The notes beneath the pieces were generated by a model that did not search any database, was not told the DNA's origin, and saw nothing but the letters and a program-made list of their open reading frames with translations. The position numbers were made by a program, and so were the translations under genes. Shown in pieces: positions 1 through 53,661 of a stretch of DNA of 53,661 bases. Position 1 is the first letter of the stretch. Every line of letters begins with the position of its first letter. Source of the stretch: Myxococcales bacterium (lineage in GTDB: Bacteria; Myxococcota_A; Polyangia; Polyangiales; Polyangiaceae); the NCBI GenBank assembly GCA_016794325.1, contig JAEUKG010000192.1:1-53661 (forward strand). Reading direction: 5' to 3'.

Positions 1-1
1 G

Positions 2-1039
2 GGGCGCGCGCGCCCCGCCCGGCGGTGGGCGCGGGCGGGCGCGATCGCCGCGGGCGCGGGGGGCGGGGGGCGCGCGACCCTCACCCACGCCGAGCCCGCG
101 CGGGGCGACGCGCGGTCGGCGGCGCCCTCGCCGTCGTCTCCTGCCGCCTGCGCGACCTGCCACGCGAGCGCGGCGCGGGAGTGGGAGTCTTCGGCGCACC
201 GTCGGTCGGCGTCGGACCCCGTCTACGAGGCGGCGCTGGAGCTCGAGGAGCCGTCGTTCTGCCGCGCTTGCCACGCGCCCTCCGCAGACCCCGCGCGCCC
301 CACGCCGCCCGGGGCGCGGGAGGCGGGGATCACGTGCGTGGACTGCCACGCGAACGCGTCGACGCCCCACGCGTCGGCGCCCGCCGGGCGCGCGCGGGTC
401 CAGACGCGCGCCTGCGGATCGTGCCACGAGTTCGCGTTCCCCGACGGTCGGCCGGGCATGCAACGCACCGAGACCGAGCACCAGAAGAGCGCGTTCCGCG
501 GCGTCTCGTGCGCGAGCTGCCACATGCCGGCGCGAGGCGCAGGCCGCGTGGACCACGGCTTCGCGATCGACCGCGACATGCTCCAGTCCGCCGTCGTCGC
601 CGACGTCGAGCGCGCGAGCGCGGGGACGATCGCGCTCCGCCTCCGCCCCGGGCGCGTCGGCCACGCGATGCCCACCGGCGATCTCTTCCGGCGGGTGGTC
701 GTGACGGCGGAGCTGCGCGACGCGGCGGGCGCGGTGACCGCGCAAAGGAGGCGGGACCTCGCGCGCCACTTCACGGGCGCCTCGCGCGTCGAGCGCCGCG
801 ACGACCGCATCGGGGAGGGCCTCGAGCCCTGCTTCGAGCTGGATTTCGGGCCGACCGCGCGCGGGTCGGTCCACCTCGAGATCGCCTACGAGCGCGTCGC
901 TCACCCCGTCGGCCCCCGCCCCGAGCGCGCCGAGGTCGCGAGCCGGGTCCTGCTCCACACGCTCGACCTCGACGCAGCGGCGCCGCGCCTCGGCCCCTGC
1001 TCGCCGTCGGCCCCTCCCGGCGCGGGCGCGAGGCCGTAG
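2..1039 (+). CDS. Multiheme c-type cytochrome, five CxxCH motifs (5' end outside window)
   Basis: The frame is open from the window edge and has no ATG, GTG or TTG before an internal GTG at 338, so the true start lies upstream. Five CxxCH haem-attachment motifs are visible: CATCH, CRACH, CVDCH, CGSCH and CASCH. A GHAMPTGDLFRR segment follows them. The same arrangement (five CxxCH, then a GHxxPTG..RR block) occurs in the cytochrome at 47966-49756, so the two are distant paralogues. The residual N-terminal Ala/Gly-rich stretch could be the end of a signal peptide or lipoprotein linker. Covalent haem proteins of this type act outside the cytoplasmic membrane, in periplasmic or outer-membrane electron transfer. 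The redox partner cannot be read from this window. The gene ends about 150 bp before the SDR gene and is probably not co-transcribed with it, because operator-like sites lie between. Confidence 0.85.
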   Translation, partial: GRARPARRWARAGAIAAGAGGGGRATLTHAEPARGDARSAAPSPSSPAACATCHASAAREWESSAHRRSASDPVYEAALELEEPSFCRACHAPSADPARPTPPGAREAGITCVDCHANASTPHASAPAGRARVQTRACGSCHEFAFPDGRPGMQRTETEHQKSAFRGVSCASCHMPARGAGRVDHGFAIDRDMLQSAVVADVERASAGTIALRLRPGRVGHAMPTGDLFRRVVVTAELRDAAGAVTAQRRRDLARHFTGASRVERRDDRIGEGLEPCFELDFGPTARGSVHLEIAYERVAHPVGPRPERAEVASRVLLHTLDLDAAAPRLGPCSPSAPPGAGARP

Positions 1040-1084
1040 CGGACGCGTCCGCGCGACGGGCGCCCGGGATGGGCTCGCCCGTTT

Positions 1085-1148
1085 TGTACCGATCGATCCA
1101 GAATTGGGTTGCGCGGGGGGAGGGGCTGGTTATGTATCACTCGGTACA
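1085..1148 (+). promoter_or_regulatory. Promoter and paired TetR-type operator sites of the SDR-TetR operon
   Basis: Two related 16-bp imperfect palindromes lie in opposite orientation: TGTACCGATCGATCCA at 1085-1100 and, on the minus strand, TGTACCGAGTGATACA at 1148-1133. They agree at 13 of 16 positions. Between and overlapping them is a plausible promoter: TTGCGC (1109-1114), 16 bp, TATGTA (1131-1136). The second site would cover the -10. The neighbouring TetR gene makes these the natural autoregulatory operators. Motif and spacing are seen; binding is inferred. Confidence 0.6.
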
Positions 1149-1191
1149 CAACTGGCGCCACCGGCGGCGCCGCCACGAAGGAGCAGCACGC

Positions 1192-1941
1192 ATGGGTCGA
1201 TTCGACGGAAAGATCGTCGTCATCACGGGGGGAACTACGGGGATCGGGCTCGCGACCGCGCGCGCGTTCCTCGGGGAGGGGGCGCAGGTGGTCGTGACCG
1301 GGCGGTCGCGAGACACGGTCGACGCCGCCCAGAAGGAGCTCGGCCCGAGCGCGACCGTGCTCGTGTCCGACACGAGCCGCCTCGAGGACATCGACGCGCT
1401 CGCGGCGCACGTGGCGCGAGCGCACCGGCGGGTCGACGCCGTCTTCGTGAACGCGGGGATCGCGAAGTTCGCGCCGCTCGAGGCCTCCACGCCCGAGCTC
1501 TTCGACGCGATCTTCGACGTCAACGTCCGCGGGGCGTATTTCGCCATCCAGAAGCTCGCGCCGCTCGTCGTGGACGGCGGCAGCATCGTGCTCAACACCT
1601 CCGTGGTCGACGAGATGGGCTTCCCGGCCACCTCGATCTACGCGGCGTCGAAGGCTGCGCTCCGCTCGTTCGCGCGCACGCTCTCGGCGGAGCTCGCGGG
1701 CCGAAAGATCCGCGTGAACGCCGTCAGCCCCGGGCCGATCGTGACGCCGATCTTCGGTAAGCTCGGCCTCGACGCGGCGGCGCTGAGCGACATGGAGCGG
1801 CAAATGACCGAGTCGAACCCCATGAAGCGCTTCGGGCGCGCCGAGGAGGTCGCGCGCGCGGTCCTGTTCTTTGCCTCGGCCGAATCGTCCTACACGACCG
1901 GGGCCGAGCTCGCCGTCGATGGAGGTCTGTCCAACCTGTGA
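1192..1941 (+). CDS. Short-chain dehydrogenase/reductase (classical SDR)
   Basis: A 249-aa classical SDR. The NAD(P)-binding TGGTTGIG motif is at about residues 12-19 and NAG at 87-89. The catalytic triad is S137, Y150 and K154 (YAASK). The C-terminal SPGPIVTPIF and GAELAVDGG segments are typical of the family. I chose the ATG at 1192 because GAAGGAG (1177-1183) sits 8 bp upstream and the protein then starts right at the Rossmann fold. The substrate is unknown; SDRs paired with a TetR repressor usually handle small carbonyl or quinone-like compounds. The TetR gene follows after 13 bp, and operator-like repeats precede the gene, so an autoregulated inducible operon is likely. Confidence 0.93.
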   Translation: MGRFDGKIVVITGGTTGIGLATARAFLGEGAQVVVTGRSRDTVDAAQKELGPSATVLVSDTSRLEDIDALAAHVARAHRRVDAVFVNAGIAKFAPLEASTPELFDAIFDVNVRGAYFAIQKLAPLVVDGGSIVLNTSVVDEMGFPATSIYAASKAALRSFARTLSAELAGRKIRVNAVSPGPIVTPIFGKLGLDAAALSDMERQMTESNPMKRFGRAEEVARAVLFFASAESSYTTGAELAVDGGLSNL

Positions 1942-1954
1942 CAGAATGAGAGCC

Positions 1955-2566
1955 ATGGCGCGACCGCGCGAGTTCGACGAGGCCGAGGTGCTCGACTCCG
2001 CCCTCAAGGTCTTCTGGGCCAAGGGCTACGAAGCCACGTCCCTCGCCGACATCGAGGAGGCGACCGGCCTCGGTCGCGCCAGCCTCTACGCCGCGTTCAG
2101 CGACAAGGAGGGCCTCTTCACCAAGGTGCTCGAGCGCTTCGATCGCCGCTACGACGGGCTCGACGCGATCCTCGCGTCGGGGCCGACGGTGCGCGCCGGC
2201 TTCGAGCGCCTCTTCGACGAGTGGTTCAAGCTCAACTGCACCGGCGACGGGCCGCGCGGGTGCCTGATGCAGCTCGCGGCGCAGACGGGCGGCGGCGACC
2301 TCCCGAAGGTCAAGGCGCTCATCGGCGAGGCCACCGCGCGGACCGAGGGCTCGTTCCGGGCCGCGCTCGACCGGGCCAAGGCCTCCGGGGAGCTGCCGCC
2401 GGGCGCGAACACCAAGATGCTCGCCCGCTACGTCGCCGTCGGCATGCAGGGGCTGTCGAGCGCCGCGAGGGCGGGCCTCGGCAAGCGCGACCTCCGCCCC
2501 ATCGCCGCCCGCCTCGTCGCCTCGACGTTCGCCGACGTGGACCACGCCGCCGCCGAGGCGGAGTGA
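1955..2566 (+). CDS. TetR/AcrR-family transcriptional repressor
   Basis: About 203 aa with an N-terminal TetR helix-turn-helix (residues roughly 8-55, including TSLADIEEATGLGRASLY and the downstream FSDKEGLF). An all-helical ligand-binding domain follows, with FNxNCTGDGPRGCL-like sequence after the HTH. An alternative ATG lies three codons upstream (1946); MARPREFD at 1955 is the usual family start. It is the second gene of the operon with the SDR gene and very probably represses that operon through the sites at 1085-1148. The inducer is unknown. The gene ends 19 bp before the convergent VWA gene, and no terminator hairpin is apparent between them. Confidence 0.93.
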   Translation: MARPREFDEAEVLDSALKVFWAKGYEATSLADIEEATGLGRASLYAAFSDKEGLFTKVLERFDRRYDGLDAILASGPTVRAGFERLFDEWFKLNCTGDGPRGCLMQLAAQTGGGDLPKVKALIGEATARTEGSFRAALDRAKASGELPPGANTKMLARYVAVGMQGLSSAARAGLGKRDLRPIAARLVASTFADVDHAAAEAE

Positions 2567-2585
2567 CGCCGCGACGGGCCTCGGC

Positions 2586-3827
2586 TCAGTAGCTCGCGAC
2601 CACCATCCCGCTCGCGAGCGCGCACTTGCCGTCTTTCGGCTTGCCGACCTGCCGCACCACCTGGCGCGCCTCGGGCTCCGCGTGGCGCCCGGTGAGCTCG
2701 ATCTGGATCATGCGGACGATGGCCTGGTCGAGGCGCGTCACGTTGTAGCAAGGGATGTGGGGCTCGGCGTGCGCGTTGCCGATGCCCGAGTCGTCGGTGA
2801 GGAAGACGTAGCGGCCGCCGGTGAGCTGGGCCGCCGAGCGCATCTCGTATTCGGCGACCTCGTCGGTATCGCTAGACGCGATGGGATAGATGTGAACGCC
2901 CTTCTGCGCCGCCTTGCGCACCACGTGGGCGAAGGCCTGACCCTCGCCGGGGTGCGACGGCGCGTCGGCGACCCAGAACGCCACCTTGGCGACGTTCTTG
3001 TCCTGCCGCCACCCGAGGCCGAGGCCCACCGACAGCCCCTCCACCACCGCCTCCGGGGTGTCGCCGCCGCCGCCCGCCGACTGGGCGCGGAGGTCGGAGC
3101 GGAAGCGGGTGGTGTCGGTGGTGAAGTCGAACTTGCGGGTGAGGTACTCGTCGCCGCGGTCGCGGTAGACGACGAGGCTCCAGCGCGGCGTCACGTTGGG
3201 GAACTTGTGGCGGAGCTCACCGGCGATCGAGTCGAGCTCGCTCTGGAGGTAGCGGAGCTCGTCGCCCATGCTGCCCGTCGTGTCGAGGACGAGCTGGATG
3301 TCGAGCTCCGTCTTGGCCTCCTGGCGGCCGTTCGCCGCGGAGCGCGCCTGGGCCATCTCGTCCGCCGAGAAGAACGAGAAGTCGCGGCCGCGCTCCTGGA
3401 AGCGCGCGGCGTAGGGCTTCCAGAAGTCGAAGTTCCGGTTGTCGTCCCACACGCCGGCGGTGAGCTGGCCCGATTGCGGCAGCGCGGGCTCCGGGCGCGC
3501 GACGGGCGCGTCCTTGGCGACGGCGGTGGCGGTGCTCGGCGCCGCCGCGGCCTTCTCGGCTGACGCCGCCACCGGCGACGGCGCGGCAGGAGGCGGTCCG
3601 CTCGCCGCTGGAGCGGCCGCGCCCATCGCCCCCGGCGTCGCCGGCACGCCCGCGCTCGCCGGCGCGTCCATCGGCCCCGCGTAGGCGGGAGACGTCGGGC
3701 CGGCGTAGCCCGCCGGGGCCGACTCCGACCGCGCCCCCGAGGGCTCGGACGCCTTCGGGGCCGAGCCGCCGCAAGCCGCGAGGAGGATCGCCGTGAGACC
3801 GAGACCGAAGACGCGCGCGTGGGACAT
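2586..3827 (-). CDS. VWA-domain lipoprotein (paralogue of 6602-7699)
   Basis: 413 aa. A signal peptide ends in a lipobox (ILLAAC), followed by a Pro/Ala/Ser-rich linker of about 100 residues. A short QLTAGVWDDNRN module precedes a von Willebrand A domain with MIDAS motif DTTGSMGDEL and a later VADAPSHPGEG. The C-terminus carries a DDSGIGNAH segment and two Cys. I started at the ATG at 3827, which gives the lipoprotein signal; the open frame extends further upstream without one. It is probably surface-attached and metal-dependent, binding protein ligands. The paralogue about 4 kb away has the same domain order. Codons near 2872-2888 (ATC TAT CCC ATC GCG TCT AGC GAT) are A/T-rich against an otherwise GC3-saturated gene. 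Confidence 0.85.
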   Translation of the reverse strand: MSHARVFGLGLTAILLAACGGSAPKASEPSGARSESAPAGYAGPTSPAYAGPMDAPASAGVPATPGAMGAAAPAASGPPPAAPSPVAASAEKAAAAPSTATAVAKDAPVARPEPALPQSGQLTAGVWDDNRNFDFWKPYAARFQERGRDFSFFSADEMAQARSAANGRQEAKTELDIQLVLDTTGSMGDELRYLQSELDSIAGELRHKFPNVTPRWSLVVYRDRGDEYLTRKFDFTTDTTRFRSDLRAQSAGGGGDTPEAVVEGLSVGLGLGWRQDKNVAKVAFWVADAPSHPGEGQAFAHVVRKAAQKGVHIYPIASSDTDEVAEYEMRSAAQLTGGRYVFLTDDSGIGNAHAEPHIPCYNVTRLDQAIVRMIQIELTGRHAEPEARQVVRQVGKPKDGKCALASGMVVASY

Positions 3828-3948
3828 GGTGTTCGTGTTCCGCCTTTCGACAAGCAAGAACGCGAGCGCGCGCCCGACCTTACAGCGGCCGAAGACCACC
3901 TCTGCCCACCCATGCGGGGCGGAGGGAAACGGTGTAGGTTGCGGCGCC

Positions 3949-4377
3949 ATGAAGCTCGCCCACGTGTACGTGAACTTCCCGGGGACCGCCGACGCCGCCT
4001 TCACCTTCTACGAGAAGGTCTTCGCGACCAAGATCGCGATGAAGATGACCTTCGGCGACGCGCCGTTCGTGAAGGACGCGCCCGAGGCCGCGAAGTCCAA
4101 GCTGATGCACGTGCAGCTCCCGCTCACCGACGCGGTGCACCTGATGGGGAGCGACGTCGTCGAGGGTATGGGCCCGCCGGTGAAGTTCGGCGACAACTTC
4201 TCGGTGTCGGTCGTCGCGGGCGACAAGGCCGAGGCCGACCGCGTCTTCGGCGCGCTGTCGTCGGACGGCGGCCGGGTGACCATGGCGATCGCGAACGCCC
4301 CCTGGGGCCCGTATTTCGGCATGTGCACCGACAAGTTCGGCGTGCACTGGATGGTCAGCCTCGAGGGCCCCGCCTGA
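3949..4377 (+). CDS. VOC (glyoxalase/PhnB-like) family protein
   Basis: 142 aa. A single VOC domain of the PhnB/3-demethylubiquinone-9-type group, recognisable by the pattern AHVYVNFPGTADAAFTFYEK, then HVQLPL, then WGPYFGMCTDKFGVHWMV. Most such proteins act on or bind small molecules; no substrate can be assigned here. The ATG at 3949 starts the domain directly, though no strong Shine-Dalgarno is adjacent (a GGAGGG lies about 20 bp upstream). It is divergent from the VWA gene (121 bp between) and convergent with a second VOC gene 7 bp downstream. Confidence 0.85.
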   Translation: MKLAHVYVNFPGTADAAFTFYEKVFATKIAMKMTFGDAPFVKDAPEAAKSKLMHVQLPLTDAVHLMGSDVVEGMGPPVKFGDNFSVSVVAGDKAEADRVFGALSSDGGRVTMAIANAPWGPYFGMCTDKFGVHWMVSLEGPA

Positions 4378-4384
4378 TCTCGCG

Positions 4385-4792
4385 TCAGCGGCGCTGGGTG
4401 AGGCTGAACCAGTTGCCGGAGTCGTCGCAGAACACGGCTTCGATGCCGTAGGGGCGCTCGGTGGGCGGCGACTTGAACCTCACGCCCTTGGCCGACAGCT
4501 CCTCGTACGTCTTCTTGCAGTCCTTGGTCGAGAACGCGCCCGCCCCGAGCTGGCCCTTCTCGACCAGGGCGCGCAGGGCGCTCGCCGACTCGTCGTCCAT
4601 CATCTCGTTGCGCTTCACCGGCATGAGGATGATCTCGAGATCGGACTGGTCGGGCGGCGAGACGGTGAGCCAGCGGAAGTCGCCCATCTTCACGTCGTGG
4701 GAGACGGTGAAGCCGAGCTTCTCGGTGTAGAACGCCTTCGCGCGGTCCTGATCGAGCACGAAGATCGGGGCGTGGGACATGGTGCGGATCAT
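4385..4792 (-). CDS. VOC (glyoxalase-like) family protein downstream of AraC regulator
   Basis: 135 aa. A single VOC domain: APIFVLDQDRAKAFYTEKLG, WLTVSPPDQSDLEIILM, and C-terminal GIEAVFCDDSGNWFSLTQ. The start at 4792 (MIRTMSHAP) is chosen over 4780 because GGAGGA lies 5 bp upstream of it. The AraC-type gene lies 65 bp upstream on the same strand. AraC-VOC pairs of this sort are common, and the regulator usually controls the VOC gene. Possible roles are glyoxalase, dioxygenase or antibiotic-binding; the sequence does not choose between them. Confidence 0.87.
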   Translation of the reverse strand: MIRTMSHAPIFVLDQDRAKAFYTEKLGFTVSHDVKMGDFRWLTVSPPDQSDLEIILMPVKRNEMMDDESASALRALVEKGQLGAGAFSTKDCKKTYEELSAKGVRFKSPPTERPYGIEAVFCDDSGNWFSLTQRR

Positions 4793-4857
4793 GGGTTCCT
4801 CCAGGGACCCGGCACCGATACCACGGGGCTCCGCGCTCGACTTCTCGCCGATTGCTC

Positions 4858-5262
4858 TCAGTGAGGCGGCAGGAAGCAGAAGGGCACGTAGAGCGCCGAC
4901 AGCCGCGCGGGCACCTGGCCGAAGGCGCGGACCCGCCGCTGATGCTCGCGCGGCGCCTCGCCGAAGCGCGCGCGGAAGGCGGCGGTGAACGAGCTCGGGC
5001 TGGTGAACCCAGCCGCGAGGCAGGCCTCGGTGACCGACGCGCCGCGGGCGAGCATGTCGCGCGCGTGCTCGACCCTCGTCGCCGTCACCCAACGCCCAGG
5101 GGTGGTGCCGTAGGCCTGCTTGAAGAGCCGGAGGAAGTGCCACGTCGACATCCCAGCGCCCCGCGCGAGCGCGTCGAGATCGTGAGGCACCTCGGGGGCC
5201 TCGCGCACCCGATCGCGGGCGCGGGCCAGGCGACGGACGACGTGATCGGGGAGCGAAGACAC
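4858..5262 (-). CDS. AraC-family transcriptional regulator, DNA-binding domain only
   Basis: 134 aa consisting almost only of the two-HTH AraC/XylS domain: HFLRLFKQAYGTTPGRWV for the first HTH and ACLAAGFTSPSSFTAAFR for the second, then the usual FGEAPREHQ. There is no ligand-binding domain, so it resembles the short MarA/SoxS-like or VOC-linked regulators. The start is GTG at 5262. It lies upstream of, and on the same strand as, the VOC gene at 4385-4792, its likely target. The 215 bp between this gene and the plus-strand gene at 5478 hold no other gene that I can see. Confidence 0.88.
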   Translation of the reverse strand: MSSLPDHVVRRLARARDRVREAPEVPHDLDALARGAGMSTWHFLRLFKQAYGTTPGRWVTATRVEHARDMLARGASVTEACLAAGFTSPSSFTAAFRARFGEAPREHQRRVRAFGQVPARLSALYVPFCFLPPH

Positions 5263-5477
5263 TCCGAGGGCGTAGCACGAATCGAAGGCGGCGCGACGAG
5301 GCGCTCACGCAGGTTTGCGCACCTCGCCGCTGAGCCCGCGCCGAATCAGGCGAAGCGTCGCCGGATCCAGGTGGCAGGAGGTGCGACGAGGGCCGCAACT
5401 GCGAGAACGACGGGCGAAACGCGCGACCCGGCGCCGCGCGACGGGAGGCATGTCGCTTGCGTTGGCCCCCCGGTTGG

Positions 5478-6608
5478 ATGAACCGCCGCTGGTGTCTCGC
5501 GTTCGCGCTCGCCGGAGCTCTCGGGGGCTGCGCGCCCTTCGAGGCGGTCGACGGCGGCGGCGGGCGGCGCGCCACGGCGTCGAACGAGACCATCGAGACG
5601 CCCCCCGACACGCCGGCGCCGCGGCCCGAGTCGTGCGACGTCCAGGACACGAAGCTCCAGGCGCTCGTCACGGCGATGCGCGAGTCCCCCAACGCGCTCG
5701 TGGTCGTGAAGAACCCGAGCTGCGGCACCACGACCTACTTGGCCGGCGGCGCCACGACCGCCGACGAGGGCTCGCTCTGGCGCGTCACCGGGATCACCGA
5801 GACGTACGTGGCGGCGACGGTGCTCTCCTTGGCGGCCGAGGGCAAGCTCTCGCTCGAGGACCCGCTGTCGAAGTTCGTCCCGAACCTCCCGAAGACGGGC
5901 GGCATCACGGTGCGGATGCTCCTCAACCACACCAGCGGCATCTATTCCTACAGGGATGATCCGGCCTACAAGGCCGCGCGCGGCGTCCAGTGGTCGCCCC
6001 ACACGCTGGTGCAGCTCGCGACCGCGCACTCGCCGCGCTTCTCGCCGGGGAAGTCGTTCGGCGTCTCGGAGACGAACTACGTCCTCCTCGGCATCATCGC
6101 CGAGCAGGTCTCGGGCAAGCGCATCGGCGAGCTCGTCCGCGCCCGGGCCTTCGCTCCTGCCGGCCTCAAGGCGACCTTCTTCGACGGCGAGGAGGTGGTC
6201 GCCGGCCGGCGCGCCCGCGCGTTCGACGACGACGACGACGACGTGACGGACAAGGAGCACCCCTCCGGCGTCTGGGCGGCCGGGGCGATCGTCGCGACCG
6301 GCGCCGACATGTGCGCGTGGGCGGAGAAGCTTTGGGGCACGACCGCCGTGCTCGCCGCGCCGACCCAAGGTCAGCTCACGCTCTCGCCGGTCTCCACCGG
6401 CCGCGGCACGACTTGGGGCCTCGGGGTGGAGATCGGGAGCGACGCCGCCGGCACGTCCCTCTCGCACACGGGCGAGGGGCCGGGGGTGGCGACGAAGGTG
6501 GCGTATTGGCCCGGCCGGCGCACCGCCATCTTCGCCGCCGTCAACCAAGAGGACGTCCGCGTGGAGCCGCTGTTCGACGCCGCGCGGGCGGCGCTCTTCG
6601 CTCAGTAG
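5478..6608 (+). CDS. Beta-lactamase/serine-hydrolase-fold lipoprotein, catalytic residues lost
   Basis: 376 aa with a lipoprotein signal (MNRRW, hydrophobic stretch, LGGC). The rest aligns by eye with the class C beta-lactamase/D-aminopeptidase (Pfam Beta-lactamase) family: EGKLSLEDPLSKFVP, ITVRMLLNHTSGI, FSPGKSF, TNYVLLGIIAEQVSGK. The catalytic SxxK is replaced: where RIGSVTKTF is expected the sequence reads RVTGITETY, so Ser is Gly105 and Lys is Glu108. The YxN motif is replaced by VSE (196-198). Only the HTG-like third motif remains. It is probably a binding or scaffold pseudoenzyme. A TTG at 5457 with GGGAGG 8 bp before it is an alternative start. The 3' end overlaps the convergent VWA gene by 7 bp. 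Confidence 0.82.
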   Translation: MNRRWCLAFALAGALGGCAPFEAVDGGGGRRATASNETIETPPDTPAPRPESCDVQDTKLQALVTAMRESPNALVVVKNPSCGTTTYLAGGATTADEGSLWRVTGITETYVAATVLSLAAEGKLSLEDPLSKFVPNLPKTGGITVRMLLNHTSGIYSYRDDPAYKAARGVQWSPHTLVQLATAHSPRFSPGKSFGVSETNYVLLGIIAEQVSGKRIGELVRARAFAPAGLKATFFDGEEVVAGRRARAFDDDDDDVTDKEHPSGVWAAGAIVATGADMCAWAEKLWGTTAVLAAPTQGQLTLSPVSTGRGTTWGLGVEIGSDAAGTSLSHTGEGPGVATKVAYWPGRRTAIFAAVNQEDVRVEPLFDAARAALFAQ

Positions 6609-7699
6609 GCCTGGACCTGCCCGCCGCTGACGCTGCACTTGCCGTCGACGGGGTTGCCCACCGATCGGATCACCTCGCTCGCGGCCGGGACCGCGTACGC
6701 GCCCGAGACCTCGATCTGGAGCATGCGCAGCACCGCCTGGTCGAGCCGGGTGACCTGGTAGCAGGGGATGCGCGGCTCCTTGTGGGCGTTGCCGATGCCC
6801 GAGTCGTCGGTGAGGAAGAGGTAGCGGCCGCCGGTGATCTGGGCGGTGGAGCGCATCTGGTACTCCGCCGTCTCGTCGACACCACTAGCTCCAACGGGAT
6901 AGACGTGCACGCCCTTGCCGCGGAGGTTCCGCACCGCGGTCGCGAGCTTCGGGCCCTCGCCGGGGTGGGTGGGCGCGTCCGCGACCCAGAAGGCCACCTT
7001 CGCGATGTCGTCCTGGCGCCAGCTCAGCGTGTTCGCGGTCTCGAGCGCGTCGACCACGGCCTCCGGGAGGTCGCCGCCGCCGCCGGCTGCCTGCTTGGCC
7101 AAGGTCGCGCGGAAGGCGTCGGTGTCGGCGGTGAAGTCGTACTTCTGGGTGATGTACGAGTCTCCGCGGTCCTTGTAGACGACGAGGCCCCAGCGCGGGG
7201 TGACGCCGGGGAACTTCACCTTCACGCCTTGCGTGATGGTGTCGAGCTCCGTCTGGAGGTACTTGAGCTCGTCGCCCATGCTCCCGGTGGTGTCGAACAC
7301 GACGGCGACGTCGAGCTCCGTGTTCGCCTTCTGCTGGCCGTTGGCCTTGTCGCGGGCGGCGGTGCGCTCCTGCTCGTTGAAGAGCTGGTGATCGGACGGC
7401 CGCGTCGCCGCGAACGAGTCGGCGTACTTCTTGAAGAACTCGTAGTTGCGGTTGTCGTCCCAGACGCCGGCGGTGAGCTGGCCGCCCTGCGGGTTGCCGC
7501 CGCTCGTCGTCGAGGGGCCGCCGGTCTCGCCGGTGCCCCCGCTGGAGCTCTCCCCGCCCGCCTTGCCGTCGCCCACGCTGCCGCCGCCGCTGGGCTCGCC
7601 GGCGCTGCCCCCGGCGTACGACGAGTCGCTCATCGACGAGCCGCAGCCCGCACCCACCGCCAAGACGACCAACGCGACGACAGCTCCCAAGCGCTCCAT
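6602..7699 (-). CDS. VWA-domain lipoprotein (paralogue of 2586-3827)
   Basis: 365 aa. The signal peptide ends in VGAGC, then a Gly/Ser-rich linker, then QLTAGVWDDNRN, a VWA domain with MIDAS motif DTTGSMGDEL, VADAPTHPGEG, and a C-terminal DDSGIGNAH segment with two Cys. Domain order and these motifs match the lipoprotein at 2586-3827, so the two arose by duplication. The ATG at 7699 has GGAGGT about 8 bp upstream. Near 6885-6901 the codons (TAT CCC GTT GGA GCT AGT GGT) are unusually A/T-ending, at the same alignment position as the codon island in the paralogue. The region 7700-7843 upstream holds no gene; it contains a GGTGGC-ACAC-GCCACC hairpin (7786-7801) without a T tract. Confidence 0.86.
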   Translation of the reverse strand: MERLGAVVALVVLAVGAGCGSSMSDSSYAGGSAGEPSGGGSVGDGKAGGESSSGGTGETGGPSTTSGGNPQGGQLTAGVWDDNRNYEFFKKYADSFAATRPSDHQLFNEQERTAARDKANGQQKANTELDVAVVFDTTGSMGDELKYLQTELDTITQGVKVKFPGVTPRWGLVVYKDRGDSYITQKYDFTADTDAFRATLAKQAAGGGGDLPEAVVDALETANTLSWRQDDIAKVAFWVADAPTHPGEGPKLATAVRNLRGKGVHVYPVGASGVDETAEYQMRSTAQITGGRYLFLTDDSGIGNAHKEPRIPCYQVTRLDQAVLRMLQIEVSGAYAVPAASEVIRSVGNPVDGKCSVSGGQVQAY

Positions 7700-7843
7700 G
7701 TTCACGACCTCCGGGGGTCGGCATGAGCACCCGCCATGCCAAGGCGCCGATCGCGGGTTTTCTCGGGATTTTGCGGCCCCCGAACGGTGGCACACGCCAC
7801 CCGCGCCTGACAGCGGAGTCAGTGGCAGGGCGCCGGCGCCGCG

Positions 7844-8881
7844 CTACTCGTCGCGCTCGCCGGTGACGAACTGGCGGAAGGCGCCGACGTCGCTCTTCGA
7901 GCCGATGACGAGGGGCGTGCGCTGGTGGAGCTTCTCGGGCTGGATGTCGAGGATGCGGTCGACGCCGTTGGTCGCCTCGCCGCCCGCCTGCTCGAAGAGG
8001 TAGGCCATCGGGTTCGCCTCGTAGAGGAGGCGCAGCTTGCCGTTCGGGCTCTTGGTGTCGCCGGGGTAGGCGAAGATCCCACCCTTGAGGAGCGTCCGGT
8101 GCGCGTCGGCGACGAGCGAGCCGACGTAGCGCATGCCGTAGGGGCGCCCGTCCTGCCGGCTCTCCATCTTGATCCAGTCGTTCCACTTGCGGATCTGGGG
8201 CGACCAGCGCGGGAAGTTGCCCTCGTTGACCGAATACATCGAGCCCTGGATGGGGCAGCGGATGTCGGGCGACGAGAGGAAGAACTCGCCGATGGCCGGG
8301 TCGAGGGTGAAGCCGTGCACGCCTTGCCCGGTGGACAGGACGAACACGGTCGACGGGCCGTAGAGCGCGTAGCCGGCGCACGCGATCTCGCGGCCGGGGC
8401 GGAGCGCCTCGGCGACCGTGGGCACGCCGCGCGGCTCGGTGCGCCGCAGGATCGCGAAGATGGTCCCGATGCCGACGTTGGTGTCGATGTTGCTCGACCC
8501 GTCGAGCGGATCGAAGAGCACCACGTATTTGCCGGGGTGGGACGACACGATCGCGTCGTCGATCTCCTCGCTGCCGATGATGCCGCAGTGACCGCTCTTG
8601 TCGAGCACCGTGACGAGCACGTCGTTCGCGTAGGAGTCGAGCTTCTGCACCTGCTCGCCCTGCACGTTGGTCTCGCCGGTGTAGCCGAGGAGATCGGCGA
8701 GGCCGGCCTGGCGCACGCGCGAGTGGATGATCCGGATCGCGAGCGACAGGTGGTTGAGGAGCGAGGTGAACTCGCCGGTGGCGCCGGGCGCCGCGCGCAT
8801 CCCCGCGAGGACGTGCTCGCGGAGCGTGGTTCCCACGACGGTCGAACCCGCCACCCTCATCGACGGAATGCTCTCGGACAT
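7844..8881 (-). CDS. fbp: Class I fructose-1,6-bisphosphatase
   Basis: 345 aa. Hydrolyses fructose-1,6-bisphosphate to fructose-6-phosphate, the committed gluconeogenic step, in the cytoplasm. The metal-binding signature DPLDGSSNID is at about 124-133, preceded by the EE pair (105-106). Other family blocks are TGETNVQGEQVQKLD, YSVNEGNFPRW, YVGSLVADAHRTLLKGG and PNGKLRLLYEANPMA. Length fits the E. coli-type enzyme (about 330 aa). The ATG at 8881 (MSESIPSM) is preferred; the frame is open 12 codons further without a better start. The class I FBP aldolase gene is about 3.3 kb away. The 131 bp between this gene and the divergent 9013 gene must contain both promoters. Confidence 0.96.
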   Translation of the reverse strand: MSESIPSMRVAGSTVVGTTLREHVLAGMRAAPGATGEFTSLLNHLSLAIRIIHSRVRQAGLADLLGYTGETNVQGEQVQKLDSYANDVLVTVLDKSGHCGIIGSEEIDDAIVSSHPGKYVVLFDPLDGSSNIDTNVGIGTIFAILRRTEPRGVPTVAEALRPGREIACAGYALYGPSTVFVLSTGQGVHGFTLDPAIGEFFLSSPDIRCPIQGSMYSVNEGNFPRWSPQIRKWNDWIKMESRQDGRPYGMRYVGSLVADAHRTLLKGGIFAYPGDTKSPNGKLRLLYEANPMAYLFEQAGGEATNGVDRILDIQPEKLHQRTPLVIGSKSDVGAFRQFVTGERDE

Positions 8882-9012
8882 GGGGGGCTTTCTGGCAGGG
8901 CCGAACGCGGCGGGCAAGCGGGCAAACGTAACTCAGAACATAGTCACGGATCTCGGGTGGCGCACGGCCCGGCGAGGGGGAAAACGCTGGCACTTCACGT
9001 ATATGTGCGGGC

Positions 9013-10527
9013 GTGTACCGGACCGCCCCATCGCTCTCCCTCGGCGAGTACCTGCGAGACCACCTCCTCGGCAACAAGGCGATCGAGGTCTTCCCCGGGC
9101 CCGAGCGCGTGCAGAAGCTCCGCGTGCCGCTCCAGGACCGCCCGGTCGCCCTCCTCGACGACACCGCCTTCCGGTCGTGCAAGTCGGGGGTCGTCGTCAC
9201 CGAGAGCGCGCTCTTCGTGCTCTACGACGGGCGCGGCGTCCCCCTCGCGAGCATCACCGACGGCCCGCACTTCCCGCAGGGCCCGGGGAGCGCGGGCTAC
9301 GTCAGCACGTCGGCCGGTCCGTTCGTCGTACCGAGCCTGGGGACCGACGAGTCGCGAGGTGCGCTCCAGCGCCTCCTCGAGGTCGTCATCGCGTGGAACC
9401 GAGGCGACCGCTCGTCGCCCCTCGAGTCGTTCAAGGCCGCGGGCCACGTGAGCCAGGGCGTCGTCTCGTGCCTCCTGCCGTGCCCGAAGGTGATGCCCAT
9501 CTGGGCGGTTCCGGACGACAAGCGCGTGAACGCCCGCGCCTTCACCCGAGGGATGGACCACGCCGCCGGCGAGCGCGCCCTCGCCCTGGTCGACGAGACC
9601 ACCCTCGGCGGGTGCGACTACGGCGTCGTCGTGACCGACCGCCAGATCCACTGGCGCAGCGACAACCCCGAGAAGGAGATCAGTGTACCTTACAACTGGC
9701 TCTCCGGCGTCAGCAAGGGCAGCTCCGTCTTCGGAGAGACCCTGTACGTCCACACGCACCAGGCGCGCCACGAGCTGAACCTCATCACGTGCTCGGAGGC
9801 GATCGCGCCGCTCGGACACTTCCTCGGCTGGCTCGCGACGCTCCCGCCCGACGGGCGCTGGCAGGCGCCGGCGCCCGACGAGCCGCCGATGCCGTCGATC
9901 GTCCACGAGGCGCGCGCCGCGACGGCGCAGTCCGGGCGCGAGATCGAGCCGGGCCACGTCGACGACCTCGTGCGGCGCCTCGACCTCCTCGCGCGCAACG
10001 AGCACTTCGGCCGAGGCGCGCGCGAGGGCATGTGGCAGAGCCCGCTCTCGCTCGCGGATCTCCGCTACGCCCTCTGCGCGGTGCTCGGTGAGCCGCTCCA
10101 GCGCCACTGGGACGGCGTCACCGAGACCCTCGATTTCCACCTCCGCCGCGGCGGCAGCGGCGCCGGGGGCGCGCTCCTCTCGTCGGCGGTCGGCATCGCC
10201 CTCTTCGCCACCGTCGGCTTCGGCTGGGTGAGCGTGCCCAAGGGGCCGACGATCTCCATCGTGCGCTTCGGGCTGCGCGAGGGCCCCACCGGGAGCGCGT
10301 ACGCAGTGCACGGGCTCGTGGGGCACCAGTACGTCGTCTCGCCCGCGCTCGAGGACCAGATCGACGCCGGGCTCGCGGGCCTCGAGCGCGAGATGCTCCG
10401 CCGTCGCATCGCCTTCGGGCTCACCGTCGATCCGCGCGAGCTCGGGGCCTACCCCCGGGAGCACGTCATCGCGCGCCTGCACGAGGTGCTCGCGCGGCCG
10501 GTCGAGCCGACCTCCCTCACGAGATAG
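9013..10527 (+). CDS. Uncharacterised protein with an internally duplicated domain
   Basis: 504 aa starting at GTG 9013. I do not recognise a named family. Two segments resemble each other: residues about 44-81 (RPVALLDDTAF, SGVVVTESALFVLYD) and about 187-226 (ERALALVDETTL, YGVVVTDRQIHWRSD). Each looks like a strand-rich PH-like module of the kind seen in cytoplasmic 'defrost the sensor' proteins. The middle has a helical region (about 310-350). Near the C-terminus one hydrophobic stretch (ALLSSAVGIALFATVGF) could be a membrane segment. Codons at 9684-9694 (AGT GTA CCT TAC) are unusual for the gene and carry a TGYA-N3-TRCA motif. The 3' end overlaps the convergent membrane-protein gene by 11 bp. 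Confidence 0.75.
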   Translation: MYRTAPSLSLGEYLRDHLLGNKAIEVFPGPERVQKLRVPLQDRPVALLDDTAFRSCKSGVVVTESALFVLYDGRGVPLASITDGPHFPQGPGSAGYVSTSAGPFVVPSLGTDESRGALQRLLEVVIAWNRGDRSSPLESFKAAGHVSQGVVSCLLPCPKVMPIWAVPDDKRVNARAFTRGMDHAAGERALALVDETTLGGCDYGVVVTDRQIHWRSDNPEKEISVPYNWLSGVSKGSSVFGETLYVHTHQARHELNLITCSEAIAPLGHFLGWLATLPPDGRWQAPAPDEPPMPSIVHEARAATAQSGREIEPGHVDDLVRRLDLLARNEHFGRGAREGMWQSPLSLADLRYALCAVLGEPLQRHWDGVTETLDFHLRRGGSGAGGALLSSAVGIALFATVGFGWVSVPKGPTISIVRFGLREGPTGSAYAVHGLVGHQYVVSPALEDQIDAGLAGLEREMLRRRIAFGLTVDPRELGAYPREHVIARLHEVLARPVEPTSLTR

Positions 10528-11527
10528 CCAGCGCGGCGCGGCGCGAGCCCGGCGCACGGGCGCCGGCCTCCACCTCGGCCTCGACCTCGGCGGCGTGGGC
10601 GGCGGCGTCGGCGCGGGCGGCCGCGTCGATGCGAGGCTCCTCGGGGGCGGCCTCGAGCGTGGGCTCGATCTCGTCGGCGTCGACGCGCACGCGGGAGGTC
10701 GCGGCCTCGGCGGCGCCCATCGCGAGGCGCTCCTGCACGACGCGGTGGCGGATCCACAAGAACGCGGCGGGGATGAACAGCGCGCCCGTGACCAGGGTGA
10801 GGAGCGGCGGCACGAGCAAGAGGATCGCGCCGGGGATCGCGGCCGCGAGGACGGTGATCCCGAGCGCCCAAATCCACGGGCGATGCACGGGGGCGACCGC
10901 GAGATCCTCGGTCGAAGTCTTCCGCAGCTTGCGGGCGTAGAGGCCCGACATCAGCGCGAGGACGAGGTGGGCGTGGCCCACGATCGCGAGGCTGATGAGG
11001 ATCCAATCGCCGTAGTTGTGCGCGCCCGACACGGTGGCGACGATCCAGTGGAGCGTGAGCGGCGCGAGGAGCGAGGCCGCGATGAGCGGCAGCGCGGTGC
11101 TCGCGAGCTCGAGCCGACCGAGGGCGCGCTCCTTCTCCGGCCACGGGTTGGCGGCGTCGAGGCGGCCGAGATCGGCGGCGAGCTCCCCCTGAAGCTCCGG
11201 GAGCGCCGCCAACCGCGAGAAGCCGCTCCGGTAGAGGCTGAACGCCGCGCGCGCGGCGAGCGCAGCCCCCACCGCCGCGACGACCGACCCGAGGAGCAGC
11301 TGCGTCAGCGTCTCGAGCGGAAAGCCGGGAGAGCCCAAGGCGTTGGCGAGGGCGAGCGCGGCGACGCAGAGCGCGCCGAAGGTCCCGACGCCGCCGCCGA
11401 CCGCGCGCGACCACCGACGCGCGTAGACGCGGTGGAGGCTCGGCAGCGCGGCGGTGAGCTCGGCGCGGGCCCGCAGCGCCTCCGCCCGACGGCGAAGGAG
11501 GAGCGACGTGTCACGGTAGGCGCTCAT
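10517..11527 (-). CDS. Uncharacterised multi-pass membrane protein
   Basis: 336 aa starting at the ATG at 11527 (MSAYRDTSLLLRRR). About six hydrophobic segments can be seen: GTFGALCVAALALANAL, LLLGSVVAAVGAALAARAAF, ASTALPLIAASLLAPL, ILISLAIVGHAHLVLALMSG, IWALGITVLAAAIPGAILLL and LTLVTGALFIPAAFLWI. The soluble C-terminal tail (from about residue 270) is Ala/Glu-rich and probably helical. No enzymatic motif is visible and no family is recognised. The stop codon lies inside the end of the convergent gene at 9013-10527. Upstream is the five-copy hairpin repeat array. Confidence 0.7.
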   Translation of the reverse strand: MSAYRDTSLLLRRRAEALRARAELTAALPSLHRVYARRWSRAVGGGVGTFGALCVAALALANALGSPGFPLETLTQLLLGSVVAAVGAALAARAAFSLYRSGFSRLAALPELQGELAADLGRLDAANPWPEKERALGRLELASTALPLIAASLLAPLTLHWIVATVSGAHNYGDWILISLAIVGHAHLVLALMSGLYARKLRKTSTEDLAVAPVHRPWIWALGITVLAAAIPGAILLLVPPLLTLVTGALFIPAAFLWIRHRVVQERLAMGAAEAATSRVRVDADEIEPTLEAAPEEPRIDAAARADAAAHAAEVEAEVEAGARAPGSRRAALAIS

Positions 11528-11679
11528 GCGGTCCCCATCTGCATGGGACAAGCCACGAGCGACGCGCCACATTCCGCGGAGGTAGCCCTCCGGTCGCGCC
11601 TGGGGTGCGAGAGGTTTGCGCGGGCCGTCGAACGGTGCGAAGCCGTTGCCGGAGCTTGGCTCGGCGATGGCCCTCTCCC

Positions 11680-11910
11680 CGAATCAGGCAGCTTGCTGCC
11701 CGTTTCCGCGAGGCCGATCCTCCCCTCCCGAAATTAGGCAGCTTGCTGCCCATTTTCGCGAGGCCGATCCTCCCCTCCCGAAATTAGGCAGCTTGCTGCC
11801 CATTTCCGCGAGGCCGATCCTCCCCTCCCGAAATGAGGCAGCTTGCTGCCCATTTTCGCGAGGCCGATCCTCTCCGAAATCAGGCAGCTTGCTGCCCATT
11901 TTCGCGCGCG
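11680..11910. repeat. Five-copy tandem 50-bp repeat with terminator-like hairpin
   Basis: Five copies of a unit whose core is the perfect inverted repeat GGCAGCTTGCTGCC lie at 11687, 11737, 11787, 11837 and 11883 (periods 50, 50, 50, 46). Each core follows AAATNA and precedes CATTTTCGCG or a near variant, then GAGGCCGATCC and a CT-rich stretch. As RNA the core folds as GGCAG-CUUG-CUGCC, a stem closed by a G(CUUG)C tetraloop, with A-rich and U-rich flanks, so each copy resembles a bidirectional intrinsic terminator. A sixth, solitary copy is at 45749-45770. Both loci lie between divergently transcribed genes. The 11528-12184 interval contains no convincing gene. Confidence 0.9.
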
Positions 11911-11924
11911 CCCTCCCGGGTCGG

Positions 11925-12053
11925 TCAGAAGTGCGCCAAGTATGCGACAAGAGCTGCGAATACGACGCTCGGGAGCTGGATGAGGCGGAGCTCGAGGGTC
12001 CGCGACTTGGAGACGCTCTCAAGCGCTTCGAGGGTCGCCGGCGAGATCGACAT
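11925..12053 (-). CDS. Possible 42-aa single-pass membrane peptide (doubtful)
   Basis: An open frame starting at ATG 12053 encodes MSISPATLEALESVSKSRT followed by a hydrophobic C-terminal segment (IQLPSVVFAALVAYLAHF). An AAAGGAGAT Shine-Dalgarno-like sequence exists but is about 17 bp from the ATG, too far for a good site. The stretch is less GC-rich than neighbouring genes and lies between the repeat array and the aldolase promoter. It could equally be chance. Only the open frame and the hydrophobic tail support it. Confidence 0.22.
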   Translation of the reverse strand: MSISPATLEALESVSKSRTLELRLIQLPSVVFAALVAYLAHF

Positions 12054-12184
12054 GCTGAGTGATACTCGATCTCCTTTGCCTCGCAACCTACCTTTCGGAC
12101 GATTCATTTGGCGCCTGATCCGGCGTGGATTGCGGGCGCTCGGGGCCGCGGGTATGGTTCGGGCCCTCTTCCAAGGAGCCGACG

Positions 12185-13105
12185 ATGCCGCTCACCGATC
12201 GCGTCAAGCAAATCATCTCCTGGTACGGGTCCGACAACCCCGGCACGCGGGCCAACCTCGTCCGCATGATGAACACCGGCACCCTCGCGGGGACCGGCAA
12301 GATGGTCATCCTCCCGGTGGACCAGGGCTTCGAGCACGGGCCGGCCCGCTCCTTCCAGCCCAACCCCGAGGGCTACGACCCCGACTACCACGCCCAGCTC
12401 GCCGTCGACTCGGGCTGCAACGCGTACGCCGCTCCGCTCGGCTTCCTCGAGGCGGTCGCCGATCGCTACGCGGGCCAGATCCCGCTCATCCTGAAGCTCA
12501 ACAACTCCGACACCCTCGCCAAGGTCGACGCGCCCTGCAGCGCGCTCACCGGCACGGTGAAGGACGCCCTCCGGCTCGGCTGCGTCGCCATCGGCTACAC
12601 CATCTATCCCGGTTCGCCCGCCCGCAACCGGATGTACGAGGACCTGAAGGAGCTCATCGCCGAGGGCAAGGCGAACGGCCTCCCCACCGTGCTCTGGGCC
12701 TACCCGCGCGGCAGCGTGTCGAAGGACGGCGAGACCGCGGTCGACGTCTGCGCGTACGCCGCGCAGATCAGCGCCCAGCTCGGCGCGCACGTCATCAAGA
12801 TCAAGCCGCCGAAGGACTTCATCGAGCAGGCCGAGGCCAAGAAGGTCTTCGAGAAGTACGGCATCCCCACCAAGACGCTCACCGACCGCGTGCGCCACTG
12901 CGTGCAGAGCGCCTTCAACGGCAAGCGCATCGTCATCTTCTCGGGCGGCGAGGCCAAGGGCACCGACGACGTGCTCGCCGAGGTGAAGGAGATCGCGGCC
13001 GGCGGCGGCTTCGGCTCGATCATGGGCCGCAACGCCTTCCAGCGGCCGCGCCCGGAGGCGCTCAAGCTGCTCTCCGACGTGATGCAGGTCTTCAAGAACG
13101 CGTGA
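12185..13105 (+). CDS. Class I fructose-bisphosphate aldolase (DhnA/FbaB type)
   Basis: 306 aa. Schiff-base aldolase of the archaeal/DhnA-type class I family, interconverting fructose-1,6-bisphosphate with dihydroxyacetone phosphate and glyceraldehyde-3-phosphate. Family marks: ILPVDQGFEHGP near residue 42, LILKLNNSDT, GYTIYPGS, VLWAYPRGS, HVIKIKPPK with the candidate Schiff-base lysine at about 205, and the phosphate-binding SGGEAKG plus GGGFGSIMGRN. The ATG at 12185 has AAGGAG about 7 bp upstream. With the FBPase at 7844-8881 it supplies consecutive gluconeogenic steps. The small lipoprotein gene at 13119 begins 13 bp later and may be co-transcribed; a good terminator follows that gene. Confidence 0.95.
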   Translation: MPLTDRVKQIISWYGSDNPGTRANLVRMMNTGTLAGTGKMVILPVDQGFEHGPARSFQPNPEGYDPDYHAQLAVDSGCNAYAAPLGFLEAVADRYAGQIPLILKLNNSDTLAKVDAPCSALTGTVKDALRLGCVAIGYTIYPGSPARNRMYEDLKELIAEGKANGLPTVLWAYPRGSVSKDGETAVDVCAYAAQISAQLGAHVIKIKPPKDFIEQAEAKKVFEKYGIPTKTLTDRVRHCVQSAFNGKRIVIFSGGEAKGTDDVLAEVKEIAAGGGFGSIMGRNAFQRPRPEALKLLSDVMQVFKNA

Positions 13106-13118
13106 AGGTCTCGTCGCC

Positions 13119-13529
13119 GTGACGTCGCGCCGCGCTCGAGCTCCGTTCGTGCGCGGCGCGTCCGTTTTGTGGGCCTCGTGGCTCGCCCTCGGCGCGGGCG
13201 CGTGCACGTTGCCCACCGCCGACGGCGACGCCAACGCCGTCGTGTCGGAGGGGGAGCCGGGCCCCACCATCGTCGTCGCTCGTCGCGACGAGCGCGGGCT
13301 GTACTTCGCGTGGGCGTTCGAGCGCGAGCCCTCCGTCTTCCACCTCCGCGTGCGACGCGACGGGGTGGACGAGCCGCAGATCGAGCTCGACGGTCGCGCC
13401 CGCGACTGGTCGTCGCGAGGGGACCGCGCCGGCGCGCGCGACGTGCACCTCCTCGTGCAGGCGTGCCGGAGGGTCCTCCTCCAGCCCAGCGTGTGCACCT
13501 CGTGGTCCGAGCAGAGGGCCGCCCCCTGA
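13119..13529 (+). CDS. Small putative exported or lipid-anchored protein
   Basis: 136 aa from GTG 13119. An N-terminal basic segment and hydrophobic stretch lead to a Cys at about residue 29 (LGAGACTLP), a possible but non-canonical lipobox. The remainder (ERGLYFAWAFEREPSVFHL and surrounding) looks strand-rich. No family is recognised. It follows the aldolase gene by 13 bp on the same strand and is followed immediately by a strong intrinsic terminator, which suggests it closes that transcript. The GC3 pattern is consistent with a real gene. Confidence 0.6.
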   Translation: MTSRRARAPFVRGASVLWASWLALGAGACTLPTADGDANAVVSEGEPGPTIVVARRDERGLYFAWAFEREPSVFHLRVRRDGVDEPQIELDGRARDWSSRGDRAGARDVHLLVQACRRVLLQPSVCTSWSEQRAAP

Positions 13530-13530
13530 G

Positions 13531-13560
13531 CGGCTGAGCTGCAGAATTCAGCCGTATTTT
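13531..13560 (+). terminator. Rho-independent terminator after the aldolase-lipoprotein transcript
   Basis: A 7-bp stem CGGCTGA (13531-13537) / TCAGCCG (13548-13554) is followed directly by TATTTT. It begins 2 bp after the stop codon at 13529. This is the clearest intrinsic terminator in the window. Confidence 0.8.
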
Positions 13561-13602
13561 CGTGCACATGCGCTCCTGGCGCGGCTGCGCTACGATCGAG
13601 GG

Positions 13603-14565
13603 ATGCGCGCGTTCGCCGCCGTGGTCGCCGTCGCCCTCGCGGCCGCGGCGTGCGCGAGGCCCGAGCGGCCGCCGCGCGCGGAGCTCGCCGCCGCGACGCC
13701 GCCGCCCGGCGCTCGGAAGATGCGCCTCACCTACCCGACCGGCCCCACCGGCGCGTGGTCGCTGCCGCTCGTCCGCGGCAAGGTGAACGGCGAGGAGGTG
13801 TGGATGCTGGTCGACACCGGCGCGAACTACCACGTCGTGGCCGGCTGGCTCGTGAAGAAGGCCGGCCTGAAGACGCGCTCGGTGGGGGCGGCCGGGACCG
13901 ACCACGCGGGCCGCGCGATCCAGACGTATCGCGTGGACAATGCACGCATCGACGCCGAGGGCTGGGGGCCGGTCGCCCACGGCTCGGTGCTCGGCACCGA
14001 CGTCCCCTCGGTGTTCGAGCGGGCGCGCATCGGCGTCTTCCTCTCGCCGGGCCAGCTCGCCGGCGACGGCGACGGGATCGTCGTGGACCTCTTGCACGAC
14101 GAGGTGCGCGAGGAGCGCTTCGCCGACGCCGCGCGCGCGCTCGCGAAGGTGGGCGTCGATCTCGGCGGGGACGCGGCGCGCGTCTGCGAGGACCACGCGG
14201 GGTCCATGACCGGCCGCTCCTACGTGGTCCCGGCGCGCATCGAGGGCCAGGCCGTGCGCCTCCTGCTCGACACCGGCGCTCCGCGATCGGATCTCTCGTC
14301 GGCGTCGGCGGCGGGCCGGGCCCTCCTCCCGCACGCCGAGCCCCAGGGGGAGGAGATCTACACCGCCTCCGGTCGCGTGCCCGTGCACACCCTGGTGGCC
14401 GCGGACGTCGCCGTCGGCAAGGTCCGGACGCGGCTCGACGTGGACGTCTTCCAGGGCAAGCCCGACGCGGTGTGCCCGCGCGACGGCGCGCTCGGGCTCG
14501 ACGTCCTGCGCCGGTGCACGATGGCGCTCTCCAAGAGCAAGGCCGTGGTGCGCTGCCTCCCCTGA
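13603..14565 (+). CDS. Double-DTG retropepsin-like aspartyl protease, lipoprotein
   Basis: 320 aa. The signal peptide ends in AAAAC, so it is probably lipid-anchored. Two retropepsin-type motifs are present: LVDTGANYHVV with Asp at residue 71 and LLDTGAPRSDL with Asp at 223. Bacterial retropepsin-like proteins often carry one DTG and must dimerise; here both halves are in one chain, as in the TIGR02281/gag-asp_proteas-like two-domain proteins and pepsins. The flap and the hydrophobic-hydrophobic-Gly partner (GALGLDVLRRC) can be seen near the C-terminus. It probably acts in the periplasm on unknown peptides. The ATG at 13603 gives the signal peptide directly. Confidence 0.8.
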   Translation: MRAFAAVVAVALAAAACARPERPPRAELAAATPPPGARKMRLTYPTGPTGAWSLPLVRGKVNGEEVWMLVDTGANYHVVAGWLVKKAGLKTRSVGAAGTDHAGRAIQTYRVDNARIDAEGWGPVAHGSVLGTDVPSVFERARIGVFLSPGQLAGDGDGIVVDLLHDEVREERFADAARALAKVGVDLGGDAARVCEDHAGSMTGRSYVVPARIEGQAVRLLLDTGAPRSDLSSASAAGRALLPHAEPQGEEIYTASGRVPVHTLVAADVAVGKVRTRLDVDVFQGKPDAVCPRDGALGLDVLRRCTMALSKSKAVVRCLP

Positions 14566-14604
14566 CGAGTCGGCGAACACCGCGACCGGTTGCGTCGTTG
14601 GCCT

Positions 14605-15402
14605 TCAGCTCGCGGGGCCGAGCGGCGTCGACGCGTCGACCTCGACCACGTGGACGAGCGCCTTCTCGGTCGCGCCCTTGTCGGCGCCGAAGAGGTGCCG
14701 GTTGATGCGGCCGCTGGAGTCGAGGACCGCCTTCTTCACCGTGTTCTCGAGCCCGCAGCCGGGCCCGTAGTCGATCGCCATCGCCACCACCGCCTTGCCG
14801 TTCGCGGGGTTCGTCACCCGGATCTTGGCGCCGCAGCCGAAGCGCGCCGCGTCGGCGGTGAACCAGGTGATCTTCTCCTCGCAGGCGCGGCCCGTCGACG
14901 CGGCGTCGCAGACGCCCATCTTCTTCAGCGTGTCGAAGCAGCCGGGGAGGCAGTTGTCGGCCGCGTCGCCGTGTTTGCCGCCGGCCTCGTCCACCCAGCA
15001 GCCGAAGGCGGTGATGTAGTAGTCGCCGTCCTGGGCCTTGTCTTTTCCGTACGTGCCAGTGCACGAGAGCGTCGCCGTCGTCCCCATGCAGACGCCCTCG
15101 GTCGCGGGAGCGGCGGGCCGGAGGCAGCCGCGCCCGCAGGCCTCCTCGACGCGTGCATTCTGCACGCACTTCCCCCGGTGGCTCCCGTCCTTCGAGCACG
15201 TGAAGGCGGCCTTGCCCTCGTATTCGCCGCAGCCGAGGGGGGCGGCGTCCGCGGTCGGCCCGGCGTCGGACCCGCCGCTCGAGCTCGATCCGCCGCCGTC
15301 ACCGCTCGGCCCCGGAGCCGAGGGGGGAGGCTCGCCCTCGCTCTCGCCGCACGCCACCACGAGCAACATGCCGGCGAAGAACGACGCGGACAGGGTGCGC
15401 AT
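14605..15402 (-). CDS. Cys-rich lipoprotein with double-psi beta-barrel (expansin/RlpA-like) domain
   Basis: 265 aa. The signal peptide ends in LLVVAC, followed by a Gly/Ser linker. A Cys-rich middle (CGEYEGKAAFTCSKDG and further pairs) precedes a C-terminal region with ITWFTADAARFGCGAKIRV, TNPANGKAVVAMAIDYGPGC and LDSSGRI. This resembles the double-psi beta-barrel of expansin, barwin and RlpA-like proteins, which bind or cleave polysaccharide. An Asp stays in IDYGPGC; whether lytic activity remains is unclear. Its 5' end is 24 bp from the divergent AgmX-like gene. Codons at 15154-15164 carry a TGYA-N3-TRCA motif. Confidence 0.75.
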   Translation of the reverse strand: MRTLSASFFAGMLLVVACGESEGEPPPSAPGPSGDGGGSSSSGGSDAGPTADAAPLGCGEYEGKAAFTCSKDGSHRGKCVQNARVEEACGRGCLRPAAPATEGVCMGTTATLSCTGTYGKDKAQDGDYYITAFGCWVDEAGGKHGDAADNCLPGCFDTLKKMGVCDAASTGRACEEKITWFTADAARFGCGAKIRVTNPANGKAVVAMAIDYGPGCGLENTVKKAVLDSSGRINRHLFGADKGATEKALVHVVEVDASTPLGPAS

Positions 15403-15425
15403 CGTGACATGGTATCGTGCACCGC

Positions 15426-16094
15426 ATGCGGAAAGAAGCCGTCCTCGCCGGCGTCGGCGCGCTCGTGCTTCTGGGGCTCGTGTGGGTGATCATCACCAAG
15501 ACGCGCCCCGGGGAGGGCCCGCGCTCGTACGCCGGCGAGCTCGAGAGCGAGTCGAGCGGCGTGTCGATGCGAGGCCGCGCCGAGGGGCCCTCACCGCCCG
15601 AGGGGAAGCTCTCGCACCTCGCGCTCGTCGACGCGCAGGCGGCCTCGGTCGACAAGACGGTGATCGACAAGAAGACGCGCGACGAGATGCGCCGGCGCAT
15701 CCTCGAGGGCCTGTGGGCCGAGCGCGGCGGGCCGCCGCCCGGCGCGCCGCTCGCCGCCCCGTCCGACGGGAAGCCCCTCGACAAGGAGTACATCCAGGGC
15801 CGCGTGCGCGAGGACTTCTTCCCGATGGCGAAGCAGTGCTACGAGGAGCTCCTCGCGCGCAAGCCCGACGCCGGCGGCCGGTTCGTCATCAAGTTCAAGA
15901 TCGTCGGCGACGCGAAGGTCGGAGGGGTCGTCGACGAGGCGGAGGCCGACCCCTCGTCCACGCTCGTCGACGACAAGATGCGGACGTGCCTCGAGCAGTC
16001 GATGCTCTCGATGGCGTTCAAGCCGCCGCCCGAGGACGGCACCGTGACCGTCACCTATCCCTTCACGTTCAGCCCGGGCGACGGCGCTCCCTGA
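15426..16094 (+). CDS. AgmX/PglI C-terminal-domain protein, membrane-anchored
   Basis: 222 aa. One N-terminal membrane segment (AVLAGVGALVLLGLVWVII), a charged linker, then the C-terminal domain typical of myxobacterial AgmX/PglI proteins: IQGRVREDFFPMAKQCYEE, GGRFVIKFKIVGDAKVGGV, MRTCLEQSMLSMAFKPP, TVTVTYPF. This TonB-C-like domain is known from gliding-motility and other envelope proteins of Myxococcota and usually lies in the periplasm. The ATG at 15426 is chosen; a GTG three codons earlier (15417) is possible. It is divergent from the lipoprotein at 14605-15402, and the 23-bp gap must hold both starts. Confidence 0.82.
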   Translation: MRKEAVLAGVGALVLLGLVWVIITKTRPGEGPRSYAGELESESSGVSMRGRAEGPSPPEGKLSHLALVDAQAASVDKTVIDKKTRDEMRRRILEGLWAERGGPPPGAPLAAPSDGKPLDKEYIQGRVREDFFPMAKQCYEELLARKPDAGGRFVIKFKIVGDAKVGGVVDEAEADPSSTLVDDKMRTCLEQSMLSMAFKPPPEDGTVTVTYPFTFSPGDGAP

Positions 16095-16095
16095 C

Positions 16096-16125
16096 GGGGC
16101 GCGGGCGCGCGGGGGCGCGCGCCCC
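16096..16125. terminator. GC-rich hairpin between convergent genes
   Basis: GGGGCGCG (16096-16103) pairs with CGCGCCCC (16118-16125), directly after the AgmX-like stop codon and before the end of the convergent M20 gene. It has no T tract, so termination function is a guess from position and stem strength. Confidence 0.4.
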
Positions 16126-16157
16126 GGAGCGAGGCTCGACCACGCCCGAGCGCCGCG

Positions 16158-17414
16158 TCAGCGCGCGACCTTGGCGCGATCGAGCATCGCGTGCAGGAGC
16201 ACGTTGCAGCCCGCCTCGAGGTGCTCCGGCTTCGCGTCCTCGATCTCGTTGTGGCTGATGCCGTCCTTGCAGGGGACGAAGATCATGCCCGCCGGCGCGA
16301 GGCGCGCCATGTACACCGCGTCGTGACCGGCGCCGGAGACGGCGTCCATCATCGAATACCCGAACGATTTTGCGGCCTTCGACACCGCGTCGACGCACCC
16401 CTTCTCGAACGGGCACGGCGGGAAATACGACACCTGCTCGATGGTGATCGTGAGCCCCGTCTCCTTGGCCGTCTTCTCCACGAAGGCGCGGATCTCCTTG
16501 TCCATCGTGTCGAGGCGCTCGTCGTCGACGTTGCGGAGGTCGATCGAGAACTTCACCTGCCCGGGGATGACGTTGCGGCTGTTCGGGAAGCACTGGACGA
16601 AGCCGACGGTGCCGCGCCCGTAGGGCGGGTAGCGGTGCGCGATGGCGACCGTCTCCTGCATGATGCGCGTCGCGACCTGCAGCGCGTCCTTGCGGAGCGC
16701 CATCGGCGTCGGCCCGGCGTGCGCCTCCATGCCCGTCACGACGCAGTCGTACCAGCGGAGCCCGAGCACGCCGGTGACGACGCCGATGGTCTTGCCCGCG
16801 TCCTCGAGGACCGGCCCCTGCTCGATGTGGGCCTCGAAGTAGGCGCCGATCGGGTGCTTGCCCGGCTCCTCGGCGCCCACATATCCGATACGAGATAGCT
16901 CGTCGGCCACCGTCTTGCCCGCCGTGTCCTTGGCGGCGTACGCGTGCTCGAGGGTGAAGGCGCCGGCGAAGACGCCCGAGCCCATCATGACGGGGACGAA
17001 CCGGGAGCCCTCCTCGTTGGTCCAGAAGGCGACCTCGATGGGGGCCTCGGTCTGGATGTTCTTGTCGTTCAGGGTGCGCACGACCTCGAGGCCGGCGAGC
17101 ACGCCGTAGTTGCCGTCGAACTTGCCGCCGGTGGGCTGGGTGTCGATGTGGCTGCCGCACACGATGGGCGGCAGGGCGTCGTTCTTGCCCTTGCGGCGCA
17201 TGAACACGTTGCCGATCTTGTCGGTGGTGATGGTGAGGCCCGCGGCCTTGCCCCAGCCGACGACGAGGTCGCGGCCCTGCTTGTCGAGGTCGCTCAGCGC
17301 GAGCCGGCAGACGCCGCCCTTGGGCGTCGCGCCGATGCTCGCGAGCTCCATCAGGGACCCCCACAGCCGCTTTCCGTCGATCGTGACGAGCTCGCTCTTC
17401 GCAACGTCGTTCAT
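16158..17414 (-). CDS. M20-family Zn-dependent amidohydrolase (N-carbamoyl-L-amino-acid hydrolase/allantoate type)
   Basis: 418 aa. M20/M28-fold amidase of the hydantoinase/carbamoylase group. Metal-binding motifs: GSHIDTQPTGGKFDGNYG, WTNEEGSRF, EAHIEQGP and the C-terminal GAGHDAVY..ISHNEIE. The lid-domain segments VVTGMEAHAGPTPM and RNVIPGQVKFSIDLRN also fit. Probable reaction: hydrolysis of an N-carbamoyl amino acid, a ureido acid such as allantoate, or beta-ureidopropionate; sequence alone does not fix the substrate. The ATG at 17414 has AAAGGTGG about 8 bp upstream. No pyrimidine or purine degradation genes are adjacent. The site at 16882-16898 is an A/T-rich codon island with the TATCC-N9-TAG motif. 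Confidence 0.9.
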   Translation of the reverse strand: MNDVAKSELVTIDGKRLWGSLMELASIGATPKGGVCRLALSDLDKQGRDLVVGWGKAAGLTITTDKIGNVFMRRKGKNDALPPIVCGSHIDTQPTGGKFDGNYGVLAGLEVVRTLNDKNIQTEAPIEVAFWTNEEGSRFVPVMMGSGVFAGAFTLEHAYAAKDTAGKTVADELSRIGYVGAEEPGKHPIGAYFEAHIEQGPVLEDAGKTIGVVTGVLGLRWYDCVVTGMEAHAGPTPMALRKDALQVATRIMQETVAIAHRYPPYGRGTVGFVQCFPNSRNVIPGQVKFSIDLRNVDDERLDTMDKEIRAFVEKTAKETGLTITIEQVSYFPPCPFEKGCVDAVSKAAKSFGYSMMDAVSGAGHDAVYMARLAPAGMIFVPCKDGISHNEIEDAKPEHLEAGCNVLLHAMLDRAKVAR

Positions 17415-17480
17415 CGGTTCCACCTTTCGGAGAGCGGCCATGATATCGCCGTTCGGCCCGCGAGGGCGATAGGCCTCGGT

Positions 17481-18206
17481 TCAGCGGCCGGCGAGCCAGC
17501 GGACGGCCGGATCGCTCGCCACCCCGACGTGCTCGAAGCCGGGGATCACGAGCTCCCGCACCGCCGCCAGGACCACCTCGCGGGTGCGCTCCGGGCCGAG
17601 GTGGCCGTGGGCGGGGCACGCCGGGGTCGGGTCGTCGAGCCAGCGCGGCGCGTTCGCCTCGAGCAGCGCCGGGAGCCACGCGGCGAGGGCGTCCTTGCGG
17701 GACGCGGGGAGCGACGCGAGGTACGCCCACCCCAGGCGCGCGTGCCGGATCTCGTCGGCGAGGTGGGCGCGGTTCGTCTCGACCGCGAGGGGCGCGGTCG
17801 AGGCCTCGAGGCAGGCGCCGAGCCAGGCCGTGGCGACCGTCTCGTTGAGGCAACACATGCCCGTCACGAGCAGCGCGTCCTCGAGCGCGGGATCGCCGGC
17901 GCCGAACAGCGGGAGCGGCGCGGCGACCTCGCCGGGGCCCGGCAGCTCCCGGCCCGCGTAAATACATGCATTTTGCATACAAATGGCCGCGTGCCGGCGC
18001 TCGTCGGCGGCGCTCGCGGCGAGATCGCGGAGCACGACGTCGGGCGCGCCCGACGCCGCGAGCCGCGGCAACATCGCCGAGAACGCGATCCCCACCTCGA
18101 GCTCGCTCCGCGCCCGCGCTCGCCAGTGCTCGCCGAGCTGCGCGCGGAGCGCCGGATCGAGCTCGGCCACCGAGGGATCGACGACGGGGGCGCCGGACGA
18201 CGGCAT
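17481..18206 (-). CDS. Ferritin-like diiron protein
   Basis: 241 aa, mostly helical. The diiron ligand pattern can be traced: E37 (SELEVGIAF), E69-x-x-H72 (DERRH), E122 (LNETVATAW) and E152-x-x-H155 (DEIRH), that is, two E..ExxH half-sites. This matches ferritin-like oxidases or oxygenases rather than a storage ferritin; the substrate is unknown. Its ATG overlaps the stop codon of the upstream lipoprotein gene by one base, so the two are translationally coupled. Eight consecutive residues around 17957-17980 (ICMQNACIY) use A/T-rich codons in a gene otherwise close to 100% GC3; this island contains TGCATTTTGCA. Confidence 0.82.
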   Translation of the reverse strand: MPSSGAPVVDPSVAELDPALRAQLGEHWRARARSELEVGIAFSAMLPRLAASGAPDVVLRDLAASAADERRHAAICMQNACIYAGRELPGPGEVAAPLPLFGAGDPALEDALLVTGMCCLNETVATAWLGACLEASTAPLAVETNRAHLADEIRHARLGWAYLASLPASRKDALAAWLPALLEANAPRWLDDPTPACPAHGHLGPERTREVVLAAVRELVIPGFEHVGVASDPAVRWLAGR

Positions 18207-18523
18207 CAGCGGATGTAGTAGCAGGGCGGCACCGGCCGCTCCGAGCCTGGCGGGCAGCCGCCGTCGGGGCGAGGGCGCGCGCCCGCGTCTTGCGGCGACG
18301 GCGCGCCCGCGTCTCGGGACGGCGGCGCGGACGCGCCGGGCGCCGCCGCCTCGTTTGCGCCTCGGCCCCCCGTCGCGTCGACCGCCGGGAGGACGGGAGG
18401 CGCGGCGGCGTCGCCGTCGGGCGCCGCCATCGGGACCTCACGCGTCGGCGCCGGCTGGCAGCCGACGAGGGCGGCGCCGGAGACGACGACGGCGTGGAAG
18501 AGGCGGGCAGGTCGGAACGCCAC
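18206..18523 (-). CDS. Small Pro/Ala-rich lipoprotein, coupled to ferritin-like gene
   Basis: 105 aa from GTG 18523. Signal peptide with lipobox ALVGC, then a low-complexity Ala/Pro/Gly/Asp-rich body and a short C-terminal CPPGSERPVPPCYYIR segment with two Cys. That Cys-containing tail resembles the ends of other small myxobacterial lipoproteins. No enzymatic domain. Its stop overlaps the ferritin-like start codon by one base, indicating one operon. The start is inferred from the signal peptide; no ATG is available in frame. Confidence 0.6.
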   Translation of the reverse strand: MAFRPARLFHAVVVSGAALVGCQPAPTREVPMAAPDGDAAAPPVLPAVDATGGRGANEAAAPGASAPPSRDAGAPSPQDAGARPRPDGGCPPGSERPVPPCYYIR

Positions 18524-18567
18524 GGAGCGAGCATACCACCGCGCCCGCGCGGCGCCCGCCGCGGCGA

Positions 18568-19722
18568 TCAGCGCGCGACGGCCTCGACGAGGCTCACGGT
18601 GGGGAACGGGAAGGTCCGCGCCGGCGCGAAGCCCGTCGCCTCGAAGAGCTCGTGCAGCTCGGCGCGGCTGCGCTCGCGGCCCCGGCACACCATCATCATC
18701 TGGAGGTCGGCGCGGGTGCCGAGCGGGTCGCGCGAGTTCTTCTCGACCAAGGACTCGCAGACGAGGAGCCGCTGCCCCGGCTGCATCGCCCGGCGCACGA
18801 CGCGCAAGATGACGCGACAGGTGTCGTCGTCCCAGTCGTGGAGGATGTTCTTGAGGACGTAGAGGTCGGCGCCCGACGGCACGCGCTCGAAGAAGCTGCC
18901 CGGCGCGAGCTCGACGCGGTGCGCGACCCCGCGCTCGGCGAGGAGCTGCCGGGCCGACTCGCAGACCCCGGCGGCGTCGCACAAGACCCCGCGCAGGTGC
19001 GCGTGGCGCTTCAGGATTTCGCTGAGGAGCGTGCCGCGACCGCCGCCGACGTCGCACACGCGCGCCACATCCTCGAAGGGATAGAGCCGCGCGACGACGG
19101 GCGCGTCGACGCGGGTGATGCCCATCATCGCGTGCGCGAAGATCTCGCGCTCGTCGGGGTGGGCGTCGAACCACTCCCACACCGTCTTGCCGTGCACGTG
19201 CTCGAACGAGCTCTCGCCCGTCTCGAGCGTGTGGGCGCACGCGAGCCACGCCTCGGCGTTGCTCGGCGAGGTGAAGTAGATCGCCATCTCGCGGGTCCGC
19301 TCGTCCGTCCCCGAGCGGAGCGCCCGGGAGAGGCGGTTGTTCTCGAATCGACCGTCGGCGCGGAGGGTGAACACCCCCGACGCCGCGAGCGCCCGGAGCG
19401 CGCGGTGGGTCGCGTCGGCGTCGAGGCCGCGCGCCTCCGCGACCGCGGCGGCGTCGAGGGGCCCGCGCTCCTCGAGGAGGTCGGCGACGTCGGCGCGGGC
19501 GATCGCGCCGAAGAGCGCCCCCTCGGCGATGGCCGTCGCGCGGTCGAAGACGACGAGCTCCGGCGGGCTCAGGCGATCGGTGAGCCGCCGCAGGAGCGAG
19601 CGGGCGCGCAGGCCGACGCGGATCGCGAGCGCGGGCGGAGCGCCGGGGAAGGGCGCGACGGCGGCGCGGGTCTTCGAAGGCGACGGCAGAGGGCGGCGCG
19701 GATCGCGAGTCGCGGCGGTCAT
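18568..19722 (-). CDS. SAM-dependent O-methyltransferase (COMT-like, Methyltransf_2)
   Basis: 384 aa. An N-terminal winged-helix dimerisation region (AIAEGALFGAIARADVADLL, ALRALAASGVFTL, FENNRLSRALRSG) precedes a Rossmann methyltransferase domain with SAM motif VCDVGGGRGTLL and the catalytic-His motif KNILHDWDDDTC. This is the class of small-molecule O-methyltransferases seen with plant caffeate enzymes and bacterial polyketide tailoring. There is no biosynthetic cluster around it, so the acceptor substrate is unknown. The ATG at 19722 starts an Arg/Pro-rich leader of about 30 residues. The lipoprotein and ferritin-like genes follow 44 bp downstream on the same strand. Confidence 0.9.
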   Translation of the reverse strand: MTAATRDPRRPLPSPSKTRAAVAPFPGAPPALAIRVGLRARSLLRRLTDRLSPPELVVFDRATAIAEGALFGAIARADVADLLEERGPLDAAAVAEARGLDADATHRALRALAASGVFTLRADGRFENNRLSRALRSGTDERTREMAIYFTSPSNAEAWLACAHTLETGESSFEHVHGKTVWEWFDAHPDEREIFAHAMMGITRVDAPVVARLYPFEDVARVCDVGGGRGTLLSEILKRHAHLRGVLCDAAGVCESARQLLAERGVAHRVELAPGSFFERVPSGADLYVLKNILHDWDDDTCRVILRVVRRAMQPGQRLLVCESLVEKNSRDPLGTRADLQMMMVCRGRERSRAELHELFEATGFAPARTFPFPTVSLVEAVAR

Positions 19723-19810
19723 GAGGACGGAGCGTACACCCGCCCGCCGCGAGAGGAGCGGGCGCCGCCGACGGTGGCGCGGACGGCCCGGCCACCCGCG
19801 GGGGCGCTCC

Positions 19811-20089
19811 TCAGCGGCGGGCGAAGCGCCGGAGCTCGCGCACGGTGGCCGTGCAGCGCCGCAGCGCCTGCTGCACGTCCCGGATCGACTGGAGGATCTC
19901 CGCCTTGCGGATCAGGTCCTCCGTCGAGAGGCTCGCGACCTCGCGCTCGAGGACCTCGGTGTTGGTCCAGGCGACGGCGAGCGGGTCGCTCAGGCCGGCG
20001 ATGGCCCAGGCGGCGACGGAGCGCTCGTCGCCGCGGGTCTCGGACGTGAGCGTCTCGCGCATGGAGAGAGCGATGTCTTCGAGGTCCAC
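19811..20089 (-). CDS. Small conserved-looking helical protein
   Basis: About 92 aa if started at GTG 20089 ([14 protein letters not shown]), or 83 aa from ATG 20062. The sequence is strongly helical and charged with no membrane segment ([20 protein letters not shown]). I do not recognise a family. Codon use is that of a real gene (high GC3), and the upstream open frame looks non-coding. The 184 bp between this gene and the divergent yjbQ-like gene (20090-20273) hold nothing else visible. Confidence 0.55.
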
Positions 20090-20273
20090 GCCCGGAGGCA
20101 GTGCAAGCCCCGTGCGCGCCTCGTCCCTGGGATTGCCCTGGAGTTTCGCGGGGCTCTGGGCGCGACCGATGCTGCGTCGCTGCATCACTTCCCGCCCAAG
20201 GCCGCCCCGGCGGGCGGGTCCTACGTGGGGCCGGCGGCGCGCTGCCGGGCCCGTGCGGTACGCTCGGGGGACG

Positions 20274-20687
20274 ATGCGGACGCACACCGAGTACTTCGTG
20301 TTCCACACCAAGAAGAAGCGCGAGCTCGTGCACCTCACGCCGAGGCTCGAGAAGGTGCTCGAGGTGAGCGGCATCCGTGAGGGGATGATGTTGGTCTCGG
20401 CGATGCACATCACCGCGGGGGTCTTCGTGAACGACAACGAGCCAGGCCTGCACGAGGACATCTGGAAGTGGCTGGAGGGGATCGCGCCGTTTCGTGCAGA
20501 CTACAAGCACCACGACACCGGAGAAGACAACGGCGACGCGCACCTCAAGTCGATGCTCGTCCACCACGAGGTCATCGTGCCCATCACCGCGGGGCGGCTC
20601 GACCTCGGCACCTGGCAGCGGGTCTTCTACGCCGAGTTCGACGGCCAGCGCGACAAGCGCCTCATCGTGAAGGTGATGGGAGCGTGA
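20274..20687 (+). CDS. yjbQ: YjbQ/UPF0047-family protein
   Basis: 137 aa, the full length of the family. Characteristic segments: [36 protein letters not shown], the [18 protein letters not shown] region with conserved His/Asp and Asn, and [19 protein letters not shown]. Members have been reported to have secondary thiamine-phosphate synthase activity; the physiological role is not settled. The ATG at 20274 is internal to a GGGGGACG context. The last four bases are GTGA, shared with the start of the next gene, so the two are translationally coupled. Codons CGT GCA GAC TAC at 20494-20505 hold a TGYA-N3-TRCA motif. Confidence 0.9.
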
Positions 20688-22054
20688 GCGCCGCGCGCCT
20701 CGCGTGGGTTGCGGCGCTCGCGGGCGCGCTCGGGTGCTCCCCGGCGGTGTCGGGCGCGCGGCCGAGCGCGAGCGCGCCCGCCGACGAGGACTCGGAGGCC
20801 GCCCGCTCGGGCTTCCACGCGGCGGAGAAGGACGTGATCGTGGGCCTCTGCGCGGTGGACCGCCGGCTCGCCCAGCGCATGCGGCGCACCCCCACCGAGA
20901 AGGACCTCGGCGCGATCGGCATGCGGGTGATCCTGGCCGAAGACGTCGGCGCGGAGATCGTGGACGGCGCGATCGACCCGTTCTCGTTCGACGCCCGGCG
21001 GGCGGCGCTCGACGAGCTCCTCGCGCGGGCGCGGGCGGCGCCGACCACCAAATCGACGCGCCTCGACCACGAGCTCCTCGTGCGCCTGGTGGAGGCCGAG
21101 CGCCACCGGGTCGACGAGGAGCGGAACCTACCGTTTTCGGCGAGCGCGCTGGTCGACGCGATGGTCAAGACCTGGGTGCCGCCGCAGCGCGCCGGCGACC
21201 TCGCGCGCAAGGACGCCCTGCTCGCGCGGAGGCTCTCGCAGATCGAGGCCTCGGTCCGGGAGAAGACGCTGCCCGAGCCGCGGCGCACCGAGCTCGACGA
21301 CGCGCTCGACGGGGTCGAGGCCATCGTCGGCACCGCGCCGTTCGTCGCGAGCGCGGCGGCGCTCTCGAGGCTCCGCGACGCCCTCGGCGAGTCGCACCCG
21401 CGCGGCTCGACGAGCTGGGACGAGCTCCGAGCCGGGGCCGCCCACCACCTCGGGGTCACCCTCCCCCAACCCGAGGTGCTCGACGCGCGCTTCGCCCGCG
21501 CCGAGGCGGAGCTGCGGGTCGCCATCCGCGCGCGCGCGTCGAAGCTCGCCGACACCGACGAGCGCGCGCTCGAGCGCAAGGCGGGCACCCTCCTCCTCGG
21601 CGACGGGGCGTGCCGCTTCGACGTCCCGGCGGAGGCGGTGGGCGTGCGGAGCGTCGGGCCGCCGCCCGAGCGGCTCGCCGGTTGCCACCTCGTGCGCCAG
21701 GTGATGGCGGCGCGCTCGCCCGAGGACGAGCTCCTTGCACTCTACATCATTCACGATCACCTCGCGCTCGCCCGGTGGGCGATCGGCGGCGCGGCGAGCC
21801 CCGACCGCTCGCCGCACCCGTGGGCGGGGTCGGTGCCGATGGAGCGCGAGGAGCGGCTCAGCCGGGCCGCCCGGTCGCGCCCGGTGGCCGCCCTCGGCGC
21901 GGGGCTGATGGCCGAGCTCCTGTGGGCCGCCGGCCCCGCCGGGGTGCGCGGGGTGGCGCAGGCCTGGAGCGAGTTCGGCGACGCCCCGCTCGACGTCGTC
22001 GAGCGCGAGATCGTGACGAGCGCGAACGCTGTTCCGCGGCCGCGAAATAGGTGA
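20684..22054 (+). CDS. Uncharacterised lipoprotein
   Basis: 456 aa from GTG 20684, overlapping the yjbQ stop by 4 bp. Signal peptide with lipobox ALGC near residue 18. The body is helical and charged and resembles the peptidase-like or DUF885-type helical proteins only loosely; I do not assign a family. Recognisable features are [20 protein letters not shown], a mid-segment with [16 protein letters not shown], and a more conserved-looking [19 protein letters not shown]. The overlap suggests regulated co-expression with yjbQ. The LALYII codons (CTT GCA CTC TAC ATC ATT) at 21734-21748 are an A/T-rich island. Confidence 0.72.
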
Positions 22055-22064
22055 TGATGGGCGC

Positions 22065-22559
22065 ATGAAGCGGCTCACCCTGGGTATGGATGCGTGCGTA
22101 GAGACCCTGGCGCTCCTCATCGCCATCGCCTGGGCCGACGGCAAGCTCGAGGATCGCGAGAAGGAGGGCGTGAAGAGCGCCGCCTCCGTGCTCAACCTCA
22201 CCAAAGAGATGCGCGACCGCCTCGACGGCCTCCTCGAGAAGCCGATGCCGATCGACCAGCTCCTCGTCGAGAGCCTGAGCAGCAAGGAGCGCGCGTTTGC
22301 CTACGTCGCCGCCGCGTGGATGACGGGCGTCGACGACGACGTGGATCCGAAGGAGGTCGCGATGCTCGACGAGGCGGCAGGCCTCTTCGGCTTCGACGAC
22401 GCGACCAAGCGCGAGCTCACCCAGATCGCGCGCGACCTCGAGCCGCTGCGGAAGAAGGGCTCGGAGGCGGACTGGGCGAGCGAGCTCATCGCCCTCTTCA
22501 AGGCGATCCCGCCGCGCGTCGAGCGCGTGAGCGGCGACGTCGAGGTCGTGTTCGGCTGA
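22065..22559 (+). CDS. TerB-like helical protein
   Basis: 164 aa, all helical. Two acidic helix-loop motifs resemble the TerB/DjlA metal-binding fold: LLIAIAWADGKLEDREKEGV and the related AAWMTGVDDDVDPKEVAML. TerB-domain proteins are linked to tellurite and stress responses and often sit at the membrane; here no membrane segment is present. It starts 10 bp after the lipoprotein gene on the same strand, so yjbQ, the lipoprotein gene and this gene may form one operon. It ends 19 bp from the convergent aldolase-like gene. Confidence 0.75.
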   Translation: MKRLTLGMDACVETLALLIAIAWADGKLEDREKEGVKSAASVLNLTKEMRDRLDGLLEKPMPIDQLLVESLSSKERAFAYVAAAWMTGVDDDVDPKEVAMLDEAAGLFGFDDATKRELTQIARDLEPLRKKGSEADWASELIALFKAIPPRVERVSGDVEVVFG

Positions 22560-22578
22560 CGGCCCGACGCGCGGCCGA

Positions 22579-23799
22579 TCAGAAGAAGCAAGCGCCGAGG
22601 CCGCGGTAGGTCGAGGCGCGGCCGACGACGCGGCCGGCGGACACGAGAAGAACCTCCGAGAATCGCTCGGCGATTTCGCCCGCTTTGGCGTGGCGGAACA
22701 CGACCGGGGCGCCGAGCGCGAGCGGCGCTCGGGAGGGCGGCTCGCGCACCGGCGTCTGCACCTCGCCCGCCATCTCCATGGGCAAGAGCGTGAGCCCCGA
22801 GGGGAGCCACGGGAGCGGCGCCTTGTCGCGGCCCGGCGGCCCGGAGGCGACGTACCCGCCCCCGAGGCAGGTGACGACGTCGCGCGTCGCGCGGCGCGTG
22901 ACCTCGAGCGCGAAGAAGCACGACGGCTCGAGGCTCCGAACGAGCGCGCTCTCGTAGCCGTCGAAGAGGTGCGGCTTGAAGAGCGCGGAGCCCGCGGTGG
23001 TCTCGGTGACTCCCGTCGCCGGTGACGTCACCTCGAGCGAGCCGGTCCCGCCGCCGTTGACGAGGTCGAGCTCGAAGCCAGCCTCGCGGAGGGCGGCGAC
23101 GATCGCGCGCCGGCGCGCCGCGAGCTCGCGCATGCTGGCGCGCTTGAGCAGCGCCTTGGCGAGCCGGAGCGCGCGGCCGTCTTCGGGAGCGGCGTCGGGG
23201 AGCCCGGCGATCTGGGCCTCGTAGCCGAGGAGGCCGACGAGCTCGGCCCCTCCGCACGCGCGGGCGTGCCGCGCGAGCGCGACCACGTCGGCCGGGGTCG
23301 CGAGGGGCGAGCGGCGGACGCCGACGTGGACGCGATCGCCGAGCGCGCGCAGGCTCATGTCGACGCAGGCGACGAGGCGGACGGTGACGCCGCGCGCGCG
23401 GGCCGCCTCCGACCAGCGCGTGACCGCGAGCGGGTCGTCGACGGCGACGGCGATCGAGCGCCCGCGCTCGAGAGCGCGGAAGACGTGCTCGAGGTCGCGC
23501 TCCTGCCACACCGGGTACGCGAGGAGGAGGTCGTCGACCCCGCGCTCGGCGAGGAGGGCCGCCTCGGCGGCCGAGTAGGCCATGACGCCGCGCAAATACG
23601 GAGCCCCGCGCTCGAGAGCGCGGGCCAGGAGATCGGGCACGCGGAGGCTCTTCGAGGCGAGGCGAGCGGTGATGCCGTGGCCGCGCGCCGCCGCCGCGAC
23701 CCGCTCGACGTTGCGATCGAACGCGTCGAGATCGACGAACAGCGCCGGCAGGGGCTCCCCCGAGAGCGCGCGGACGACGTCGGCGTACGAGAGGGGCAT
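22579..23799 (-). CDS. PLP-dependent fold-type III amino acid aldolase/deaminase (D-threonine aldolase-like)
   Basis: 406 aa. N-terminal alanine-racemase-type TIM barrel: PALFVDLDAFDRNVERV then ITARLASKSLRVP with the PLP lysine at K50. Further blocks (LLAYPVWQERDLEHV, VACVDMSLRALGDRVHVGV, VNGGGTGSLE) and a C-terminal beta domain with TCLGGGYVASGPPGRDKAP. This matches the amino acid aldolase/deaminase group (D-threonine aldolase, D-serine dehydratase relatives). Substrate and cofactor metal cannot be fixed by sequence. Start at the ATG at 23799. It is convergent with the TerB-like gene; the next gene upstream ends 39 bp away on the same strand. Confidence 0.86.
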   Translation of the reverse strand: MPLSYADVVRALSGEPLPALFVDLDAFDRNVERVAAAARGHGITARLASKSLRVPDLLARALERGAPYLRGVMAYSAAEAALLAERGVDDLLLAYPVWQERDLEHVFRALERGRSIAVAVDDPLAVTRWSEAARARGVTVRLVACVDMSLRALGDRVHVGVRRSPLATPADVVALARHARACGGAELVGLLGYEAQIAGLPDAAPEDGRALRLAKALLKRASMRELAARRRAIVAALREAGFELDLVNGGGTGSLEVTSPATGVTETTAGSALFKPHLFDGYESALVRSLEPSCFFALEVTRRATRDVVTCLGGGYVASGPPGRDKAPLPWLPSGLTLLPMEMAGEVQTPVREPPSRAPLALGAPVVFRHAKAGEIAERFSEVLLVSAGRVVGRASTYRGLGACFF

Positions 23800-23838
23800 C
23801 GCCCCCTACCGTACTCGACGGGCGCGCCCGTGCGCACC

Positions 23839-24258
23839 TCACTCGCGGTGGTAGGAGAGGCGGCACGTCGCCATCGCGCGGCACATCACGAGGTTCGGAT
23901 CGTTGGTCGGGTTGTACCAGGGCGCGATCTCGTCGCCCTTCAGGCAGCTCAGCTGGTAGATGCCCACGCCGTCGACGGTGCACCACTCTCGGCCGACCCG
24001 CAGCGCCTGCGCGCTGCAGTACCCCTGAGCGCGCGCCTCGAGCATGTTGTACGCGGCGGTATAGTCGCTGCCGACCCCGTCCATCGTCGCGGACCCCCTC
24101 GAGCAGTCGAGCGTGGCGGCGCCGCCGCCGCCGCCGATCATCTCGCTCTCGGCCTCGCACATCCACATGTTGCGGAGGCGCACGCGCTCGCCGAGCGAGG
24201 CGAAGCACGTCGACGTGACCGCGCGCGGTCGGCGGCGTCTCAACTCGAGTGCGCGCAT
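23839..24258 (-). CDS. Uncharacterised Cys-containing protein
   Basis: 139 aa if started at ATG 24258; a TTG five codons upstream is also possible. Nine Cys are spread through the chain (CFASLG, MCEAESEM, LDCSRG, YCSAQ, WCTVDG, SCLKGDE, MCRAMATC), a pattern typical of exported disulfide proteins, yet no signal peptide is evident at either start. Either the start is wrong, the gene is degraded at its 5' end, or export is unconventional. I do not recognise a family. The 115 bp between this start and the divergent lipoprotein gene at 24374 contain an inverted repeat GCCGAAT/ATTCGGC (24324-24330 and 24349-24355). Confidence 0.5.
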   Translation of the reverse strand: MRALELRRRRPRAVTSTCFASLGERVRLRNMWMCEAESEMIGGGGGAATLDCSRGSATMDGVGSDYTAAYNMLEARAQGYCSAQALRVGREWCTVDGVGIYQLSCLKGDEIAPWYNPTNDPNLVMCRAMATCRLSYHRE

Positions 24259-24373
24259 GTAGGGAAGGCGCAAGGGCGCGGATCACCGCGGGAATGCTCG
24301 GCACGATCGTTGCGAATGGGCCGGCCGAATCGCGGTTTTCGCCGGCCAATTCGGCGCCGCTTCGAGGTGACCC

Positions 24374-25048
24374 ATGACATTCCGATCCTTGCTCTTCATC
24401 CCCGCGGTCGCCGCCCTCGGCGTCGTCGCGGGCTGCGGCAGCGACAGCGGCACGACCGGCGCGCTCGGCCAGTCGTCGACCACCGCCGACTGCGCTCCCA
24501 ACGACACGGCCTGCCAGAATGACGGGCTCGACGCGCCGCTCGCCGAGGGCGCCACGTTGCCCATCAACGTGCGCATCACCGCCAAGGGCGTGGCCGCGCC
24601 CAAGCTCACGCTCGAGAGCGCGCGCACCGACGTGGTCGCGGTCGACAGCGGGCAGCTCGTCGGCAAGGGCGCCGGCTTCTCGAGCGTGCTCATGCTCGGC
24701 GAGGGCGGCGTGGTGATGGACTTCGTCACGCTCACCGTGGAGAGGCCCGACCGCGTCGAGCTCTATCGCCTCGACGCGAGCGGCGGCGCCGAGCCCTCGC
24801 CGTTGCCGCAGAAGATCCAGCTCGCGCCCGGAGACGACTTCGAGGTCTCGGTCAAGGCGTTCAGCGGCGCGACGCGCCTGCTCGGCGAGCTCGACGGCGG
24901 TTGGTCCCTCGAGGGCAACGCCGCGATGATGCTCGACTCGGGCCGCAAGGGAAGCCGCCGCGTCCGCGCCAAGGCGCCGGGATCGGCTCGGCTCGTGATC
25001 AAGACGTCGTCGTTCGAGAAGTCGCTCGATCTGGAGGTGCTGCCGTGA
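24374..25048 (+). CDS. Lipoprotein with Ig-like (BIG2-type) fold
   Basis: 224 aa. Signal peptide with lipobox VVAGC, short linker with two Cys (DCAPNDTACQ), then two beta-sandwich-like regions: LPINVRITAKGVAAPKLTLE and IQLAPGDDFEVSVKAFSGA. Residues such as VVAVDSGQLVGKGAGFSSV resemble bacterial Ig-like repeats. Probably a surface-exposed structural or adhesive lipoprotein. The ATG at 24374 places the signal correctly. The stop overlaps the next gene by 4 bp (GTGA), so the two lipoproteins are coupled. Confidence 0.75.
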   Translation: MTFRSLLFIPAVAALGVVAGCGSDSGTTGALGQSSTTADCAPNDTACQNDGLDAPLAEGATLPINVRITAKGVAAPKLTLESARTDVVAVDSGQLVGKGAGFSSVLMLGEGGVVMDFVTLTVERPDRVELYRLDASGGAEPSPLPQKIQLAPGDDFEVSVKAFSGATRLLGELDGGWSLEGNAAMMLDSGRKGSRRVRAKAPGSARLVIKTSSFEKSLDLEVLP

Positions 25049-25470
25049 AGCGTTCGTTCGTCCTCTTCGCGGGCATCTCGCTCGCCGCGCTCGCCGGCTG
25101 CGGCAACCCGACCTTCACCCCGCGCACCAACGCGCCCCCGGGCGCGGTCGCCGAGTACTACGAGAACACCGAGACCCAGGGGCGGAGCATCCGGCTGACC
25201 GAGGGCGTCGCGATCGCGATCGAGTGCAGCGACAAGAAGGGCCACCCGTGCTCGCTCGACGGCTCGCGCATGGACGACGAGGGCGTCGCGACCGTGCGCC
25301 GCGCGTACGGCGCCCTCGACCAGAAGCTCGTATATTCGGGGGCGTCGAACAAGTCGTACGAGAACCGCGCCGTGTTCGTCGTCGTCGGGAAGAAGGCCGG
25401 CAAGACCAAGCTGATGGTGCGGACGGGCAACGGCGACGTCGACGTCGAGATCGACATCCGCGCGCGCTGA
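25045..25470 (+). CDS. Lipoprotein, second gene of coupled pair
   Basis: 141 aa from GTG 25045. Signal peptide with lipobox ALAGC followed by a strand-rich body: GVAIAIECSDKKGHPC, VFVVVGKKAGKTKLMVR and VDVEIDI, the last looking like a C-terminal Ig-like strand set (as in BIG2 ends). It may be a partner of the larger lipoprotein at 24374-25048, with which it overlaps by 4 bp. No catalytic motif. The KLVYSG codons near 25328 include GTA TAT, rare in this genome. Confidence 0.72.
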   Translation: MKRSFVLFAGISLAALAGCGNPTFTPRTNAPPGAVAEYYENTETQGRSIRLTEGVAIAIECSDKKGHPCSLDGSRMDDEGVATVRRAYGALDQKLVYSGASNKSYENRAVFVVVGKKAGKTKLMVRTGNGDVDVEIDIRAR

Positions 25471-25523
25471 TCGAGGCAGCGACCCTCGACACACGCCGAC
25501 GCGTTCGCCTACCCTGCTCGGCC

Positions 25524-26093
25524 GTGACGACCCCCGCCCTCCGCGCGTTCGTCGCGCTCGCCGCGCTCTCGGTCGGCGGGTGCTCTCGTGGCGAAACGCC
25601 AGCCCGAGACGCGGGCGGCGGAGACGCCGCTTCACCCTCGACCACGCCGAACGCGCCCGCGCTCGACGCGAGCGGGCTCGCGCCCGCTGACGCCGGGGGC
25701 ACGGTCGACGCCGCCTCCGCGGCCGACGCGGGCCTCGCGGGCGACGCCGGGGCCGCGCCCGACGGCGGCGACGGCGGCGACGTCCTCACCTACATTGAGG
25801 GCGAGTGCTTCGGCCCGTGCCGCGGCCTCTCGATCACCCTGCGCTGCGGCGACGGCAAGGCGATCGGGCGAAAGCCCGTCGACCCCGCGGCCGCGGCGGC
25901 GCTCTGCCGCGACGTGGAGGCCTATCTCTCGGCGCACAAGTGCCGCATCCTCGGGCCGACCGACACCCAATACGCGACGCTCCGCCTCAAGAAGGCGACG
26001 GGGAAGCCGCTGGAGGCCAAACACCCCGCGCGGCGCGCGTGCACCCGCGAGCTCACCGAGCTCGAAGAGCGCCTGCACGAGCTCGTGAAGTAG
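25524..26093 (+). CDS. Lipoprotein with Ala/Asp/Gly-rich linker
   Basis: 189 aa from GTG 25524. Lipobox VGGC, then about 60 residues of Ala/Gly/Asp-rich linker (repeats of DAG/DAA), then a compact C-terminal domain of about 100 aa with CFGPC, TLRCGDGKAIGRKPVD, LCRDVEAYLSAHKC, a four-Cys-plus pattern that probably forms disulfides. No family recognised. It lies 53 bp after the coupled lipoprotein pair on the same strand and ends 42 bp from the convergent leucine dehydrogenase gene. Confidence 0.68.
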   Translation: MTTPALRAFVALAALSVGGCSRGETPARDAGGGDAASPSTTPNAPALDASGLAPADAGGTVDAASAADAGLAGDAGAAPDGGDGGDVLTYIEGECFGPCRGLSITLRCGDGKAIGRKPVDPAAAAALCRDVEAYLSAHKCRILGPTDTQYATLRLKKATGKPLEAKHPARRACTRELTELEERLHELVK

Positions 26094-26135
26094 GCTGGCG
26101 TCGCCGGACGCTCCAGGGCGGCGGCGGAGCGCGGC

Positions 26136-27182
<1,047 letters not shown>

Positions 27183-27213
27183 CGCCGTCTCGCTCTCCGT
27201 CGTCGCGCTGCGT

Positions 27214-28284
27214 TCAATGCCCGTGGGGATCGTGCATGCCCGGAGGCATCTGCGGCATGCCCGGCATGCCCGGCATCCCGGGCATCCCCGGGATGTCCAT
27301 CTTCGTCGGGCCCTTCGACGCGTCCTTGGCGCCGCCGTCCGGCGGCTGCTGGAAGCGGTCGACGTTGGCCGTCGCCCAGTCGCCCGCCGTGCTCGCCACG
27401 GAGTAGAACGTGGGGTCGGAGTCCTTCACCGCCCAGCGGTTCGCGCCCGAGGACGTCTTGCCGAGCTTGACCACGTATTTGGCGGCGTTGTCCTTGAGCT
27501 GGATGGTGACCGTCGCCTCGGGGGCGTCGAGCCCGACGTCCGCGGCCGTCTTGCCGTCGCCGAAGTCGTCGGCGGTGAGGTTCTTGAAGCCGCCGACGAG
27601 CTCCTTCACCTTCGCGCCGTCGAAGCCCTTGATCGGCTCCTTCTTGAAGGTGCCCGCCCACTTGTCGTCGGCCTTCGTGAACGAGAAGAGGCCGTTCTTG
27701 TTCTCGAGGGTGACCTGCGTCACGCTCCCGTCGTCGAACTTCAGGACCTCGTTGTCGCGGAAGCCCTTGGCCTCGCGCTGGTACGAGAAGCTCGAGTAGC
27801 CGGTGACGGTGAAGACGACCGGCTTGCCGTCCATCATCGCGAGCTGGCCGCGGGGGCCGGACTTGCCGAACGAGACGTCGAGCTTCTTGTCGGCGCCCTT
27901 CCACGCGATCACGTGGACGGCGTGGGCGGCGTCGAGCTGGTAGTCCTTCTTGTCGTCGTCGGTCGCGGTGGCGGCGATGCCCTCCTTGGACTTGATCTCC
28001 TTGAGGTTGTCGAGGACCGCCTTGACGCTCGCCTGGCCCGCGGGCGCGCTCACCGGCTTGGTGAGCTGCCACTTGTCGCCCTTCTTCTCCAGAAGGACCT
28101 CGCCCTTGTCGCCGTTGGTGATGCTCAGCTTGTCGACGTCGTCGGTGCCCTTGATCTCGGGCACCTCGATGGGCTTCTCGGTCGTCGTGCCGACGGCCTT
28201 GTCCTTGTTGTACTGCATGTAGGCGAGGCCGCCGAGCGCAGCGAGGGCGACGACGCCGATCCAGATCTGGGTCGACCGGTTCAT
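27214..28284 (-). CDS. DUF4340-domain protein of GldG-type ABC system
   Basis: 356 aa. One N-terminal membrane anchor (IWIGVVALAALGGLAYM) and an exported beta-rich domain with the repeated DUF4340-type layout: KGEVLLEKKGDKWQLTKP, DVSFGKSGPRGQLAM, VTLENKNGLFSFTKADD, and a second GLDAPEATVTIQL block. DUF4340 proteins are usually encoded directly after GldG-like genes in these ABC clusters; no biochemical role is established. The C-terminus is a Met/Pro/Gly/His-rich tail (GMP repeats, then PPGMHDPHGH) that could bind metal. It follows the GldG-like gene by 70 bp. Confidence 0.82.
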   Translation of the reverse strand: MNRSTQIWIGVVALAALGGLAYMQYNKDKAVGTTTEKPIEVPEIKGTDDVDKLSITNGDKGEVLLEKKGDKWQLTKPVSAPAGQASVKAVLDNLKEIKSKEGIAATATDDDKKDYQLDAAHAVHVIAWKGADKKLDVSFGKSGPRGQLAMMDGKPVVFTVTGYSSFSYQREAKGFRDNEVLKFDDGSVTQVTLENKNGLFSFTKADDKWAGTFKKEPIKGFDGAKVKELVGGFKNLTADDFGDGKTAADVGLDAPEATVTIQLKDNAAKYVVKLGKTSSGANRWAVKDSDPTFYSVASTAGDWATANVDRFQQPPDGGAKDASKGPTKMDIPGMPGMPGMPGMPQMPPGMHDPHGH

Positions 28285-28354
28285 GGTGGGATCTCGTGGA
28301 GGGAGGTTCGGGGGGCGCGTGATCGCGCCCCCTCGCAGCGAGAGGCGGCGGGCT

Positions 28355-30190
28355 TCAGGCGAGCGAGACGTTCTCGCGCGCGCGGAGGCGGAGCTGCCAA
28401 CGGACGATGCCGACGAGCGCGAAGAGCAGCGGGAGGAAGAGGATGAGCGTCAGCTCGATCCAGAGCTGCGTGCGCTTGCGCGCCTGCTTCATCTCCTCGT
28501 CGCGCTTCTTGAGCTGGTCCTCCGACTCCTCGTTGAAGTTGGGCTTCGCGGTGTCGCCGTACGAGAGGCCAGGCTCGGTGAGGATCTTGGCGCTGACGGC
28601 GAGGAGGTCGGTGTCACCCGTGATCCAGTCGAGCGTGTTCTTGAAGGCCACGATCGTCTGGGTGAGGGCCTGCTGCGCGTAGGGACCGGCGAGCTGCTGG
28701 AGCTGCGGGTCGCCCATGTCGCCCATCTGCATCCCCATCATCCCCTGCATGTCGGGGCCGTTGCCGGACCGCGCGAAGGGGTTGGCGAGGAACTGCGACG
28801 AGGCGAGCACGAACACGCGGGCCGGCTTCGCGCTCTTGGCGGGCGCGTCGACGCCCTGCTTGTCGCCCGCGGGGAAGGCGCTCGTGATCGTCCCCTCGAG
28901 CGTGGCGCCGATCGCGAACTGCTGCCACTCGCCCTTGGGCTTCCACGAGCGGAAGGGCTTGAGGTCAACGGTGTCGCTCGTCTCCCGGATGCTGCGCGGG
29001 GTGGAGCGCACGACGACCTTGAACTTGTCGGCGGGGATCTCGGGCTGCTTCTCCTTGTGGAGCACGAGGCTCGAGGAGAAGGGCACGACGACCGCGGGGA
29101 TGCGGAAGAACGCCGGGAACGCGGTGTCGAGGAAGGCCTCGTCGCCGGTGTAGCGGCTGTCGTCCTGCACGTCGAGGAACTGGGGGAAGCGCGCGCTGGC
29201 CACGCCGCCCTGGGTCATGACCGAGACGCGGAACGAGCGGCCGAAGTCGATGACCGCGTCCTTGCGCATCTCGATGCCGTAGCCGTCGAGGAGCTTCTCG
29301 AGGCCGTGGGTCGAGAGCGACGCGTTCATCGTCGCGTCGGCGTTCTTCACGTTCACCGCGCTCGCGAAGATCGCGAGGCTCTTGCCGCGCATCAAGAACT
29401 GGTCGATGCGGCGGAGCTCCTTCTCGGTGAAGTCCTTGCCGGGCTGGGTGATGATCAGCCCGTCGAGGCTGTCGTCGATCTCCAGGTCCCCGTTCTTCAG
29501 GTCCACGTCCTGGAACTGGTAGTACGTGAAGTTCTGCGAGATGATCTGCTGGATGCTCGGGCGCCCCATGTTGTGGGGGACGAGGTTCGCCTCGGTGAGC
29601 TTGATCTCGTCCTTGCCCGACAGCACGCCGATCTTGTGCTTGGTGCCGTCGCCCTTGTCACGGACCTCGCGGATCTTGTTCGTGATCCAGAACTCGAGGC
29701 CGTCGGTGCGATCGGGCGGCAGGAACTTGATGGCGTCGCGCTCGGTGCCGTAGTTGAACACCAGGCACATGTAGCCCTGCGTGATCGCCGCCTTGTCTTC
29801 CTCTTCGCGGGCCTCGCCGAAGGGCTGCTGCACGCAGCCGGCGTCCTTGGCGGCGTCCTTGTCCTTGTCCTCCTTGGGCTCGAGGATCCGGAACTCGAAC
29901 TTGCCGCCGCTCGAGCCCTGGTACTCGATGAGGAGGTCGCGGAGGTCGCGCACGAAGGCGTCGAGCTTCGGCAGCCCCTTGGTGACGTAGGCGTCGACCT
30001 TGATCTTGTCCTTCTTGACGGACTTGAGGAGGTTCGAGCTGCCCTTCGAGAGGGTGTACTTCTCGGACTTGGTGGTGTCGATCCGCTTGTAGCCGCCGAA
30101 GGCGCTGATCGCGTTGACCGCGATCAGGATGCCGGCGATGACGAGGAGGAGGACGCCGCTTTCGGTCGCGGCCTTTGCCTTGCGTTCCAT
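28355..30190 (-). CDS. GldG-like ABC-associated membrane protein
   Basis: 611 aa. N-terminal membrane helix (GVLLLVIAGILIAVNAISAF) followed by the hallmark RIDTTKSEKYTLSKGSSNLL. A large extracytoplasmic domain has DAYVTKGLPKLDAFVRDL, HKIGVLSGKDEIKLTEANL, and LDGLIITQPGKDFTEKEL near a GKSLAIF segment, and a C-terminal helix (IELTLILFLPLLFALVGIV) closes it. This is the GldG/DUF4350 'ABC-type uncharacterised transport auxiliary' family known from gliding Bacteroidota and common in Myxococcota. In the operon it follows the permease gene by 23 bp. A Met-rich run (GMMGMQMGDMGD) is present. Its transported substrate is unknown. Confidence 0.85.
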   Translation of the reverse strand: MERKAKAATESGVLLLVIAGILIAVNAISAFGGYKRIDTTKSEKYTLSKGSSNLLKSVKKDKIKVDAYVTKGLPKLDAFVRDLRDLLIEYQGSSGGKFEFRILEPKEDKDKDAAKDAGCVQQPFGEAREEEDKAAITQGYMCLVFNYGTERDAIKFLPPDRTDGLEFWITNKIREVRDKGDGTKHKIGVLSGKDEIKLTEANLVPHNMGRPSIQQIISQNFTYYQFQDVDLKNGDLEIDDSLDGLIITQPGKDFTEKELRRIDQFLMRGKSLAIFASAVNVKNADATMNASLSTHGLEKLLDGYGIEMRKDAVIDFGRSFRVSVMTQGGVASARFPQFLDVQDDSRYTGDEAFLDTAFPAFFRIPAVVVPFSSSLVLHKEKQPEIPADKFKVVVRSTPRSIRETSDTVDLKPFRSWKPKGEWQQFAIGATLEGTITSAFPAGDKQGVDAPAKSAKPARVFVLASSQFLANPFARSGNGPDMQGMMGMQMGDMGDPQLQQLAGPYAQQALTQTIVAFKNTLDWITGDTDLLAVSAKILTEPGLSYGDTAKPNFNEESEDQLKKRDEEMKQARKRTQLWIELTLILFLPLLFALVGIVRWQLRLRARENVSLA

Positions 30191-30213
30191 GGCTCTTCGA
30201 TTCTCCTCTCAGC

Positions 30214-31233
30214 TCAGCGCCACTTCCGGCTCTCGAGGGAGCGGAACGAGACGAGCAGCGCAAGCACCGCGATCGAGACGAAATAGACGACGGCCCTCGT
30301 GTCGATCACTCCGCGCGAGAACGGCTCGAAGCGAGACTCGAAGCTGAAGAAGGCGATGAGATCGCCGGGCCAGCCGGGGAGGAAGCGCACGAGGCGCCCG
30401 ATGAGGAACACGCCCGCGAGGAGCGCGACCGAGAGGAAGAGGCTCACGATCTGGTTCTCGGTGAGGCTCGAGAACATCATGCCGATCGCGACCGAGGCCA
30501 TCGACAGGAGCACGAGGCCGAGCATGGCCGCCCAGAACGGACCCCAGTCGAACGGGCCGAGGTGCCACGGCCACCCGAACATCACGAGCGGGTAGGCCAA
30601 GAGCAGGCCGATGATGATGAGGAGCATCGTCATGCTCGCGAGGAACTTGCCGAGGATGACCTCGCTGTCCCGCACCGGGAGCGTGATGAGGAGCTCCAGC
30701 GTGCCCATGCGCTTCTCCTCCGAGAGCGAGCGCATGGTGAAGAGCGGCGCGGTGATGACGCACAAGATCGGCGGCACGGTGATCGGCGCGCCGTCGGGGA
30801 TGCCGAGGAACTGCGAGTAGCTCGCCCGGTTGACCTGGAAGAAGTCGAGGTAGAAGAAGCAGACCAGGCCGAACGCCACCAGCGTGAGCGAGATGACGAT
30901 GTAGGCGATCGGCGAGTTGAAGTACGAGGCGAGCTCGCGCTTCGTGATCGTCCACACGTTCATCGCGTACGTCGCGGCGGGGCCGCGCGGCAGGCGGAGG
31001 TGGTTCCTCGTCTTCTCGCGAGCGCCGGTCAGCGCGGGATCCTCGGGCTCGGGCTTGGACTTGGCCTTCGCCTCCTCCTCGCCGTCGTCGTCGTCCCCGT
31101 CGTCGTCCCCGTCGTCGTCGTCGCCCTTGGACTCGTCGTCGTCGGACTCTTCTTCCTCCGACTCCTCTTCCTCGGACTCGTCCTTCTCGTCCTCGAGGTC
31201 CTCGTCGTGGCCCTTCTTCTTGGATTGGCTCAT
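30214..31233 (-). CDS. ABC transporter permease (GldF-like) with acidic N-terminal extension
   Basis: 339 aa. Six membrane segments typical of ABC-2/GldF permeases: AYIVISLTLVAFGLVCFFY, TVPPILCVITAPLFTM, MTMLLIIIGLLLAYPLVMF, AAMLGLVLLSMASVAIGMM, SLFLSVALLAGVFLIGRL and YFVSIAVLALLVSF, with the conserved TITKRELASYFNSP and EEKRMGTLELLITLPV between the first pairs. The first 60 residues are an extension of Glu/Asp/Ser and Lys that is not part of the family. It starts 2 bp after the ATPase stop, and the ATPase ends in a comparable acidic run. Together with the ATPase and GldG it forms the transporter core. Confidence 0.88.
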   Translation of the reverse strand: MSQSKKKGHDEDLEDEKDESEEEESEEEESDDDESKGDDDDGDDDGDDDDGEEEAKAKSKPEPEDPALTGAREKTRNHLRLPRGPAATYAMNVWTITKRELASYFNSPIAYIVISLTLVAFGLVCFFYLDFFQVNRASYSQFLGIPDGAPITVPPILCVITAPLFTMRSLSEEKRMGTLELLITLPVRDSEVILGKFLASMTMLLIIIGLLLAYPLVMFGWPWHLGPFDWGPFWAAMLGLVLLSMASVAIGMMFSSLTENQIVSLFLSVALLAGVFLIGRLVRFLPGWPGDLIAFFSFESRFEPFSRGVIDTRAVVYFVSIAVLALLVSFRSLESRKWR

Positions 31234-31235
31234 GG

Positions 31236-32342
31236 CTACTTCTCGTCCTCGTCGTCTTCGTCTTCGTCTTCGTCCTCGTCCTCGTCGTCGTCGTCGTCCC
31301 CGTCGTCTTCGTGGGGGACGTCCGACGCCGCCGGCCCGAGCTTGCGGTTCCTGCGCTCGTCACCGATGGTGAGGTGCCGAAAGACGTCTTCGAGAGTCTG
31401 CGTGTCGCGGTGGAGCTCGAGCATGACCCAGCCCTTGTCCGACACCAGGCGGAAGATGTCCGCGCGGATGTCGAGGTCTTGCTCGGTGGTGAGCTCGTAG
31501 GCGTGGGCGCGGTCGTCGGTGGGCAGCTCGTTGACCTTCTTCACGCCCTTCAGCTTGTTGAGGGCGTCCTCGACCTCGCGCTTGCCCGGCGGCATCCCTT
31601 GCCCGCGGTACGGGGTGTCGATGGCCGACTCCTGGATCGCGACGACGTAGCGGACGCTGCCGCTCTTCGCGCGGATCTCGTCGAGCGGGCCGTCGGCGAC
31701 CACGCGGCCGCGCGACACGATGATGGCGCGGGCGCAGGCGATCTCGACCTCCTTGAGGTTGTGGGTCGAGAGGAGGACGGTGCGCTCCTTGCCGATCTGC
31801 TTGAGATAGTCGAGGAACTCGGCCTTCTCGTTGGGGTCGAGGTCGCTCGTCGGCTCGTCGAGGATGAGGATCGGCGGGTCGTGGATGAGCGCCTGGGCGA
31901 GGCCGACGCGCTGCCGGTAGCCGTGCGAGAGCGCCCGGATCTCCTTGGTGAGCACCTGGGCGAGACCGCAGACCTCGATCACGCTCTTCGCGCGCTTCTT
32001 GAAGGTCTCGTGATCGAGGTGCCGGAGATCGGCGGCGAACTTGAGGTACTCGTAGACGTTCAGCTCCAGGTAGAGCGGCGCGCGCTGCGGGAGGTACCCG
32101 ATGCTCTCGCGCACCGGCAGCGGGTCTTCGAAGACGTCGAACCCGTGCACCCGCGCCACTCCCGACGTGGGGGAGATGAAGCACGTGAGGATGCGCATCG
32201 TCGTCGACTTGCCGGCGCCGTTCGGGCCGAGGAAGCCGACGACCTCGCCCCGCCTGACCTCGAAGCTCACCTTGTCGAGCGCGCGGAACGACCCGTAGCT
32301 CTTGCTGAGGTCGTTCGCATAAATCATCACGTCGGTGGACAT
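31236..32342 (-). CDS. ABC transporter ATPase (GldA-like) with acidic C-terminal tail
   Basis: 368 aa. Walker A GPNGAGKST at residues 39-47, signature LSHGYRQRVG, Walker B ILILDEPTSDLDP (usual SGLDP is SDLDP here) and the H-loop STHNL. The ATG at 32342 has GGAGGT about 5 bp upstream. After the ABC and C-terminal regulatory domains the protein ends in a run of about 23 Asp/Glu-rich residues starting near DDGDDDDDEDEDE. It is the first gene of the operon of ATPase, permease, GldG-like, DUF4340-like and leucine dehydrogenase genes, behind the promoter at 32542-32569. Confidence 0.9.
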   Translation of the reverse strand: MSTDVMIYANDLSKSYGSFRALDKVSFEVRRGEVVGFLGPNGAGKSTTMRILTCFISPTSGVARVHGFDVFEDPLPVRESIGYLPQRAPLYLELNVYEYLKFAADLRHLDHETFKKRAKSVIEVCGLAQVLTKEIRALSHGYRQRVGLAQALIHDPPILILDEPTSDLDPNEKAEFLDYLKQIGKERTVLLSTHNLKEVEIACARAIIVSRGRVVADGPLDEIRAKSGSVRYVVAIQESAIDTPYRGQGMPPGKREVEDALNKLKGVKKVNELPTDDRAHAYELTTEQDLDIRADIFRLVSDKGWVMLELHRDTQTLEDVFRHLTIGDERRNRKLGPAASDVPHEDDGDDDDDEDEDEDEDEDDEDEK

Positions 32343-32356
32343 CCGACCTCCGAATG

Positions 32357-32407
32357 CGCCGGCCAACGGCGCCGGCGACGACAAACTCGCCGGCCAACGA
32401 CGCCGGC
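32357..32407. repeat. Two 20-bp direct repeats in the ABC operon leader
   Basis: CGCCGGCCAACGGCGCCGGC (32357-32376) and CGCCGGCCAACGACGCCGGC (32388-32407) differ at one base and lie 31 bp apart. Each contains GCCGGC at both ends and can fold on itself. They lie in the roughly 200-nt leader between the promoter and the ATPase start. The 32343-32646 interval holds no gene. Confidence 0.7.
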
Positions 32408-32541
32408 AAAAAACGCGGAAGAAACCTGCGAAGCTCAGGGTTCGCGGCGGGCCGAACAGCGTGGCCGACCGAGTTGTTCCCTGACGATGCGAGCTGCCGA
32501 AATCTTGCGAGAAATCGCGAGGCTTGGCGGCTCGGCCGCGC

Positions 32542-32569
32542 ATCCTAATCAGCACCCCCGTGGTGTCAA
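32542..32569 (-). promoter_or_regulatory. Sigma-70-type promoter for the ABC operon
   Basis: On the minus strand, TTGACA (32569-32564), 16 bp, TAGGAT (32547-32542). The -35 is a perfect consensus, rare in this GC-rich window. It points at the ATPase gene with a leader of about 190 nt, which includes the repeat pair and a TTGCGAGAAATCGCGA near-palindrome close to 32510. Confidence 0.6.
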
Positions 32570-32646
32570 CGATCCTCGCGCGGCGTTTGCGCGCGGCGCT
32601 GCGCGTTTGAGCAGTCGCGCGCCGCGAGCCCCCTCCGGGGTAGCGC

Positions 32647-33261
32647 TCAGGGGCGCAGGCCGCGCATCTGGAGGAGGAGGGCGTTGCGGAGGCCGGGCTC
32701 GAGCGCGGTCTCGAGGGTCGCGTAGCCGGCGAGCCAACCGAGCAGCGCCATGAAGTAGAGGGCGAAGAAGTTCTGTGCACACTGCATCGGATCCACCGCC
32801 GCCGTCACCTCGCCCCGGGCCTGGGCGGCGGCGACGAGCGCGGCGATCCGGCCGAAAAACGCGTACGTGACCGCCGACACGCGCTGGGCGTTGGGGCCCC
32901 GCGCCATCGGGACGCGCTGCACGAAGGCGGCCGCCACCCCGGGGTGCTCGGCGTACATGCGGAACACGCCGTCGAAGACGAACATGAGCTGATCGACGAG
33001 GGGCGCGTCCGGCAGGCGCTCGAAGCGCTCCTCGGTCGCCCGGAGCAGCCGATCGTGCATGACGAGGTGGAGGAGGTCCTCCTTGTCGGGCGCGTGGACG
33101 AAGACCGTGCCCGCCGCCACCCCCGCGCGCTCGGCGATCGCCTTGGTCGTCGTGGCGTCGTAGCCGACGGTCGTGAAGAGCTCCCACGCCGCCTCCCGGA
33201 TCTTCTCCCGAGTGTCCCGCTTCTGGTCCGCGCGGGTACGAGTTTTGCTGACTTTGCTCAT
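32647..33261 (-). CDS. TetR/AcrR-family regulator, divergent from Coq4-like gene
   Basis: 204 aa. TetR HTH at about residues 18-60 (IREAAWELFTTVGYDATTTK, AIAERAGVAAGTVFVHAPDK) followed by a helical ligand domain. The start is the ATG at 33261, with a good promoter 15-42 bp upstream. It is divergent from the Coq4-like gene, with a 29-bp palindrome nearer to that gene, so it most likely represses it. It is also upstream, on the same strand, of the ABC operon, but the separate promoter at 32542-32569 argues against co-transcription. The codons for MQCAQ at 32776-32786 contain a TGYA-N3-TRCA motif. Confidence 0.92.
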   Translation of the reverse strand: MSKVSKTRTRADQKRDTREKIREAAWELFTTVGYDATTTKAIAERAGVAAGTVFVHAPDKEDLLHLVMHDRLLRATEERFERLPDAPLVDQLMFVFDGVFRMYAEHPGVAAAFVQRVPMARGPNAQRVSAVTYAFFGRIAALVAAAQARGEVTAAVDPMQCAQNFFALYFMALLGWLAGYATLETALEPGLRNALLLQMRGLRP

Positions 33262-33275
33262 CGAACGACAATGTC

Positions 33276-33303
33276 AGTGTAGGTCGTATCTACTTATTTT
33301 CAA
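33276..33303 (-). promoter_or_regulatory. Promoter of the TetR gene
   Basis: On the minus strand, TTGAAA (33303-33298), 16 bp, TACACT (33281-33276), with the ATG 15 bp further at 33261. The stretch 33262-33370 is clearly more A/T-rich than its surroundings. Confidence 0.55.
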
Positions 33304-33341
33304 TCGTGTTCCTTGACTAGTGCCCGACCTGACCCCAGTCT

Positions 33342-33370
33342 AATGAGCGTAGTCACTGACTATACTCATT
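33342..33370 (+). promoter_or_regulatory. 29-bp near-perfect palindromic operator upstream of Coq4-like gene
   Basis: AATGAGCGTAGTCA and TGACTATACTCATT flank a central C (33356); 12 of 14 pairs match. The right arm contains TATACT, a good -10 hexamer, so a repressor bound here would block the Coq4-like gene 15 bp downstream. The divergent TetR is the obvious candidate ligand. Confidence 0.7.
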
Positions 33371-33384
33371 CTGGAGACGGGACC

Positions 33385-34011
33385 ATGATCACCACCTACG
33401 AGCCGACGATGACGATGCGCGACGCGCGAGCCCGCTACTTCGACGCCAACGGGTTCGGGCCGAACGGCGGGTACGACGACGCGTGGGTGGACTTCAGCCT
33501 CGGGCCCATCCCCTTCCCGTTCCCGCAGACGGCGGGTCGCGTGCGCGCGGTGCGCTACCACGACCTTCACCACATCCTCACCGACTACGACACCAACTTC
33601 GTCGGCGAGCTCGAGATCTCGGCGTGGGAGATCGGTGCAGGTTGCAAGGACTTCGTGGCCGCCTGGCAGCTCAACCTGAGCGGCATGGCGGGCGGGCTCT
33701 TCCTCGCGCCGCGGCGCACGTTCGCGGCGTTCGTGCGCGGGCGCCGGAGCCGCTCGCTCTACGGCGAAGACTTCGAGCCGCTCCTCGACGCCGAGGTCGG
33801 GGCGACGCGGCGCGAGTTCGTCGCGCCGGAGCCGGGCCCGGCGACGGCGGCGGATGTGGGGCTCTTCGCGGCCGCGTGCGCCGTGGGCCTCGTGCTCGGC
33901 CTCGCCTTCTTCGCGGTGGCGCTCCCCCTCGCGCCGTTCGGCCTCCTCACCAGCGCGTGGCTCAAGGCCAAGCGCGCGAAGGCCGCCGCGCCGAGCGCGC
34001 GCCCGGCCTGA
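33385..34011 (+). CDS. Coq4-like protein with HDxxH-x11-E motif
   Basis: 208 aa. Residues 59-75 read HDLHH, eleven residues, E, which is exactly the HDxxH-(x11)-E metal motif of Coq4, the ubiquinone-biosynthesis protein. The surrounding FVGELEISAWEIGAGC and LNLSGMAGGLFLAPRR also fit a Coq4-like fold. Unlike canonical Coq4, the protein ends in one or two hydrophobic segments (ADVGLFAAACAVGLVLGLAF, FAVALPLAPFGLLTSAWL), so it is probably membrane-bound. The ATG at 33385 has GGAGA about 8 bp upstream. It is controlled by the palindrome and the divergent TetR. No other ubiquinone genes are near, so a lipid or quinone-modifying role outside the main pathway is possible. Codons at 33636-33646 hold a TGYA-N3-TRCA motif. 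Confidence 0.78.
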   Translation: MITTYEPTMTMRDARARYFDANGFGPNGGYDDAWVDFSLGPIPFPFPQTAGRVRAVRYHDLHHILTDYDTNFVGELEISAWEIGAGCKDFVAAWQLNLSGMAGGLFLAPRRTFAAFVRGRRSRSLYGEDFEPLLDAEVGATRREFVAPEPGPATAADVGLFAAACAVGLVLGLAFFAVALPLAPFGLLTSAWLKAKRAKAAAPSARPA

Positions 34012-34083
34012 CGCCGGCTCCGCGCACGCGGAGGCGATGAGTAACTCTCGCCCCCCAAGCCGGTGGCTCATCCGCGAGAGCAT

Positions 34084-34099
34084 CGAGTCCAAGGACTCG
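34084..34099 (+). other. Hairpin touching the ribosome binding site of the Asp-box gene
   Basis: CGAGTCC (34084-34090) and GGACTCG (34093-34099) form a perfect 7-bp stem with a 2-nt spacer (so a 4-nt loop in practice). The last G belongs to GGAGG (34099-34103), the Shine-Dalgarno of the ATG at 34110. The hairpin could limit translation; this is inference from position only. Confidence 0.4.
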
Positions 34100-34109
34100 G
34101 AGGTCTCTC

Positions 34110-35684
34110 ATGAGAACCGTGCGCGCGCTCGTGACGTCCGCGGGGGTAACGTTCGTCCTCGTCGCATCCGGCGCGGACGCGCAGCCGCGACCGCCCACGC
34201 CCCCGGGTCCGACGATCGTCACGCCGTCGCTGCCGCCGGGCGCCGCCGGGGTGAAGCTCGCGCCGCGCCCGCTCGCCGCGCCCCCGACCGTGACCCGGGC
34301 CCCCGTCGTCGCCGCGCCGACGCCAGCGCCGCGTGCGCTCCCGAAGCTCGACGCGAAGCGGGCGAGCGCGTTCGCCTCCAAGCCGACGCTGTCGCCGCCG
34401 AAGCCGGGCGCCGATCCCCGCGTCCGCGGCGGCAACCTCAGCGCCTCGGCCGGGTCGTCACGGGAGATCCAGATCGCGACCGAGGGCGCGAGCGTGTACG
34501 TCGTGTGGAGCGAGCAGGTCGGCTTCCACTCCGACATCGTGATGGCGGTGAGCGACGACGGCGGCGAGAGCTTCTTCCCCCCCTTCCGGCTCACCGACCA
34601 GAGCGCGCTCGCGCGAAAGCCGGTGGTCGCCGCCGCCGGGCCCCAGGTGGTGGTCCTCTGGGAGGAGGGAGTCGCCGGCGGGCAGACGAGCCGCGTCGGG
34701 CGGGTCGTGAGCGGCGATCGCGGGGCGACGTTCGGCCCCGTCGAGAGGCCGAGCGGCGCCGAGCACGCCGCTGCGCCGCGGGTCGTGGCGAGCGGGCTGG
34801 ACACGTTCGAGGCCTGGTTCCTCCCGAGCGCCCGGAGCGCGGTCGTGGCCAAGAACGGCAAGGAGGTGGCGCGTCGGCCGTCGGTGCTGCCGTCCGAGAT
34901 CAGCGCGGACGCGTTCGGCGCCGTCGCCCAGGTCGTCTACGGGGTCGACCCGAGGTATCCCGGTAGTTATACATCGGTCCACTTCAGCGCCGATCGCGGC
35001 GGGTCGTGGCGCGGCACCGACTACGCGACGTGCTGGTGGCAAGGTCCCGATCAGGCCGCGGCTTCGGTGCGAGTCACGCCGCGCCTCAACCCCGCCCACG
35101 ATCCGAACGTCGTGGTCGCGGTCGACACGCGGGTCGCGCGGGTGAACGCCCACCACGTCGTCCGGATCTCGGCCGACGTCGACTCGCTGTGCAACCCCCG
35201 GCTGGGGGTGGGGCGCATCGGCTACCTCGGGTTCGAGACCCTCCCGGCCGGCTCGAGCCTCGCGCGCGACGCCTGGGCGGTGAAGCTGGTCGGCGGCTTC
35301 CAGGCCACCCACCTGGCCGCGCTCCTCGACCCCTTCGGGACGCCGTCGATCGTGCTCGAGAGCAGCGCGAGGACCACGGGCTACGGCGCGCCGCAGTTCC
35401 GGCAGATCCAGGACATCGATCTCACGACCAACGAGTCGGGCCGCTTCGTCGCCCTCGGCTTCACGTCGCCGGTCGACTCCGCGACGGTGGCGCGACCGAT
35501 CGTCGTCCACTCGAACGACCTCGGCGCGACCACCACCGCCACGCTCGTCGCGACGTCGTCGGGGCACGCCCGCGGGATCAAGGTCGCGACCGCCGGCGCG
35601 AACGTGATCGCCGCGTGGGAGGAGCCGGGGGCCTCCGGGGCGCCGGACGTGTACGTGCACGCGTTCCGCGCCGTCGATCCCTGA
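34110..35684 (+). CDS. Exported Asp-box (BNR) beta-propeller protein, sialidase-fold
   Basis: 524 aa. Signal peptide (LVTSAGVTFVLVASGADAQ), a Pro-rich linker to about residue 100, then a six-bladed-propeller-like body. Asp boxes of the form S-x-D-x-G-x-T/S-F/W occur as SDDGGESF (148-155), SGDRGATF, SADRGGSW and SNDLGATT. Such repeats are typical of sialidase/neuraminidase and related propellers. The Arg triad and Tyr nucleophile of sialidases cannot be placed with confidence, so glycosidase activity is uncertain. It is probably periplasmic or secreted. The 98 bp upstream contain the RBS hairpin. Codons near 34963 (TAT CCC GGT AGT TAT ACA) are an A/T-rich island. Confidence 0.82.
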   Translation: MRTVRALVTSAGVTFVLVASGADAQPRPPTPPGPTIVTPSLPPGAAGVKLAPRPLAAPPTVTRAPVVAAPTPAPRALPKLDAKRASAFASKPTLSPPKPGADPRVRGGNLSASAGSSREIQIATEGASVYVVWSEQVGFHSDIVMAVSDDGGESFFPPFRLTDQSALARKPVVAAAGPQVVVLWEEGVAGGQTSRVGRVVSGDRGATFGPVERPSGAEHAAAPRVVASGLDTFEAWFLPSARSAVVAKNGKEVARRPSVLPSEISADAFGAVAQVVYGVDPRYPGSYTSVHFSADRGGSWRGTDYATCWWQGPDQAAASVRVTPRLNPAHDPNVVVAVDTRVARVNAHHVVRISADVDSLCNPRLGVGRIGYLGFETLPAGSSLARDAWAVKLVGGFQATHLAALLDPFGTPSIVLESSARTTGYGAPQFRQIQDIDLTTNESGRFVALGFTSPVDSATVARPIVVHSNDLGATTTATLVATSSGHARGIKVATAGANVIAAWEEPGASGAPDVYVHAFRAVDP

Positions 35685-35742
35685 GCGCGCAGGACGGGTA
35701 GCGCCGACGCGCGGGCGGCCGCGCGTGGTAGTCTCCCGCGCC

Positions 35743-36579
35743 GTGAGCACCGCGCGCGCCTTCGGACTGTCGGCCCTCGTCGGGCTGCTGATCGCCTGCA
35801 CGACGGGCGCCAAGCCCACCGCCGCTCCCGACCGCCCGACCGCCTCGTCGGCGAGCGCGGCGGCGCCCGCGAGCGCGACCGTCGCGGCGCCCGTCGCGAG
35901 CGCGAGCGCGACCGTCGCGAAGGCCAAGCCGGACGCCGGGGCCGAGGCGGGCGCGCCGCCTCCCGAGGACGCGGAGGTCGGCTGGACGGACCTCGGCGTC
36001 GTCGACGAGCTCGCCAAGGACTGCAGCTACACCCCGCGCGGCGTCGTCCGCCCCAAGGGCGTGGACCGCGACTTCTGGGGCGACGGTACGCCGCTCTCGT
36101 GCGAGTGGGGGCTCTACGGGCAGTCGTGCGTCGTCGATCCGTGCCTCGACGAGCAGAAGGACCTCTGCAACCCCAGGTGCCAGAAGACGTGCGAAGGCTG
36201 CGCCGCGACCTGCGTCTCGGGGTGCCAGGCGTGCAAGGCCACGTGCAAGGGGGACGCCGCGTGCGTCCACGCGTGCGCGAAGAAGTGCGGCACCTGCCGG
36301 CAGGAGTGCCTCCTCGCCAAGGACCGCTGCTCGTCGGGCGCGTGCGCGAAGCGCAACCTCGAGTGCAGACGCGAGATGATGGCCAAGTGGGTCAAGTCGG
36401 GGTGCGACAAGGCGTGCAAGGCCTTCTACGCGTGCGCCGAGGCCTGCTCCGACGACGACCCCCAGAAGTGCCGCGATGGCTGCCGCACCAAGACGCTCGG
36501 CCCCTGCACGCCGACGTTCCGGAGCGCCTGCATCTTCAACGGCCTGCTCTACGGCCCCGACGAGCTGACGGGGCCTTGA
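35743..36579 (+). CDS. Cys-rich lipoprotein
   Basis: 278 aa from GTG 35743. Lipobox LLIAC, an Ala/Thr/Ser/Pro linker, then a C-terminal region with nearly 30 Cys, many as CxxC or CxxxC: CNPRCQKTCEGCAATC, CQACKATCKGDAAC, CGTCRQECLLAKDRC, CDKACKAFYACAEAC. These look like knotted disulfide domains of a surface protein. Near the C-terminus PCTPTFRSAC resembles a formylglycine-type sequence (see findings). The last four bases, TTGA, are shared with the start of the FGE-like gene. No enzymatic domain is recognised. Confidence 0.78.
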   Translation: MSTARAFGLSALVGLLIACTTGAKPTAAPDRPTASSASAAAPASATVAAPVASASATVAKAKPDAGAEAGAPPPEDAEVGWTDLGVVDELAKDCSYTPRGVVRPKGVDRDFWGDGTPLSCEWGLYGQSCVVDPCLDEQKDLCNPRCQKTCEGCAATCVSGCQACKATCKGDAACVHACAKKCGTCRQECLLAKDRCSSGACAKRNLECRREMMAKWVKSGCDKACKAFYACAEACSDDDPQKCRDGCRTKTLGPCTPTFRSACIFNGLLYGPDELTGP

Positions 36580-37664
36580 GGCGCGCGGCCCTGCTCGCCG
36601 GCCTCGCGGTCGCCGGGTGCGGGGCCTCGCCCGCGCCCCAGCGGCCACCGCCGGCGCCGGCGGGCGCCGCGGCTCCCCGCGCTCCCACTATCCCTGACGA
36701 GATGACTCTCGTCCCCGGCGGCGCCTTCGTGCGCGGGCGCGACCGAGGTCCACGCCGCGACGAGGCCCCGGCCCACGAGGTGGTCGTGCGCGCGTTCGCC
36801 GTCGACCGCACCCTCGTCACGCGGGCCGCGTTCGCGCGCTTCGTCGCGCGTACGGGGTACGTCACGACCGCGGAGCGGGTCGGCCTCGGCACCGGCGCCC
36901 GCGAGGGGATGGGCGACTGGGAGTGGGAGCGGATCCCCCACGCGTCGTGGCGCCGGCCCTTCCGCGACGCCGAGACGACGCCCGACGCGCCCCCGACCGC
37001 GGCCGCGGACCTCGCCGCCTTCCTCCGCGACGACGCCCCGGTGGTGATGGTGAGCTGGCACGACGCGGCCGCGTTCTGCGAGGCGGCGGGCAAGCGGCTC
37101 CCGACCGAGGCCGAGTGGGAGCGCGCGATGCGCGCCGGGGCCGGGGGCTCGAGATATCCCTGGGGAGATAGTCCGACCGACGCCTCGGGCAAGCTGCTCC
37201 TGAACTTCTGGCAGGGGGCCTCCCACGAGAAGAACGATCGCGACGACGGCTTCGTGTACGTCTCGCCGGTGACGGCGTTCCCGCCGAACGCGCTCGGGAT
37301 CCACGATCCGGTGGGCAACGTGTGGCAGTGGACCGCGGACTGGTACGCGCCCGACGCCTACGCGCGCGCGGCGCCGCGCGCGGTCGATCCCGCCGGACCC
37401 GCCCACGGCAAGGAGCGGGTGCTCCGCGGGGGATCGTGGTGGTGCGGCGCGTGCACGTGCGAGGGCAACGGCCTCCACTACCGGGGCAAGTCCCACCCCG
37501 ACGCCGCGTTCAACAACAACGGGTTTCGCTGCGCCGCCGACGTGGACGCCGAGGGGCGGCTCGCGCCCGCGCCGCGAGCGAGTACGATGGGGCCCGATGT
37601 GGATCGCGCGCCCGGACGTGAAGCGAGCTCTCGACGCCCTCCTCGAGGCGACCGAGGAGGGTGA
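36576..37664 (+). CDS. Formylglycine-generating-enzyme-like (SUMF1/FGE) lipoprotein
   Basis: 362 aa starting at TTG 36576, which overlaps the preceding stop by 4 bp; no other in-frame start precedes the signal peptide (LLAGLAVAGC lipobox). The rest is the FGE-sulfatase domain: MTLVPGGAFVRGRDRGPRRD, VVMVSWHDAAAFCEAAGKRL, PTEAEWERAMRAGAGGSRYP, NALGIHDPVGNVWQWTADWY, then GGSWWCGACTCEGNGLHYRG and NNNGFRCA. The copper-binding Cys pair of active FGE is C-x4-C; here C290 and C295 have that spacing, with an extra Cys (C293) between. Lipidation suggests it acts outside the cytoplasm. The last 68 bp overlap the next gene. Confidence 0.83.
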   Translation: MRRAALLAGLAVAGCGASPAPQRPPPAPAGAAAPRAPTIPDEMTLVPGGAFVRGRDRGPRRDEAPAHEVVVRAFAVDRTLVTRAAFARFVARTGYVTTAERVGLGTGAREGMGDWEWERIPHASWRRPFRDAETTPDAPPTAAADLAAFLRDDAPVVMVSWHDAAAFCEAAGKRLPTEAEWERAMRAGAGGSRYPWGDSPTDASGKLLLNFWQGASHEKNDRDDGFVYVSPVTAFPPNALGIHDPVGNVWQWTADWYAPDAYARAAPRAVDPAGPAHGKERVLRGGSWWCGACTCEGNGLHYRGKSHPDAAFNNNGFRCAADVDAEGRLAPAPRASTMGPDVDRAPGREASSRRPPRGDRGG

Positions 37665-37956
37665 GGTCATCGCCCTCGACCGCGTGGCCGACGCGCTCGG
37701 CGACGTGACCGTCGGCACCGCCGAGGTCGAGGCGGTCCTCGACGCGCTCGAGCGCGCCGGCCGCGTGGTCTCGGCGCCCGAGGGCGGCGGCGCGTCCGGG
37801 GGCGAGTCGAGCCTCGCCGCGGTCGTGACCGCGGCGCGCGTCCTCCGGGCCGAGCTCGGGCGGGCGCCGACCCGGGCCGAAGTCGCCGCGCGCGCGGGGA
37901 TCTCCGACTCCCAGGTGGCGGTGGCCCTCCTCCTCGTGCGGGTGATGCAGCGCTGA
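37597..37956 (+). CDS. Small protein resembling sigma-70 regions 1.1 and 3
   Basis: 119 aa. The N-terminal half (ALDALLEATEEGEVIALDRV, ADALGDVTVGTAEVEAVLDA) looks like the region 1.1-type module of primary sigma factors. The C-terminal half (LRAELGRAPTRAEVAARAGI then SDSQVAVALLLVRV) resembles a region 3-like HTH. There is no region 2 or 4, so it cannot act as a full sigma factor. Its ATG lies 68 bp inside the end of the FGE-like gene. Similarity is judged by eye and is weak for the first half. Confidence 0.55.
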   Translation: MWIARPDVKRALDALLEATEEGEVIALDRVADALGDVTVGTAEVEAVLDALERAGRVVSAPEGGGASGGESSLAAVVTAARVLRAELGRAPTRAEVAARAGISDSQVAVALLLVRVMQR

Positions 37957-38018
37957 GCCGCCCGCCCCCAATGGTGATAGATTCGGGGCCGCGCCGGGAC
38001 GCGGCGCGCCCGGCTACC

Positions 38019-41006
38019 ATGCGCCACCGCGCCGCTCTCCTCGTCCTCGCCCTCGTCGTGCTCGCGCTCGGCGCCGGGTGTGGCCCGTCGCTCCGCTTCG
38101 ACCCCGCGACCCACACCGCGCTCGCGCAAGCGAAGATGCGGCGGCTCGAGACCGACAGCCTCGTCCTCTACTATCCCGATCATGCTAGAGACGAGACGCT
38201 GCGCGTCGCGGCGCGCTACGAGGCGTGCCTGCGGGTGCTCCGCTCCGCATCGCGCATCCACACGAAGGCCGCCGACGAGAAGCCGCGCGTCGTCCTCCCC
38301 GACGCGCCGCTCAACAACGCGTACGTGGCGCCGATGGCCGCCGGCGTCGAGACGTTCGCCGTCGTCCCCACCTTCGCCACCGCCGAGATCTTCGCCACCC
38401 TCGGCCTGCCGCCGGACCCGTCGTTCGTCGGCTGCCACGAGCTCGTCCACTACGTGCAAGGTCTCCAGGTGACGGGCCTGCCCGGCTTCGTCAACGAGGT
38501 CTTCGGCAACGTCATCACCCCGCAGGTCGGGCTCGACTCGTGGTTCTGGGAGGGGCTCGCGGTCTACTACGAGACCAAGGCGCAGGGCGGCGTCGGCCGC
38601 CTCGGCTCCCCCTTCTGGCACGGGCTCTTCGCCGCCGGCGTCGCGGGGAAGAAGCCGAACGGCGGCTGGATGAGCGACTTCCAGCGCGATCAGCCCTTCG
38701 GCGCGAACTACCTCACCGGCTCGCACTTCGTCGACTGGCTCGCGCGGACCTACGGCGAAGAGAAGCTGTGGATGGTGATCTCGCACCAGGCCGACTCCGT
38801 CTTCTTCCCCCTCGGGGTGAACCCGCGCTTCGGCAACGTCTACGGCAAGAACCTCTCCGGCCTCATCGACGAGTTCGCCACCTTCGTCCAGAACCAATAC
38901 AAGGTGGTCGGGCGCCCCGCCGGCCAGGTCGAGGTGCGGGAGATGGAGACCACGGCCCGCTACACGTGCCAGGGCGCGTCGGGCGCGCCCGCCGACGGAG
39001 GCGGCGCCGAGGCCGAGATCACCGCCGGCTACGACGCCGCGTCGCGGCTCGTCGTCCGCGACTCCCGCGGGGAGGTGGTCTTCGACGAGAACCTCACCGA
39101 CGTCCTCCCCGGGCGGCGCCTCGCGATCGCGAACCCGGTGCTGACGAGCGGGCTCTCGTTCACCCGGGACGGGAAATACTTGTATTTTACAGCCGTCGAC
39201 CAGGGCGAGATCCAGCAGGTCTCGCGCCTCGTGCGGGTCGACGTCGCCGCGGGGAAATACGAGGTGGTCTTCCGCGACCTCGGCGGGCCGGGCGGCTCGA
39301 TCTCCCCCGACGGCAAGACGTATTACTTCGCCCGCGCGCGCGGCGACCGCTACGAGCTCGTGGAGCTCGACGTCGCGACGTCGACGCCGCACTGGCTGAA
39401 CGACTTCGGCCCCCGCACCTACCCGCTCGCGCCGCGGGTGTCGCCCGACGGCAAGCGCCTCGCGGTCACGCTCTTCGACGGCCAGAACTTCAAGCTCGGG
39501 GTGTACGACGCCAGAGACGGCCGGCTCCTCCAGGAGATCACCCGGGCGCGCGACGAGGGCGAGAGCGCGCTCCCGAAGACCGAGGTGTGGGAGCTCGACG
39601 CGTCGTGGCTGGACGACGGGCACCTCCTCTACGCCGCCGAGTCCGAGGGGCGCATGCAGATCTTCCGCGCCGACCTCGCCGCGGGGACGACGGAGCGCGT
39701 CACCGCGGCGCCCTACCTCGCGATGGCGCCGTGCGCGCAAGGCGGCAAGCTCCGCTTCCTCAACCGCAAGGGCTGGAGCTGGACGCTCGACGAGATCGCG
39801 CTCGCGAGCCCGTCGCCGCCCGAGCTCGCGGCCCTGCCCGCGCGCGGCGCCCCCGCCGGCGCCCTCGCCGCGCGCGACAGCGGGGTGACGGTGGTGTCGG
39901 ACAAGCCCTATTCGCGCCTCGAGCGCCTGTTCGTCCCGCAGATCCGCGGGATCTCGGCGGCGACGGTGGGCAGCTTCGGCGCGACCGCCGGAGTCGGCCT
40001 CGGCGGCGGCGATCGGCTCGGCTACCACCGGTGGGCGATCGGTGCAGACTACAACTTCAAGTCGCGGCTCGTGTCGGGCAACGTCGGCTACCTCACCGCG
40101 GAGCTCGCGCCGGTCTTCGTCGCGCTCTCGGGGACCCACACCGCGACCCGCGAGAGCCTCGAGCTCGTCGAGGTCGGCGGCGTCGACCTCACCCGGCGGG
40201 AGACGACGGCCGCGGCGACGGTGATCCGCCCCTTCTACACCCACGCCTTCGCGTTCGGCCTCCTCTACGACGAGGTGCGGCGCGGCGGCTTCGAGGACGT
40301 GCGGGCCTTCGGGCCCGAGGCGAGCGCGACGTTCTCGGCGGTGGAGTCGACGCCGTACACCGGCCCGCGCCGCTCGATCACGGCGACGACCCGCGCGGCC
40401 TGGTACCCGGCCGAGACCGCCTCGCGCTCGAAGCACACCGCCGACCTCCGGGCCCAGGTGGTGACGGTGCTCCCGGTGCGGATCCTCCGCCGCCCGACCC
40501 TCGCGTTCTCGGCGCGCACGCGCCAGCTCGTGGGCACGAGCGAGGGCGAGGGCTTCCTCCAGGTCGGCGGGGGCGGCGGCACCGGCGTCTTCGCCGACGA
40601 CGCGCGCGGGGCCGGGCGCGACTCGCCCGACGACCCGCGCGGCGTCCCCCTGCCGCCGGCGATCCGCTTCTACGAGCCGCTCTTCGGCTTCGAGGACAAG
40701 GCGTTCTACGTGTCGCGGATGGGCGCCCTCGACGCGCGCCTCCGCGTGCCCATCGTCACCGACATCGGCAGCGCGTCCTCGCTGTGGCTCCTGCCCGCGT
40801 TCTTCCTCCGCGGCTTCGCCCTCGAGGCGTTCGGGGGCGTGGCGACGTTCTTCCGGCAGGGCGAGGTGCCCGCGGCGGCGGGCGCGGGCGCGGTGGTCCA
40901 GCTCGGGCTGTGGCGCATCCCCGTCGACTTCCGCGTCCACGTCTCGCGCCGCATCACCGACGACGAGAAGTGGGTCCCCTACCTCGGGGCCGACACGAGC
41001 TTCTGA
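38019..41006 (+). CDS. Gluzincin protease + beta-propeller + outer-membrane barrel lipoprotein
   Basis: 995 aa. Lipoprotein signal (lipobox LGAGC at 18-21, ATG 38019). Residues about 25-310 form a gluzincin (peptidase MA/M1-like) domain with HELVH at 140-144 and the second metal Glu at about 178 (FWEGLAVYYE). Residues about 370-640 carry TolB/WD40-like propeller blades: SFTRDGKYLYF, GSISPDGKTYYFA, VSPDGKRLAVTL. The last roughly 340 residues alternate polar and hydrophobic strands and end in a terminal Phe (GADTSF), as in outer-membrane beta-barrels of the Omp85/bacterial surface antigen kind. Having a lipid anchor, a metalloprotease and an own barrel in one chain is unusual. Motif islands occur at 38172, 39181 and 40043. 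Confidence 0.85.
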   Translation: MRHRAALLVLALVVLALGAGCGPSLRFDPATHTALAQAKMRRLETDSLVLYYPDHARDETLRVAARYEACLRVLRSASRIHTKAADEKPRVVLPDAPLNNAYVAPMAAGVETFAVVPTFATAEIFATLGLPPDPSFVGCHELVHYVQGLQVTGLPGFVNEVFGNVITPQVGLDSWFWEGLAVYYETKAQGGVGRLGSPFWHGLFAAGVAGKKPNGGWMSDFQRDQPFGANYLTGSHFVDWLARTYGEEKLWMVISHQADSVFFPLGVNPRFGNVYGKNLSGLIDEFATFVQNQYKVVGRPAGQVEVREMETTARYTCQGASGAPADGGGAEAEITAGYDAASRLVVRDSRGEVVFDENLTDVLPGRRLAIANPVLTSGLSFTRDGKYLYFTAVDQGEIQQVSRLVRVDVAAGKYEVVFRDLGGPGGSISPDGKTYYFARARGDRYELVELDVATSTPHWLNDFGPRTYPLAPRVSPDGKRLAVTLFDGQNFKLGVYDARDGRLLQEITRARDEGESALPKTEVWELDASWLDDGHLLYAAESEGRMQIFRADLAAGTTERVTAAPYLAMAPCAQGGKLRFLNRKGWSWTLDEIALASPSPPELAALPARGAPAGALAARDSGVTVVSDKPYSRLERLFVPQIRGISAATVGSFGATAGVGLGGGDRLGYHRWAIGADYNFKSRLVSGNVGYLTAELAPVFVALSGTHTATRESLELVEVGGVDLTRRETTAAATVIRPFYTHAFAFGLLYDEVRRGGFEDVRAFGPEASATFSAVESTPYTGPRRSITATTRAAWYPAETASRSKHTADLRAQVVTVLPVRILRRPTLAFSARTRQLVGTSEGEGFLQVGGGGGTGVFADDARGAGRDSPDDPRGVPLPPAIRFYEPLFGFEDKAFYVSRMGALDARLRVPIVTDIGSASSLWLLPAFFLRGFALEAFGGVATFFRQGEVPAAAGAGAVVQLGLWRIPVDFRVHVSRRITDDEKWVPYLGADTSF

Positions 41007-41049
41007 CGCGCTCCGGAGCGAGAGGGGGGCAAAAAGCGACAGGGCGCGC

Positions 41050-41082
41050 TTGACGAAAGTGACTGGAATACTAAACTGGTCA
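41050..41082 (+). promoter_or_regulatory. Promoter and operator of the TetR gene at 41093
   Basis: TTGACG (41050-41055), 16 bp, TAAACT (41072-41077). Overlapping it is a 23-bp site with TGAC..GTCA ends (41060-41082) that contains ACTAAACTGGT. The reverse complement of that 11-mer recurs in the site at 41760-41782 ahead of the SDR gene. The leader is very short (about 10 nt). Confidence 0.6.
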
Positions 41083-41092
41083 CTCGGGTCGA

Positions 41093-41704
41093 ATGGACGC
41101 TGCCAAGAAAGACTGCATCCTGCTGCAAGCCGCCCGCGCGTTCGCGCGCTTCGGCTTCAAGAAGGCGTCCATCGACGACATCGCGCGCGAGGCCGGCGTC
41201 GGCAAGGGCACGGTGTACCTCGCCGCGGAGTCGAAGGAGGACCTCTTCTACCAGGTCCTCCACCGCGAGGTGCGCGCATGGCAGGCGGAGTGCGCGCGCA
41301 CGATCGATCCGCGGGTGCCCGCGCCCAAGCTGCTCCAGGATCTGCTCACCGCCGCGATGGACTACGTGGAGAGGCACCCGCTGGTGCTCGATCTCCTGCG
41401 GGGCGAGACGCTCCGCGCCCTGCCCGACTGGGAGGATCGGCTCGAAGATCTGCGGGCCATCGGCCGGCAGAACGTGGTCGAGGTGCTCCGCATCGGCGTG
41501 CGGCAGCGCGCGTTCCGCGAGGACCTCGAGGTCGAGACCGTCGCGAGCCTCCTCCAGGACTTCCAGCTCGCCGCCTACGCCCGCACCAAGAAGGGCGACC
41601 TCGCGGAGCGCGCGCGGGTCGGGCTCGACCTCGTGCTCCGCGGCCTCGAGACCCGCGCGACGGCGTCGCCGCGCGCCGGCGCGTCGGCGTCCGCGGCCCG
41701 CTGA
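41093..41704 (+). CDS. TetR-family regulator of the SDR-AKR locus
   Basis: 203 aa. TetR HTH at about residues 8-50 (LLQAARAFARFGFKKASIDD, IAREAGVGKGTVYLAAESKE), helical ligand domain, and an Ala/Ser/Arg-rich tail. It lies upstream of the SDR and AKR-like genes on the same strand, 111 bp apart. Similar 23-bp sites precede it and the SDR gene, so it probably represses both transcripts. The ligand is unknown. The start at ATG 41093 follows a promoter with almost no leader; a leaderless or near-leaderless mRNA is possible. Confidence 0.93.
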   Translation: MDAAKKDCILLQAARAFARFGFKKASIDDIAREAGVGKGTVYLAAESKEDLFYQVLHREVRAWQAECARTIDPRVPAPKLLQDLLTAAMDYVERHPLVLDLLRGETLRALPDWEDRLEDLRAIGRQNVVEVLRIGVRQRAFREDLEVETVASLLQDFQLAAYARTKKGDLAERARVGLDLVLRGLETRATASPRAGASASAAR

Positions 41705-41759
41705 TCTCCCTGAGCCCCGCCCCACGCGAGTGGGCCGCGGGTCTCGTCTCGCCCCCGAT

Positions 41760-41782
41760 TGACCAGAAAACCAGTTTAGTCA
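41760..41782 (+). promoter_or_regulatory. Operator-like site before the SDR gene
   Basis: TGACCAG...TTTAGTCA, 23 bp with TGAC/GTCA ends; it contains ACCAGTTTAGT, the exact reverse complement of the 11-mer in the site at 41060-41082. Both sites are followed by CTCG. TTGACC (41759-41764) could be a -35; no clear -10 follows. Confidence 0.6.
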
Positions 41783-41815
41783 CTCGTACCATCCGCACCG
41801 CAGCCAGGAGCCACC

Positions 41816-42589
41816 ATGCACATCGCCATCACCGGAGCGTCGTCGGGAATCGGAGCGTCGCTCGCGCGCGAGCTCGCGAGCCACGGCCACGACCTCACCC
41901 TCGTCGCGCGCCGCGAGGACCGGCTCGCCGCCCTCGCGCGCGAGCTCGAGCCGCGCGCGGTCGCGGTGATCCCGTGGGACCTCTCCGACGTGAAGCGCGC
42001 GACCGGCTGGCTCGCGGCCGCCGAGGACCGGCTCGGGCCGATCGACGTCCTCGTGAACAACGCCGGCGTGCAGATCGTCTCGCCCACCGCCGCCGTCGAC
42101 CCCGACGAGGGCGACGCGCTCTTCGCCGTCGACCTCCTCGCGCCGCTCCGCCTCACCCGCGCGGTCTTGCCGGCCATGATCGCGCGCCGGAGCGGCACCA
42201 TCGTCGACATCGCCTCGATGGCCGCGCTCGCGCCGACGCCGGGCATGACCCACTACAACGCGGCCAAGGCCGGGCTCGCGGCGGCGTCGGAGTCGCTCCG
42301 GGGCGAGCTCCGCGGCACCGGCGTCCACGTCGTGACCGTGTACCCCGGCATCATCGACTCGACGGCGATGGCGCAGAGCGCGATGCAGAAATTCGAGTCG
42401 TCGAAGCTGCTCGCGTCGTTCCCGCGCGGCACCGAGGCGGAGCTGTCGCGGCTCGTGCGGGTCGCGATCGAGAAGAAGCACGCGCGCGTGATCTACCCGC
42501 GCTCGGGCGTGCTGAGCCGCTGGTTCCCGGGGCCCACGCGCTGGGCCCTCGACCGCTTCACCCCCTCGCTGAAGGCGCTGCCGTCGTGA
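41816..42589 (+). CDS. Short-chain dehydrogenase/reductase
   Basis: 257 aa. Classical SDR: TGASSGIG at residues 6-13, VNNAG, catalytic Ser in IASMAALAP and Y-x-x-x-K in HYNAAKAG. The NADP-preferring basic residues VARRED follow the second strand. An AGGAG lies about 7 bp before the ATG at 41816. The C-terminal segment (VLSRWFPGPTRWALDRF) matches SDRs of the YqjQ/DltE-like or sterol/lipid-modifying groups, but the substrate is unknown. The gene overlaps the AKR-like gene by 4 bp (GTGA). Its site upstream is shared with that of the TetR gene. Confidence 0.93.
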   Translation: MHIAITGASSGIGASLARELASHGHDLTLVARREDRLAALARELEPRAVAVIPWDLSDVKRATGWLAAAEDRLGPIDVLVNNAGVQIVSPTAAVDPDEGDALFAVDLLAPLRLTRAVLPAMIARRSGTIVDIASMAALAPTPGMTHYNAAKAGLAAASESLRGELRGTGVHVVTVYPGIIDSTAMAQSAMQKFESSKLLASFPRGTEAELSRLVRVAIEKKHARVIYPRSGVLSRWFPGPTRWALDRFTPSLKALPS

Positions 42590-43482
42590 GCGCGGCGGGA
42601 TCGTTCGGGCCGACCGAGCTCGGGAGGACGGGCCTCCGGGTCAGCCGCATCGGCGTCGCCTCGAGCTACGGCGTGGGCGGCCGCGACCTCGAGCGCGCCC
42701 ACGAGCGGGGCGTCTCCTTCTTCTTCTGGGGCCTCCGGCGCCGCGGCGATTTCGGGCGCGGGCTCGCGCGGATCGCGAAGAAGGACCGCGCCGGGGTCGT
42801 CATCGGGATCCAGAGCTACACCCGCGTCGGCTTCTTGATGAAGCCGTCCGTGCACCTCGCGCTGCGGGCGCTCGGCACCGACTACGTCGACCTCCTGAGC
42901 CTCGGCTGGTGGAACACGATGCCGCCCGCCCGCGTCGTGGACGCGGCGCTCGCGCTGCGCGAGGCGGGGCGCGTGCGCCACATCGTCGTCTCGTCGCACG
43001 AGCGGACCCTCTTGCCGCGGCTCGCGAAGGTGGCGGGCATCGACGGGTTGATGGTGCGCTACAACGCCGCCCACACCGGCGCCGAGCGCGAGGTCTTCCC
43101 CCACGTGGCCGAGGAGCGCCCGGGCGTGCTCGCCTTCACCGCGACCCGGTGGGGATCGCTCCTCGATCGGGCCCTCGTGCCCCCCGGCGAGGCGGTGCCG
43201 CGCGCGAGCGACTGCTACCGCTTCGTGCTCTCGAGCCCGCACGTCCACGCCACCCTCGCGGGCCCGAAGAACGGCGCGGAGCTCGACGAGGCGATGGCGG
43301 CGCTCGAGCGCGGCCCGATGGACGAAGAGGAGATGGCGTGGATGCGTCGCGTCGGTCGCGCGGTCCGCGAGGACACCCGCGCCCACCGCGCGATGGGCCT
43401 CGTCGATCGCGCGCGGGCGTCGCTCTTCGGCGGGCCGACGCCCGCCCTCCCCGCGGGCGCGGCGCAGCGACCGGCCCCGTAG
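42586..43482 (+). CDS. Aldo/keto-reductase-fold protein, catalytic tetrad absent
   Basis: 298 aa from GTG 42586, overlapping the SDR gene by 4 bp. The AKR scaffold is clear: ELGRTGLRVSRIGVASSYGV, LALRALGTDYVDLL, LREAGRVRHIVVSSH, MVRYNAAHTGAEREVFP. All four catalytic positions differ: where family members read FIDTAEVYG this protein reads FFFWGLRRRG (Asp to F47, Tyr to R52), the Lys of IATKVG is Q76 (IGIQSY) and the His of LYQIHRPD is G107 (LLSLGWWN). It probably is not a normal reductase; it may bind the SDR's substrate or cofactor, or have a new activity. Translational coupling to the SDR supports a shared task. Confidence 0.82.
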   Translation: MSAAGSFGPTELGRTGLRVSRIGVASSYGVGGRDLERAHERGVSFFFWGLRRRGDFGRGLARIAKKDRAGVVIGIQSYTRVGFLMKPSVHLALRALGTDYVDLLSLGWWNTMPPARVVDAALALREAGRVRHIVVSSHERTLLPRLAKVAGIDGLMVRYNAAHTGAEREVFPHVAEERPGVLAFTATRWGSLLDRALVPPGEAVPRASDCYRFVLSSPHVHATLAGPKNGAELDEAMAALERGPMDEEEMAWMRRVGRAVREDTRAHRAMGLVDRARASLFGGPTPALPAGAAQRPAP

Positions 43483-43485
43483 GAG

Positions 43486-44688
43486 CTACTTCAGGATCGT
43501 CGCCGTCGGCAGCTTGGGGGCGTTGACGCCGATCGGCTTCTCGAGCTTGGAGACGTTGGCGGCGTCGACGGTCACGGTCTCGGACGTGTTCTGCACCACG
43601 ACCTTGAGCTGCTCGCCGGTGGTCTGGACGCGTCCGCCGACGAAGATGATCCCGCGGGTGCCGTTGTCGACGAGCGCCGCCGCGCGGGCGTTGCCGGAGA
43701 GGTCCACGTTTTCGAGCTTCACGTCGCCGCTCTGACCGAAGAGGCCGATGCCGTCGCCGACCTGCTCGGTCTGCCCGAGGTTGGTGACGGTGGGCGAAGC
43801 CTGTGTATCTTGCACGCGTCCGCCGACGAAGATGATCCCGCGCGCCTCGAGGCCGCCGACGCCGACGATGCGGTTCTTCGAGAAGACCGACGAGCCCTCG
43901 ATGCGGAGGGACGGCTTGTCGAGCGTCCCCTTCAAGCGCTGGGCCCAGAGGCCGCGCTCGCTGTTCTCGGTGACCTGCACGTCCTTGAGGACGCCGCCGG
44001 TCGCCTCGCCGTCGAGGAGGATGCCGACGCCCTGGTTGCGCGCGACGACGACGCCGGTGAGGTCCACGCGCGCGCCGTCTTGCGCGACGACGCCGGCGGC
44101 GACCGCGAGGCCGGTGCTCGCGTGGTCACGGCTCTCGCCGCTCGTCCAGGAGACGTGCGCGCCGCTCACCCAGAGGCCCATCTGGCTCTGCGAGAGCTTG
44201 ACCTGGGTGAGCTCGACGGTGGCGTCCGCGGGCTCGACGCACGCGGGGCTGCACAAGACGGCGACCGCCGCGCTCCCCGCTCCGGTGATCGAGACGTCGC
44301 GGACCTTGGCCCTGGGCCCGCGCACGGCGACCCCGACGCCCTTCGAGGTCTGGATCTGGATGCCGACGAGCTGCGCGCCCTCGGCGAGGGTGACCACCGG
44401 CTCCTCGCTCGCCCCGGTGAACACCGGGCGCTCGCCCTTGCCCGCGGCGAACGTCACGCCCTTGGGGACGGAGATCGCGGCGGGAGTGGCCGGGCCCCCT
44501 TTGAGGACGACGCACGTGCCCGGCGTCGCGTTGGCGAGCTCGCGCTGCGCCCAGGCGCCGTCACCGACGGCGACGACGCTCGAGCAGGTCACGCCGTCGG
44601 GGGCTTGCGCCGGCTCGTCGCTCGACTTGCAGGCCGAGGTGGCGACGGTCGCGGCGAGAGCAGCGAGGGTAAGGACGAACGAGCGCAT
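43486..44688 (-). CDS. Right-handed beta-helix (NosD/pectate-lyase-like) lipoprotein
   Basis: 400 aa. Lipobox TSAC, short linker, then repeated short strand segments typical of a parallel beta-helix: VVLKGGPATPAAISVP, VGIQIQTSKGVGVAVRG, VRDVSITGAGSAAVAV, VDLTGVVVARNQGVGILLDG, LKDVQVTENSERGLWAQ. Two rungs are almost copies of each other (RGIIFVGGRVQDTQ and RGIIFVGGRVQTTG), matched by a 29-bp exact DNA repeat. No catalytic residues are apparent, so a binding or structural role is likely. The gene ends 3 bp after the convergent AKR-like gene. The ATG at 44688 fits the signal peptide. Confidence 0.8.
   Translation of the reverse strand: MRSFVLTLAALAATVATSACKSSDEPAQAPDGVTCSSVVAVGDGAWAQRELANATPGTCVVLKGGPATPAAISVPKGVTFAAGKGERPVFTGASEEPVVTLAEGAQLVGIQIQTSKGVGVAVRGPRAKVRDVSITGAGSAAVAVLCSPACVEPADATVELTQVKLSQSQMGLWVSGAHVSWTSGESRDHASTGLAVAAGVVAQDGARVDLTGVVVARNQGVGILLDGEATGGVLKDVQVTENSERGLWAQRLKGTLDKPSLRIEGSSVFSKNRIVGVGGLEARGIIFVGGRVQDTQASPTVTNLGQTEQVGDGIGLFGQSGDVKLENVDLSGNARAAALVDNGTRGIIFVGGRVQTTGEQLKVVVQNTSETVTVDAANVSKLEKPIGVNAPKLPTATILK
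43628..43842 (-). repeat. 29-bp exact direct repeat inside the beta-helix gene
   Basis: The 29-bp stretches at 43628-43656 and 43814-43842 are identical and encode the matching rungs with core RGIIFVGGRV. The rest of the intervening sequence differs, so the repeat is a local duplication or gene-conversion trace, not a tandem array. Confidence 0.9.
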
Positions 44689-44712
44689 GGCATTCGTAGT
44701 GTACGCCCCCCA

Positions 44713-44734
44713 CGCGCAGGACCTCCCCTGCGCG
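44713..44734. terminator. Hairpin after the duplicated lipoprotein gene
   Basis: CGCGCAGG (44713-44720) and CCTGCGCG (44727-44734), an 8-bp stem with a 6-nt loop, lie between the two minus-strand genes, downstream of the one at 44782-45615. No T tract follows, so termination is only plausible. Confidence 0.4.
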
Positions 44735-44781
44735 CGCGAGCGCGACGATCGATGACGAAAAATGTGGGTTGTTACGGGATC

Positions 44782-45615
44782 TTACTTGAGCCACCGGAGG
44801 CGGCTCTCGACGGTGGCGAGGGCGCCCATGTCGAGGGTGAGCTTGCCGACCTTCTTGTCGCTGACGGACAGGGTGCCGGTCGCCTTCCCGGTCGACGCGC
44901 CGCACATCGTGGTGATCTGCGCGGCCTCTTTCCCGCCGCGGGACAGCTCGATGATGCGCGCCGGCGGGCACTTCGGGGTGGGCTCGTTCGGGTCGACGGC
45001 GCGGAGCTCTTGGCCGACGTCGATGGCGCCGAGGATCTGCTGGACCGAGAGCGGATCTTGGGTGCCGGCGCTGCCGGTCATCGGCTTCACGAGGTGGATC
45101 GAGTCGACCTTGCCGAAGAGCACGTCCGAGACCTTCGCGGGCTTGGCGAGCTCCGCCTCGAGCGCGCCCACGTCACCGTCGATGAGGTAGCTCTTGCCCG
45201 CGAACTGCACCGAGCCCTTGTGGACCCCTGTGCGCTCGCCGCCGCCGCACATGAGCCCCGCGCTCGCGAGCGCGTCGCCCTTCGCGTCGAGGATCTCGAT
45301 GCGGTAGCCGGGCATGCAGCGGAAGCCGCCCTCGGCCGGGATCTTGTTGCGCGAGCCGAGGCCGAGCGCGCGGAGCGCCTTGCCGACCTTCGCCGGGTCG
45401 CCGATCGTGACGTCGCGGACGCGGATGGCGGCGACCTCACCGAGGAGCTTCGACTTCACCGTCCCGTTGGCGGCGACGACCTCGTCCTCACCCTCACCCG
45501 TCCCGTCTTCGGCGGCGGCCGGCTCTTCGGCCGAAGCAGCGCAACCCGAGATCGCCCCCGCGCCGAGCAGGAGAGAGGCAACGAGAGCGAGGCGGGCGAA
45601 GTTCGAGGCGGTCAT
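44782..45615 (-). CDS. Lipoprotein with two copies of one domain
   Basis: 277 aa. Signal peptide with lipobox ISGC, an acidic linker (EEPAAAEDGTGEGEDE), then two similar halves of about 105 residues. Both have an initial LGEVAAIRV / FGKVDSIHL strand, a Cys-Pro pair (RCMPGYRIEI / KCPPARIIEL), an MCG near the middle (LMCGGGERTG / TMCGASTGKA) and a final AL..E..L helix. I do not know the family. The upstream region carries a direct/inverted GTAGGC repeat that may be an operator. Confidence 0.75.
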   Translation of the reverse strand: MTASNFARLALVASLLLGAGAISGCAASAEEPAAAEDGTGEGEDEVVAANGTVKSKLLGEVAAIRVRDVTIGDPAKVGKALRALGLGSRNKIPAEGGFRCMPGYRIEILDAKGDALASAGLMCGGGERTGVHKGSVQFAGKSYLIDGDVGALEAELAKPAKVSDVLFGKVDSIHLVKPMTGSAGTQDPLSVQQILGAIDVGQELRAVDPNEPTPKCPPARIIELSRGGKEAAQITTMCGASTGKATGTLSVSDKKVGKLTLDMGALATVESRLRWLK

Positions 45616-45631
45616 GGCGGCTCCGGGGCTG

Positions 45632-45668
45632 GTAGGCTTGCGTAGGCTTCAGTAGGCAGGTTGCCTAC
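45632..45668. repeat. GTAGGC repeats with 10-bp period upstream of a lipoprotein gene
   Basis: GTAGGC occurs at 45632, 45642 and 45652, exactly one helical turn apart, and the third copy forms a hairpin with GCCTAC (45663-45668). The block ends 17 bp before the minus-strand ATG at 45615. It looks like a multi-site activator or repressor binding region. Confidence 0.6.
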
Positions 45669-45748
45669 ATCCGCGCACCAGGTAGGTGACACACTTCACG
45701 ATGCGGTCAACCCGAAATCGAACGGGCCGATCCCCCTCCTCCAGAATT

Positions 45749-45770
45749 GGGCAGCTTGCTGCCTATTTTT
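45749..45770. repeat. Solitary copy of the GGCAGCTTGCTGCC hairpin repeat
   Basis: GGCAGCTTGCTGCC at 45750-45763, preceded by CCGATCC, a CT-rich run and GAATTG, and followed by TATTTTT and then a GGCTGATCC. It matches the tandem unit at 11680-11910 over its conserved parts. As at the array, it lies between divergent genes (45615 minus, 45823 plus). Confidence 0.85.
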
Positions 45771-45822
45771 CGAAGGCTGATCCCCGCCCCAGGGTGGAGC
45801 GCCCCTGTATGATGATTCCTTA

Positions 45823-46932
45823 ATGAATTTCGACGACACGGTGGCCCGGCAGAGGCTCCGCGACTTCTGGGAGCTCGGGGCCTCGTTCGGCATGGAGCGT
45901 GGGCGGCTCCAGGTCTACCTGAACGAGATCGTGAGCGACCGCTACCAGCTCGTGAAGGGGCTGCAGCTCTTGCGCGACGAGCTCATGTTCGCCGACCCGA
46001 AGACCGCGGCGCACGCCGGCGACGTCGCGCGGTGCGCGGCTGACCTCACCGTCCCCACCGTCGTCACGACGATGGCGTACACCAACTGCGGCGACCGCAT
46101 CCACCAAGGTGAGGTCGAGATGTTCCGCAAGGTGGTGGCGGCGCGCTTCGCCACCGTCTCCGAGCTCGGCGACCTCAAGCTCGAGTCGTTCTCGCCCACC
46201 GGCGGCGGCACCGACGACGGCGCGACGCTCGCCCACGTCACCGTCGCGCACCAGCTCGACGAGTCGCTCCGCGAGCGCATCTACGCGGGCAACCCGTCGT
46301 CGTTCGTCCTCGTCGGTATCGATCTCAAGACCCACGTCGGTCGGCTCGACGGCGACGAGCGCATGGAGCTCGGGCGCACGCGCGAGAGCATGTGGCGCGA
46401 GCCTCGGACCGCGTGCGGCGCGATCGTGGGCACGCTCTCGGCGTACAACCCCGACAACGCGGTCCACCGGCGGCTCCGGAGCGACCTCGGTGAGGAGAAC
46501 TTCGAGCTCCTGCGCTCGGGCACGATCAAGACCCGCGAGGGCATCGACATGGCCCCCGCGGTGGCGGCGGCGATCGTCGCCGTGCAGGGCATGCTCAACA
46601 CCGCGAGCGCCCTCGCCCACGAGCTCGACGCGCGCGGCCTGGCCCACCTCACCGCGAGCACCACCGTGAACCGCACGTCGCGTGACGACACCGTGCTCTA
46701 CCTCGCGCGGGCCACCGTGTTCATGGGGGAGGTCAAGGTGCAGGGCTTCGGCACCGACGCGACCCAATACGGGGGAGAGCTCGTGCGGCACGACGGCGAC
46801 TCCCGCCTGCGGCTCGTCTACGAGGGCCACGAGATGCAGGATTTTCCCGTGGAGACGAGCCCGTATTCGGTGCGCTACTCCCGCTTCGACATGATGCCGG
46901 CGGCGGGGTTCCGGAGCCCGGAGGGCGAGTAG
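45823..46932 (+). CDS. Uncharacterised soluble protein, 369 aa
   Basis: 369 aa from ATG 45823, no signal peptide and no membrane segment. The N-terminal part is helical (RLRDFWELGASFGMERGRLQ, VYLNEIVSDRYQLVKGLQLL); the middle has THVGRLDGDERMELGRTRES and a long LEENFELLRSGTIKTREG; the C-terminal half has VAAAIVAVQGMLNTASALAH and strand-rich ends. I do not recognise a family. A TATGAT hexamer (45808-45813) ends only 9 bp before the ATG, so the message may be leaderless. It ends 3 bp from the convergent bestrophin gene. Confidence 0.7.
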   Translation: MNFDDTVARQRLRDFWELGASFGMERGRLQVYLNEIVSDRYQLVKGLQLLRDELMFADPKTAAHAGDVARCAADLTVPTVVTTMAYTNCGDRIHQGEVEMFRKVVAARFATVSELGDLKLESFSPTGGGTDDGATLAHVTVAHQLDESLRERIYAGNPSSFVLVGIDLKTHVGRLDGDERMELGRTRESMWREPRTACGAIVGTLSAYNPDNAVHRRLRSDLGEENFELLRSGTIKTREGIDMAPAVAAAIVAVQGMLNTASALAHELDARGLAHLTASTTVNRTSRDDTVLYLARATVFMGEVKVQGFGTDATQYGGELVRHDGDSRLRLVYEGHEMQDFPVETSPYSVRYSRFDMMPAAGFRSPEGE

Positions 46933-46935
46933 CCG

Positions 46936-47964
46936 TCACACCAGGATGCCGTGCTTCGGCTTCACCGGCTTCGGGAGATCGGGCTCGCCGAGGCGCGCGC
47001 GGAGGTTGATCTCGATCGTGCGCGAGATCGACGACAGCGGGAGATCGTTCGTGTCGAGGCCGAAGGGCTGCTCGATCTCCTCGCCGATCGCGTCGAGTCC
47101 GAAGAGCGCGTACGAGACGAAGAGCACGACCACCGGCGTCGCCCAGCCGATCGAATCGGCGACGCCGAACGGCAGGAGCATGCAGTAGACGGCGACGATG
47201 CGGTGCATGAGCACCGTGTACGAGAACGGGATCGGCGTCGACTTGATGCGCTCGCACGCGCCTTGGACGTCGGTGAGCGACGTGAGCGAGGCCTCGACGA
47301 CAGGGACGTGGAGCTCCGAGATCCAGGCGCGGGCGCGGGCGCCGCGGAGGAGCTCGCCCATCTCGTGCAGGATCGCGTAAGGGACGTTGGGCTCTTGCGC
47401 GGTCCGGAGGAGCACGTCGGTCGCGAGCCGGTGCTCGGTGGGGTGGTCGAACGCCTCGCCGCGCAGGTGGAGCCGCAGGCAGTGGACGTAGAGGACGAGG
47501 GTGTGGACGAAGCGCTCCCGGTACGCGTTCACGTCGTCGACGGTCGCGCCCTCGGCGTCGAGGGGGCCGATGAGGGTGAGCACCTGCCGGGTGAGGCTGC
47601 GCGACGTGTTCACGAGCGAGCCCCAGAGCTTGCGCGCCTCCCAGAAGCGGTCGTACGCCGCCGAGTTCCGGAAGCCGAGGAAGATGCCGAGCGGGAGGCC
47701 GATGAGCGCGAACGGGGTCTGCGTGAGCGAGATGTGGACGGCGGGGATCGAGCGGTACAGGACGGTGGTCCCGATCGAGAGGACGGTCACGGTGAGCACA
47801 CGTCGCCAAATGTGCGGCAGCACCATCCCGCTGAAGATGGTGCGTATCCACGTCCGCTTCTCGCCGATGAACACGGCGTAAGTATCGAACGGCGGGTCGC
47901 CGGAGGTGGAGTTTCTGGGCAAGCCGTCCTTGGCCGACGCTTTGCCCACGAACAAGGACACCAT
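46936..47964 (-). CDS. Bestrophin-family anion channel
   Basis: 342 aa if started at ATG 47964. Bestrophin/RFP-TM pattern: RTIFSGMVLPHIWRRVLTV and VLSIGTTVLYRSI near the N-terminus, then LPLGIFLGFRNSAAYDRFWE and ARKLWGSLVNTSRSLTRQVL, a helical middle, and IPFSYTVLMHRIVAVYCMLL before the C-terminal helices. Prokaryotic members are pentameric cation or anion channels (KpBest type). The true start is uncertain: the ATG at 47964 is separated by one base from the cytochrome start, and an upstream ATG (47985) or a downstream GTG (47949) are possible. It is divergent from the cytochrome gene. Confidence 0.85.
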   Translation of the reverse strand: MVSLFVGKASAKDGLPRNSTSGDPPFDTYAVFIGEKRTWIRTIFSGMVLPHIWRRVLTVTVLSIGTTVLYRSIPAVHISLTQTPFALIGLPLGIFLGFRNSAAYDRFWEARKLWGSLVNTSRSLTRQVLTLIGPLDAEGATVDDVNAYRERFVHTLVLYVHCLRLHLRGEAFDHPTEHRLATDVLLRTAQEPNVPYAILHEMGELLRGARARAWISELHVPVVEASLTSLTDVQGACERIKSTPIPFSYTVLMHRIVAVYCMLLPFGVADSIGWATPVVVLFVSYALFGLDAIGEEIEQPFGLDTNDLPLSSISRTIEINLRARLGEPDLPKPVKPKHGILV

Positions 47965-47965
47965 A

Positions 47966-49756
47966 ATGAAATCCAATACTTCCATGCGCTTCGTGCGCAG
48001 GGCTTGCGCACGCGGCGCAGTGGTTGCGCTCGTGCTCGGGACGGCCGTTTTGGCCGCGGTGGGGTGCGATTCGGACGGAGGTGAGGGGTCGTCGTCCGGC
48101 GGCAGCAGCAGCGGCGACGGCGGCGGGACGGCATCGACGAAGCCGGCGTGGATGGGGCTCACCGGCGCTCGCCAGGCCGACCTCCCCCACGAGACCCCAG
48201 GCGTGACGACGAGCTTCGTCACCGGCGAGCAGTGCCGCCAGTGCCATCAAGCGAACGAGGCGAACAAGAACGCCGTCCGCGACGCGAAGGGCCGCGACGT
48301 GTCGCCGGGGACGACGTGGCGAAAGAGCATGATGGGCCTCGCCGCGCGAGACCCCTTCTACCTCGCCGCGTGGGCCGAGGAGCGCGTGACGATGCCCGGG
48401 ATCAAGGGCGCGATCGACGGCGTCTGCTCGCGCTGCCACGCGACCGCCGGCAACGTGGAGACGGGCGGGAAGCTGAGCTTCGAGGACCTCGTCTCGGGCA
48501 CGTCGAACGAGGCGCGCGTGGCGCGCGACGGCGTCACGTGCACGGTCTGCCATCAGATCCAGGCGGCGGGCCTCGGCACGCCCGCGTCCTTCACCGGCGG
48601 GTTCACGATCGGCGCGTCGCGCGAGCTCTACGGGCCTCACCTCGGGCCAGCAACGGGGCCGATGACGCTCATCGTCAACTACACGCCGGTGTACTCGAAC
48701 CACGTGGTCAAGAGCTCGTTCTGCGCGACGTGCCACACCGTGATCACCCCCGCGCGCGACGACGCGGGCGCGCTCGTCGGCGCTCAGTTCCCGGAGCAGA
48801 CGCCGTACCTCGAGTGGCAGAACTCGGCGTTCCAGGACGAGGTCCCCCCGACCGGGCCGCGCGCGATGAGCTGCGTCGGCTGCCACGCGCCGGCGTACGA
48901 CGACGACAACCAGGGCATCAAGACCGCCCTCTCGGTGAACCCGACCGGCCTCGCCGCGCGCGACCCCTTCGGGCGGCACCACTTCGCGGGCGGCAGCTCC
49001 AGCATGCTCCGCCTCATGGCCAAGAACGCAGCCTGGGTGGGCACCGACGTCGCGCCCTCCGAGCTCGAAGACCAGGCCAAGCGCAGCGACGCGCACCTCT
49101 CCAAGGCGGCCGAGCTCGCGGTGGTGGAGCAGAAGCGCGAGGGCGGGACGCTCATCGTGCGGGTGAAGGTCACGAACAGCACCGGCCACAAGCTTCCGAC
49201 GGGCTACCCCTCACGCCGCATGTGGCTCCACCTCGCGGTGAAGGACGGCGCAACGACGACCTGGGAGTCGGGCGCGTGGGACGCGTACGGCCGCATCGTC
49301 GACGGGGCCAAGCTGGTCGACGTGCCCGGGACGTTCCAGCCGCATCGCGACGTGGTGAGCGCCCCCGGTGAGGTGCAGATCTGGGAGGGCGTGGCCGGCA
49401 AACAAGACGGGTCGATGGCGGGGAGGCTCCTCGAAGCCGCCAAATACGTCAAAGACGACCGCCTCCTGCCGGAGGGCTACAAGGCCGACCATAAGGTTGC
49501 AATTTACATGCGTCCGCAGGGGGTCGCCGGCGACCCCGACTTCGGCTCGAGCGACACCGTCACCTACAAGATCACGCCCGCGCCTCCGCCGGGGGCCGCC
49601 ATCGCGGTCGAGCTCGTGTACCAGTCGATCAAGCCGAGCGACCTCGACGCGCTCGCCAAGAAGCCGACGCCGATCGCCCTGAAGTTCTTCGATCTCGTCG
49701 AGAGCTCCCCCATCGTCCCGGTGGTGATGGTCCGAGCCGAGTCGCGCGCGCCGTAG
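47966..49756 (+). CDS. Five-haem c-type cytochrome lipoprotein
   Basis: 596 aa. Signal peptide with lipobox AAVGC (within MRFVRRACARGAVVALVLG), Gly/Ser linker, then five CxxCH motifs: CRQCH, CSRCH, CTVCH, CATCH and CVGCH. The C-terminal part has GHKLPTGYPSRRMWLHLAVK and a dehydrogenase-like beta domain with no further haems. The arrangement resembles the truncated cytochrome at the left edge of the window. It is probably an outer-membrane or periplasmic electron carrier. The ATG at 47966 has AAGGA about 7 bp upstream; an internal ATG (47984) would leave a shorter signal peptide. Codons around 49495-49510 are an A/T-rich island. Confidence 0.9.
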   Translation: MKSNTSMRFVRRACARGAVVALVLGTAVLAAVGCDSDGGEGSSSGGSSSGDGGGTASTKPAWMGLTGARQADLPHETPGVTTSFVTGEQCRQCHQANEANKNAVRDAKGRDVSPGTTWRKSMMGLAARDPFYLAAWAEERVTMPGIKGAIDGVCSRCHATAGNVETGGKLSFEDLVSGTSNEARVARDGVTCTVCHQIQAAGLGTPASFTGGFTIGASRELYGPHLGPATGPMTLIVNYTPVYSNHVVKSSFCATCHTVITPARDDAGALVGAQFPEQTPYLEWQNSAFQDEVPPTGPRAMSCVGCHAPAYDDDNQGIKTALSVNPTGLAARDPFGRHHFAGGSSSMLRLMAKNAAWVGTDVAPSELEDQAKRSDAHLSKAAELAVVEQKREGGTLIVRVKVTNSTGHKLPTGYPSRRMWLHLAVKDGATTTWESGAWDAYGRIVDGAKLVDVPGTFQPHRDVVSAPGEVQIWEGVAGKQDGSMAGRLLEAAKYVKDDRLLPEGYKADHKVAIYMRPQGVAGDPDFGSSDTVTYKITPAPPPGAAIAVELVYQSIKPSDLDALAKKPTPIALKFFDLVESSPIVPVVMVRAESRAP

Positions 49757-49790
49757 AGCGCCGCTCTCGGCCGACTGCTATGCTCGACCG

Positions 49791-50582
49791 ATGCGCCGAG
49801 GGTGGTGGGTGGGCGTTCTCCTCGTGGCCGTCGGCTGCGATCTCGACGGGCTGACCGGGAACCCGACGCCCGACGGCGGCGCGGTCGACGGCGGCGGCCC
49901 CCTGCCCGACGGGGGCGGCGTCGGAGGGGACGCCGGCGCGGGTGGAGACGCCGCACGTTCCCCCTGCGTCGGCGGGCCCCAGCGCTACTGCGACGACTTC
50001 GACGACCGCACGACGCCAGGCTCCTCGCTCTGGACCGCCGACGCGCGCAACGGCGGCGCAATCGTGATCGACAAGCTCGACGCGGTGTCGCGCCCGAGCT
50101 CGCTGCTCGCCACCCTCGACGCGCCCGACCCCAACCCCGGCGGGGCCCACCTCACGGCGACGGTGCCGCTGCCCGGCACCAAGGCCCGCGTCGAGATGCA
50201 GGTTCGGCTCACGACCGACAGCCTGGCGCCCGCCCAGGCGTGCCGGTTCTTCCAGATCTCCGGCGGCGGCGTGTTCGCGTTCGAGCTCGGCGCCGGCGCG
50301 GTCAGCCTCCACATGGTCGTGCCGCGCGCCGGCCAGCCTCCGCTCGACCAGCTCGTGGCGCTCGCGCCGTTTCCGCTGCAACGCTGGGTCAAGCTCGTGG
50401 CGGAGGTCACGTTCGACGCGGCCGCCGGCGCCGTCTTCGTGAGCGCCGACGGGAAGACCTTGTACGACATGAAGGGGATCACGACGCAGGGCCCCGGAGC
50501 CAGCGCGAGCTTCGCGGTCGCGATCGGCGCCGACGGAATCGGCAGGTGCAGCGCGCGCTTCGACGACGTGCTGGTGTTCTGA
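49791..50582 (+). CDS. Lipoprotein with a lectin/LamG-like beta-sandwich
   Basis: 263 aa. Short signal peptide with lipobox AVGC, a Gly/Asp-rich linker (PDGGAVDGGG repeats), then a strand-rich domain: YCDDFDDRTTPGSSLWTADA, VEMQVRLTTDSLAPAQ, FAFELGAGAVSLHMVVP, WVKLVAEVTFDAAAGAVFVS, CSARFDDVLVF. The last blocks match the concanavalin/LamG-like fold seen in many myxobacterial lipoproteins. It starts 34 bp after the cytochrome gene and is probably co-transcribed with it. No enzyme motif. Confidence 0.78.
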   Translation: MRRGWWVGVLLVAVGCDLDGLTGNPTPDGGAVDGGGPLPDGGGVGGDAGAGGDAARSPCVGGPQRYCDDFDDRTTPGSSLWTADARNGGAIVIDKLDAVSRPSSLLATLDAPDPNPGGAHLTATVPLPGTKARVEMQVRLTTDSLAPAQACRFFQISGGGVFAFELGAGAVSLHMVVPRAGQPPLDQLVALAPFPLQRWVKLVAEVTFDAAAGAVFVSADGKTLYDMKGITTQGPGASASFAVAIGADGIGRCSARFDDVLVF

Positions 50583-50587
50583 GGCTC

Positions 50588-53500
50588 TCAGGTGGGGGTG
50601 CTGAGCACCGTGCCCGCGGAGCCCGACAGGAAGCGCGTCTCGACCTGCGCTGCGAGGCGCGCCTGGCCTTGGTCGCGCAGGAGCTTCACCGCCGCGTCGC
50701 GGTGGGCCGCGGCCCGCTCGAGCGTGCCGCGGTCGGCGGCGGTGCGCAGCTTCACGAGGAGCGCGTCCATGAGGGCGCCGTGGGCCATCGCCTCGAAGAA
50801 GGGGCTCTTCGCGAGCTCCGCGTGCCCGATCGACCGCTCGCCGCAGCTGATCGCGAGGTCGATCGCGCCGATCGCGAGCTGGGCCTCGGCGAGCGCGCGC
50901 GCGCTGTCGGCGAGGATGTCGAGGTAGCCGCCGTCCTCCGCCATCCGGCAGGCCGTCTCGAGCTCCGCGATCGCCGCCTTGGCGTCGCCGGCGGCGAGGC
51001 GCGCCTGCCCGAGGTTCGAGTAGCCGAGCGCCTCGCGGCTCGCCCACCGCATCTTCTTGGCGCTCGCGAGCGCTTTCTCGTACGACGTGATCGCGGCGGG
51101 GAAGTCGCCGCGCGAGAACGCGACGCCGCCGAGGTTGACGTGGGCGTCCTGGATCCCCTGGGCGTCGCCGGCCTGCTCGCGGTGCTCGAGCGCGGTGCGG
51201 TACGAGCGCGCGGCCGCCTCGAGCTCCCCCTCGTGCACGTGGACGAGCCCCTCGGCGTCCTCGAGCCGCGCCATGGCGAGCTGCCACGTCATGTCGCGCA
51301 CGTTGAAGCCGTCGCCGATGCGGCGGCCCTCGGCGAGATCCGCCTTGGCCTCCGCCACCCGGCCCTTGGCCGCGCGCTGGAACGCGCGCGCGCTGTAGAG
51401 CCGGACGTGGAGCACGCCCTCGGCGAGCGACCGCGCGAGCTCGACGCCCTCGTCGAGCGACGCGAGCGACGGGTCGATCCGTCCGTACTCCTTGAGGACG
51501 AGCCCGCGCTCGAGCGCGATCCATGCATATGCAGCGTCGCCCGGGGGCACGCCGGCGGCGGCGAGGTCGGCGGCAGCGCCGTCGAGGGAGGCGAGCGCGT
51601 CGTCGAAGCGACCGATCTTCGCCTCCGCCGCCGCCTTCTCGCGGCGGACGCCCGCCCGATCGAGGCGCTCGCTCGCGGGGGCGTCGGCGGGCCAGCTCGC
51701 GAGCGCGCGGCGCATGTGCTCCACCGCCTCGACGTAGCCGCTCTGCGCCGCCGAGCGCCGCGCCGCGGCGAGGTAGAGGCGACGCGAGCGAGCGACCTCG
51801 CCCGCCGCCTCGAGGTGCAGCGCGAGCTCCGACTGCGCGCCCTCCCAGGGGTCGCCGCGCCCTCCCAGCCACTCGGCGATGCGCTTGTGGACCGAGACCG
51901 CGGTGGCGCGGGGGACGAGCTCGTAGGCGGCGTCGCGGAGCGCCTGGGTGGTGAACGTGTATTCGCGCTCGCCGCCGAGCGAGGAGAGCGGCTGCGCGCG
52001 GACGAGGTCGCGCGCTCGGAGCCCGTCGAGGAGCGAGAGCACCTCCTCCTCTTCGGCCGCCGGCCCCGCGGCCGCGAGCAGCGCCCCGACCCAGAACACG
52101 CGCCCGACCACGCTCGCGAGCTTGAGCAGCTCCTTCTGCGGCAGAGAGAGCCCGTCGATCCGTGCTTGGAGCACGCCGCGCACGGTGTCGGGGAGCGAGA
52201 GCTTGGTGGAGCGGCGCGCGTCGTAGGCGATGGGCACGTTGGCGGCGTCGACGCTCACCGCCCCCCGATCGACGAGGAGTCGCACGAGCTGGCGGCACAT
52301 CTCCGGGTTGCCCTCGGCGCGCTGGACGATGTCGCGCTTGATCTCGCGGGGGAAGCCAGGGACGTTGCGGAAGAGATCGTCCACGAAGCTCGCCATCACC
52401 TCGGGAGAGAACGGCGCGAGCTCGATCCGCGCGCGCACCTCGCACCCCGTGAGCCACGAAGGCAGCTCCTCGCCGGCGTTGGGGCGCGAGGTGAAGACGA
52501 GGAACACCGGCGCCTTGCGCAGCGCGCGGAGGAGCACCGCGAGCTGCTCGAGCACGGCGCAGTCGGTCCAGTCGACCTGCTCCACCATCACGCAGACGGG
52601 GGCGCGCTCGGCGAGGCGCCGGAGCCACGCGGCGAGGGTGCTCGCGGCGAGGGTGCCGTCGCCGCCCGCGAGCTCGGTGCCGAGGGTGGGGCCGGCGGGC
52701 TCCGGCGCCGCCACCGCCGCGAGGACCCGGCCGGCCTCGCGGCCCTCGCTCGAGCCCTCCCCCCATGCCTCGGCGACCTTGCGCTCCACCCGCGCCACGA
52801 GGGCGTCGCGCGGCTCGTCCCCACGGAGGGCGAAGAACGCGCGCAGCACCCGGGCGATGAACCCGACCGGCGCCGTCTGGAACGGGCGGACTGCGTGTAT
52901 GATGCATGTGTCACGCGCGCGCGCGTCGAGGGCGGTCGCGATCTGACGGAGCAGGTAGCCCTTCCCGAGGCCGACCTCGCCCGTGATCTCGACCACGCGG
53001 AGGCCTCCGCCGCGCTCGACGAGGTCGTATTGCGCGAGCACGGCCTCGAGCTCGCGGTGCCGCGCGAAGAACGACGTGCCGGAGGCGGTGCGCAGGCGCA
53101 TGGAGCTGAGCGGGTCGTAGCGCTCGCCGAGGACGACCCGGGCGCGGATGGGCTCGGCCACGCCCTTGACCTCGATGCAGGGGCCGTCGCCGAGCTTGTA
53201 CGCGTCCTGCACGAGGGGCTCGGTGGCGGGCCCCACCAGCACTTGCCCGGCCTCGGCGGCGTGCGAGAGCCGCGCGGCGAGGCTCACCGTCGCCCCCGAG
53301 ACGTCGGGGCTCGCGCTCTCGCCGCGGCCCACCGAGCCGACCATCACCACGCCGGTGTGGACGCCCGCGCGGAGGCCGACCTCGTGGCCGCGGACCCGCG
53401 ACGTCGCGCTCGTGCGCTCGAGCATCGCGCGAGCGGCGCGCACCGCCCTCGTCGGATCGTCCTCGCGGCTCTTGGGCACGCCGAACACGGCGAGGAGCGT

Positions 53501-53661
53501 CTCGCCGAGGTGCTTGACGACCGTGCCGCCCTCGCGCTCCACCTCGGCCACCAGCGGCCCGATGTAGGCGCTCAGGACCTCGCGCGCGGCGTCGGGCTCG
53601 AGGCCCATCGTGAGCGGCTCGAGCCCGACGATCTCGGCGTGCACCACCGTCGCCAAGCGCC
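50588..53661 (-). CDS. Class III cyclase-like / AAA ATPase / TPR signalling protein (start beyond window)
   Basis: At least 1023 residues; the frame is open to the right edge, so the start lies outside. Domain 1 (about residues 1-180) is the class III adenylyl/guanylyl cyclase fold, but the two metal Asp positions read Glu (AEIVGLEPL for ADIVGFT; HLGETLLAVFG for the GD motif) and the transition-state Asn is Ser (VSLAARLSHA). Domain 2 is a STAND-type NTPase with GEVGLGKGY in place of GxxxxGK(S/T), a VMVEQVDWTD Walker B and a TSRPN arginine. Domain 3 (from about residue 600) is TPR-like, with repeated 34-residue helical pairs. It is probably a large signalling scaffold whose enzymatic sites are weakened or lost. 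Islands occur at 51523 and 52896. Confidence 0.87.
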   Translation of the reverse strand, partial: RLATVVHAEIVGLEPLTMGLEPDAAREVLSAYIGPLVAEVEREGGTVVKHLGETLLAVFGVPKSREDDPTRAVRAARAMLERTSATSRVRGHEVGLRAGVHTGVVMVGSVGRGESASPDVSGATVSLAARLSHAAEAGQVLVGPATEPLVQDAYKLGDGPCIEVKGVAEPIRARVVLGERYDPLSSMRLRTASGTSFFARHRELEAVLAQYDLVERGGGLRVVEITGEVGLGKGYLLRQIATALDARARDTCIIHAVRPFQTAPVGFIARVLRAFFALRGDEPRDALVARVERKVAEAWGEGSSEGREAGRVLAAVAAPEPAGPTLGTELAGGDGTLAASTLAAWLRRLAERAPVCVMVEQVDWTDCAVLEQLAVLLRALRKAPVFLVFTSRPNAGEELPSWLTGCEVRARIELAPFSPEVMASFVDDLFRNVPGFPREIKRDIVQRAEGNPEMCRQLVRLLVDRGAVSVDAANVPIAYDARRSTKLSLPDTVRGVLQARIDGLSLPQKELLKLASVVGRVFWVGALLAAAGPAAEEEEVLSLLDGLRARDLVRAQPLSSLGGEREYTFTTQALRDAAYELVPRATAVSVHKRIAEWLGGRGDPWEGAQSELALHLEAAGEVARSRRLYLAAARRSAAQSGYVEAVEHMRRALASWPADAPASERLDRAGVRREKAAAEAKIGRFDDALASLDGAAADLAAAGVPPGDAAYAWIALERGLVLKEYGRIDPSLASLDEGVELARSLAEGVLHVRLYSARAFQRAAKGRVAEAKADLAEGRRIGDGFNVRDMTWQLAMARLEDAEGLVHVHEGELEAAARSYRTALEHREQAGDAQGIQDAHVNLGGVAFSRGDFPAAITSYEKALASAKKMRWASREALGYSNLGQARLAAGDAKAAIAELETACRMAEDGGYLDILADSARALAEAQLAIGAIDLAISCGERSIGHAELAKSPFFEAMAHGALMDALLVKLRTAADRGTLERAAAHRDAAVKLLRDQGQARLAAQVETRFLSGSAGTVLSTPT

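Follow-up and report, generated by a model that had tools for sequence, protein, structure and literature searches.

Predicted lipoproteins of Myxococcota joining a metallopeptidase-like domain, a TolB-like propeller and an Omp85-type barrel in one chain

The window, a stretch of 53,661 nucleotides from a Myxococcales bacterium (contig JAEUKG010000192.1 of assembly GCA_016794325.1), carries an open reading frame at 38019-41006 on the forward strand, which translates into 995 residues. The GC content at codon positions 1, 2 and 3 of this frame is 0.70, 0.51 and 0.97, respectively, and the protein has full-length homologues with 36-60% identity; on both grounds, the reading frame was taken as a real gene. 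An alternative in-frame ATG is possible at 37971, 16 codons upstream, and the start at 38019 was preferred because it results in the expected lipoprotein signal peptide. A reading frame of 1463 amino acids lying over the gene on the reverse strand (36549-40940) was rejected, as its third-position GC is 0.74 versus 0.97 in the sense frame; it is a by-product of the very high GC content of this DNA.

Three further reading frames were noted upstream. The first (35725-36579) encodes a Cys-rich putative lipoprotein of 284 amino acids, with many CxxxC-type spacings and a lipobox-like start, for which no Pfam match was found. The second (36099-37664) contains a formylglycine-generating-enzyme/sulfatase-modifying domain (PF03781, E=6e-64) with a lipobox-like AVAGC ahead of it, and is likely a second lipoprotein gene upstream. 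The third, just upstream (37597-37956), encodes a small protein of 119 amino acids with a Sigma70 region 3-like HTH; a 42% identical counterpart precedes the orthologue in a genome of the same genus (L073:6918-7358), and none was seen at the other compared loci.

The features assigned to the 995-residue protein are the following, all on the forward strand:
38019..38078, + strand: lipoprotein-type signal peptide, residues 1-20 (MRHRAALLVLALVVLALGAG), from the translation and the hydrophobic stretch before the invariant Cys
38079..38081, + strand: lipobox Cys21, the predicted lipidated +1 residue, with G at +2 and F at +7
38082..38918, + strand: gluzincin-like (peptidase MA-like) metallopeptidase domain, residues 22-300, mostly helical, from the AlphaFold2 model and profiles
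38226..38228, + strand: Cys70, invariant in the subfamily and missing in the canonical family, from the alignment
38433..38435, + strand: Cys139, immediately before HExxH, invariant in the subfamily and mostly Thr in the canonical family, from the alignment
38436..38450, + strand: HELVH, predicted zinc-binding motif, residues 140-144, on helix 134-148, from the alignment and the AlphaFold2 model
38550..38573, + strand: EGLAVYYE, residues 178-185, on helix 174-188, with E178 as presumed third zinc ligand, from the alignment and the AlphaFold2 model
38928..39800, + strand: TolB-like beta-propeller, residues about 304-594, from PD40, the TolB profile, TolB structures in the PDB and Foldseek
39939..40997, + strand: 16-stranded Omp85-type beta-barrel, residues 641-993, from AlphaFold2, Foldseek and profile-profile comparison
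40533..40715, + strand: 61-residue loop between strands 11 and 12 (residues 839-899), equivalent to Omp85 loop 6, from the AlphaFold2 model and its position
40680..40697, + strand: LFGFED, residues 888-893, counterpart of (V/L)RG(F/Y) with Arg replaced by Phe, from the alignment

A search for the same architecture showed that the protein is not a one-off. Homologues were retrieved with a three-sequence alignment as the query; a genome-contig search with the single protein found nothing, and a 33-sequence alignment was too diverse to be used as a query. The inner circle of relatives, referred to here as the lipidated subfamily, comprises 23 Myxococcota proteins including that of the window, and forms a single clade (support 1.0 in the tree). 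All 23 have Cys21, Cys70, Cys139, HExxH and E178, as well as the whole architecture where complete, one member (L092) being cut by a contig end. The members come from MAG contigs (L072-L079, labelled Myxococcales, Deltaproteobacteria or similar) and from further Myxococcota genomes. The outer circle, the canonical family, consists of proteins of about 1000 residues at approximately 20-23% identity, which combine a zinc motif of the HEYTHILH type, a TolB-like propeller and an Omp85 barrel, and which have type I-like signal peptides without a lipobox. The two circles were joined because in profile-profile comparison their peptidase domains match (99.9%, E=3e-31), and so do their barrels (99.3%, E=2.5e-20); judging from these sequence relationships, the lipidated clade is a branch of a larger, non-lipidated three-domain family. 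Of 379 sampled Myxococcota genomes, 17 carry the lipidated subfamily (E below 1e-100), distributed over several families, and the canonical family occurs in 204 of 284 sampled ones, these counts covering Myxococcota genomes only. The genome of the window also encodes a canonical paralogue (L048, on contig C541), which breaks off behind the propeller where the contig ends, and such paralogues are present in other genomes carrying the lipidated subfamily. A search for plasmid homologues found none.

We then focused our attention on the N-terminus. The preliminary description of this DNA had proposed a lipobox, and this was borne out: LGAG precedes Cys21 after a hydrophobic signal peptide in the window protein, the Cys is invariant in 23/23 subfamily members, and a hydrophobic stretch lies ahead of it in all of them. 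The strict textbook lipobox is L-[AST]-[GA]-C, with Leu at -3, from which the Gly found here at -3 departs. Moreover, Cys70 and Cys139 are both present in 23/23 subfamily members, and at those positions in none of the 33 aligned canonical relatives. A disulfide possibly links these two residues and braces the active site; alternatively, Cys139 could possibly represent a Cys near the zinc.

Regarding the domain that follows, the HELVH motif lies exactly at residues 140-144, with EGLAVYYE downstream, as the same description had it. H140, E141, H144, E178 and E185 are invariant in 23/23 subfamily members, and the first four of these also in 33/33 canonical ones. The gluzincin pattern, HExxH with a downstream Glu, is thus represented by H140/E141/H144 and E178. 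Relationships to known peptidases are distant: the Pfam family Peptidase_MA_2 gave sub-threshold matches in 9/22 members (best E=1.4e-4), the window protein itself being below the cut-off, an M48 profile matched one canonical member (E=8e-4), and the search for a significant PDB match to the peptidase domain gave none. The TolB/WD40-like blades were readily confirmed, as the window protein matches PD40 (E=1.8e-7) and the TolB profile (E=2e-9), the joint profile of the lipidated and canonical circles matches TolB structures in the PDB (E=3e-42), and the best PDB matches of the full-length model in Foldseek are TolB.

Because propellers made up most of the matches when the full-length model was searched with Foldseek, the barrel was also modelled alone. 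In the full-length AlphaFold2 model, of moderate confidence (mean pLDDT 72, pTM 0.71) and built on an alignment of only 9 subfamily sequences, 16 long strands lie within residues 641-993, preceded by a short propeller-barrel linker, partly of low confidence; the C-terminal 378 residues alone again gave 16 strands (pLDDT 74, pTM 0.69). Therefore, the last approximately 340 residues are predicted as a barrel, and neither as extra propeller blades nor as a soluble domain. The best 50 PDB matches of the barrel-only model all belong to the Omp85 superfamily (BamA, TamA, FhaC, Sam50 and Toc75), with a best E of 5e-9, TM-scores by query length of about 0.4-0.6 and 9-12% identity. The barrel profile of the subfamily alone matched nothing in Pfam or the PDB; the Omp85 assignment therefore relies on the structural matches and on the link to the canonical family, of which 12/19 members match Pfam Omp85 and which also matches BamA/TamA. 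In addition, the joint profile of both circles matches the BamA of D. radiodurans (8xnb, E=2e-4). Hydrophobic alternation in the strands is weakly above that of shuffled sequences (58/2000 shuffles reach it), and given this weak margin it was not used as main evidence. The barrel had been described as ending in a Phe; the barrel itself holds, and the terminal Phe is present in the window protein but not conserved across the subfamily. No Pfam match to a POTRA domain was found in the window protein or in the canonical family.

Considering systems already described, the canonical family matches, as far as the main text of Heinz and Lithgow 2014 (PMC4104836) presents it, the architecture of the WD40-Omp85 subfamily, which was likened there to a BamA-BamB fusion. 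Both that subfamily, as presented, and the window protein have a TolB-like propeller directly N-terminal to an Omp85 barrel, without POTRA. However, an N-terminal HExxH peptidase goes unmentioned in that main text, and compared with the architecture described in it, the window protein and the other 22 subfamily members are predicted to be lipidated, have two extra invariant Cys and a diverged barrel. The combination of an N-terminal lipid with an own Omp85 barrel has a precedent in the 'Lipo' subfamily of Bacteroidetes/Chlorobi, for which the same text reports a lipid anchor in 386/513 proteins; unlike the window protein, these are described with three POTRA domains and without peptidase or propeller, and they occur in other phyla. 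The 'Metallo' subfamily of that text was considered and set aside as different, being defined there by PF00149, a calcineurin-like phosphoesterase in Pfam.

Where would the peptidase be located? Bacterial Omp85 proteins that have been characterised carry the domains ahead of strand 1 in the periplasm. A 16-stranded barrel of this type starts and ends on the periplasmic side, and hence the domains ahead of it are expected in the periplasm; a placement of loop 6 on the outside fits such a topology. Moreover, the periplasmic leaflet would be the default place of an N-terminal lipid in the outer membrane. A further precedent is PlpD, long the model of Omp85 self-export, whose enzyme domain was shown to remain periplasmic (PMC11116518). 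PlpD resembles the window protein in that a single chain carries an enzyme domain ahead of an Omp85 barrel, and differs in having a patatin phospholipase and POTRA instead of a zinc peptidase and propeller (PMC11116518). Altogether, the protease is most likely periplasmic and not surface-exposed, the barrel topology, the inner-leaflet lipid and the PlpD precedent leading to a model in which peptidase and propeller form a periplasmic unit with both of its ends attached to the outer membrane.

As a whole, the protein is probably a lipidated member of the WD40-Omp85 group acting as a periplasmic, outer-membrane-tethered metallopeptidase, with a possible part in BAM-linked quality control. It would be exported by Sec, lipidated at Cys21 and routed by Lol to the inner leaflet of the outer membrane, and BAM would insert the barrel, so that peptidase and propeller would be suspended in the periplasm with an anchor at either end. 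More tentatively, the propeller could bind BAM/Tol-Pal partners or substrate proteins, and the zinc site might cut proteins where the outer membrane faces the periplasm, e.g., misassembled outer-membrane proteins. A single chain would then do jointly what the separate BepA (protease), BamB/TolB (propeller) and BamA (barrel) do in E. coli. BepA is a periplasmic zinc peptidase of the M48 family acting on the BAM complex (PMC8423444); it shares the HExxH and the zinc peptidase type with the window protein, and differs in being a separate soluble protein of another peptidase family, without propeller or barrel (PMC8423444). By analogy with BepA and with the BamA/TolB-type parts, a role near BAM in outer-membrane protein quality control is possibly what these proteins have. 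Among the compared loci, no widely conserved neighbour suggesting a function was found, as flanks differ (kinases, phosphoesterase, HTH protein), and hence the neighbourhood offers no genetic pointer to BAM.

It is also possible, though we hold it to be rather unlikely, that the peptidase is anchored in the outer membrane and periplasmic but unrelated to outer-membrane protein assembly, the barrel serving as an anchor only while the enzyme processes other envelope proteins or peptides. The Arg of the (V/L)RG(F/Y) motif is important for the function of BamA and FhaC. This motif belongs to loop 6, which sits between strands 11 and 12 of Omp85 proteins (PMC4890855), and residues 839-899 form the sole very long loop in the barrel model. 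The loop-6 motif with R889 is found in 19/22 subfamily and 31/31 canonical sequences, and its Arg is lost, as LFGF in the window protein and L072 and as LTGY in L073, L072 and L073 being its two nearest relatives; judging from the alignment, this loss is secondary and confined to three close relatives. The barrel of the window protein may consequently be an anchor only, and the patchy occurrence of the lipidated form beside its far commoner canonical paralogue suggests a specialised, dispensable role. Nevertheless, retention of the motif by most of the subfamily indicates that the barrel is not degenerate in general, and its full-length conservation likewise speaks against a mere anchor.

The preliminary description had gone further, proposing a self-exporting surface protease tethered at both ends. 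The double tethering, by lipid and own barrel, stands; the surface location and self-export find no support. According to such a type Vd-like reading, which we regard as improbable, the barrel, or BAM during assembly, would move the protease together with the propeller to the surface, and lipid and barrel would tether them there. Protein export is known from Omp85/TpsB relatives, FhaC among them, and lipoproteins are flipped to the cell surface in some bacteria; barrel, enzyme and lipid are here within one chain, and a surface protease would suit predatory myxobacteria. However, with an even-stranded Omp85 barrel whatever precedes strand 1 is placed on the periplasmic side, export would have to move two folded domains of about 600 residues across, and the POTRA that lies between passenger and Omp85 barrel in type Vd autotransporters was not found; the type Vd model PlpD itself keeps its passenger periplasmic (PMC11116518). 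In lipoproteins of M. xanthus, Lys at +2 gives a tendency to stay in the inner membrane, and Ala at +7 directs to the extracellular matrix (PMC3222651). In the alignment of 23 members, neither residue occurs at these positions in any of them, the window protein (G, F) included, so that the extracellular-matrix signal is missing as well. Least probable of all is that the HExxH domain, distant as it is from known peptidases, is a catalytically dead binding module in a scaffold, since all four catalytic or ligand residues are invariant in 56/56 divergent sequences, which is unusual for a dead enzyme and argues for retention of the predicted activity.

Returning to the periplasmic, outer-membrane-tethered metallopeptidase, the fusion of a conserved protease with an Omp85 barrel would link proteolysis directly to the outer-membrane assembly scaffold. 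As a tentative and rather doubtful extension, the WD40-Omp85 proteins of Myxococcota might be single-chain machines for outer-membrane protein assembly and quality control, uniting a BepA-like protease, a BamB/TolB-like propeller and a BamA-like, insertase-type barrel, the lipidated form being a specialised second copy. The canonical form is widespread in the sampled Myxococcota genomes, and the main text of the published architecture description notes the propeller alone. The lipidated branch represents a natural comparison, as it keeps the three domains, differs in anchoring and has lost the loop-6 Arg in one lineage. Overall, the family makes the function of POTRA-less Omp85 proteins a testable question.
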